This document shows, one piece after another, positions 1 to 35,828 of a DNA stretch of 35,828 nt. The stretch lies in the NCBI GenBank assembly GCA_003605085.1, contig QZKD01000013.1, positions 1-35,828 on the forward strand, given 5' to 3'. The position numbers and the translations under genes are program-made. Under the pieces are notes generated by a model. That model made no database searches, was not told where the DNA came from, and saw only the letters and a list, made by a program, of their open reading frames with translations. Origin of the DNA: Acholeplasma sp. Lineage in GTDB: Bacteria > Bacillota_I > Bacilli_A > Acholeplasmatales > Acholeplasmataceae. How positions within the stretch are numbered: the stretch's first letter is position 1; each line of letters opens with the position of its first letter.

Positions 1-102
1 ATGAAAGCCATGTTTCAAGAGACTCTTATGGATCATCAGATCATGCAAGGTTTAATAGAATATATTAATCAAGAAATTAACATAGTGCGAGGTAGAGTAT
101 GA
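1..102 (+). CDS. C-terminal end of an unidentified gene upstream of the hydrogenase genes
   Basis: The frame is open from the window edge and ends in a TGA at 100-102 that overlaps the ATG of the next gene (ATGA), which implies translational coupling in the hydrogenase operon. Only about 33 residues are visible. They are helical-looking and Met/Gln/Ile-rich, with no Cys and no recognisable motif. In related clostridial operons this slot holds a NuoE-like subunit or a small ATP-binding (HATPase-like) protein. The fragment is too short to choose between them. The ATG at position 1 is probably internal. Confidence 0.6.
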   Translation: MKAMFQETLMDHQIMQGLIEYINQEINIVRGRV

Positions 103-467
103 AATCATTAGCTGATTTACAGAAATTGAGAGATGAAGCTCTTAAAAAAATGAATGTCCGTTATCAATCTGGAGGATTCCGCATTCAAGTAGGTATGGGA
201 ACCTGTGGGATTGCTTCAGGAGCAAAAGATGTGCTGCAAAACTTTGTAAAAGCCATCAGTGAATACAATCTTTCACATGTCATGGTCACTCAAGTGGGTT
301 GTATGGGAGAGTGTGCCTATGAACCCATGGCAGAAATCATTGATGAAGAAGGACAATCTTTTGTGTATTGCACCATCACTGAACCGATGATTAAAGAGAT
401 CATTGAATCTCATATTATCAATCATCAACCCATTACTAAATATTTACTCACATCACGGAAAGGATAG
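99..467 (+). CDS. Thioredoxin-like [2Fe-2S] ferredoxin, HndB-like hydrogenase accessory subunit
   Basis: A 122-residue protein of the thioredoxin-fold [2Fe-2S] ferredoxin type that accompanies NADH-linked [FeFe] hydrogenases. A helical N-terminus (1-25) precedes MGTCGIASGA with Cys36. VGCMGEC follows with Cys68 and Cys72, and Cys91 is the likely fourth ligand. The same fold recurs at the N-terminus of HydB just downstream, as is usual for HndB/HndC pairs. Its likely role is a one-electron relay within the cytoplasmic hydrogenase complex. It overlaps the preceding gene by ATGA and lies 9 nt before hydB, so it is clearly co-transcribed. Assignment to the HndB-like family is confident; its position in the electron path is inferred. 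Confidence 0.85.
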   Translation: MKSLADLQKLRDEALKKMNVRYQSGGFRIQVGMGTCGIASGAKDVLQNFVKAISEYNLSHVMVTQVGCMGECAYEPMAEIIDEEGQSFVYCTITEPMIKEIIESHIINHQPITKYLLTSRKG

Positions 468-476
468 GTAGAAATC

Positions 477-2288
477 ATGCTAGAAAGAAGTCAAGTACTG
501 ATCTGTGGCGGAACAGGGTGCATGAGTTCTCATTCCAAAGAGATCAAGCATCGATTTGAAGAAGTATTGCATACTCTAGAAATGACCGATGAAGTCGGGT
601 TAGTCTTAACCGGCTGTTTCGGGTTATGCGAAAAGGGACCCGTCGTTGTCATTTATCCAGAAGAAACATTTTATACCCATGTGACACCCGATGATGTCAA
701 AGAGATTTGTGAAGAACATCTTCTCAAAGGACGACCTGTCGAAAGACTTTTGGTTAAAGATCCCGTGGATAAAAAGAAAATTAAAAACATGGGACAACTC
801 AAGTTCTATTCAAAACAACGTCGAATTGCCTTAAGAAATTGCGGGAATATCAACCCTATGGTCATCGATGAATATATCGCTAAAGATGGTTATATGGCCT
901 TAGGTAAAGCTTTAACGACAATGACACCTCAAGAAGTCATCGATGAAATGATTAAGTCAGGTCTGCGTGGACGTGGGGGTGGTGGATTCTCCACAGGAAA
1001 GAAATGGCAATTCGCAAGAAACTCTGTTTCTGATCAAAAATATGTCATTTGTAACGCGGATGAAGGCGATCCGGGTGCATTCATGGATCGTGCTGTACTC
1101 GAAGGTGATCCGCATTCCGTATTGGAAGCTATGGCGATCTGTGGTTATGCCATTGGTGCAAATCAAGGGTATATTTATGTTCGTGCAGAATATCCTGTTG
1201 CTGTTGAAAGACTCAATATTGCGATTAAGCAAGCAAGAGAGTATCAACTCTTAGGTCAAAATCTTTTTGGAACAGACTTCAATTTTGATATCGATATTCG
1301 TTTAGGTGCAGGCGCTTTCGTGTGTGGTGAAGAAACCGCATTGATCGCATCGATTGAAGGTTATCGTGGGATGCCAAGATTGAAACCTCCATTCCCCGCA
1401 GTTAAAGGTCTTTGGGGGAAACCCACCAACGTCAATAACGTAGAAACATTTGCCAATGTTCCAGTCATCTTTCTTAAAGGAGCAGATTGGTTCAAATCGA
1501 TAGGCACTGAAAAATCAAGTGGAACCAAAGTATTTGCTCTTGGTGGAAAAATTGTCAATACTGGGTTAGTAGAAGTTCCTATGGGCACAACACTGAGAGA
1601 AATCGTCTTTGATATCGGTGGAGGAATTCCCAATAAGCGTAAATTCAAAGCGATTCAAACCGGTGGTCCATCGGGTGGATGCATTACTGAAAAGGATCTA
1701 GATACACCCATCGATTTCGAAAATTTAACCGCTCTTGGTTCTATGATGGGATCCGGTGGGATGATCATTATGGATGAGGATAATTGTATGGTCGATGTCG
1801 CTCGATTCTATCTTGATTTCACTGTGGATGAATCCTGCGGTAAATGTACACCATGTCGTGAAGGAACGCGTCAAATGAAAGCGATCTTGGATCGAATTTG
1901 CGATGGTTTAGGTACGATGAAAGATATCGATGAACTCGAAAGACTCGCGAATATGATTAAAGAAACCTCACTTTGTGGACTTGGTCAAACAGCCCCTAAT
2001 CCAGTATTATCTACACTAAAACACTTCAGACATGAGTATATTGCTCATGTTATCGATAAAGCATGTCCTGCTGGAGTTTGTCGTGAACTGACACACTTTG
2101 TCATTGATGACTCATGTGTAGGATGTACAAAATGTGCGAAAAACTGTCCCACCAATGCAATCACGGGTTGGCAAAGACAAAAACATGTCATCGATCTTGA
2201 TTTATGTATCCGTTGTGGTGCATGTAAGAAGGCATGCCCAGTGGGTGCCATCTCAAGTGTCGCGATTCATCAGGAGAGTCATGTATGA
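477..2288 (+). CDS. hydB: NADH-dependent [FeFe] hydrogenase, NuoF-like flavin/NADH subunit HydB
   Basis: A 603-residue NuoF-like subunit that binds NADH and FMN and passes electrons to HydA. Domain order: thioredoxin-like [2Fe-2S] domain (Cys10, Cys15, Cys47, Cys51); FMN/NADH domain with the glycine-rich GRGGGGF near 165-171 and CNADEGDPGAFMDR at 192-205; SLBB region; a [4Fe-4S] site (ESCGKCTPCREGTRQM, Cys454/457/460, plus Cys500); and two C-terminal ferredoxin clusters (Cys547/550/553/557 and Cys577/580/583/587). This is the full-length architecture of HydB/HndC from electron-bifurcating hydrogenases. Its stop overlaps the hydA start (ATGTATGA). NADH-linked function is well supported; ferredoxin bifurcation is inferred from family and operon. 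Confidence 0.95.
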   Translation: MLERSQVLICGGTGCMSSHSKEIKHRFEEVLHTLEMTDEVGLVLTGCFGLCEKGPVVVIYPEETFYTHVTPDDVKEICEEHLLKGRPVERLLVKDPVDKKKIKNMGQLKFYSKQRRIALRNCGNINPMVIDEYIAKDGYMALGKALTTMTPQEVIDEMIKSGLRGRGGGGFSTGKKWQFARNSVSDQKYVICNADEGDPGAFMDRAVLEGDPHSVLEAMAICGYAIGANQGYIYVRAEYPVAVERLNIAIKQAREYQLLGQNLFGTDFNFDIDIRLGAGAFVCGEETALIASIEGYRGMPRLKPPFPAVKGLWGKPTNVNNVETFANVPVIFLKGADWFKSIGTEKSSGTKVFALGGKIVNTGLVEVPMGTTLREIVFDIGGGIPNKRKFKAIQTGGPSGGCITEKDLDTPIDFENLTALGSMMGSGGMIIMDEDNCMVDVARFYLDFTVDESCGKCTPCREGTRQMKAILDRICDGLGTMKDIDELERLANMIKETSLCGLGQTAPNPVLSTLKHFRHEYIAHVIDKACPAGVCRELTHFVIDDSCVGCTKCAKNCPTNAITGWQRQKHVIDLDLCIRCGACKKACPVGAISSVAIHQESHV

Positions 2289-4042
2289 GCAAATTAGTCC
2301 ATTTGACCATTAATGGTCAACAGATTGAAACATCATCTGAAAAAACAATCTTACAAGCAGCAGAAGAGCATGGAATTTATATTCCTCGTCTTTGTTATTA
2401 TGAAAAAATACATGAAGAAGGTAACTGTCGTGTTTGTTCAGTCAAAGTGAATGGGCAAAAAAATCTTAAACCTGCGTGTCGAACAAACGTTGATGAAGGC
2501 ATGAATGTCATCACAGATGATCTTGATGTCTATAATGCCGTGACGATGAACCTAGAGTTGCTCGCTCATAAGCATCATTTTGAATGTTTCAATTGCTCTA
2601 GAGAAGATAACTGTGAATTTCTTGATCTCTTGCAACGCTATTCCGTAGAAAATGAACTTACCCATCTTTATGGCTATCATGATGCACCTATCTATTATTC
2701 AGATTCAAGTGGAGTCATGACGATTGATAGCAGTAAATGTATTTTATGTGGACGTTGTGTATCCGCATGCCAAGCGTTTACTGGACTCGGTATCTTAAAC
2801 TTTAATGAACGTGGCTCTGAAACGTATGTGGGTCCCGCTCTATTCCATAATCTTGAAGATGCAGGATGCATCTACTGTGGCAAGTGTATTCAAGCATGTC
2901 CCACAGGTGCACTTTCTGAAAAAGATGATATTCGTTTGGTTGAAACTGCCCTTCGTGATCCAAGAAAAACGGTAGTTATTCAAGTTGCTCCTTCCGTTCG
3001 CGCGACACTTGGTGAAGAGTTTGGCTATCCTATTGGGACAAACGTTGAAGGCCAAATGTTCGCTGCACTAAAGAAACTTGGGGTCGATGAAATTATGGAC
3101 ACCAACTTTACAGCGGACTTAACGATTCTTGAGGAAGGTACTGAACTCATCAACAGAATTAAGAATAATGGTCCCTTCCCTATGTTTACCTCATGTTCAC
3201 CGGGATGGGTCAATTACATGGAACTTTATCATCCAGATTTAATTCCCAATCTATCCACATGTAAATCACCTCAACAGATGGCTGGTGCACTCATCAAGAC
3301 CTATTACGCAAAAGAGCTCAATCTCGATCCTAAAAACATCGTTTCAATTTCCATCATGCCTTGCATTGCCAAAAAAGCAGAAGCAAGACGTCATGATATG
3401 GGACGTGAAGGATATGCAGATGTCGATATCGTCTTAACTACTCGCGAACTCGCACGTTTAATTAAGCGAAGAAAAATTGATTTTAATCATTTAGAACCGA
3501 TCAAACCTTTTGGTGTCCTATCCAGTTATACAGGAGCGGGAACTATCTTTGGTGCAACAGGTGGTGTCATGGAAGCTGCACTTAGAACGGTGACTGAAAT
3601 TTTAGAGAATAAACCTACACAAATTGACTTTAAAGAATTACGCGGGACTCAAGATATCAAAGAAGCAACCTATCATGTGGCTGGCTTAGATCTCAATGTT
3701 GCAGTCATCCACGGTGGATTTGCGATTGGTCAATTCCTTGAAGAAATGAAAAAAGGTCAAAAGAAATACCATTTTATTGAAATCATGGGTTGTACCGGTG
3801 GATGTATCAATGGTGGCGGTCAACCGATTGTTCCAGCGTATATCGCTGAGAAAATGGATATCAGAGCACTTAGAGCCAAGGTTCTTTATGATTTAGATCA
3901 GGCAACCGAACTTAGAAAATCACATGAAAATCCTTTTGTTATATCACTCTATGAAAAGTTTTTAGGCCATCCAAATTCGCATCTTGCCCACAAGTTATTA
4001 CATACCCATTATGAAAGACGTGAACCGTATCAAAACATTTAG
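2285..4042 (+). CDS. hydA: [FeFe] hydrogenase catalytic subunit HydA
   Basis: The catalytic, H-cluster-bearing subunit, 585 residues. The start at 2285 is preferred because AGGAG lies 8 nt upstream and the N-terminus then begins at the [2Fe-2S] domain. An in-frame upstream extension would be buried in hydB. Clusters in order: [2Fe-2S] (Cys37, 48, 51, 65); His-Cys [4Fe-4S] (His97, Cys101, 104, 110); two ferredoxin [4Fe-4S] clusters (Cys152/155/158/162 and Cys195/198/201/205). H-cluster motifs are L1 TSCSPGW (302-308), L2 MPCIAKKAE (358-366) and L3 EIMGCTGGCINGG (499-511). L1 differs from the textbook TSCCPGW by a serine at the second Cys. The length and cluster set match multimeric NADH-linked hydrogenases. 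It makes or consumes H2 in the cytoplasm. Confidence 0.95.
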   Translation: MSKLVHLTINGQQIETSSEKTILQAAEEHGIYIPRLCYYEKIHEEGNCRVCSVKVNGQKNLKPACRTNVDEGMNVITDDLDVYNAVTMNLELLAHKHHFECFNCSREDNCEFLDLLQRYSVENELTHLYGYHDAPIYYSDSSGVMTIDSSKCILCGRCVSACQAFTGLGILNFNERGSETYVGPALFHNLEDAGCIYCGKCIQACPTGALSEKDDIRLVETALRDPRKTVVIQVAPSVRATLGEEFGYPIGTNVEGQMFAALKKLGVDEIMDTNFTADLTILEEGTELINRIKNNGPFPMFTSCSPGWVNYMELYHPDLIPNLSTCKSPQQMAGALIKTYYAKELNLDPKNIVSISIMPCIAKKAEARRHDMGREGYADVDIVLTTRELARLIKRRKIDFNHLEPIKPFGVLSSYTGAGTIFGATGGVMEAALRTVTEILENKPTQIDFKELRGTQDIKEATYHVAGLDLNVAVIHGGFAIGQFLEEMKKGQKKYHFIEIMGCTGGCINGGGQPIVPAYIAEKMDIRALRAKVLYDLDQATELRKSHENPFVISLYEKFLGHPNSHLAHKLLHTHYERREPYQNI

Positions 4043-4952
4043 TTTCAAATTAAGTTTATCCATCTTCCTTATGTCAATCCTCATGGTAAGTCTTTTTGCC
4101 TGTTCGATTAAGGAAGAAGCGATGAGCATCATCGTTCCACAAGGTAGTCCTACCTTGAGTGTTTTAGGATTAGATGAAGATTATTACTATATCAATATCG
4201 TCAATGGTCCTGATCCTTTAGTTGCTGCTTTTGGATCGGGGTCACATGATGCGATTATCGCACCGACCAATCTTGGGGCAAAATTTTATCAATCCAGTGA
4301 TGAATACCTTCTATTGGGTGTTATTGGACTTGGAAATTATCATCTTGTATCACAATCATTTACCGATGAATCCTTCGATCAACTAAGTGATCAAGAGATC
4401 ATTGTTTTTGGTCAGAACCAGACATCAGATATCATTGTTCGTCATCTTCTAGAAGAAACAGGTATTAATGCGACGCTCAGCTATGTTGATTCTGTCGCAT
4501 CTGCTACGGCAACTTTTCTTCTTGATCCCTCAAAGATAGTCTTGGTTGCTGAACCATCCCTTAGTCTTATCAAAGCACAAATTCCAAACCTTATCACGAT
4601 TGATTTGAATGAAGTTTATCAATCGTATCATGAAGGGTTGGACTTTCCCCAAGCTTCACTTTTTGTCAGAAAGAATACATCAGATGAGAGAAAAGAACGA
4701 CTGATCAATGACATAATGGCTAGTGTTGCTTTTCTTCATAATGAAAAAGACGAAGCCGCACAAAAAGGTGTAGATAAAGGGATTCTTTCAGAGATAGATA
4801 TCTTAAGTCAAGCGATCGATGGTAGTCATATTTCATTTATTTTGTCTATGGATGCAAAACCCATGATTGAGGTCTATTTTAATCTTATTTTAGCCATGAA
4901 TCCCAATCTTATTGGTGGCTATATCCCCAATGATGACTTTTATATGGAGTAG
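4011..4952 (+). CDS. ABC transporter solute-binding lipoprotein (NMT1/NitT-like)
   Basis: About 313 residues from the ATG at 4011, chosen because it gives a compact lipoprotein signal: basic start, a hydrophobic run at roughly 15-29, then SLFAC with Cys31 as the lipidation site. The start lies inside the last codons of hydA (32-nt overlap) and has no strong ribosome site, so translation is probably coupled to hydA. The body resembles NitT/TauT or thiamine-precursor binding proteins: an N-terminal VPQGSP strand, a GSGSHDAIIAPTNLGAKFY segment near 75-95, and a second lobe. The permease follows 3 nt after the stop. The ligand is unknown. Family-level assignment is moderate; the lipoprotein call is good. 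Confidence 0.75.
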   Translation: MKDVNRIKTFSFKLSLSIFLMSILMVSLFACSIKEEAMSIIVPQGSPTLSVLGLDEDYYYINIVNGPDPLVAAFGSGSHDAIIAPTNLGAKFYQSSDEYLLLGVIGLGNYHLVSQSFTDESFDQLSDQEIIVFGQNQTSDIIVRHLLEETGINATLSYVDSVASATATFLLDPSKIVLVAEPSLSLIKAQIPNLITIDLNEVYQSYHEGLDFPQASLFVRKNTSDERKERLINDIMASVAFLHNEKDEAAQKGVDKGILSEIDILSQAIDGSHISFILSMDAKPMIEVYFNLILAMNPNLIGGYIPNDDFYME

Positions 4953-4955
4953 AAC

Positions 4956-5684
4956 ATGAAAACATGGTGGACAGTATCATCACTAATTTCCATCATCTTC
5001 ATCTGGTTTATCATCAGTTTGGTGATTAACCATCCTTTAGTGCTCCCATCCCCTATGACCGTAGGAGAAGCATTTTTAAAGATGCTCATAAAAACCGAAA
5101 CATGGTTGATCTTAGGACGTACATTATTCAGACTACTTCTTGCTATTGCACTCTCAGGTTGTTTAGGTATCCTCCTTGGTTCGCTTGCTGGATTATCCCC
5201 AAAATTTTCATGGATTATACGTCCCTATGTGTCTATATTTCGTACCATACCTGTGATCAGTATCATCGTCATTCTTCTTATTCTCATCGGTTATACATTG
5301 ACTCCATATTTGATCACTTTTCTGATGGTATTTCCCATCATCTATCAAGCAGCATATGAAGGCATCACGCATATCGATCAGGCTTATTTAGATATCTATC
5401 GTTTAGAAACACATGCACCTCACTTAGCATTTAAAGATCTTTATTATCCCTTAATGAGACCTTATATCATTTTAGGATTTCTACAGTCCATAGGACTGGG
5501 ATTAAAAGTTCTTGTCATGGCAGAGTATTTATCTCAAACACAAAACTCTGTGGGTAATGAGCTATATTTAGCCAAAACCTATCTTGATTATTCAACCGTC
5601 TTTGCATGGACGATCATGCTCATTCTTATCGCACTTAGTCTAGAGCACTTGATCTATCGATATAAAGCATCGATTGAAAATTAA
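4956..5684 (+). CDS. ABC transporter permease (NitT/TauT-like)
   Basis: A 242-residue integral membrane protein with about six hydrophobic segments. The first is at about 7-24. A PLVLPSP turn leads to the transport core, typical of the NitT/TauT and SsuC type. The cytoplasmic coupling loop (about 145-170, YRLETHAPHLAFKDLYYPLM) is in the expected place but the EAA consensus is weak. It should form a homodimer that receives substrate from the lipoprotein just upstream. No ATP-binding cassette gene follows: the next stretch is non-coding, then an esterase. The ATPase must be encoded elsewhere, possibly shared with another system. Confidence 0.8.
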   Translation: MKTWWTVSSLISIIFIWFIISLVINHPLVLPSPMTVGEAFLKMLIKTETWLILGRTLFRLLLAIALSGCLGILLGSLAGLSPKFSWIIRPYVSIFRTIPVISIIVILLILIGYTLTPYLITFLMVFPIIYQAAYEGITHIDQAYLDIYRLETHAPHLAFKDLYYPLMRPYIILGFLQSIGLGLKVLVMAEYLSQTQNSVGNELYLAKTYLDYSTVFAWTIMLILIALSLEHLIYRYKASIEN

Positions 5685-5766
5685 CAGTATATTTTGCTAA
5701 AAAAAAGAATAGATAACACAAAAATACATATTTCAAAGTTACTTCAGAATTTTGTTTCTATATATG

Positions 5767-5795
5767 TTGACAACCCATAGTGAATCATATATAAT
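5767..5795 (+). promoter_or_regulatory. Perfect consensus sigma-A promoter of the small RNA unit
   Basis: TTGACA at 5767-5772 and TATAAT at 5790-5795 are separated by exactly 17 nt. Both hexamers match the consensus fully, the strongest promoter seen in the window. The predicted start is near 5802, where a hairpin begins and no ribosome-bound gene follows before a terminator. Confidence 0.88.
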
Positions 5796-5801
5796 ACAAG
5801 T

Positions 5802-5883
5802 GTTTCACCCACCTTTAGTGTGGTGAGACCCGTGAATTGGTCCTAATGTCTACATCCCCCCCAGGCATTAGGACTCTTTTTTT
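5802..5883 (+). ncRNA. Putative small RNA of about 82 nt with two hairpins and C-rich loops
   Basis: The unit runs from a perfect promoter to an intrinsic terminator with no plausible coding region between. Hairpin 1 pairs GTTTCAC (5802-5808) with GTGAGAC (5823-5829), one G-T pair included, and its loop carries CCACCTTTA. A linker of about 10 nt follows. Hairpin 2 is the terminator stem and its 17-nt loop contains seven consecutive C (5856-5862). C-rich unpaired loops are known in Firmicutes small RNAs that pair with G-rich ribosome sites, so a similar role is possible but inferred. The downstream esterase has its own -10 element. I do not recognise an RNA family. Confidence 0.62.
5840..5883 (+). 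terminator. Intrinsic terminator of the small RNA
   Basis: A 9-bp perfect stem (GTCCTAATG 5840-5848 with CATTAGGAC 5866-5874) is followed by TC and seven T. The 17-nt loop is unusually long and C-rich for a plain terminator, so the hairpin may also be the functional part of the RNA. Confidence 0.8.
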
Positions 5884-5896
5884 ATTCATTTTTATA

Positions 5897-5905
5897 TGGT
5901 ACAAT
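5897..5905 (+). promoter_or_regulatory. Extended -10 promoter of the first esterase gene
   Basis: TGG-TACAAT (5897-5905) is an extended -10 element. The -35 position is occupied only by the T-run of the preceding terminator. A start near 5912 would leave a short leader containing GAGG (5918-5921) ahead of the ATG at 5930. This separates esterase expression from the small RNA. Confidence 0.45.
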
Positions 5906-5929
5906 GAAAGAAAAAACGAGGTCAAGACA

Positions 5930-6673
5930 ATGGCAGTAATGGATGTAACTCTGTATTCGGATGCTTTGGGATTTAATACCCATGTACGCATCATTTTTCC
6001 GCAAGATATCAAAAAAAATGAAAAACTTCGTGTTCTTTATTTATTACACGGATATATGGGCGATTATACCGATTGGTCTCGCTTTACCTCAATTGAACGC
6101 TATAACTGGCCTTATCGTTTTGTTATCGTCATGCCTAGTATTCACAATAGTTACTATACAGATGCTAAATTTGGTCTAAATTTTTTTACTTTTGTTGCAA
6201 AAGAACTCCCTTCGTTCATTCAATCCTATCTTCCTGTCTCAATGAAAAGAGAAGATACCTTTGTTGCAGGTTTATCCATGGGAGGGTATGGTGCATTAAA
6301 AATTGCTTTAACGTATCCCGACAGATACGCAAAAGCAGCATCTTTATCAGGTGCACTTGATATCGACGATATTCAATCGTATTCGAAAGGAACACCTCGT
6401 GAACCTTGGTTTCTTGCTATTTTCGGTGAAAATTCTGCAAGAAATACTGGAAATGATTTAAATTATCTTGTTAAAGATGCTCTCGATAAAAAGAAAATAT
6501 TACCCGATCTATTCATCGGTTGTGGGACCGAAGATTTCCTTTATCAGATCAATTTAGATTTTAAAGCCTTTTTAGATCAACATCATGTGTCCTATACATA
6601 CCATGAATCCAAAGGAGATCACAGTTGGGCATTCTGGGATGAATATATACAAAAAGTCTTAGCATGGATATAA
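5930..6673 (+). CDS. Esterase D-type alpha/beta hydrolase (PF00756 family)
   Basis: A 247-residue cytoplasmic hydrolase. The start at 5930 follows GAGG by 8 nt; longer in-frame versions would run through the small RNA and its terminator. The fold signature is clear: YLLHGYMGDYTDW (37-49), nucleophile elbow GLSMGGYG with Ser116, acidic residue Asp202 in CGTED, and catalytic His231 in KGDHSW. Its size matches compact putative esterases related to S-formylglutathione hydrolase and xylan/feruloyl esterases. The substrate cannot be told from sequence. It is convergent with a second esterase of the same family, with back-to-back terminators between. Confidence 0.88.
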   Translation: MAVMDVTLYSDALGFNTHVRIIFPQDIKKNEKLRVLYLLHGYMGDYTDWSRFTSIERYNWPYRFVIVMPSIHNSYYTDAKFGLNFFTFVAKELPSFIQSYLPVSMKREDTFVAGLSMGGYGALKIALTYPDRYAKAASLSGALDIDDIQSYSKGTPREPWFLAIFGENSARNTGNDLNYLVKDALDKKKILPDLFIGCGTEDFLYQINLDFKAFLDQHHVSYTYHESKGDHSWAFWDEYIQKVLAWI

Positions 6674-6695
6674 AAAAAACCAGGTTGCCCTGGTT
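6672..6695 (-). terminator. Terminator of the minus-strand esterase
   Basis: Read on the minus strand, AACCAGG and CCTGGTT (6678-6695) form a 7-bp stem with a GCAA-type loop, followed by a long U-run from the A-tract at 6672-6679. It is one half of a double-hairpin terminator between convergent genes. Confidence 0.8.
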
Positions 6696-6698
6696 AAG

Positions 6699-6723
6699 AT
6701 AGCTCGCAAGAGCTATTATTTTT
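6699..6723 (+). terminator. Terminator of the plus-strand esterase
   Basis: ATAGCTC (6699-6705), GCAA loop and GAGCTAT (6710-6716) form a 7-bp stem followed by TATTTTT. The 3' arm overlaps the stop codon of the convergent minus-strand gene. Confidence 0.7.
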
Positions 6724-7489
6724 GTGCCCATGTGACGAAACTTGGAAATACTTTACGCCAAGCGAGTTCATTATGTACATCCTCAGTCTCTATGTAGAAA
6801 ATATCTTTTATTCCTTTGTCTTTAAGTAAATCTCTTAGGCGTCTGCTATTATCAAGATAGAGTTGATTGAAACTAAGATCATTTGGATTAGAGGTCTCAT
6901 GTGAACCCACTGAAATAAAAAAGCGTTGTGAGGAATCATGAACATGATCACCGATATATCTTAAAAATTCAGGTTCATTGAACCAAGAAGCGAGTGAAAA
7001 AATTCCTGCAATGGAAAATATGTCTGGATATTTTGCAGCGATATATGCTGAAATATAACCTCCCATTGAACTTCCCGCAATCATACGATTTTGAGCACTT
7101 TTTTTAGTGGGGTAGTGATGATCGATATAAGGGACAACCTGCTCACTGACCCATGATGCATAGATATCACCCAAACCACCCATATCAATGGCTGTAATTT
7201 TTCTGACATCAGGTACACTTTTCCAAGGTGAATACTCAAAAAACCTTAAATCCGAGTTATCCAAACCGACGACGATAAGATCAGTGATTTTCAAATCCTC
7301 TATAATTTCTTTGATTCCCCAGGAATGTCCCCCATAGGCGATGTGATCATCAAATAAGTTTTGACCATCGTGCATATAAAGTACACGATAAGTTCGATTA
7401 ACCTCTTCAAAGTCATCAGGTAGCAAAATGCGGATCGTTCTGGGATAGGGTTCCGTAGGAATCGGTAGGGTAGTTATTCTTACTTTCAT
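6716..7489 (-). CDS. Second PF00756-type alpha/beta hydrolase
   Basis: 257 residues. The start at 7489 is fixed by a strong AAGGAGGT 8 nt upstream; a 64-codon in-frame upstream extension is rejected. Motifs: YMHDGQNLFDD (38-48), GSSMGGY with nucleophile Ser141, and probable catalytic His239 in EDVHNE. Glu198 or a neighbour in VGSHET may be the acid. It resembles enterochelin-esterase/YbbA-like members that keep HDGQN, so it is not a recent duplicate of the convergent esterase. No signal peptide, so cytoplasmic. It is divergent from the aldo/keto reductase. The substrate is unknown. Confidence 0.86.
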   Translation of the reverse strand: MKVRITTLPIPTEPYPRTIRILLPDDFEEVNRTYRVLYMHDGQNLFDDHIAYGGHSWGIKEIIEDLKITDLIVVGLDNSDLRFFEYSPWKSVPDVRKITAIDMGGLGDIYASWVSEQVVPYIDHHYPTKKSAQNRMIAGSSMGGYISAYIAAKYPDIFSIAGIFSLASWFNEPEFLRYIGDHVHDSSQRFFISVGSHETSNPNDLSFNQLYLDNSRRLRDLLKDKGIKDIFYIETEDVHNELAWRKVFPSFVTWAQK

Positions 7490-7586
7490 AGATATGACCT
7501 CCTTTTTTATTGTATCATGCTTTACACTCATTTTAGGAGGGGTGATTTTTTTCTTCTGTGATAAAATAAGATTGGGAGTTGATGCT

Positions 7587-8519
7587 ATGGGATATAACGA
7601 ATATGCACATACAAAACATAAGATCAATCGTTTAGGCTTTGGTGGTTGGCAATTAGGAAACACCGAGTTTTGGGGATACATGGCGATTGAAGATGGTGTT
7701 GAACTCGTTCAACATGCGATTAAGCGTGGGATCAATTTTTTCGATACTGCTCCTGGATACGCTTCTGGACTCAGTGAAACCATCCTTGGTATGGCCACTA
7801 AAAATCTCCGTTCAAAAGTAGTGATTAATACAAAATTAGGACATACAGCCGATGGAGAAACGGATTTTTCTGTCTATTCATTAAGAAAACAAATCGAAGA
7901 TTCCCTCGAACGTTTACAAACGACATATCTTGATAGTGTCATTCTTCATAATCCTGGGTTTGATATCCTTGAAGGAAAAACACAACACGTACAAGAATTA
8001 AAAGCATTGAAAGAAGAAGGACTTATTCGTGCTTTTGGTGTATCGATCGATACTTATGAAGAACTAGATACTGTCATTCATCATCTTGATGTAGATGTTG
8101 TCGAAATTCTATTTAATATCTTTTTCCAAGAACCTGCAAAACTATTTAAAAAAGCAGCCAAAAAAGGAATTTCTCTGATTGCGAAAGTCCCTCTTGATTC
8201 GGGGTGGCTTACGGGGAAATATGACGAAAATTCAGAATTTACAGGTATTCGTATGCGCTGGGATGATCAAACCATTGAAAGACGAGCTCAACTTGTTGCA
8301 AACCTCAAGGAAATGACCAAAGAGGAGAATCTCACCAAATATGCGATTGCCTTCATCCTGTCGTTTCCCGAAATCACTGCAGTTATTCCTGGAATGCGTA
8401 CCATCGACCAGGTAAACGATCATCTTGCGAATGCAGATTTCAAGTTAACTCAAGCATTAAAAGATCAGTTTATTAAACTGTATGAGACAAAGATTAAAGA
8501 TGAGCCACTTCCTTGGTAA
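7587..8519 (+). CDS. Aldo/keto reductase
   Basis: A 310-residue NAD(P)H-dependent oxidoreductase of the TIM-barrel aldo/keto reductase superfamily. The ATG at 7587 is chosen because GGGAG lies 8 nt upstream and the protein then begins just before the LGFGGWQLG strand. The catalytic tetrad is visible: Asp53 and Tyr58 in FFDTAPGY, Lys83 in INTKLGH, and His121 in VILHNPG. The C-terminal IPGMRTIDQVNDHL segment matches the cofactor-binding part. The closest group seems to be AKRs acting on sugars or small aldehydes. Physiological substrate unknown. It forms a single-gene unit ending in its own terminator. Confidence 0.9.
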   Translation: MGYNEYAHTKHKINRLGFGGWQLGNTEFWGYMAIEDGVELVQHAIKRGINFFDTAPGYASGLSETILGMATKNLRSKVVINTKLGHTADGETDFSVYSLRKQIEDSLERLQTTYLDSVILHNPGFDILEGKTQHVQELKALKEEGLIRAFGVSIDTYEELDTVIHHLDVDVVEILFNIFFQEPAKLFKKAAKKGISLIAKVPLDSGWLTGKYDENSEFTGIRMRWDDQTIERRAQLVANLKEMTKEENLTKYAIAFILSFPEITAVIPGMRTIDQVNDHLANADFKLTQALKDQFIKLYETKIKDEPLPW

Positions 8520-8548
8520 AAAAGTTCAGCGATGAACTTTTTATTTTT
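8519..8548 (+). terminator. Intrinsic terminator after the aldo/keto reductase
   Basis: A 10-bp perfect stem (AAAAAGTTCA with TGAACTTTTT, GCGA loop) followed by ATTTTT. It begins at the last base of the reductase stop codon. Confidence 0.88.
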
Positions 8549-8559
8549 AATGTGCCTTT

Positions 8560-8589
8560 TTGAAAATTATTTATGATATCGTTTATAAT
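8560..8589 (+). promoter_or_regulatory. Sigma-A promoter of the DUF554 operon
   Basis: TTGAAA (8560-8565), an 18-nt spacer and TATAAT (8584-8589). The predicted start near 8596 leaves a leader of about 18 nt before the ATG at 8614. It rules out the in-frame upstream ATG at 8560 as the gene start. Confidence 0.75.
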
Positions 8590-8613
8590 AAGAAGAGAAT
8601 ACATGAGGTGTCT

Positions 8614-9321
8614 ATGGGAACGATTATCAATGCAGCTGCCATTGTTGTAGCGAGTTTTCTAGGAGTGTTTTTTAAAAAAGGTTTACCTGAAAAGATGCAA
8701 AAAGCAGTCATGGTTTCTTTAGGATTAGGACTTACTGCACTCTCTTTAGGATGGTTTCTTCAAGATTTTTTTATTGTGAACAGTTCAGGAATCACCACTC
8801 AGTATGATCTTTTAGTGATCATCTCTTTAGTTGTTGGTGTCCTTATTGGTGAATGGATCGATATCGATCATCGCTTAAATACATGGGCAGAAAATTTTGA
8901 AAAAAAGCATAATCTTCCTCCTTTGGCACGTGGATTTATTGCTGCTACTATGATTTTTTGTGTAGGAGCCATGGCCATTGTCGGTTCTATAAAAGATGGA
9001 CTTTCTGGAGATATCACAACACTACTTATCAAAAGTGCATTAGACTTTGTGACAGCGATGATTTTAGCTTCTGTCTTAGGTATAGGTGTTGCCTTTTCAG
9101 CGATCAGTGTTCTCATCTATCAAGGGTCGATTACTCTTTTAGCAATGATAGGGGGAGATTTATTATCTGCGGAAATTATTCAGACAATGTCCATGGTAGG
9201 AAACATCTTATTGATCGCCATTGGTATCAACTTTATGGAACTTAAACGTATTAAGGTAGCCAATATGTTACCCGCTTTATTGATTCCAGTTCTCTATTTT
9301 GTGATTATGTCGTTTTTCTAG
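8614..9321 (+). CDS. DUF554 family membrane protein
   Basis: 235 residues from the ATG at 8614 (GAGGTG just upstream, promoter at 8560-8589). It opens with MGTIINAAAIVVASFLGVFF, the typical DUF554 start, and has about six to seven hydrophobic segments along its whole length, including GLGLTALSLGWF and a glycine-rich MIFCVGAMAIVGSIKDGLSGD near 112-132. This family (B. subtilis YdfK-like) is predicted to be a small inner-membrane transporter, but no substrate is established to my knowledge. It leads an operon with the DUF1801, methyltransferase and dehydrogenase genes (gaps of 9 nt, overlap, 8 nt). Confidence 0.85.
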   Translation: MGTIINAAAIVVASFLGVFFKKGLPEKMQKAVMVSLGLGLTALSLGWFLQDFFIVNSSGITTQYDLLVIISLVVGVLIGEWIDIDHRLNTWAENFEKKHNLPPLARGFIAATMIFCVGAMAIVGSIKDGLSGDITTLLIKSALDFVTAMILASVLGIGVAFSAISVLIYQGSITLLAMIGGDLLSAEIIQTMSMVGNILLIAIGINFMELKRIKVANMLPALLIPVLYFVIMSFF

Positions 9322-9330
9322 GAGGATATC

Positions 9331-9732
9331 ATGGCTGAACTTAAAACAATACCACAAGATACTCCTGTCACGGATTATCTCAATGGACTATCTCTTGAAA
9401 AGAAAATGGATGCACAAAAATTAATTGCGATGATAGAAAAAATCACGCATGAAAATGCTGTCATGTGGGGAACATCCATCATCGGTTTTGGTCAGAAACG
9501 ATTTAAATATGCCAGTGGTCGTGAAATTGATTATTTTCTTTTGGGCTTTTCCATTAGAAAACAAGCCATCACGCTATATTTAACGATTTCGACCAATCAA
9601 CATGATTTCACACATCTAGGTCCTCACACCAAAGGTGTGGGATGCCTCTATATAAAAAAATTGGCTGATATTAACTTAAACGAGTTGCATCGTATTTTGG
9701 AAGCTTCATGGATTGAGGCAAAAAAGGCATGA
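9331..9732 (+). CDS. DUF1801 domain protein
   Basis: 133 residues covering a single DUF1801 (YdhG-like) domain. Recognisable are the helical KKMDAQKLIAMIEKIT segment, the VMWGTSIIGFG turn near 45-55, and the KKLADINLNELHRIL segment near the end. These small alpha/beta proteins have no established biochemical activity. GGAGG lies 6-10 nt before the ATG. Its stop overlaps the start of the methyltransferase gene (ATGA), so the two are coupled. No signal peptide, so cytoplasmic. Confidence 0.85.
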   Translation: MAELKTIPQDTPVTDYLNGLSLEKKMDAQKLIAMIEKITHENAVMWGTSIIGFGQKRFKYASGREIDYFLLGFSIRKQAITLYLTISTNQHDFTHLGPHTKGVGCLYIKKLADINLNELHRILEASWIEAKKA

Positions 9733-10376
9733 TCGCATGCCCGATTTGTGAATGCCAAACAACGATTCCATGGGTTCATCCAAAACGAAAGACAGTCTAT
9801 CATCAATGTCATCAGTGTGAAGCTATCTTTATGGATCCAAAAGAATACCCTTCGAAAGAGATTGAATTAAAAAAATACCTGGAACATGAAAATGACATCA
9901 CGAATGAGGGATATGTAAATTTTCTAGAAAATTTTATTGATGCAGCTGTTCATCCATATCTTCAATCAGGTTCCATCCTCGATTTTGGATCAGGACCTAA
10001 CCCAGTGCTATCTGTACTTTTGAAACGTCGGGGATACCATGTGGCTATCTATGATCCATTTTTTCATCGCGACATGGATATAAGTCTAAAGTATGATATG
10101 ATTACAGCGACTGAAGTCATCGAACACTTTCATAATCCGATTGTATCGTTTAAGGAAATGATTGATATGCTGAAACCTGAAGGTTACCTTTCCATCATGA
10201 CCCTTTTTCACCACAATGATATGGATCACTTTAAAGATTGGTTTTATCAAAGAGATCCCACCCATGTGATTTTTTATCGACCTAAAACATTATCGTTCAT
10301 CGCAGATAAACTTGAACTCATCCTTATCGAACATAATGATTATCGCTATGCAGTATTTCAGAAACGAACAAAGTGA
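9729..10376 (+). CDS. SAM-dependent methyltransferase with N-terminal zinc ribbon
   Basis: 215 residues. The N-terminus has a zinc-ribbon pattern (Cys4, Cys7, Cys27, Cys30). A class I methyltransferase fold follows: motif I ILDFGSGPN (83-91), the acidic post-I strand VAIYDPFF, ITATEVIEHF near motif II, and LKPEGYLSIM as motif IV/V. This layout is that of Methyltransf_23-type enzymes that modify small molecules or sugar/lipid intermediates. The acceptor is not identifiable. It overlaps the DUF1801 gene by ATGA and its stop lies 8 nt before the dehydrogenase start. Confidence 0.88.
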   Translation: MIACPICECQTTIPWVHPKRKTVYHQCHQCEAIFMDPKEYPSKEIELKKYLEHENDITNEGYVNFLENFIDAAVHPYLQSGSILDFGSGPNPVLSVLLKRRGYHVAIYDPFFHRDMDISLKYDMITATEVIEHFHNPIVSFKEMIDMLKPEGYLSIMTLFHHNDMDHFKDWFYQRDPTHVIFYRPKTLSFIADKLELILIEHNDYRYAVFQKRTK

Positions 10377-10384
10377 GGTGCCTT

Positions 10385-11230
10385 ATGAATAAAGTGGCTG
10401 TAGTTACTGGTGCAACGTCTGGGATCGGGCGTGCCAATGTTGAATTATTACTCAAAGACAATATCGATGTCATCGGACTCGCACGAAGTGAAAAACGGGC
10501 AGAAGAACTAAAAATAAGTTTTTCTGATTTAGAAACATCGGCAAAACTACATATCGTCATGGGGGATTTATCTTCTAACCAAAAATCAAAAGATGCTTTA
10601 AAGAACATTCAATATGTTCTCAACAAGCATTATCAAGGACGCCTTGATATTCTCATGAATATTGCAGGAATCGTCTCATCGGGATTGCATGTCAATGAAG
10701 ATGGCAATGAACTCACGTTTGCAACCAATCATTTGTCGGTTTTTATTCTCACTCTAGGATTAGTATCATACTTAGAAAAATCAACGAATCCTAGAATATT
10801 AGTGGTCAGTTCACTGTCCCATTATCGCGCATCCATCAATTTCAACAATCTTCAAAATAAAAAATGCTATAACATATTAAAAGCGTATAAACGTTCAAAA
10901 TTATATAATGTCTTTTTCGTCAAAGCATTTGCAAGAAAATATCCTCATTTACCTATTTTTGCGATTGATCCAGGTTTAGTCAAAACTGAAATAGGATTAA
11001 AGAATACTTCCAAGCTTGCAGGTAAAATATGGCTATGGCGAGTCAGTAAAGGAACAGATGCCATCTATCCCGCTTCATTTATGGCAAAAATAGCCATAGA
11101 TCAAGACTATGTGACTCAAACAGGTTTGTATTTTAAAGAAGGTATTCCCAAAAAATCGAATCCCATTACGTATAATGAAACCTATCAAGAGCGATTATGG
11201 GATATCACCAAAGAACTTGTAAAATCATAG
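10385..11230 (+). CDS. Short-chain dehydrogenase/reductase
   Basis: 281 residues. The ATG at 10385 follows GAGGTG; an in-frame GTG at 10373 would add four residues but overlaps that ribosome site. Rossmann motif TGATSGIG (8-15), NIAG in place of the usual NNAG (92-95), Ser142/143 in VVSSLSHY, and the catalytic YKRSK (Tyr168, Lys172). The overall look, with a long insert before the active-site helix and IDPGLVKTEIG after it, is close to retinol-dehydrogenase-like and WW-oxidoreductase-like SDRs. Arg34 after the second strand suggests NADP(H). Substrate unknown. It is the last gene of the DUF554 operon. Confidence 0.9.
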   Translation: MNKVAVVTGATSGIGRANVELLLKDNIDVIGLARSEKRAEELKISFSDLETSAKLHIVMGDLSSNQKSKDALKNIQYVLNKHYQGRLDILMNIAGIVSSGLHVNEDGNELTFATNHLSVFILTLGLVSYLEKSTNPRILVVSSLSHYRASINFNNLQNKKCYNILKAYKRSKLYNVFFVKAFARKYPHLPIFAIDPGLVKTEIGLKNTSKLAGKIWLWRVSKGTDAIYPASFMAKIAIDQDYVTQTGLYFKEGIPKKSNPITYNETYQERLWDITKELVKS

Positions 11231-11270
11231 CGATTATTATCAAAAGTTCCATCCTTTTTACCTTTATTTT

Positions 11271-11279
11271 TGATATAAT
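11271..11279 (+). promoter_or_regulatory. Extended -10 promoter of the U32 gene
   Basis: TGA-TATAAT at 11271-11279 is a full extended -10 element with no clear -35. A start near 11286 leaves about 20 nt of leader with GAGGTG before the ATG at 11307. Confidence 0.5.
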
Positions 11280-11306
11280 CATGAGTGGTTCCTATGAGGT
11301 GTCCCC

Positions 11307-13613
11307 ATGATCAAAAAACCAGAGCTTCTAGCACCAGCTGGAAGCAAAGAATCCCTTATCGGCGCAATCAATGCTGGTGCTAACGCAATCTATCTTGCTG
11401 GCAAGCGTTTTGGTGCACGTGCCTATGCTAATAATTTTGATGAAACATCACTCATCGATATGATTCACTATGCACATCTGCGTGGTGTTTTTGTCTATGT
11501 AGCAATCAATACGGTGATCTTTGATGATGAGGTTGATGATCTTTTAAACTATGCAGATATGCTTGCGAATCATCATGTCGATGCATTTATCATGCAAGAT
11601 TTGGGCATGATTGATCTTTTTTTTCAAAGATATCCTCATGTTGATATTCACGTCTCAACACAAGCAAATACCCACACACTAGATCAAGTCTTATGGTTAA
11701 AATCACGTGGTGTAAAACGAATTGTCATGGCGCGTGAAACATCCCTTGAAGTGATTAAAAGAATCAAAAAACATGTCGATATCGAACTTGAAGTCTTCAT
11801 TCATGGCGCATTATGTGTTTCTTATTCTGGTCAATGTTTAATGAGTTCAATGATCGGTGGTCGTTCCGGAAATCGTGGAGAATGTGCCCAACCATGTCGT
11901 TTACCCTATGTGTTATATAAAGAAAATCAAAAAATTTCAGATAGTTCTTATCTGTTATCAACCAAAGACCTTATGACATTAGATCATTTGGATGATCTCA
12001 TCGATGCCAATATCGATTCTTTAAAAATTGAAGGCCGGATGCGCAAGCCGGAGTACGTTATTCAAACCGTGTTATCGTACCGAAAAGCACTCGATGCAGC
12101 ATGGATGAAAAAGAAAGCAGTTCTTGATGAAGATATTTTACGTTTGAAACAAGTCTTCAACCGTGAATATACCAAAGGATATCTTTTTGACGAGGAGCCC
12201 AATCAAATCAATCAAGATTTTAGACCGAATCACATGGGAATCCCTGTCGGTGAAGTGATCGACATGAAAGATCATAAAGCGATCATTAAACTAAGTGATC
12301 GATTGTCCGTGAATGATGGCTATCGTATCGTAGGGAAAAAAGATGTAGGCAATATCGTTTCCCGCATTTTGATGGGAAATACACTTGTCAAAACCGCAGA
12401 AAAAGGATCGATCATCAAACTCGACTTACAAGAAGATGTCTATGTCGGATCTTTAGTCTTAAAGACTTTAGATAATGGGTTAGAAGAAAGTTTAAAGCGT
12501 TATCTAGATCCCAATTATAAACTCATTTCCCTAAGTGGAAAAGTGTATGCTTATATGAATCAACCTTTACGTTTTGAAATCACAGATGGTATAAACCAAG
12601 TGAATCTGAGTTCAGAAGATATTTTAAGTGAAGCTAAAAGTGCACCCTTATCCAAAGAAAAATTAGCTGATCAAATGAGTAAGTTGGGATCCACTCCTTA
12701 CGTGATGACCAATTTAGAGATTTTAACTGATGAATCATCATTTTTACCTATGTCAAGTCTTAACGAGGTTAGACGAAAAGCCATTGATGAGTTAAGTCAA
12801 CTTCGCATAAATAGACAACCACAAAGTATTCTTACTTTCTCAAATATACCTATAGAAAATCAAAAAATTCATCCTCATCTATGGGCTGTAAAGGTCAGAA
12901 CCATCGATCAATATGAAGCTGCAAAACTTAAACAAGTTCCCATCATTTATGTAGAAGATATCCTTGATTTTAAGGATGATTCAATCATTCCTGTGAAAAA
13001 AAGAATTCAAACCATCGAGTCAACCATTCAAAAAGAAGCGCTCATTCAAGATATAGGACTCCTTTATCGTTATAAAGATCACGATTTAATCACCGATGAA
13101 GCACTCAATGTCACCAACAGTCATACAGTGCATCTTCTTCACACATATGGAGCCAAGCGCATTACTCTATCTCCTGAAGTATCCAAGCAACGTATCGAAA
13201 GTCTCTATCAAACCTTTGAAAAACAGTTTGGTTACACACCGAATTTAGAACTTGTGGTCTATGGGCATGAAGAGTTGATGATTACCAAATATTGTCCGAT
13301 AGCCAAGACGTACAAGACAAAACCTCATTGCCATTTATGTGAGATAAAACAATACTATCTAGAAGATCGTATGGGATTACGTTTCCCACTCATCAATGAT
13401 GGTCACTGTAATCTTCGTCTTCTACATTCTAAACCACTCAATCTATTTTCATATCTCTATGATATGCAATTATTACCTCTCACATATCGCCTAAACTTCA
13501 CCATCGAATCTAGAGAAGAGGTCGAAGCGATAATTGATCAGTTCATCCAATCACGCGCAACGCGACAAGATGTGATCAACAAAAAGACAACTACAGGACG
13601 TTTTATCGCTTAA
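11307..13613 (+). CDS. Large U32 family protein (YhbU/RlhA-like, with DUF3656)
   Basis: 768 residues, the long form of the U32 family. It starts with the classical KPELLAPAGSKESL and has GANAIYLAGKRFGARAYA. The signature cysteine cluster is present: Cys170, Cys177, Cys193 and Cys197 within the segment around CVSYSGQC and RGECAQPCR. The middle (about 370-500) fits a DUF3656 domain. The C-terminal third carries more cysteines (YCPIA, KPHCHLC, NDGHC). E. coli RlhA of this type hydroxylates C2501 of 23S rRNA, and other members act in prephenate-dependent tRNA hydroxylation. The old label collagenase-like protease is probably wrong for this protein. It is cytoplasmic and co-directional with the GT4 gene 10 nt downstream. 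Confidence 0.88.
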   Translation: MIKKPELLAPAGSKESLIGAINAGANAIYLAGKRFGARAYANNFDETSLIDMIHYAHLRGVFVYVAINTVIFDDEVDDLLNYADMLANHHVDAFIMQDLGMIDLFFQRYPHVDIHVSTQANTHTLDQVLWLKSRGVKRIVMARETSLEVIKRIKKHVDIELEVFIHGALCVSYSGQCLMSSMIGGRSGNRGECAQPCRLPYVLYKENQKISDSSYLLSTKDLMTLDHLDDLIDANIDSLKIEGRMRKPEYVIQTVLSYRKALDAAWMKKKAVLDEDILRLKQVFNREYTKGYLFDEEPNQINQDFRPNHMGIPVGEVIDMKDHKAIIKLSDRLSVNDGYRIVGKKDVGNIVSRILMGNTLVKTAEKGSIIKLDLQEDVYVGSLVLKTLDNGLEESLKRYLDPNYKLISLSGKVYAYMNQPLRFEITDGINQVNLSSEDILSEAKSAPLSKEKLADQMSKLGSTPYVMTNLEILTDESSFLPMSSLNEVRRKAIDELSQLRINRQPQSILTFSNIPIENQKIHPHLWAVKVRTIDQYEAAKLKQVPIIYVEDILDFKDDSIIPVKKRIQTIESTIQKEALIQDIGLLYRYKDHDLITDEALNVTNSHTVHLLHTYGAKRITLSPEVSKQRIESLYQTFEKQFGYTPNLELVVYGHEELMITKYCPIAKTYKTKPHCHLCEIKQYYLEDRMGLRFPLINDGHCNLRLLHSKPLNLFSYLYDMQLLPLTYRLNFTIESREEVEAIIDQFIQSRATRQDVINKKTTTGRFIA

Positions 13614-13623
13614 GGAGGCCAAA

Positions 13624-14796
13624 ATGGATCTTCAAAAACGCATGAAAATCGGTTTTTTCATCGATGCGTTTTTTCCAATGATTGACGGAGTCATCATGGT
13701 CGTAGACCAGTATGCAAAACATCTCAGTGAGATTGCAGATGTCTATGTGTTTGCTCCTAGATCTGAAGATAAGACGTATCAAGATCCATCGTATTATCAC
13801 GTGTTAAGAAGTAGACATCTTCATATTCCTTTTACGGATTATGATTTATCGTTACCACTTCTTGATTTTTCCTTTCGCAAGCAGTTAAATGCCATTGATC
13901 TTGATATCGTGCATATTCATTCTCCATTTACCATGGGGAAAATGGGAATAACCTATGCAAAAAAGCGAGGTATTCCAATTATTGGAACACTCCATTCACA
14001 ATATCAAAAAGATCTTTATGAACGCACAAAGTCGAAAGTACTTACGGAACTTGCAGTTAAAGAAATTATTAACACGTTTAATCGCTGTGATGAATTATGG
14101 GCAGTCAATCAAGCGATCTCAAATCTCTATTACTCCTATGGCACCAATCGTCTTCCTCTAGTGATGGAAAATGCGACAGATCTGATACCCTTAAGCGATA
14201 TAAAAGCATCCAATCTGTTAAAACTAAATTATCAAATCAAACCCCTTGAAAAAGTCTTATTATATGTTGGAAGACTTGATGCGGTAAAAAACTTAGATTT
14301 TCTCATGCTTTCCCTTTATACTTTACGTCTAAAAGGTTTCTCTTTTAAGATGATTTTTATCGGTAGTGGTCCACATGAAGAAACGCTTAAAAAATCAACG
14401 AAAAAATTTGGTCTAAATGATTATGTTTTATTTTTGGGGAAAATCACAGACAGACAGAAAATGGCATCCCATTTTGCGATGGCAGACCTCTTCCTATTTC
14501 CATCAATATATGATTCCTCATCATTGGTCCAAATCGAAGCTGCTAGTCAAAAAACCCCAACGTTATTCATTGATGGGACAGCCACATCATCCATGATCAC
14601 AGATAAGGTGAATGGCTACCTATCCAAACAAGACCCCAAAGTTTATGCAGAAACGATCATCCAAATTTTTAAGCTGCCCAAACTTCATCAAAAGGTGAAA
14701 GAGGCTGCATTTCATGATCTCTATAAGACATGGGATGTTGTCAGTAAACATGCTTATCAAAGATACCAAACAATGATAAAAAAGGAACTCGACTGA
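13624..14796 (+). CDS. GT4 family glycosyltransferase, diacylglycerol-glucosyltransferase-like
   Basis: 390 residues, GT-B fold. The start follows AAGGAGG by 6 nt. N-terminal MKIGFFIDAFFPMIDGV (7-23), donor-domain strand VLLYVGRLDAVKNLDFL (211-227) and FIGSGP (245-250) are typical of GT4 enzymes. The usual E-x7-E donor motif appears as D-x7-E (Asp297, Glu305 in YDSSSLVQIE). The N-terminal half is close in style to the processive or mono-glucosyldiacylglycerol synthases of Acholeplasma and Bacillota, suggesting membrane glycolipid synthesis. That acceptor is an inference. No transmembrane segment; membrane association would be peripheral. Confidence 0.85.
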   Translation: MDLQKRMKIGFFIDAFFPMIDGVIMVVDQYAKHLSEIADVYVFAPRSEDKTYQDPSYYHVLRSRHLHIPFTDYDLSLPLLDFSFRKQLNAIDLDIVHIHSPFTMGKMGITYAKKRGIPIIGTLHSQYQKDLYERTKSKVLTELAVKEIINTFNRCDELWAVNQAISNLYYSYGTNRLPLVMENATDLIPLSDIKASNLLKLNYQIKPLEKVLLYVGRLDAVKNLDFLMLSLYTLRLKGFSFKMIFIGSGPHEETLKKSTKKFGLNDYVLFLGKITDRQKMASHFAMADLFLFPSIYDSSSLVQIEAASQKTPTLFIDGTATSSMITDKVNGYLSKQDPKVYAETIIQIFKLPKLHQKVKEAAFHDLYKTWDVVSKHAYQRYQTMIKKELD

Positions 14797-14802
14797 GTTC
14801 CT
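14778..14802 (-). terminator. Bidirectional terminator between the GT4 and CDGSH genes
   Basis: AGGAACTC (14783-14790), GACT loop and GAGTTCCT (14795-14802) form an 8-bp stem. On the minus strand it is followed by a U-run (A-tract 14778-14782), a good terminator for the CDGSH gene. On the plus strand the tail is the weaker ATTCTTT. It overlaps both stop codons. Confidence 0.75.
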
Positions 14803-15040
14803 ATTCTTTATGTGTTCCATCACAAAACGGTATGTGTTTCGATTTTTTACATCCGCATAAATAATAGAACCCATCAACTTCAACAGAAAATTTTAAAGGA
14901 GTTTCTTCGGTGTATCGATGACTTTTTTGATCACAAAATGGTTGCGTATCACTTTTACCACAGCGACAAAAGAAATACTCTGTTTTCCCTTTGAGTTCAA
15001 CACGATACGGGTGACGCGTGATTGAAAATCCATGGCGCAT
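14801..15040 (-). CDS. Two-motif CDGSH iron-sulfur protein
   Basis: 79 residues with two CDGSH-type [2Fe-2S] motifs. The first is Cys25, Cys27, Cys36 with His41; the second is Cys62, Cys64, Cys73 with His77 (PFCDGTH). In the second the Cys-to-His spacing is the normal four. In the first (CDQKSH) it is five, a one-residue expansion. Bacterial tandem-CDGSH proteins of this size are soluble [2Fe-2S] proteins of uncertain redox function. GGAGGG precedes the ATG, and a good promoter lies at 15059-15087. It is divergent from the nucleotidyltransferase gene. Confidence 0.88.
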   Translation of the reverse strand: MRHGFSITRHPYRVELKGKTEYFFCRCGKSDTQPFCDQKSHRYTEETPLKFSVEVDGFYYLCGCKKSKHIPFCDGTHKE

Positions 15041-15058
15041 ATTGATCCCTCCATACTT

Positions 15059-15087
15059 ATTATATGATGATAATCGTGATCAAGCAA
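15059..15087 (-). promoter_or_regulatory. Sigma-A promoter of the CDGSH gene
   Basis: On the minus strand TTGCTT (15087-15082), a 17-nt spacer and TATAAT (15064-15059). The predicted start is near 15052, only about 12 nt before the ATG and just ahead of GGAGGG. Confidence 0.65.
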
Positions 15088-15144
15088 CTAATGAATGGTG
15101 CATACAGTCATTTTTTCAAGTATAATGGGATTGAGGTGTTACTT

Positions 15145-15927
15145 TTGAACGATAATTTACTAAAGCGATTAGATCAAATAGGCAATAGCTTAGCTAAGTA
15201 TCCAAAAACATTAGCTTTGATTGGACATGGATCTGTTGGTGTGGAATTATCACGCCTAGATCTATTTTCAGATCTGGATTTTTTTGTTGTTGTGGAAGAT
15301 GATCAAAAGAATACGTACATCGACTCATTGTTTTGGCTTGAAGAAGTTCATCCCTTAGCGTATCGTTTTAAAAATACAAACGACGGCTATAAGTTTATGT
15401 TTTCTGATGGTATTTATGGTGAGTTTGCTGTTTTTGGACGTAGTGAAATGGCACATGTCACCCAAAATGAGGGTCGTATTGTTTGGAAAAGGGAAGATTA
15501 TGAAGAACCACATCTTTTGGATAAAAAGGGAAACATATCGCTAATCGAGTATGATGATGCAGATTTTAGGATCAATGAAGCGTTAACCAATCTCTATGTA
15601 GGACTTCTTAGAGCCCAACGGGGAGAAAAGCTTTCTGCTTTACGTTTTATTGAATCCTATGCGTTTTCAAATCTGATGTCAGTTCTTCATTTGTTCATTA
15701 AAGAAGAACCTGTGCTAAAAGATCCTTTCAATTTGGAACGACGCTTTGAACATAGATATCCATCACTTCAAAAACAACTTGAAAAAATGCTTCAAGGATA
15801 TGCCCATCTCGCCTTATCTGCAGAAGCAATATTGGACTATATCCTTACCATTTATCCAGCAAATATAGCATTTACAAAAGAGATTCGTGTTCAAATAGAA
15901 AAATTAAAGGTGTTAGAAAGCAAGTAA
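15145..15927 (+). CDS. Nucleotidyltransferase (DNA polymerase beta-like fold)
   Basis: 260 residues from a TTG start at 15145, chosen because GAGGTG lies 6 nt upstream and TATAAT is at 15121-15126. An in-frame ATG at 15064 would place the start inside the divergent CDGSH promoter. The motif GHGSVGVEL followed by FSDLDFFVVV is the G-S and D-x-D signature of minimal nucleotidyltransferases, and a later GIYGEFAVF could give the third carboxylate. The C-terminal half is helical. The arrangement recalls LinB-type lincosamide nucleotidyltransferases only distantly, so a drug-resistance label is not justified. It is followed closely by the PLC-like gene. Confidence 0.72.
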   Translation: MNDNLLKRLDQIGNSLAKYPKTLALIGHGSVGVELSRLDLFSDLDFFVVVEDDQKNTYIDSLFWLEEVHPLAYRFKNTNDGYKFMFSDGIYGEFAVFGRSEMAHVTQNEGRIVWKREDYEEPHLLDKKGNISLIEYDDADFRINEALTNLYVGLLRAQRGEKLSALRFIESYAFSNLMSVLHLFIKEEPVLKDPFNLERRFEHRYPSLQKQLEKMLQGYAHLALSAEAILDYILTIYPANIAFTKEIRVQIEKLKVLESK

Positions 15928-15952
15928 TTGAGAACTTTAAGGAGGTATGTCT

Positions 15953-17050
15953 ATGATAAGAAAAATAGCAAAGATAACATTAATTGCTGTTTTATCATTA
16001 GTTGCATTGGTTGTGATCATTATTTCTCGTCTTTTTTCGGTGAAGATTTTTGATTCAATCGTTCAAACTCAACACATGAAAAGACTTGATGAGATGTATA
16101 GTGATAGTCTTTATGTGGAGATTAACGATGAACAATTTGTGGATTTTGACCTTTATGATCCCAACATTAAACTCAATGATATCCAAATATTAGCTAGTCA
16201 TAACAGTTATAAAGGGATGAGCACATCACTCGGCCGTCTTTTTGTTGGACTGGGAGATTCATTTGATGAAGCTCGGGCACTAAAGTATAGTTATCAATCC
16301 ATTACAGATCAACTAAAACTAGGTATTCGTAGTATGGAATTTGATCTTAGAAAACGAAAAGATTCATTTATGCTCACGCATGTCCCACTCGTCGATAATT
16401 CCAGTGTAGCTCCTAATTTTGCACTGGCACTTGAAGAAATCAGACTATATTCTGAACATAATCCCGTGCATATTCCTATCATCATCCTCATGGAAGTCAA
16501 AACCGATTGGATGATTCTTGATCATGCACTACAAAATATTGAAACAGAAGAATTGCTTCAACTCGACGCACTCATTAAAGAAAAACTGGGCGATCACCTT
16601 TTTCAACCGGCGGATTTAATGGTAGATGATCTTACGGTCCAAGAAACCATCACCACACTTGGGTGGCCAAGTATAGAAGAGATGTTAGGGAAAGTCATCA
16701 TTGTTTTACATCCGAATAACTATAACGACCGTTATCTGGCTTTAGATCCAACCATGGAATCACAAGCGATGTTCATTGGATCCTATGCAGATGACTTGAA
16801 TCATGATTATACTTCATTTATTGTCCATAACAATGTGGATGTTGAATCCATAGCATCACTCATTGAGCAGGGGTATATCGTTCGTACTCGTATCGATGAT
16901 TCATTGGCATTTGATCAAAATCGCTACATGGCAGCACTCGCAAGTGGTGCACAGATTCTTACTTCTGATTTCACATCAGGTAGAAAAGATTTAAATGAAG
17001 CTGATATGATTGATCTTGGTGGTTATATGATCATTCGTTTTAACCCTTAG
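15953..17050 (+). CDS. Membrane-anchored PLC-like phosphodiesterase (Ca2+-dependent PI-PLC type)
   Basis: 365 residues from the ATG at 15953, which lies 6 nt after GGAGGT; the ATG at 15947 abuts the ribosome site. An N-terminal hydrophobic helix (about 8-26) without a lipobox anchors the protein with the catalytic domain outside. The TIM-barrel PLC signatures are present: ILASHNSYKG with His83, GIRSMEFDLR with Glu129 and Asp131 as metal ligands, and THVPLVD with His143 as the second catalytic histidine. This matches the Ca2+-dependent PI-PLC-C1 family, whose bacterial members likely act on phospholipids or glycolipids. The C-terminal half carries further barrel strands (LHPNNY, ILTSDF). Substrate unknown. 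Confidence 0.82.
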   Translation: MIRKIAKITLIAVLSLVALVVIIISRLFSVKIFDSIVQTQHMKRLDEMYSDSLYVEINDEQFVDFDLYDPNIKLNDIQILASHNSYKGMSTSLGRLFVGLGDSFDEARALKYSYQSITDQLKLGIRSMEFDLRKRKDSFMLTHVPLVDNSSVAPNFALALEEIRLYSEHNPVHIPIIILMEVKTDWMILDHALQNIETEELLQLDALIKEKLGDHLFQPADLMVDDLTVQETITTLGWPSIEEMLGKVIIVLHPNNYNDRYLALDPTMESQAMFIGSYADDLNHDYTSFIVHNNVDVESIASLIEQGYIVRTRIDDSLAFDQNRYMAALASGAQILTSDFTSGRKDLNEADMIDLGGYMIIRFNP

Positions 17051-17059
17051 GAGGTTACC

Positions 17060-17353
17060 ATGAGTTATCAATCAAAATTTCAAAATAAAGATTTAGATTT
17101 ACTCTTTGATGGCATTTTATCTTTAGAAAACAAAGAGGAATGTTATCGCTTTTTTGAAGATCTCTGTACCATTAATGAGCTACAAGATCTTGGACAGCGC
17201 ATAAGGGTTGCCCTGATGCTCGATGATCATGTATCTTATGCCCATATCACAGAGAAGACGCACGCATCAACAGCCACCATATCACGAGTGAATCGTGCAC
17301 TTTCGTATGGAGCCGATGGGTATAAGCTCATTTTAAAAAGAATTAAGAAATAA
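17060..17353 (+). CDS. yerC: YerC/YecD family TrpR-like regulator
   Basis: 97 residues, the standard size of the family. The TrpR-like helix-turn-helix is visible in the C-terminal half: LGQRIRVALMLDD, then HITEKTHASTATISRVNRAL, the recognition helix. The N-terminal half is an all-helical dimerisation part. It should bind DNA as a homodimer. The effector and targets of YerC proteins are not well established. AGGAGG precedes the ATG, which is 9 nt after the PLC-like gene, so the two are co-transcribed. A terminator follows. Confidence 0.88.
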   Translation: MSYQSKFQNKDLDLLFDGILSLENKEECYRFFEDLCTINELQDLGQRIRVALMLDDHVSYAHITEKTHASTATISRVNRALSYGADGYKLILKRIKK

Positions 17354-17355
17354 TG

Positions 17356-17381
17356 AATGATGGGTCATTCCATCATTTTTT
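17356..17381 (+). terminator. Intrinsic terminator after yerC
   Basis: AATGATGG (17356-17363) pairs with CCATCATT (17370-17377) around a 6-nt loop. The T-run covers 17376-17381. Confidence 0.85.
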
Positions 17382-17384
17382 ATC

Positions 17385-17413
17385 TTGCTAATCTACTGAT
17401 TTCGACGTATAAT
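17385..17413 (+). promoter_or_regulatory. Sigma-A promoter of pgpA
   Basis: TTGCTA (17385-17390), a 17-nt spacer and TATAAT (17408-17413). The predicted start near 17420 leaves about 28 nt with AAGGGG before the ATG at 17448. Confidence 0.7.
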
Positions 17414-17447
17414 AGTGTTTACCATCTTTAAGAAGGGGAAATATATC

Positions 17448-17969
17448 ATGCAAACACAAAACGCAGATGCCAATCGTTTAAATGATCTTGAAAAATACGA
17501 TATGGTTGTTAAAAGATTAGAAGCTCGGGGTGTCATCCTCGAAGATATGGCACAAATCACTCTTGATCTTCAAATGAAATATATACCACAGCTTACGTTT
17601 GAACTCTGTTTGGAACATGTCAAGAGAGTGGTGATGAAGCGTGAAGTTCAACATGCTGTTTTGACAGGACTAGAGCTTGACATACTCGCAGAACAAAATA
17701 AACTTTCAGAACCTTTACTCTCCATGCTCAACAATGACTATGGACTTTATGGTATTGATGAAGTCTTAGCACTATCGATTGTGAATGTGTATGGTTCGAT
17801 AGGTTTTACCAATTTTGGGTATGTCGATAAGACAAAACCGGGAATTATCGGTCGCTTGGATGCAGAAGGGAAAAAAGAGGGTCGTTGTAATACCTTTTTA
17901 GATGATATTGTAGGTGCGATTGCAGCCGCTGCAGCATCCTCAATTGCCCATCGTTTTGCTAATCTCTAA
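17448..17969 (+). CDS. pgpA: Phosphatidylglycerophosphatase A (PgpA/YutG family)
   Basis: 173 residues from the ATG at 17448 (AAGGGG 9 nt upstream). An upstream in-frame ATG at 17415 lies right after the -10 element and is rejected. Family signatures include LEARGVILEDMAQI, KREVQHAVLTGLELD, NVYGSIGFTNFGYVDK (about 116-131) and the C-terminal TFLDDIVGAIAAAAASSIAHR, whose acidic residues are expected to bind metal. The enzyme dephosphorylates phosphatidylglycerophosphate, the last step of phosphatidylglycerol synthesis. Many Gram-positive members (YutG-like) are short and less hydrophobic, like this one. A single-gene unit with its own promoter and terminator. Confidence 0.87.
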   Translation: MQTQNADANRLNDLEKYDMVVKRLEARGVILEDMAQITLDLQMKYIPQLTFELCLEHVKRVVMKREVQHAVLTGLELDILAEQNKLSEPLLSMLNNDYGLYGIDEVLALSIVNVYGSIGFTNFGYVDKTKPGIIGRLDAEGKKEGRCNTFLDDIVGAIAAAAASSIAHRFANL

Positions 17970-17988
17970 AGGGGAAATCCCCCTTTTT
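17968..17988 (+). terminator. Intrinsic terminator after pgpA
   Basis: AAAGGGG (17968-17974) pairs with CCCCTTT (17980-17986) around a 5-nt loop, with a continuing T-run. It overlaps the stop codon. Confidence 0.8.
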
Positions 17989-18077
17989 ATTTTCAAAAAG
18001 GAAGAAATCCCCATTTTTTTTATTCTTAATCGGCTATAATAAAATTATGAGTTCATTATAAAAGGAGAAGTGTTCAC

Positions 18078-20411
18078 GTGCCATCCTTAGCGTATCAAGA
18101 TCTTATCATCAAAATAACAGAGACATTGATTGATACAAGCACTGATCATTTTTTTAGTGCGATCAAAGAAACTTTAGGTGATGTATCACTTTTTTATCAT
18201 GTAGATCGAGCATCGATCATGATTTATGATGAATCCATGTCTTCAATGAAGTTAAGTGTTCAATGGGCAGAGGTCGGTGTCATGACGCGAAGCACATCCA
18301 CATATATGTTTCATCAAAAGGATCATTTTTCTTGGATTGCCCTTCACAATGAGGGAAAAATCGTCTGGATTCAAGACACTAATCAAATCATTTATGATGA
18401 ATCCAAACATTTTTTTCTTGATTTTTTGACGAAATCTGCGATGATGATACCCCTGCTTCACGAAAGCAGATGTTTTGGTTTTCTCCTTTTGGAAAATGTT
18501 TTAAAGATTAATGATGATTTAAACATAAGAAAACCAGAATTAGCATTGGTTGCAAAACTTTATCAAGATGCATTTTATCGACAAAAAGCTCTATTATCAA
18601 ACAAGAATAGTCTGTCATACATTCAAACCAATTTCATGCAAAATATGTCTCATGAAATGAAAACTCCACTCGGTGGTATACACCATGCGCTTTATCTTCT
18701 TTCCACAACCCATTTAACAGAAGAGCAAAAATCTTATGTCAATCTTGGCCAAGAAGCTAGTGATGGCTTAAATAGCCTTATGGATCACTTACTCGATATA
18801 ACTCCATATGAATCTGAGACTAAACTTGAATCCTATGCTTTCAATATGGAAGAAGAGGTTTTAAGAATTCACCGCAGTTTTAAACGTGTTTTAGATCAAA
18901 AAGGGCTTGATTTCTTGTTCAATTATGATTATCAAATCAACTATGATTTAGTTGGAGATGTCATCAAACTCAGACAAATTCTCACCCAACTTATCGATAA
19001 TGCGATCAAGTTTACTACTAAAGGGAGTATCACGTGTGATATATTACGCATATCCGAGGATCCACATATCCTGCGGATACAGATTAAAGATACCGGAATA
19101 GGGATTGTTCCAGAGCACATGGAACAACTCTACGATTCATTCTTTCAGGCAGACATCTCACGGAGTCGTCGTTATCAAGGTGCTGGATTAGGACTTCCTA
19201 TTGTCAAGCGTTGGGTTGATCTCATGGGTGGTAAAATTGATGTTTCTAGCACATTAAACCAAGGGTCTATCTTTGGAATTGACATCCCCATTAAAAAGGG
19301 AAACCCCCTTGATTTTTCTGAAATTCATCAAAAACATGTTCTATGGATGAAAGATCAACATCATCATCATCCACTCATTGATGCATTATCTTCTATGGGT
19401 ATGAAAGTGTATACGAAAGAAGATATCAAAGAGAATAAAGTAGATCTTATTTTACTGGATCAAAAAATCAAAACCATGGAAGAAATCGATATATATAAAG
19501 AACAATTTGGTTCATCATCCTGTTTGATGATGGTGTTTGATCATGACATCTTAAAGCAATCAAAGAAAATCGATATTGTGGTGGAATCTCCGTTTTCTCG
19601 CATCGCACTCATGCATAAACTCATTCACGTTGAGCAGCAAATGACTAAGGATAGTGACGAAACATCGTATGGAGTAATCCTTCACGGAACAGCATTGGTT
19701 GTGGATGATAATAGACTCAATCGTATCGCACTAGAATCGATTCTCATGAAAGAAGGAATCGATGTTCTTCTTGCTGAAAGTGGTGAAAAAGCGATTGAAA
19801 TGGTGAAAAAAGAAAACATTGATCTCATATTGATGGATATTCAAATGCCAGTGATGGATGGTATAGAAACGACACGAAGAATTCGCTCTCTTGGGAAAAA
19901 ATATGAAAAAATTGCCATTGTTGCAGTGACTGCAAATGCGTATTTTAATGATTATGATATGCTTAAGTCAGCCAAAATCAATGATGTCATTTTTAAGCCC
20001 ATCCATATGGATCATTTAAAACAAATTTTACGCAAGTACATGCACACACATGATGTTTTACACGTTCCTGATGATTTATTCATCTGGGATGAACATGATT
20101 TTAATACCCGTTTTGAAGGATCAGAAAGCATTGCTTCGGAAGTTCTTACCATCTATTTAAAAGAGTATGAAAAGGATTTAAAACATATCGAGTCTGCCAT
20201 ATTAATGAACAAAAAAGATGAGATTATCCAAGCTGTTCACTATTTTAAAGGATCGGTTTCGTATGTGAGTGGTAAACGAGCGGAGTGGGTATTAAATCAT
20301 ATGCTTGAAGAAGCGAAACAAGATCATCTTTTACACATGGAAGACAACATGAAAATCTTAAAAGATGAAATTGATCAACTCGTTCGTCATATTATACATG
20401 TTCATGCTTGA
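18078..20411 (+). CDS. Soluble hybrid histidine kinase: GAF-HisKA-HATPase-pseudoREC-REC-HPt
   Basis: 777 residues with a GTG start at 18078 (AAAGGAG 10 nt upstream). No transmembrane segment. Order: GAF-like sensor (about 10-165); dimerisation helix with phospho-acceptor His192 in NMSHEMKTPLGG; ATPase domain with N-box Asn308 (QLIDNAIKFT), G1 DTGIG (338-342) and G2 GAGLGL (368-373); a receiver-like domain lacking the phospho-acceptor context (about 418-518); a canonical receiver with Asp587 in LMDIQMPVMDG and Lys640; and an HPt domain with His721 in HYFKG. This is a complete ArcB/BarA-type phosphorelay that senses an intracellular signal. No output regulator is adjacent, so the final partner must be elsewhere. 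MsrB follows 48 nt downstream. Confidence 0.92.
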   Translation: MPSLAYQDLIIKITETLIDTSTDHFFSAIKETLGDVSLFYHVDRASIMIYDESMSSMKLSVQWAEVGVMTRSTSTYMFHQKDHFSWIALHNEGKIVWIQDTNQIIYDESKHFFLDFLTKSAMMIPLLHESRCFGFLLLENVLKINDDLNIRKPELALVAKLYQDAFYRQKALLSNKNSLSYIQTNFMQNMSHEMKTPLGGIHHALYLLSTTHLTEEQKSYVNLGQEASDGLNSLMDHLLDITPYESETKLESYAFNMEEEVLRIHRSFKRVLDQKGLDFLFNYDYQINYDLVGDVIKLRQILTQLIDNAIKFTTKGSITCDILRISEDPHILRIQIKDTGIGIVPEHMEQLYDSFFQADISRSRRYQGAGLGLPIVKRWVDLMGGKIDVSSTLNQGSIFGIDIPIKKGNPLDFSEIHQKHVLWMKDQHHHHPLIDALSSMGMKVYTKEDIKENKVDLILLDQKIKTMEEIDIYKEQFGSSSCLMMVFDHDILKQSKKIDIVVESPFSRIALMHKLIHVEQQMTKDSDETSYGVILHGTALVVDDNRLNRIALESILMKEGIDVLLAESGEKAIEMVKKENIDLILMDIQMPVMDGIETTRRIRSLGKKYEKIAIVAVTANAYFNDYDMLKSAKINDVIFKPIHMDHLKQILRKYMHTHDVLHVPDDLFIWDEHDFNTRFEGSESIASEVLTIYLKEYEKDLKHIESAILMNKKDEIIQAVHYFKGSVSYVSGKRAEWVLNHMLEEAKQDHLLHMEDNMKILKDEIDQLVRHIIHVHA

Positions 20412-20459
20412 AAAATGATAGGCTTAACAATCTATGGTAAACTATCATTGGGTGATAAA

Positions 20460-20885
20460 ATGAACAAAGATGAATTAAAGAAAAAATTAACACCGATCCA
20501 ATTTTATGTTACACAAGAAAATGGAACAGAAAAACCTTTTCAAAACGAGTTTTGGAACCATAAGGAAAAAGGACTTTACGTCGATATAGTCTCTGGAGAA
20601 CCACTTTTCAGTTCTGAGGATAAGTTTGATAGCGATTGTGGTTGGCCAAGTTTTGCAAAACCGATTAAATCATTAACATCAAAAATGGATCGTACGTTTG
20701 GTATGCTCCGTACCGAGGTAAGAAGTAAAGAAGCGGACAGTCATTTGGGACATCTCTTCAATGATGGTCCAAGAGAACTTGGTGGCTACCGATATTGTAT
20801 TAATTCTGCAGCACTACGATTCATTAAAGTCGAAGATTTAGAAAAAGAAGGTTATGGAGAGTATCTATCCCTTTTCAAGAAATAA
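20460..20885 (+). CDS. msrB: Peptide methionine-(R)-S-oxide reductase MsrB
   Basis: 141 residues from the ATG at 20460. An in-frame ATG at 20415, almost touching the kinase stop, would add residues outside the MsrB fold. Signatures: [14 protein letters not shown] (56-69), [11 protein letters not shown] (94-104) and the catalytic [11 protein letters not shown] with Cys113. Cys60 in CGWPSF could be a resolving residue. The paired CxxC zinc site found in many MsrB proteins is absent, so this is the zinc-free type. It repairs R-sulfoxides of methionine in proteins using thioredoxin, cytoplasmic here. The ribosome site is weak (GGGTGA), so expression may depend partly on the kinase gene. Confidence 0.93.
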
Positions 20886-20894
20886 GGAAGTATC

Positions 20895-21821
20895 ATGGCA
20901 TATCATATTGATCCTGAATTACTTATATTGAAACCACTTAAATTTACTCGCTACACAAAAGGTCGTCGGATGACCGCGAACATGGTATTCAACCTGACGA
21001 TGTTTTTTACACGCACCAGAAAAGAAATACGTAAAAAAGACTTTATCATTCGTGGCTATAATCACATGAAGATTAAAGTCACTCTTTATGAGAAAAAGGA
21101 TCTTCAAGGTATCAAGCCAGGGCTTTTATATATTCATGGGGGCGGCTTTCAAATGGAAGGTACTCCCGTTCATATCGGTATGCTACAAAGTATTATTATG
21201 GAAACCAATCAACGCGCAGTCTACGTACGTTACCATCTCGCTCCTAAGTATCCGTTTCCAGTAGGATTATTTGACTGTTACCACGCATTGCAATGGATTA
21301 AAGAACACGCAGATTTTTTAAAGATTGATCCCAATGATCTCTCTGTTGCCGGTGATTCAGCAGGAGGAAATCTTGCCACAGCAGTCACATTACTCGCAAG
21401 AGATTATGATGGTCCCAAAATCAAGCGTCAAATGCTACTATATCCCGTCATTGATGTTTTACAAAATACACCATCCATGAAAGAATACTTTGATACACCG
21501 ATGTGGAACTCTATACTCAATAAAAGTATGTGGGAACTCTATTTAAAAAATGGAGATCTGGGAATGATTGAGTACGCATCACCATCACTTGCTAAGTTGC
21601 ACAACCTTCCTAGAGCCTACATTGAAACAGCGCAGTTCGATTGTTTAAGAGATGAAGCCATTGATTATGCAAGACGTTTAAGTGAAGCAGGTGTTCCTGT
21701 TAAGGAATATCATACACTGAAGACGGTTCATGGCTACGATGCAGTTTTTTATAGTAAGTTAGTAAAATCCATGATACAAAAGAGAATTCAATTTTTGAGG
21801 GGCGACGATGAGAAAAATTGA
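20895..21821 (+). CDS. HSL-type alpha/beta hydrolase (acetyl-esterase-like)
   Basis: 308 residues, hormone-sensitive-lipase family. The oxyanion-hole motif HGGGF is at 81-85, the nucleophile elbow GDSAGG puts Ser155 at its centre, Asp249 lies in TAQFDCLRDE and His279 in TVHGYD, completing the triad. No signal peptide. An N-terminal helical cap (1-50), rich in Arg, Lys and Thr, precedes the core. The family hydrolyses short acyl esters; the true substrate is unknown. AAGGAAG precedes the ATG. Its last codons overlap the next gene by 14 nt, so the two are translationally coupled. Confidence 0.9.
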   Translation: MAYHIDPELLILKPLKFTRYTKGRRMTANMVFNLTMFFTRTRKEIRKKDFIIRGYNHMKIKVTLYEKKDLQGIKPGLLYIHGGGFQMEGTPVHIGMLQSIIMETNQRAVYVRYHLAPKYPFPVGLFDCYHALQWIKEHADFLKIDPNDLSVAGDSAGGNLATAVTLLARDYDGPKIKRQMLLYPVIDVLQNTPSMKEYFDTPMWNSILNKSMWELYLKNGDLGMIEYASPSLAKLHNLPRAYIETAQFDCLRDEAIDYARRLSEAGVPVKEYHTLKTVHGYDAVFYSKLVKSMIQKRIQFLRGDDEKN

Positions 21822-22437
21822 GATCGATCGATGGAATCGAAAAGAAACATATTTATTCTATAAAGATATCGATGTACCGATGTACATGATGACATTTCAA
21901 CTGGATGTCACACACTTTTACCAAGAAATCAAGAAGAGACAACTCTCATTCTATTTAAGTTTTATGCATCTGGTCATGGGTGAAATGAATAAGATTGAAA
22001 ACTATCGTTATCGGTTTCTTGATGGTGAACCCTACCTTGTTGATCGAATTCATCCATCCTATACCGATCAGATTGAAGATTCAGATCAATTTAAGATTGT
22101 CACTGTAGACTATGAGGATGATTTAATCACCTTTATCCATCAAGCGAAAGAAGTTTCAAAAAAACAAGGAAAAACTTTCATCGATTTGACCCAAGAAGTG
22201 CGTCAAGATCTTGTCTATATTACGACATTTCCTTGGGCGAGTTTTATGCAAGTCTCTCATGCACATAGGATTGATAATAAAGATGCTATCCCTCGCGTCG
22301 CTTGGGGTAAATTTGAATTGATCAACCAAAAATATATCATGCCTTTTGCGATTGAATCCCACCATGCCTTTGTGGATGGACGTCATGTCGGTATGTTAAT
22401 TCAAAATCTACAAAATGCGATTCATGATTGGAAATGA
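21808..22437 (+). CDS. CatA-like acetyltransferase (chloramphenicol acetyltransferase fold)
   Basis: 209 residues, the usual size of a CAT monomer. The catalytic signature SHHAFVDGRHVG gives His186 as the base and Asp190 as the structural aspartate. The start region (IDRWNRKETYLFY) and the YRYRFLDGEPYLVDRI segment match the CAT-like family, and FPWASFMQV matches the conserved acyl-CoA pocket strand. The enzyme likely forms a trimer and moves an acetyl group from acetyl-CoA. Chromosomal relatives of this type are widespread and most are not known resistance determinants. It overlaps the hydrolase gene by 14 nt with GAGGGG inside that gene. A terminator overlaps its stop. Confidence 0.86.
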   Translation: MRKIEIDRWNRKETYLFYKDIDVPMYMMTFQLDVTHFYQEIKKRQLSFYLSFMHLVMGEMNKIENYRYRFLDGEPYLVDRIHPSYTDQIEDSDQFKIVTVDYEDDLITFIHQAKEVSKKQGKTFIDLTQEVRQDLVYITTFPWASFMQVSHAHRIDNKDAIPRVAWGKFELINQKYIMPFAIESHHAFVDGRHVGMLIQNLQNAIHDWK

Positions 22438-22457
22438 CCTCAATTGAGGTCTTTTTT
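22436..22457 (+). terminator. Intrinsic terminator after the CatA-like gene
   Basis: GACCTC-AATT-GAGGTC (22436-22451) is followed by six T. It shares the last base pair of the TGA stop region. Confidence 0.88.
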
Positions 22458-22579
22458 ATAGATTTTCTACTTGCTATTTAGAGAACATTCAATCAACATG
22501 ATGTCTTTCATGCATGATTTTCATGGAAAGATAAGATGAAAATAAGCCAAAGAAACGATGATACCTTTCTTCAAAAATT

Positions 22580-22597
22580 TATATGATAAATCATATA
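22580..22597. promoter_or_regulatory. 18-bp palindrome upstream of the leucine dehydrogenase promoter, candidate operator
   Basis: TATATGAT-AA-ATCATATA is a perfect inverted repeat across the -35 region of the promoter at 22603-22611. A weaker repeat, ATAAC-GTAT-GTTAT (22595-22608), overlaps the -10. AT-rich palindromes arise by chance in low-GC DNA, but its size and placement fit an operator. The rest of 22458-22579 holds no gene and no other clear structure. Confidence 0.4.
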
Positions 22598-22602
22598 ACG
22601 TA

Positions 22603-22611
22603 TGTTATAAT
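22603..22611 (+). promoter_or_regulatory. Extended -10 promoter of the leucine dehydrogenase/Vor operon
   Basis: TGT-TATAAT at 22603-22611. No consensus -35 is present at the expected distance, where the palindrome lies. The predicted start near 22618 falls at the first base of the cre-like site. Confidence 0.6.
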
Positions 22612-22617
22612 ATGAGA

Positions 22618-22631
22618 TGTAAGCGCTTTAA
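22618..22631. promoter_or_regulatory. cre-like catabolite repression site
   Basis: TGTAAGCGCTTTAA matches the cre consensus TGWNANCGNTNWCA in all but one of its fixed positions (A where C is expected near the 3' end) and is palindromic around AAGCGCTT. It sits at the predicted transcription start, where CcpA binding normally represses. The ribosome site GGGAG follows and the ATG is at 22652. Confidence 0.62.
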
Positions 22632-22651
22632 GAAATTGAAGGGAGAATAAC

Positions 22652-23731
22652 ATGAGCGATTTCAAGCATTTTGAGTACATGGCTAAACACCGGTACGAAC
22701 AAGTCGTCTATTTTTATGATAAGACGACAGGACTTAAAGGCATTACCTGCATACACAACACCACATTAGGTCCAGCCCTTGGTGGAACTAGACTGTGGAA
22801 TTATGCGAGCGAAGAAGAAGCGGTCATCGACTGCTTAAGACTTGCAAGAGGTATGACCTATAAAGCTGCTGCTGCAGGACTCAATCTTGGTGGTGGCAAA
22901 ACCGTTTTAATTGGTGATCCCGATCAAATGAAGAGTGAAGGTTACTTCAGAGCTCTTGGTCGTTACGTCCAAAGTTTAAATGGACGTTACATTACCGCAG
23001 AAGACGTCAATACAAGTACAAAAGATATGGATTTTGTTGCTATGGAAACCGACCACGTCGTTGGTCTTGAAGGAAAATCAGGCAACCCATCTCCGATGAC
23101 TGCACTCGGTGCATTCCATGGAATACGCGCCGCACTGCAGTATAAATTTGGTGATGAAGATTTTACGAAGTATTCCTTTGCTGTACAAGGCGCAGGACAA
23201 ACGGGTTATTATCTCATTAAAAAGCTTGTTGAAGCCAAAGCAAAGAAGATTTATTTCTCTGAAATTAATCCCAAGCATATCGACCGCATGAAAAAAGAAC
23301 ATCCAGATGTTGAATTTATTACACCAGATAAATTCTTTGCTGCAAATGTTGATGTGATTGCACCATGTGCTTTAGGTGGAGTATTAAATGACCAAACCAT
23401 TCCTCAAATAAAAGCTAAAGTCATCGCGGGAACGGCAAATAACGTACTTCTCGAAGAAGATATTCACGGCAATATGATCAAAGATAAGGGCATCCTTTAT
23501 GCACCTGACTTCGTCATTAATGCAGGTGGATTAATTAACGTATACCATGAACTAAAGGAATATAATATCGGACGTGCGACACGTGATATTGAAAAGATTT
23601 ATGATCGTTTATTAGAAATTTTCAAGATTGCAGATCGTGAAGGTATTCATACGCAACAAGCAGCTAAAGTCTTTGCTAAGAAACGTATCGAAACCATCAA
23701 TAACGTTCAAGATAACTACATTGTTAGATAA
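22652..23731 (+). CDS. bcd: Leucine/branched-chain amino acid dehydrogenase
   Basis: 359 residues, Glu/Leu/Phe/Val dehydrogenase superfamily, of leucine-dehydrogenase length. LGGTRLWNY (43-51) and MTYKAAAAGLNLGGGKTV (68-85) carry the substrate and catalytic lysines, Lys71 and Lys83. The Rossmann motif FAVQGAGQTGYYL lies near 175-190. The enzyme deaminates L-leucine, valine or isoleucine to the 2-oxoacid with NAD+, releasing ammonium and NADH. It is the first gene of an operon whose next four genes encode a 2-oxoacid:ferredoxin oxidoreductase, which strengthens the branched-chain assignment over glutamate. Expression is probably under catabolite control through the site at 22618-22631. Confidence 0.9.
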   Translation: MSDFKHFEYMAKHRYEQVVYFYDKTTGLKGITCIHNTTLGPALGGTRLWNYASEEEAVIDCLRLARGMTYKAAAAGLNLGGGKTVLIGDPDQMKSEGYFRALGRYVQSLNGRYITAEDVNTSTKDMDFVAMETDHVVGLEGKSGNPSPMTALGAFHGIRAALQYKFGDEDFTKYSFAVQGAGQTGYYLIKKLVEAKAKKIYFSEINPKHIDRMKKEHPDVEFITPDKFFAANVDVIAPCALGGVLNDQTIPQIKAKVIAGTANNVLLEEDIHGNMIKDKGILYAPDFVINAGGLINVYHELKEYNIGRATRDIEKIYDRLLEIFKIADREGIHTQQAAKVFAKKRIETINNVQDNYIVR

Positions 23732-23743
23732 GGGAGTGAGTTT

Positions 23744-23968
23744 GTGAGAAAAGGAAGATTGACATTCGACAACGAATCGTGCAAAGGCTGCGAACTCTGT
23801 GTGACCTTTTGCCCAGTCGAGATTCTTTATTTGGATAAAGACCGCATCAATCAAAGCGGTTATAATTTAATATCGGTGACCGATATGGATAAATGTATTG
23901 CATGTGCACAATGTGCCATTGTATGTCCTGATTCAGTCATCAAGGTTGAGGAGGTTAGAGAAGCATGA
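23744..23968 (+). CDS. vorD: 2-Oxoacid:ferredoxin oxidoreductase, ferredoxin (delta) subunit
   Basis: 74 residues with a GTG start at 23744; GGGAG lies 7 nt upstream. Two [4Fe-4S] motifs: Cys13/16/19/23 with CKGCELC, and Cys51/54/57/61 with CIACAQC, each followed by a Cys-Pro. It passes electrons from the TPP site to free ferredoxin. The gene lies 12 nt after leucine dehydrogenase and overlaps the alpha-subunit gene by ATGA. Subunit naming as Vor rather than Kor follows the operon partner, not the sequence alone. Confidence 0.9.
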   Translation: MRKGRLTFDNESCKGCELCVTFCPVEILYLDKDRINQSGYNLISVTDMDKCIACAQCAIVCPDSVIKVEEVREA

Positions 23969-25035
23969 GCAAAGTCCTCATCAAAGGAAACGAAGCAATC
24001 GCTCGTGCCGCTGTGGCAGCAGGTGCAGATGCATTCTTTGGTTATCCGATTACTCCTCAAAATGAAATTCCTGAATATTTATCAAAACTACTCGTTGAAC
24101 ATGGTAAAGCATTCGTACAAGCAGAATCTGAAGTTGCAGCCATTAATATGGTGTATGGTGCAGCAGGTGCTGGAGCACGCGTGATGACATCCTCTTCTTC
24201 AGTTGGTATTGCTTTGAAACAAGAAGGAATCAGTTACATGGCGGGATCAGAATTACCCTGTGTGATTGTATCCATCATGCGTGGTGGTCCTGGTCTAGGG
24301 GGGATTCAACCTTCACAGGCAGACTATTTTCAAGCGACACGAGGTGGAGGAAATGGCGATTATCATGTGATCGTATTTGCTCCTGAATCCATACAAGAAA
24401 CTGTGGATTTAATGAAAGAAGCCTTTGATATTGCTGATCAATATCGCAATCCAGTGATGATTTTAGCCGATGGTTTAATCGGTCAAATGATGGAATCCGT
24501 GGATATGGATAAACCTGCGAAAAAGCGCGATATAAAGCCAAAAAAATATGCAACAACTGGAACGGATTTTCATGAGGGAAGAAACATTATTACTTCAGTT
24601 TTCTTAGATCCTATCGAGCTTGAAAATCATAATTTAGCACTTCAAGCGAAGTATCATGAAGTTGAGAAAAATGAAGTCCGTTTCGAACTCACAAACATGG
24701 ATCAAGCAGAATATGTCATCGTCGCGTATGGAACATCGGCTCGTATATGTCGTTCAGCGATTGAGACACTTGCTGATCAAGGAATCAAAGTAGGTATGAT
24801 TCGTCCAATTTCTTTATGGCCATTTCCTAAAAAGGCTTTTGAACACATACCTGCGACATGCAAAGGCTTACTCGTTACAGAGATGAGTATGGGTCAAATG
24901 ATCGATGATGTCAAGATTGCAAATAAAGGAAAATTCCCCATTGCTTTTTATGGACGCACCGGTGGAGTCGTTCCTGAACCAGAAGAAATCGTAGAAGCGA
25001 TTCTCCATTTTAACGAAAAGGTGGTGGAATCATGA
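23965..25035 (+). CDS. vorB: 2-Oxoacid:ferredoxin oxidoreductase, alpha subunit (VorB type)
   Basis: 356 residues. Starts with LIKGNEAIARAAVAAGADAF and the GYPITPQNEI motif of the pyrimidine-binding domain. RGGPGLGGIQPSQADYFQA (near 111-129) is strongly conserved in VorB/KorA. The C-terminal half is the transketolase-C-like domain (YVIVAYGTSAR, IRPISLWPFP). With VorA it forms the TPP active site that oxidatively decarboxylates 3-methyl-2-oxobutanoate-type acids to acyl-CoA. 2-Oxoglutarate remains possible, since the KorA and VorB families are close. It overlaps both neighbours by ATGA. Confidence 0.88.
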   Translation: MSKVLIKGNEAIARAAVAAGADAFFGYPITPQNEIPEYLSKLLVEHGKAFVQAESEVAAINMVYGAAGAGARVMTSSSSVGIALKQEGISYMAGSELPCVIVSIMRGGPGLGGIQPSQADYFQATRGGGNGDYHVIVFAPESIQETVDLMKEAFDIADQYRNPVMILADGLIGQMMESVDMDKPAKKRDIKPKKYATTGTDFHEGRNIITSVFLDPIELENHNLALQAKYHEVEKNEVRFELTNMDQAEYVIVAYGTSARICRSAIETLADQGIKVGMIRPISLWPFPKKAFEHIPATCKGLLVTEMSMGQMIDDVKIANKGKFPIAFYGRTGGVVPEPEEIVEAILHFNEKVVES

Positions 25036-25775
25036 TTCGTTATGAACGTAGTCAAGGGTTAACGGAAGCCCATACCCATTATTGCCCGGGATGTACCCAT
25101 GGAATTCTTCACAAGTTGATTGCAGAAGTACTTGAAGAACTTGGCTTATTAGGAAAATCCATCGGAATTGCATCTGTCGGTTGTTCGGTATTTTCCTATG
25201 ATTATATCAAAACAGATTTTCAACAAGCTCCTCACGGAAGAGCGTGTGCGACTGCTACAGGGATTAAACGTGTTTTACCTGATCGCATTGTTTTCACCTA
25301 TCAAGGTGATGGAGATTTTGGTTCGATTGGGATTGCTGAAGGGATTCATGCAGCCAATCGTGGCGAACTCATTACAGCCATTGTAGCTAATAATGCAACC
25401 TATGGAATGACGGGTGGTCAGATGGCACCTACAACGTTAATCGGTCAACATACCACGACATCTCAAGAAGGTAGAAATCGTCAAATGCATGGTTCACCCT
25501 TGAGAATTTCTGAAATTTTTGGTCAAATCACAGGAGCTGCCTATGTTGAACGTGTGTCGCTTCATGATATTCCAAACATCCGTAAAGCCAAAAAAGCGAT
25601 TAAAAAAGCTTTTACCTATCAACTTGAAGGTAAAGGATTCACTATGATTGAAGTCATCTCGACATGTCCAGTAAACTGGGGAATGAAACCCCGCGAAGCG
25701 ATGGATTGGGCGAAAGAAAATATGCTTCCCATCTATCCTTTAGGAATTTTTAAGGATGTGGAAAATCATGATTAG
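25032..25775 (+). CDS. vorA: 2-Oxoacid:ferredoxin oxidoreductase, TPP-binding beta subunit (VorA type)
   Basis: 247 residues. The N-terminal HYCPGCTHGILH holds Cys18 and Cys21. The TPP-binding motif is GDGDFGSIG (92-100), closing at VANNATYGMTGGQ (118-130), with Asp and Asn residues positioned to bind the Mg-diphosphate. KMAPTT-like and STCPVNWGMKP segments match VorA/KorB. It acts together with VorB, VorC and VorD in the cytoplasm. Its 3' end overlaps the vorC start by 8 nt. Confidence 0.9.
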   Translation: MIRYERSQGLTEAHTHYCPGCTHGILHKLIAEVLEELGLLGKSIGIASVGCSVFSYDYIKTDFQQAPHGRACATATGIKRVLPDRIVFTYQGDGDFGSIGIAEGIHAANRGELITAIVANNATYGMTGGQMAPTTLIGQHTTTSQEGRNRQMHGSPLRISEIFGQITGAAYVERVSLHDIPNIRKAKKAIKKAFTYQLEGKGFTMIEVISTCPVNWGMKPREAMDWAKENMLPIYPLGIFKDVENHD

Positions 25776-26304
25776 AAACATTCGTATTGCTGGATTTGGT
25801 GGTCAAGGCGTTATGCTTACAGGGCAACTTCTCGCCTATGCAGCGAACAAGCAAGGCCTCTATAGTTTATGGGTACCGACCTATGGACCAGAGACACGTG
25901 GCGGAACTGCCAATTGTTCGGTTGTCATCAGTGATAAACCCATCCATTCCCCCGTATTTAAAAATGCAGATGATCTTTTAATCTTCAATGAACCCTCGAT
26001 GCAAAAATTTATGGACAGAATTAAGCAAGGTGGAAATATCTTTTATAATTCATCTTTAATCAAATCTGATGTTCATCTTGATACCATTCACAGCTATGGT
26101 GTTCCAATGACAGAATTAGCTCAATCTTTGGAAAAACCTCAAGTAGCTAACATGGTGATGCTCGGTGCGTATTTAAAAAAGGTCGATATTTTTAAAGAAG
26201 ATGTGATCATTGATTCACTTAAATATTTCTTAGGTGAAAAGAAAGGCCACATGCTGCCCATTAATCAAAAGGCACTTTGTGTGGGATTTGAATCTATTGC
26301 ATAA
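25768..26304 (+). CDS. vorC: 2-Oxoacid:ferredoxin oxidoreductase, gamma subunit (VorC type)
   Basis: 178 residues from the ATG at 25768, with AAGGA upstream and the start right at IRNIRIAGFGGQGV. An alternative ATG at 25756 adds four residues and has no better ribosome site. IAGFGGQGVMLTGQLLAYAA and YGPETRGGTANCSVVISD are the hallmark motifs of the POR/KOR gamma domain. The protein completes the four-subunit enzyme. It ends the operon; a terminator follows at 26313-26340. Confidence 0.88.
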   Translation: MIRNIRIAGFGGQGVMLTGQLLAYAANKQGLYSLWVPTYGPETRGGTANCSVVISDKPIHSPVFKNADDLLIFNEPSMQKFMDRIKQGGNIFYNSSLIKSDVHLDTIHSYGVPMTELAQSLEKPQVANMVMLGAYLKKVDIFKEDVIIDSLKYFLGEKKGHMLPINQKALCVGFESIA

Positions 26305-26312
26305 AGATCGAT

Positions 26313-26340
26313 AGGATGTCCAACGGGCATCCTTTTTTTT
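26313..26340 (+). terminator. Intrinsic terminator of the leucine dehydrogenase/Vor operon
   Basis: AGGATGTCC (26313-26321) pairs with GGGCATCCT (26325-26333), one G-T pair included, around an AAC loop, followed by a T-run to 26340. Confidence 0.87.
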
Positions 26341-26386
26341 GCTTGATCAAAAAATGAAAGACACTGATATCAAATATCTTTGCCCG

Positions 26387-26395
26387 TGTTATAAT
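26387..26395 (+). promoter_or_regulatory. Extended -10 promoter of the MFS transporter gene
   Basis: TGT-TATAAT at 26387-26395, with no clear -35. The start would be near 26402, leaving about 35 nt of leader. Confidence 0.45.
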
Positions 26396-26436
26396 GGTTT
26401 CAAGCGAAATGCTAATCTAAAAAGTCAGGTGAAGGT

Positions 26437-28044
26437 ATGAAACTCGATTATAAAAAGACGTTTTATGTAGGTCTTGCCTTTTTTATCATTACCATTTTTT
26501 GGCAGACATATGACTCGATTATCACGAAGATTTTAATTGACAAGTTCGGTCTAAACCAAACATGGTCCGGGGTTGTTATGGCGCTAGATAATGTGCTCGC
26601 CTTATTCATGTTACCCCTTTTTGGTGCGATTTCTGATAGAACCAATCATAAAAAAGGAAGACGTACACCCTACATCATTTATGGAACCATCGTCGCAGCT
26701 TTTGCCTTCATGGCGTTATCCTTCAGTGACAACATTCAAACGGCAAGAATTGAAGAGACCACCATTATACAGCAATACGAATTAATTGTTGATTCCTCCG
26801 ATGAAGTGAGAGAACAACCTATCTTCTGGTTAGGACTCACCGTGGACATGCGTCTTGAAAGACAAGAGATGCTCGATCAAGGTAAGATCACCCAAAAACA
26901 ATTCGATCGTTTCGAAGCATCCATTTTTGATCCCATGGCAGAACTCTTGGATGACAACGGATTAACTACTCCGTTGGATGCGATTGAACAATCTTATTTA
27001 GATGGTTATTATCACCAATATTTAAGTGAACTCGCGTGGATGATTACCGTTGAATCACCAGGAAACTTTATCGCGTTTGTCTTTATGTTACTGATTGCAC
27101 TGATTGCGATGTCGACCTACCGTTCACCCGCTGTTTCCTTAATGCCTGATGTCACCATGAAGCCTTTACGTTCGAAAGCCAATGCCATCATTAACTTGAT
27201 GGGAGCTGCTGCAGGTGTCACATCACTAGTCCTATTAACTGTTTTCGGTTTAGGAGGACGCTCGTATGTACACTATACGATGGCGTTTGTAAGTGTCGGG
27301 ATTATCATGCTTTTAGTTCTCGCATTCTTCTTATTTAAGGTCAATGAACCCAAACTCGTCAAAGAAAGAGAATTGGATGATAAGAAGTGGAAACTTACCG
27401 AAAATGAAAAGGATGTCCATGATATGCATGAACTTCCAAAAGATAAAAAGATTTCACTTTACTTAATTTTATTTTCTGTCTTCTTATGGTTTATGGGATA
27501 TAACGCAGTCATGACGAAAGTCTCTGACTATGCACCTAAAATCTTACAACTTCCCTCATTTACGCTTCCCTTACTCGTCGCGAATGTCACTGCGATTATC
27601 GCGTTTATCCCTATTGGGATACTTTCAACCAAATTTGGTAGAAGAAAAACGATTTTAGCAGGGATCGTCTTACTCACCTTATGTTTTGGTAGTGTATTCT
27701 TTTTAACCAAAGATACAGGTTGGATTATGTTCATTGTCTTTGGTCTTACAGGTATTGGCTGGGCGACGATCAATGTCAACTCATATCCCATGGTGGTTGA
27801 ACTTGCCAAAGGTTCTAATGTTGGTAAATACACAGGGTATTACTACTCATTTTCCATGGCAGCACAAATATTGACACCGATTTTATCAGGTTTCTTGATG
27901 GATATGATTCATCAAAAAGTCCTCTTTCCATATGCCACAGTCTTTGTTGCATTAGCGTTCATTACCATGTTCTTCACGAAGCACGGTGATCCGGTTGTTT
28001 CCAAAGACTCACTATTAGAAAACTTTGATGTAGATATGGATTAA
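26437..28044 (+). CDS. MFS transporter (SLC45/GPH-like) with large outer insert
   Basis: 535 residues, about 12 membrane segments. The start MKLDYKKTFYVGLAFFI, and motif A in the 2-3 loop (SDRTNHKKGRR, 66-76), fit the SLC45/GPH-related sugar transporter group, often linked to oligosaccharide or glycoside uptake. Between helix 3 (about 77-96) and helix 4 (about 209-226) lies an acidic, helical stretch of about 110 residues that should face outside. The linker around 308-345 is charged and cytoplasmic. A second repeat of motif A is seen at STKFGRRKTI near 394-403. It is convergent with the glycerophosphodiesterase and shares a terminator. Cargo unknown. Confidence 0.85.
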   Translation: MKLDYKKTFYVGLAFFIITIFWQTYDSIITKILIDKFGLNQTWSGVVMALDNVLALFMLPLFGAISDRTNHKKGRRTPYIIYGTIVAAFAFMALSFSDNIQTARIEETTIIQQYELIVDSSDEVREQPIFWLGLTVDMRLERQEMLDQGKITQKQFDRFEASIFDPMAELLDDNGLTTPLDAIEQSYLDGYYHQYLSELAWMITVESPGNFIAFVFMLLIALIAMSTYRSPAVSLMPDVTMKPLRSKANAIINLMGAAAGVTSLVLLTVFGLGGRSYVHYTMAFVSVGIIMLLVLAFFLFKVNEPKLVKERELDDKKWKLTENEKDVHDMHELPKDKKISLYLILFSVFLWFMGYNAVMTKVSDYAPKILQLPSFTLPLLVANVTAIIAFIPIGILSTKFGRRKTILAGIVLLTLCFGSVFFLTKDTGWIMFIVFGLTGIGWATINVNSYPMVVELAKGSNVGKYTGYYYSFSMAAQILTPILSGFLMDMIHQKVLFPYATVFVALAFITMFFTKHGDPVVSKDSLLENFDVDMD

Positions 28045-28045
28045 C

Positions 28046-28080
28046 AAAAAAAGGTACTGGGCTCCAGTACCTTATTTTTT
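28046..28080. terminator. Bidirectional terminator between the MFS and glycerophosphodiesterase genes
   Basis: GGTACTGG-GCT-CCAGTACC (28053-28071) is a perfect 8-bp stem with an A-tract on its left and TTATTTTTTT on its right, so it works in both directions. The minus-strand stop codon lies immediately beside the stem. Confidence 0.9.
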
Positions 28081-28830
28081 TGGTATAAAATATTCAAAGA
28101 CAGCATTATCATAATGGGATCTGACAAAGTCAAGTTCTTCTTGGGATTGAGCGGCATAACTGATGACGGTCATCCCTTTTTTGTAGTATTTGTCCAATAT
28201 TATATTGGGCATATCATGAATGTAGTACGAGATAAAATCTGGTTTTGTCCAGGGGTTAAAAATCATGTGCTTCATCATCCATTTGATGATTTTTGGCATC
28301 TTGGGATCTCTTGTAAATGTTTCTGCAATTTGACCCCTGATGACATCATGATGATGTTTTTTGAACCAATAAACAACTTTAGGATGGAAAGAAAAAATAG
28401 CATAAACCCCTTTGTAATGGATGAGTGATTTCATGATTGATTCACACAACTTAACAACAGGTCCGTGAGGCTTAAGTTCGATCAGAAGCGGAACTTTTCC
28501 ATCGACTAACGCAAGTACTTCATCGATGGTCATCATCTTTTCATCGGTACCGAGCAATCGTAGTTGTTGAAGGTCATCTTTGGTGATGTCATCTGTGGTA
28601 CGTGGATCGCCACATAACCGTTTTAGATGATAATCATGCATAGCGATAACTGTACCATCTTTGAGCACATTCACATCAAGCTCTATGGCAAATCCTTGAT
28701 CGATAGCGCTCATAAATGAAAGACGTGAATTCTCTGGAACTTTACCGTCTTTCGTATGTAGCCCTCGATGGGCAATCCAGGCATTTTTTAACCACTTTAA
28801 ATCTTTTTTAACCACAGATATCTGCTCCAT
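28072..28830 (-). CDS. Glycerophosphodiester phosphodiesterase
   Basis: 252 residues. GDPD signature: AHRGLH (20-25) with His21 and Arg22, the metal pair Glu50/Asp52 in IELDVNV, and catalytic His65 in AMHDYHLKRLCG. LIELKP and the barrel-end DNAVFEYF complete the TIM barrel. No signal peptide, so probably cytoplasmic, hydrolysing glycerophosphodiesters to glycerol-3-phosphate. The ATG at 28830 has only a weak AAGAAA ribosome site. A GTG six codons in has GGAG about 9 nt upstream and is a real alternative start. The leader holds an inverted repeat. Confidence 0.88.
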   Translation of the reverse strand: MEQISVVKKDLKWLKNAWIAHRGLHTKDGKVPENSRLSFMSAIDQGFAIELDVNVLKDGTVIAMHDYHLKRLCGDPRTTDDITKDDLQQLRLLGTDEKMMTIDEVLALVDGKVPLLIELKPHGPVVKLCESIMKSLIHYKGVYAIFSFHPKVVYWFKKHHHDVIRGQIAETFTRDPKMPKIIKWMMKHMIFNPWTKPDFISYYIHDMPNIILDKYYKKGMTVISYAAQSQEELDFVRSHYDNAVFEYFIPKK

Positions 28831-28881
28831 TTTCTTAAACTAAGGTGCACCGGTTTTTAGTTTTTTTTAACTTCTCCACAT

Positions 28882-28890
28882 ATTATAGCA
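28882..28890 (-). promoter_or_regulatory. Extended -10 promoter of the glycerophosphodiesterase gene
   Basis: On the minus strand TGC-TATAAT (28890-28882). No good -35. The start near 28875 gives a leader of about 45 nt. It lies back-to-back with the promoter of the 5'-nucleotidase gene. Confidence 0.45.
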
Positions 28891-28919
28891 CAAAATCACC
28901 CTATGCCTTGAGGTTATTA

Positions 28920-28928
28920 TGTTATAAT
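28920..28928 (+). promoter_or_regulatory. Extended -10 promoter of the 5'-nucleotidase gene
   Basis: TGT-TATAAT at 28920-28928, followed after about 15 nt by GGAAGG and the ATG at 28954. No consensus -35. Confidence 0.5.
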
Positions 28929-28953
28929 ACTTTTTGCAAAGGAAGGTTTTCAT

Positions 28954-31011
28954 ATGACAAAATGGTTTCGTGCATTCATTCTGATCAGTCTCTCACTCGT
29001 ATTAATTTCCTGTCAAGGAAATCAAACAGAGATTGATTATGTCCCTCCCACATTTTCCGGATTAAAAGATATTCAATATACCGTTTTAGATCCAAAACCG
29101 AATCTTCTCGATGGTGTAACAGCCTTTGATTCGATTGACGGGGATGTCACATCACGTATCGTGATTGATGAATCCCAGGTTGATTGGAACACACCAGGTA
29201 TTTACAATCTCATCTATACCGTCACAGATACTAAAGATAACTTGATCGGTGATAGTGTTTTAGTCATCATCACAGAGCGTCAAGGTGAAATTGATCAAAC
29301 ACCACCTATTATTTATAACGCCTCAAATGTGGTCTATCTCATCGGTGAAACAATCCCTGATCTTTCTTCAGGGATTATTGCTTATGATGATCAAGATGGT
29401 AATCTCACATCTCAAGTGATCATTGATGATAGCACGGTCGATTGGGCAGTACCTGGGACGTATCAAGTGACGTATTCTGTCGAAGATTCTTCAGATAATT
29501 TCTTTTCCATTACCGTCACCATCAGAGTCGAATCAGGTACACCCACGCTTTCATCATTAACCATCTATTACATCAATGATACCCATGGTGCGATTCAAAA
29601 TAATGGCTCCTCGATGGGTTTAGCGAATATCGCCAATTTAATTTTAGATGAAAAAGAAAATAACCCCGAGGAAACCTTATTTATTGGAGGGGGAGATCTT
29701 TTACAGGGAAATATTTTATCGAATTATTTTTATGGTAGTTCCATGATTCATATGTTCAATTATATGACAATGGATGCGTTTGTTTTAGGTAACCATGAAT
29801 TTGATTGGGGATTGCCTCGAATCTTAGAATATTTTAATCCTGAAACGACAGAAATGAAAGCGAATTTTCCATTACTAGCTGCCAATGTATTTTTAAAAGG
29901 AACAACGACCTATCCCGATCATATCGATCCATATACCATCATCGAGCGTGCCAATGTAAAAATCGGCATCATCGGTCTCATGGGTTTTGGACTTGAAAGT
30001 TCGATTGCGACATCCATGGTACAGGATTATGTTTTTGATGATCCTGTCACTTGGGCAGCGTATTATGCGAATTATTTACGGGAAGAAGAAGATGTTGATG
30101 TCATTATCGCTGTCGTTCATGGATCTTCTGATTCTACGAATCAAGCTTTAGGACAACTTTCGGGAACCGAAAGAATTGATGTTACATTTAACGGACATTC
30201 TCACCAGGAGTATATTCGTTTTGAATCCAGAAATGGAGTCGATATGCCCGTGATTCAATCAGGAGCCAATGGCAATTATGTAGGTGAAGTGACACTATAT
30301 TTAAATAACGATCAAGTTGTGAGTGGTTATCAGGTACGTAATTTAACCGCATCGATGGAACCTCGACTTTCATCTCCCGATTCAGGGATGCAAAGTATTA
30401 TATCTAGTTATGTCGCGCAAATTGAACCCCTCTTAACCGAAGTCATTATCACATCAAGTGATGACTATTCAACGACAGAACTCACCGCATTCATGGCACG
30501 GCTCATCAGAATATCCGTGGATGCAGATCTAGGCATTCATAATTTTGGTGGAACCCGTGCAAGCCTAGATATGGGTGAAGAGATCACAGTAGCAACTCTC
30601 TATCAAATATTTCCCTTTGATAATAAAGTCAAATATGTGGAACTTTTAGGATCTGAGATTAAAGATTACGCGAATTCATCTGTTTATATCGATTTTGCCA
30701 GTGGATTATCATTAGATAACCTTGAAGATGATGTGTACTATAAAGTCGCAACCAATGAATACGTCTTTGATAAAGTGGATAATCCCTTTATCTATGGGCT
30801 CAATCCAGTGGACACAGGGATTCTGATCCGCGACGTCTTAGAAGATGTTTTAAGAAACCAAAGCGAAAGCTATCCATCTTTTTCAATTGACCATCCCATT
30901 GTTCTTTCTTTGGTTGATCCTCTCTGGATACATAAGGATTCAAGATCACCAAAGATTGCATTAACTAAGGATGAATTCAGATATAAAAACGGTCTCATGA
31001 TTTTCATGTGA
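28954..31011 (+). CDS. Surface lipoprotein 5'-nucleotidase/phosphodiesterase with two Ig-like repeats
   Basis: 685 residues. The lipoprotein signal ends in LISC with Cys20. Two tandem Ig-like domains of the DUF5011 type follow (about 30-107 and 115-192). They share a clear internal repeat: an acidic DGDVTS or DGNLTS turn, a VDW pair, PGIY or PGTY, and a closing strand. The catalytic part begins near 200: INDTHG with Asp209 and His211, GGGDLL with Asp248, GNHEFDWG with Asn280/His281, and GHSH later, the dinuclear metal site of UshA/YfkN-type enzymes. The C-terminal nucleotidase domain is present. It should release phosphate and nucleosides at the cell surface. GGAAGG precedes the ATG. Confidence 0.9.
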   Translation: MTKWFRAFILISLSLVLISCQGNQTEIDYVPPTFSGLKDIQYTVLDPKPNLLDGVTAFDSIDGDVTSRIVIDESQVDWNTPGIYNLIYTVTDTKDNLIGDSVLVIITERQGEIDQTPPIIYNASNVVYLIGETIPDLSSGIIAYDDQDGNLTSQVIIDDSTVDWAVPGTYQVTYSVEDSSDNFFSITVTIRVESGTPTLSSLTIYYINDTHGAIQNNGSSMGLANIANLILDEKENNPEETLFIGGGDLLQGNILSNYFYGSSMIHMFNYMTMDAFVLGNHEFDWGLPRILEYFNPETTEMKANFPLLAANVFLKGTTTYPDHIDPYTIIERANVKIGIIGLMGFGLESSIATSMVQDYVFDDPVTWAAYYANYLREEEDVDVIIAVVHGSSDSTNQALGQLSGTERIDVTFNGHSHQEYIRFESRNGVDMPVIQSGANGNYVGEVTLYLNNDQVVSGYQVRNLTASMEPRLSSPDSGMQSIISSYVAQIEPLLTEVIITSSDDYSTTELTAFMARLIRISVDADLGIHNFGGTRASLDMGEEITVATLYQIFPFDNKVKYVELLGSEIKDYANSSVYIDFASGLSLDNLEDDVYYKVATNEYVFDKVDNPFIYGLNPVDTGILIRDVLEDVLRNQSESYPSFSIDHPIVLSLVDPLWIHKDSRSPKIALTKDEFRYKNGLMIFM

Positions 31012-31042
31012 TACAATAACCATAGAAAGAGGAGGTAACCCA

Positions 31043-31501
31043 ATGATTCCATCTTTTGAAAAACGCGTTCGTGCGTTTGCTATTGACACCTCAGGTGTGA
31101 CATTATTTGTCATCTTATCATCATTTTTAGGGGTGTATTGGCGTCCACTCCCATGGTTGATTAGTGGCTTAGCATTTCTTGGCTTTTATATCATTCCCTA
31201 CGCTATATCCCAAGGACAAACCTTCGGGAAACGGATTCAAAAAATTAAAGTAGTCGATATCGAAGGTGGACCCGTACCCCTCTGGCGTGTACTTGCCCGT
31301 GAAATCTTCAAACTTGGTCTTAGTTTTATCACGTTTGGCCTCTATTTAGTCATTGCATTCTTTGCTATGTCCGAAAAGACGTCCCAAACCATTCATGATA
31401 AAATCTTCAAAACGAAACTCATCGATTTACAACAACCAAATAAGTACAAGAGTGACCCGATCTTAGGTAAATCTGAATCGATGAAGAAGCGAGGTATGTA
31501 A
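31043..31501 (+). CDS. RDD family membrane protein
   Basis: 152 residues. The RDD domain opens with FEKRVRAFAIDT (Arg, Ala and Asp at the expected points) and has two to three hydrophobic segments (about 17-34, 36-54 and 91-112). GQTFGKRIQKIKVVD supplies the conserved G-x-T-x-GK loop, and the Arg-rich WRVLARE precedes the last helix. The family is of uncertain function, with some members proposed as ion antiporters. AGGAGGT precedes the ATG. Its TAA overlaps the ATG of the amylase gene (TAATG), indicating coupled translation. Confidence 0.87.
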   Translation: MIPSFEKRVRAFAIDTSGVTLFVILSSFLGVYWRPLPWLISGLAFLGFYIIPYAISQGQTFGKRIQKIKVVDIEGGPVPLWRVLAREIFKLGLSFITFGLYLVIAFFAMSEKTSQTIHDKIFKTKLIDLQQPNKYKSDPILGKSESMKKRGM

Positions 31502-33042
31502 TGAAAAAACTTAGTATATTGGTTATCATTGTTTTAATTATCACCTCACTCTATGCCTGTCAAGATGAACCCTCTGAACCTATTCCTACTGAGCCTACCA
31601 TCTTAGATACGCTTGCTCTAGCTTTTCCAGAACAGGATGTCTATTATCATATTTTTGTCCGTTCATTTGCAGATAGCGATGATGATGGCATAGGCGATCT
31701 AAGAGGGATTACTGAAAACTTAGATTATCTCAATGATCTCGGCGTGACTGCACTATGGCTTATGCCGATTAATCCATCTCCTTCCTACCATGGATACTCC
31801 GTCACGGATTATTATGGGATCGAAGAAGATTATGGTACTTTAGATGATTTCAATGAACTCGTCACAGAAGCGAAAAATCGAGGGATTGATATCATTATCG
31901 ATTTAGTGATTAATCATACCTCAGATCAACATCCATGGTATGTGGCTGCCAGATCCTCTACGACGGATCCTTATCGTGATTTTTACATCTGGAATGGCTC
32001 AACCGCTTATGAATCATTCGTCGGTGGCATGAAAGATTTAAATTTTAAAAATCCAGAAGTCGTTGAAGAAGTCGAAAACATCATGGATTATTGGCTCGGT
32101 TTAGGTGTCACCGGTTTTAGAATTGATGCAGCGATGCATCTGATTGAAAGCGTGAATCCTACCTATGATAACTCGATTTTACTGCTCAACTTAAATGCAC
32201 ATATCAAGCGTGAATACCCTCATTCATTTGTAGTTTCCGAAATATTCAATTATAACGTTGATCTAATCAAAGATTATTATATTGGATCTGATTCACTCTT
32301 TAATTTCTATCAAGCACAAAATGTTTGGGATAAGTTAGGCAATGGCAATTCACGGTATTTATTTGTCAGCAACTTAAATAGAGCCTATAATGCATTTCGC
32401 TCCATCGATGAAAACTTTATCGATTCCCCATTCTTAAGCAATCACGATGTCGATCGAATTGCATCCATGGGAGGTTTTTCTCAATATAATGGTGATTTAA
32501 AACTCGCTTTAGCTGCACGCATCTTATTGACATTACCCGGGAATCCCTTCATCTATTATGGGGATGAATTAGGTATGAAAGGTGTTCGTTATGAAGGTAT
32601 CAATATCCCCAATTATGGTGTAGCCTATGATGAATATCGCAGACAACCCTTCCTCTGGGGAAATCCAGATATCACGACCACATGGTTACCTAGTGATGGA
32701 TCAAACGATCAAACACCAACCCTCCTCGTTCAAAAAGAGGATGAAAACTCACTCTTTAACACCTATAAAGAGATCATTGAAATTAGAAAATCTTATCCAG
32801 CGTTGATGTATGGCAATTCGTTTATACCCTATGGTGAAAACAACTCCAATATCCAAGGCTATATTCGCACCTTCACTTATGGTGAATTTACTCAAGCCAT
32901 TCTCATCATTCATAATTTCTCTCCTGATCCACAAACGATTGATGTTGAGTATTTGACATCGATTTATGGAACTACTGACTTAGCTCCTTATGGAACGTTT
33001 ATTGCAGAAATTGATTATGCATTGATTGAGGCGTATCAATAA
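31501..33042 (+). CDS. Lipoprotein GH13 alpha-amylase-type glycosidase
   Basis: 513 residues. Signal peptide with lipobox SLYAC, Cys20 lipidated, then an acidic and proline-rich linker (21-35). The GH13 barrel follows: IDLVINHTS (133-141), GFRIDAAMH with nucleophile Asp209, VVSEIF with acid/base Glu247, and FLSNHDVDR with Asp316. IYYGDELGMKG is the usual late barrel motif. The DDGIGDLRGI segment near 61-70 fits oligosaccharide-type GH13 enzymes such as neopullulanase or cyclomaltodextrinase relatives. It should act outside the membrane on alpha-1,4-glucans or maltodextrins. Coupled to the RDD gene upstream and followed after 1 nt by DUF1189. Confidence 0.93.
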   Translation: MKKLSILVIIVLIITSLYACQDEPSEPIPTEPTILDTLALAFPEQDVYYHIFVRSFADSDDDGIGDLRGITENLDYLNDLGVTALWLMPINPSPSYHGYSVTDYYGIEEDYGTLDDFNELVTEAKNRGIDIIIDLVINHTSDQHPWYVAARSSTTDPYRDFYIWNGSTAYESFVGGMKDLNFKNPEVVEEVENIMDYWLGLGVTGFRIDAAMHLIESVNPTYDNSILLLNLNAHIKREYPHSFVVSEIFNYNVDLIKDYYIGSDSLFNFYQAQNVWDKLGNGNSRYLFVSNLNRAYNAFRSIDENFIDSPFLSNHDVDRIASMGGFSQYNGDLKLALAARILLTLPGNPFIYYGDELGMKGVRYEGINIPNYGVAYDEYRRQPFLWGNPDITTTWLPSDGSNDQTPTLLVQKEDENSLFNTYKEIIEIRKSYPALMYGNSFIPYGENNSNIQGYIRTFTYGEFTQAILIIHNFSPDPQTIDVEYLTSIYGTTDLAPYGTFIAEIDYALIEAYQ

Positions 33043-33043
33043 T

Positions 33044-33853
33044 ATGTTTATCACACGGTTTTTTAAAACATCGTTTTCTTTTCAAACGATGCTTACCGAG
33101 GTCAAGGAACCTTTTTGGAAATATATTCTCTATTTTTTAATCCTGATGATGCTTGTTGCTTTTCCGCTTAATTATTCCATTGTGATGGAACAAGGATTCC
33201 GCATTAACTTTATCGAAGAATCCTTCGTTGAAGAAACACCAGACTGGGTATTACCGGAATCCTGTGAGATTCAAGCGGGAGCTTTAAGTTGTGATGAGAC
33301 AGGGGTTATTATCTATACCCATCAAGACCTCACTTACTACTTGAATGCGAATCTAGATATGGTTGATGAAAACGAAAAGGGGATCTATCTTTTAGAAGAC
33401 CGGTTGATTTACACCAACGGTGTAGGTGCATCCATGACAGGATATTATCATCAGGGATTTTTAGACCGTTTTTCATTTCGTTCATTAAATCTACTTGAAG
33501 GCACAGAAAGATCAGCAGGTTATATTGTATTTGCTGAACAGCTACAAAATTGCTTTAGTCCTTATATCGTATTCTTTAGTTTACTCGTAAACTCTGCGAC
33601 AACCATTGGGATCAATATTGTATTCATATTATTGTTATCTCTTGTGTTACAACTTTTCCGTTTTGGGTACTCTAAGTTCTTCAAATATATCGATAGTTTA
33701 AAATTTTTGATCTACACGATGACAATTCCAGCCATTTTAAGTTTTATTGTGGGGTTTGTCTCTATGGCATTCTCACCAGTGATTTATCAGTTTGGCGTGG
33801 GAATCATCACCATGGTGGTCATGCTCACGCATGGTAAAAAGGTATTTGCATAA
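33044..33853 (+). CDS. DUF1189 membrane protein, YvdJ-like (maltodextrin-associated)
   Basis: 269 residues from the ATG at 33044, with GAGG upstream inside the amylase gene; the gap to the amylase stop is 1 nt. One hydrophobic segment near 30-48, a long outer domain (about 50-170), then two to four segments near 175-215 and 220-262. This is the DUF1189 layout, known from B. subtilis YvdJ, encoded among maltodextrin genes. The outer domain includes a Cys pair (CEIQAGALSC). The exact function is unknown. The amylase gene next to it supports a role in glucan uptake or sensing. Confidence 0.8.
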   Translation: MFITRFFKTSFSFQTMLTEVKEPFWKYILYFLILMMLVAFPLNYSIVMEQGFRINFIEESFVEETPDWVLPESCEIQAGALSCDETGVIIYTHQDLTYYLNANLDMVDENEKGIYLLEDRLIYTNGVGASMTGYYHQGFLDRFSFRSLNLLEGTERSAGYIVFAEQLQNCFSPYIVFFSLLVNSATTIGINIVFILLLSLVLQLFRFGYSKFFKYIDSLKFLIYTMTIPAILSFIVGFVSMAFSPVIYQFGVGIITMVVMLTHGKKVFA

Positions 33854-33879
33854 AAAAAGTAGCGCACTTGGCGCTACTT
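33852..33879 (-). terminator. Terminator of the minus-strand pullulanase/lipoprotein operon
   Basis: AAGTAGCGC (33857-33865) pairs with GCGCTACTT (33871-33879) around ACTTG. On the minus strand it is followed by a U-run made by the A-tract 33852-33858. First half of a double-hairpin arrangement. Confidence 0.85.
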
Positions 33880-33881
33880 AG

Positions 33882-33906
33882 GACTAGGGAAACCTAGTCT
33901 TTTTTT
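33882..33906 (+). terminator. Terminator of the plus-strand amylase/DUF1189 operon
   Basis: GACTAGG-GAAA-CCTAGTC (33882-33899) is followed by seven T. The T-run overlaps the stop codon of the convergent lipoprotein gene. Confidence 0.88.
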
Positions 33907-34288
33907 ATTCAAACGTTAATGCATTCGTTTTCAAACTGAGCCCAGGAGCACTGACACTTAGATTGATATCGAAAGTTAAGGTACCATAAGTGACTTCGTT
34001 TGCTTGAAAATCTTCTTCTGATGCATAGAAGCGAAGTGTGAATGTCATCTTCTTGGAGCCGATTTCTAAGAAATTATCTTCATAGATTTGAGATGCGACA
34101 TTGAAGGCAATTTCATTTAATTCGGCAAGGGATGTGGCATCATTGATGACCACATCCGCTTGGAGAGAGACATCGGTTAAAGTCTGATTTGCGACAACGA
34201 CGATATCCTTAGGTTCAGGATCGCCTTGACATCCAACGAGTAATAAGGTGATCACCAGAAACAGAAGTGTGAATAATGATTTTCTCAT
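33905..34288 (-). CDS. Small lipoprotein of unknown function
   Basis: 127 residues from the ATG at 34288. AAAGGGG lies 9 nt upstream, within the last codons of the pullulanase gene. The signal peptide ends in LLLVGC with Cys20 as the lipidation site. The mature part (about 107 residues) looks like a compact beta-rich domain with alternating hydrophobic strands, for example MTFTLRFYASEEDF and TFDINLSVS. I do not recognise a family. The gap to the pullulanase stop is 4 nt, so the two are one operon. A surface accessory role in glucan binding is plausible but unproven. Confidence 0.7.
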   Translation of the reverse strand: MRKSLFTLLFLVITLLLVGCQGDPEPKDIVVVANQTLTDVSLQADVVINDATSLAELNEIAFNVASQIYEDNFLEIGSKKMTFTLRFYASEEDFQANEVTYGTLTFDINLSVSAPGLSLKTNALTFE

Positions 34289-34292
34289 TGAC

Positions 34293-35828
34293 TTAACCCC
34301 TTTCTTCGACGGTGACTCTAAAAGATTCACCACTGACAAATAAGGTGTAGTAATAATAGTTAACAGCACCATAGGATTCAACCACTGCGAGAGTGACTGT
34401 ATAACGACCAGGAACATTGACATCATGATAGCTAGAGAAGTAAATCATTGCTTCTGGATTGTTGATCGTTAAATTCGAGAGTGGATCAAAGGTTTGTCCT
34501 TTTTCAATCGTCACTTCAGCTTCTTTGATTGAAATGGATGCATCCATGTTTTCGACCAAGATGATCGATGTATTAGATGGAGAGAAGAGTGTTCCACTTA
34601 CCTCTTCTAGACCATCGACATCCACTGATTCAAAATAGGTAAGCATCGAGTAGGTCTTTCCCGTGGTAAGTTCAATCGAAGCAAGTCCACCTGAAGGATT
34701 CCCAGTGTGCATTACGATGATTTCTGGTGTGTACTGATCTCCAGCAATCTTATACGCGATCACTTGGTTTCCTGAACTAGAGTCTATAAATGATAACCGG
34801 TTTTGAATTTCAGCCGCATTATCGATTCTAAAGTGATTATAGGTCTTTCTAATTTGAATCAAAGCCTTGTAATAATTAAACACATCGACATAAGTCGCTT
34901 TCCGATCCCAACGCAATTGATTGACAGTATCTGGGGATTCATAGGAGTTATGATCATAACCTCCTGTAGGAAGTGGTTTTGACCTCATGAATTCAACACC
35001 AGCATGCAAGAATGGAATTCCTTGTGAAGTTAAAATAATCGCGTTAGCTTGAATCTGTAATGCAGCCGCATTGATACTTGAAATTCCAGTTAAGCGTAAC
35101 TTATCATAAAGTGTATTATTATCGTGTGCTGAAACATAGTTAATTGTTTGGTTTGGATTTAGGTGCCATTCTTGAATTTGCGTAATGGCAGTGTGATTGG
35201 TTCCACCGACGACACCATACATTATGCCTTGTTTACTATAATCGGTGACATTACCTTGAACCCAACCTTTTTCATTGGCGTTGAAGACTGATCCCTTGAC
35301 TGCATCACGTGTCACATCATTGAATGCACCAACAAGATTCATATTTTTGATGTTATCTTTGTTCGCTGCGATCGAATTGGATAAAGGTGTTGTACCACCA
35401 TTCCATGGTTCACCATAAACAACAATCGTTGGATCAATGTCTTCAAGCATCGCTTGAATTTCATTCATCGTGTCGATATCATGAAGTGCCATTAAGTCAA
35501 AACGGAAACCAGATAAGTTGTACTCAGTGGCCCAGAATTTGACAGAGTCAACCATAAACTTACGTACCATAGACCGTTCAGATGCGGTTTCATTACCGGT
35601 ACCTGAACCATTGGAGAAACCTCCAGTTGAGGTTAATCTGTGATAATAACCTGGAACAATCTTATGGAAGTTTGATGTATCCGATTCACCCGTGTGGTTA
35701 TAGACAACGTCCATAATGATACGGATATCATGTTGATGGAATGCTTGGACCACTTGTTTGAATTCATTGATTCTAACAGCGCCATCAAATGGATTGGTTG
35801 AATAAGATCCTTCAAGTGTATTGAAATG
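34293..35828 (-). CDS. Type I pullulanase, C-terminal part, runs off the right edge
   Basis: The visible 511 residues remain open to the window edge, so the N-terminus is missing. The leading residues (LEGSYSTNPFDG and VRINEFKQVVQAFH) are typical of pullulanase. GH13 sites, counted from the first visible residue: VVYNHT, GFRFDLMALHD with nucleophile Asp111, YGEPWNGG with Glu140 and VSAHDNN with Asp236. IPFLHAGVEF and LRWDRK follow. After a C-terminal beta domain, a short Ig-like domain (final 75 residues or so) ends the protein. It debranches alpha-1,6 links in pullulan, starch or glycogen. The missing end should carry the signal and carbohydrate-binding modules. Confidence 0.92.
   Translation of the reverse strand, partial: HFNTLEGSYSTNPFDGAVRINEFKQVVQAFHQHDIRIIMDVVYNHTGESDTSNFHKIVPGYYHRLTSTGGFSNGSGTGNETASERSMVRKFMVDSVKFWATEYNLSGFRFDLMALHDIDTMNEIQAMLEDIDPTIVVYGEPWNGGTTPLSNSIAANKDNIKNMNLVGAFNDVTRDAVKGSVFNANEKGWVQGNVTDYSKQGIMYGVVGGTNHTAITQIQEWHLNPNQTINYVSAHDNNTLYDKLRLTGISSINAAALQIQANAIILTSQGIPFLHAGVEFMRSKPLPTGGYDHNSYESPDTVNQLRWDRKATYVDVFNYYKALIQIRKTYNHFRIDNAAEIQNRLSFIDSSSGNQVIAYKIAGDQYTPEIIVMHTGNPSGGLASIELTTGKTYSMLTYFESVDVDGLEEVSGTLFSPSNTSIILVENMDASISIKEAEVTIEKGQTFDPLSNLTINNPEAMIYFSSYHDVNVPGRYTVTLAVVESYGAVNYYYYTLFVSGESFRVTVEERG

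Follow-up and report, generated by a model that had tools for sequence, protein, structure and literature searches.

What would be the function of a perfect promoter that is followed, after only about 82 nt, by an intrinsic terminator? This question is raised by positions 5767-5883 of the DNA analysed here (35,828 nt, hereafter the window), a 35.8-kb contig of a 1.72-Mb assembly. An earlier note, made from the letters alone, had described TTGACA-N17-TATAAT at this place as the only perfect promoter in the window, and this held when the window was scanned for sigma-70 promoters with spacers of 15-19 nt: the -35 box TTGACA (5767-5772, + strand) and the -10 box TATAAT (5790-5795, + strand), 17 nt apart, form the sole perfect example (5767-5795). 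At least one perfect promoter was present in 12 of 100 shuffles of the window.

With its start placed from the -10 box, the predicted RNA of about 82 nt would extend from 5802 to 5883 on the + strand, and its folding was computed both as a minimum-energy and as a consensus structure. Hairpin 1 (5802-5829) carries ACCUUU in its top at 5811-5816, and hairpin 2 (5839-5875), the terminator stem, ends in the loop ACAUCCCCCCC (5852-5862), the proposed seed, whose C7 at 5856-5862 is the only C7 run of the window. A T7 tract (5877-5883), read directly, follows hairpin 2, in agreement with the earlier description of some 82 nt closed by an intrinsic terminator with a seven-C loop. For the 83-nt stretch 5801-5883, the computed folding energy was -31.8 kcal/mol (z -5.7). 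As 50 of 100 window shuffles also contained a C7 run, such a run is by itself not rare, and it is because of its conservation, more than because of statistics from a single window, that the feature is not attributed to chance.

Conservation was determined in 20 genomes of Peloplasma, a genus of wall-less bacteria in the Acholeplasmataceae. BLAST with the RNA gave matches in 19 of them and none in G017; the match in G012 (L019) was rejected as a chance match of 23 nt, and the RNA is therefore counted in 18/20 genomes. The copy in G004 is divided between two contig ends, which leaves 17 full loci. An exact-pattern scan returned 14 records, overlapping the genus matches and including Peloplasma aerotolerans M4Ah and MAGs labelled Acholeplasmataceae, Tenericutes and others; in viral contigs the exact core pattern was not found.

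The -10 box does not vary among the 17 aligned loci; in 16 of them the -35 box starts with TTGA, the perfect -35 itself not being conserved (exact TTGACA in 6/17). Outside the RNA unit the sequences diverge, close relatives excepted. Of the 19 pairs in the two-helix structure, 7 show changes on both sides; 98.8% of the alignment cells pair, and none of 500 shuffles reached the covariation score. Stem 1 covaries, with 5/7 pairs of hairpin 1 changing on both sides, and the loops ACCUUU and ACAUCCCCCCC hardly vary: the invariant columns include C17, C18, U20 and U21 in hairpin 1 and A57, C58, A59 and C61-C66 in loop 2, where T60 and C67 are also kept in at least 90% of the 17 sequences. At the esterase locus of G008, hairpin 2 has no U tract, the C loop is retained, and a second hairpin with T8 comes next.

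The conserved stems with compensatory changes and the kept C run that the earlier note had proposed to look for in relatives were found in the 18/20 genomes, and two of the observations it had named as speaking against an RNA, a lack of conservation and a conserved reading frame, were not made in the 17 full loci. The Rfam search it had suggested came back empty, with no family in Rfam 15 matching within the window at or above gathering score; at E <= 10 over 5700-5960, a single chance match lay outside the RNA, and no riboswitch was found for the window RNA. Judged by sequence comparison, the locus 5767-5883 is almost certainly a real small RNA gene.

The neighbours of this gene are also conserved. 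In the window it lies between an ABC transporter permease gene (PF00528; 4956-5684, + strand) and an esterase gene (PF00756; 5930-6673, + strand). Pfam was applied to the proteins of the window only; judged by ORF sequence similarity, the next same-strand ORF is the esterase in 17/17 full loci, and the upstream ORF is ABC-permease-like in 16/17, being different in G016. The esterase ORF reaches upstream into the RNA unit in two loci (the window and G005) and begins downstream in the other 15/17, and therefore no reading frame through the RNA unit is conserved. By eye, a TGnTAnAAT motif was seen 3' of the terminator in 16/17 loci, in the window as the extended -10 box TGGTACAAT (5897-5905, + strand), and therefore the esterase seems to have its own, separate promoter. 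That this is a stand-alone small RNA with conserved stems and a conserved C run is well supported by the alignments. Further upstream in the window, before the transporter genes, 477-4042 holds genes for a flavin/iron-sulfur protein and an iron-only hydrogenase (Pfam).

Relatives of the RNA were sought with two models, R1 and R2, searched over 88 genomes of the family and 160 genomes of the order, respectively; three R1 matches on the RNA's own opposite strand were dropped. Weaker R1 relatives were found in the genera g10, g12 and g14 and, away from the esterase locus, in Peloplasma (G006, G012, G018), and in Peloplasma, g10 and g12 they precede a response-regulator-like gene. The regulator of the window genome (G000) is OmpR-like, with matches to PF00072 and PF00486. 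At E <= 1e-60 it is present in 16 Peloplasma genomes, 14 of which have an upstream hairpin holding a run of at least five C (C6-C7 in 12 genomes, C5 in G008 and G015, none in G011 and G013). In some genomes, such as G008 and G015, the regulator-linked hairpin has no clear U tract. In G013 (L405) and G011 (L406), a CCCUUU stretch is kept before the same regulator and the next hairpin has no C run. The window genome itself carries a second C7 RNA before its OmpR-type response regulator gene, at G000:C1:28040-28160 (L051, L052, L391), with two C7 runs (G000:C1:28075 and 28130); in its nearest relative, G019, only the terminator C run of this copy is kept.

R2 matched 65 of the 160 genomes at E <= 0.01. 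Matches with a C run or at known loci were obtained in 19/20 Peloplasma genomes, 5/5 of g10, 2/3 of g12, 2/5 of g14 and 2/2 of g15 (the latter at E 1.8e-5 or better), and homologous hairpins whose loops hold C5-C8 are present in four related genera (g10, g12, g14, g15). R2 also matched 29 genomes outside the family, at E of about 1e-4 or worse, and none of the 13 matches inspected contained a C run; these were rejected as homologues, seven being the end of what we take to be an SRP-like RNA and the rest ordinary terminators. When 18 homologous hairpins from four genera were aligned, 10/11 pairs changed on both sides, 99.5% of cells paired and five C were invariant. All 25 homologues outside the esterase locus have a loosely defined -10 box upstream, at 77-86 nt from hairpin 2 in 20, at 39-44 nt in three, and at 65 and 11 nt in the remaining two, where the inner match was taken; CC(C)UUU lies between this box and hairpin 2 in 19/25, and the C run varies from C5 to C8. 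In G085 (L047), the gene after a C6 RNA has the ribosome site GGGGGGAG, which is complementary to the loop of that RNA.

Most of the remaining C7 or G7 runs in the window genome are within coding sequence or tRNA, but one G7 forms the ribosome site of a small membrane protein, an observation that prompted a test of G-run Shine-Dalgarno sites as a class. The sample consisted of 80 Peloplasma loci (630 kb, nine genomes) picked around G6 sites and not whole genomes, with starts chosen by a simple score favouring a strong site and membrane proteins called by a plain hydropathy window. In a first count, a membrane segment was predicted for 62/75 starts 3-10 nt after at least six G, compared with 45/116 after GGAGG in the same DNA; here 6/81 sites with a long upstream frame had been dropped as probably internal, and one gene with two adjacent ATGs was counted twice. 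With one start per ORF, the membrane fraction was 50/56 for sites of at least six G (G6+) against 109/330 for canonical sites (Fisher p 8e-16), and by protein family it was 44/49 against 86/249. The excess is in the same direction in all nine genomes, in small numbers, was reached by 0/20000 within-genome permutations, and is unchanged at hydropathy thresholds from 1.4 to 2.2.

The bias rises from G4 to G6, with 20/28 membrane proteins at G5 sites and 5/15 at G4 sites without a 5-nt canonical match. Canonical sites gave 67/198 for matches of at least 6 nt and 42/132 for 5 nt; sites with a 4-nt match gave 28/86 and weak sites 16/36. The earlier note had named two local sites as candidate targets, AAAGGGG before a lipoprotein at 34288 and AAGGGG before pgpA. 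The first is present before the lipoprotein-like start at 34288 (- strand), and an AAGGGG site lies before the ATG at 17448, the start of a putative pgpA. Each has a G4 run, and as a target class such sites find no support, since G4 sites without a longer canonical match show no bias. Its wider reading therefore survives in part: the conserved stand-alone RNA stands, its anti-ribosome-site character gains indirect support from the membrane bias, and the named local targets are not supported as a class. In the window genome, G6 sites precede an ABC-2 permease, a sugar-type ABC permease, a T2SSF protein, a response regulator and others, and 7/8 of the genes with such sites have membrane segments.

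A comparison sample of 60 loci (477 kb) was picked in the same way, around G6 sites, in seven further genera of the family (16 genomes) where no C7 RNA was detected. There, 22/43 G6+ genes were membrane genes against 77/214 canonical ones (p 0.085), and the contrast with Peloplasma was significant (p 3e-5). Ten genera have no detected C7 RNA, of which g8, g11 and g13 are outside the membrane sample; g2 was counted among the ten despite R2 matches in G024 (E 0.0084) and G026 (E 3.8e-5), the latter being an ordinary terminator without a C run. Six G6+ genes without a membrane segment were counted in the Peloplasma sample and 21 in the other-genera sample, a difference that points the way avoidance of the G-run site by cytosolic genes would predict, though the two samples differ in size. 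One of the six is lipoprotein-like by eye. It is only in Peloplasma that complementary G-rich ribosome sites mark a non-random class of genes, and the contrast between genera could have other causes.

Several results do not favour targeting of G runs by the RNA. In g10 and g12, where a C7 RNA is present, no significant membrane bias was found (7/13, p 0.22, and 2/4). The T2SSF gene, a candidate target whose product we presume to be the protein called comGB, has a G run in only 2/18 orthologues, those of G000 and G019, from which it appears that G-run sites turn over between species. In G012:C70 (L470, L473) the T2SSF gene is in two pieces with a TGA inside the first match, from either a broken gene or an assembly error. 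Extended complementarity to the RNA (GGGGGATGTA) was matched 27 times in the 20 Peloplasma genomes; 16 of these are by position the RNA's own opposite strand, and the remaining 11 are no excess over the 12 of a reversed control, giving no pairing beyond the C run.

Across the 88 genomes, G6-N-ATG was compared with the reversed pattern: Peloplasma has 230 against 89, the five C7-RNA genera have 343 against 135 and ten others 182 against 137, counts that carry little weight because base composition differs and the genera are not independent. There were 4 G6-N-ATG sites against 3 of the control pattern in P. aerotolerans (G001), and g15 has the RNA, yet 11 sites against 12. An 'AT' after the G run was seen at 33/75 sites in Peloplasma compared with 23/116 after GGAGG, but because the difference between genera is 23/56 against 12/43, pairing at this 'AT' is not claimed.

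Calculated duplex energies indicate that the loop could tell the two kinds of site apart. The median for the loop is -17.7 kcal/mol at G6+ sites and -6.5 kcal/mol at canonical sites, and the corresponding values for the assumed 16S 3' end are -12.7 and -10.8 kcal/mol. Therefore, the loop can discriminate G-run from canonical sites, both of which would still be usable by ribosomes. As the G6+ sites of other genera give the same energies, these values speak to possibility and not to use.

The explanation we favour, and hold to be rather likely as a whole, is that the RNA of about 82 nt is transcribed independently and acts in trans as an antisense small RNA, lowering the synthesis of envelope proteins. 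Its seeds would be the two hairpin loops, ACCUUU and above all ACAUCCCCCCC of the terminator. The C7 loop would keep ribosomes off a subset of mRNAs whose Shine-Dalgarno site is a run of at least five G, by pairing with that run, and loop 1 may assist by pairing with AAAGG; this antisense mechanism is probable, and slightly more so than the whole. In Peloplasma the subset would consist mostly of membrane proteins, lipoproteins among them, and from the membrane bias we infer that the C7 loop probably prevents ribosome access to the G-run sites of envelope protein mRNAs. That these form an envelope regulon is an evenly balanced proposition. Together with its paralogue beside the response regulator gene, the RNA would probably lower envelope protein synthesis as a group, for example under membrane stress. 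Control by the adjoining response regulator is a guess from gene position, by analogy to LhrC and RepG.

The esterase gene as next gene in 17/17 full loci, and the relatives before one particular gene, the response regulator, in three genera, could also mean that the RNA is a cis-acting leader, an attenuator or riboswitch of the esterase gene whose terminator is relieved by a ligand or protein. We consider this unlikely, as in 16/17 loci (by eye) the terminator is followed by an extended -10 box of its own, the conserved letters fall within the apical C loop rather than in any evident antiterminator, and Rfam gave no riboswitch match. Hardly less doubtful is that the C loops bind a protein, as a scaffold or sponge, without mRNA pairing: C5-C8 loops on compensating homologous stems would fit a protein site equally well, but this by itself leaves the membrane bias of G-run Shine-Dalgarno sites unexplained.

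It could further be that the RNA is real and the Peloplasma bias arises otherwise, for instance from a tuning of translation initiation on the mRNAs of membrane proteins. The turnover of G-run sites between species, the genera with C7 RNAs and little bias, and the mild excess in other genera are all compatible with this; however, the bias increases from G4 through G6, and the genus with the esterase-linked RNA shows it much more strongly, and we rate this explanation as low as the cis-acting leader. Very improbable is an ordinary terminator with a C run by chance, for although half of the window shuffles contain C7, the loop is nearly fixed while the stems change by compensation, and the -10 box upstream is identical in 17/17 loci.

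Trans-acting antisense action of this kind has precedents. In Firmicutes, C-rich stretches of RsaE/RoxS and other C-rich RNAs of Staphylococcus and Bacillus pair with Shine-Dalgarno sites; the window RNA, which has no Rfam match, is likened to them from descriptions. LhrC is among the Rfam families, and with no Rfam match the window RNA gives no indication of homology to the LhrC family proper. What it shares with LhrC, RepG and sX13 is a conserved C-rich apical loop on a stable hairpin. Listeria LhrC1-5 are reported to be several related small RNAs with a predicted Shine-Dalgarno block of a cell-envelope target, to be linked to a two-component system and envelope stress, and to need LisRK (PMC4132741). 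The window RNA likewise belongs to several related small RNAs with a proposed block of Shine-Dalgarno sites of envelope targets, but it has C7 where LhrC has CUCCC-type motifs (PMC4132741), and its family's link to a regulator is one of gene position, known here from sequence alone.

In Helicobacter pylori, which is unrelated to Peloplasma, RepG is reported to pair, through its C/U-rich terminator loop, with a homopolymeric run of G in the leader of an mRNA, and the RepG gene adjoins an orphan response regulator gene (PMC8295292). Both the C-rich terminator loop set against a G run and the place beside a response regulator gene recur in the family described here; the target of RepG is a variable G repeat in the 5' UTR of one operon (PMC8295292), whereas in the present case many genes have a G run in the Shine-Dalgarno position. 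Similarly, in Xanthomonas the C-rich loops of sX13 (4C and 5C motifs) are reported to repress mRNAs with G-rich motifs near the start codon, and 5% of genes carry such motifs at their ribosome site (PMC3771888); the pairing proposed for the window RNA is of this type. sX13, from a distant lineage, has three stem-loops, and its described targets are of several functional groups and not of a membrane class (PMC3771888).

The small RNA family is taken to be real, without an Rfam match and of a functional kind that is already known, and its class-wide target signature is unusual. In the open-licence literature we found no description of a trans-acting small RNA of the Acholeplasmataceae; predictions exist for Mycoplasma small RNAs (PMC5088518) and a structured leader motif has been described in Acholeplasma (PMC8632094). 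As P. aerotolerans is a cultured, free-living, wall-less member of the genus (PMC11122141), the idea is testable.

The finding that messages with a long G run at the ribosome-binding site encode mostly membrane proteins suggests one RNA switch for the cell envelope. More tentatively, and with the odds somewhat against it, Peloplasma might use a Shine-Dalgarno code in which many envelope mRNAs carry a G run that is avoided in cytosolic genes, with C7-loop RNAs, including a regulator-linked one, silencing the class at once. If true, a wall-less bacterium would possess a translational brake acting on the synthesis of membrane proteins as a whole class, and this class would be reached by one short loop through the way in which its ribosome sites are spelled, so that the regulon could be read directly from genomes. 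Among the loci inspected, a cluster of small paralogous membrane proteins was seen at about 34335 of G000:C17 (L259), in which 5/7 members, counted over G000 and G019, have ribosome sites with at least five G.
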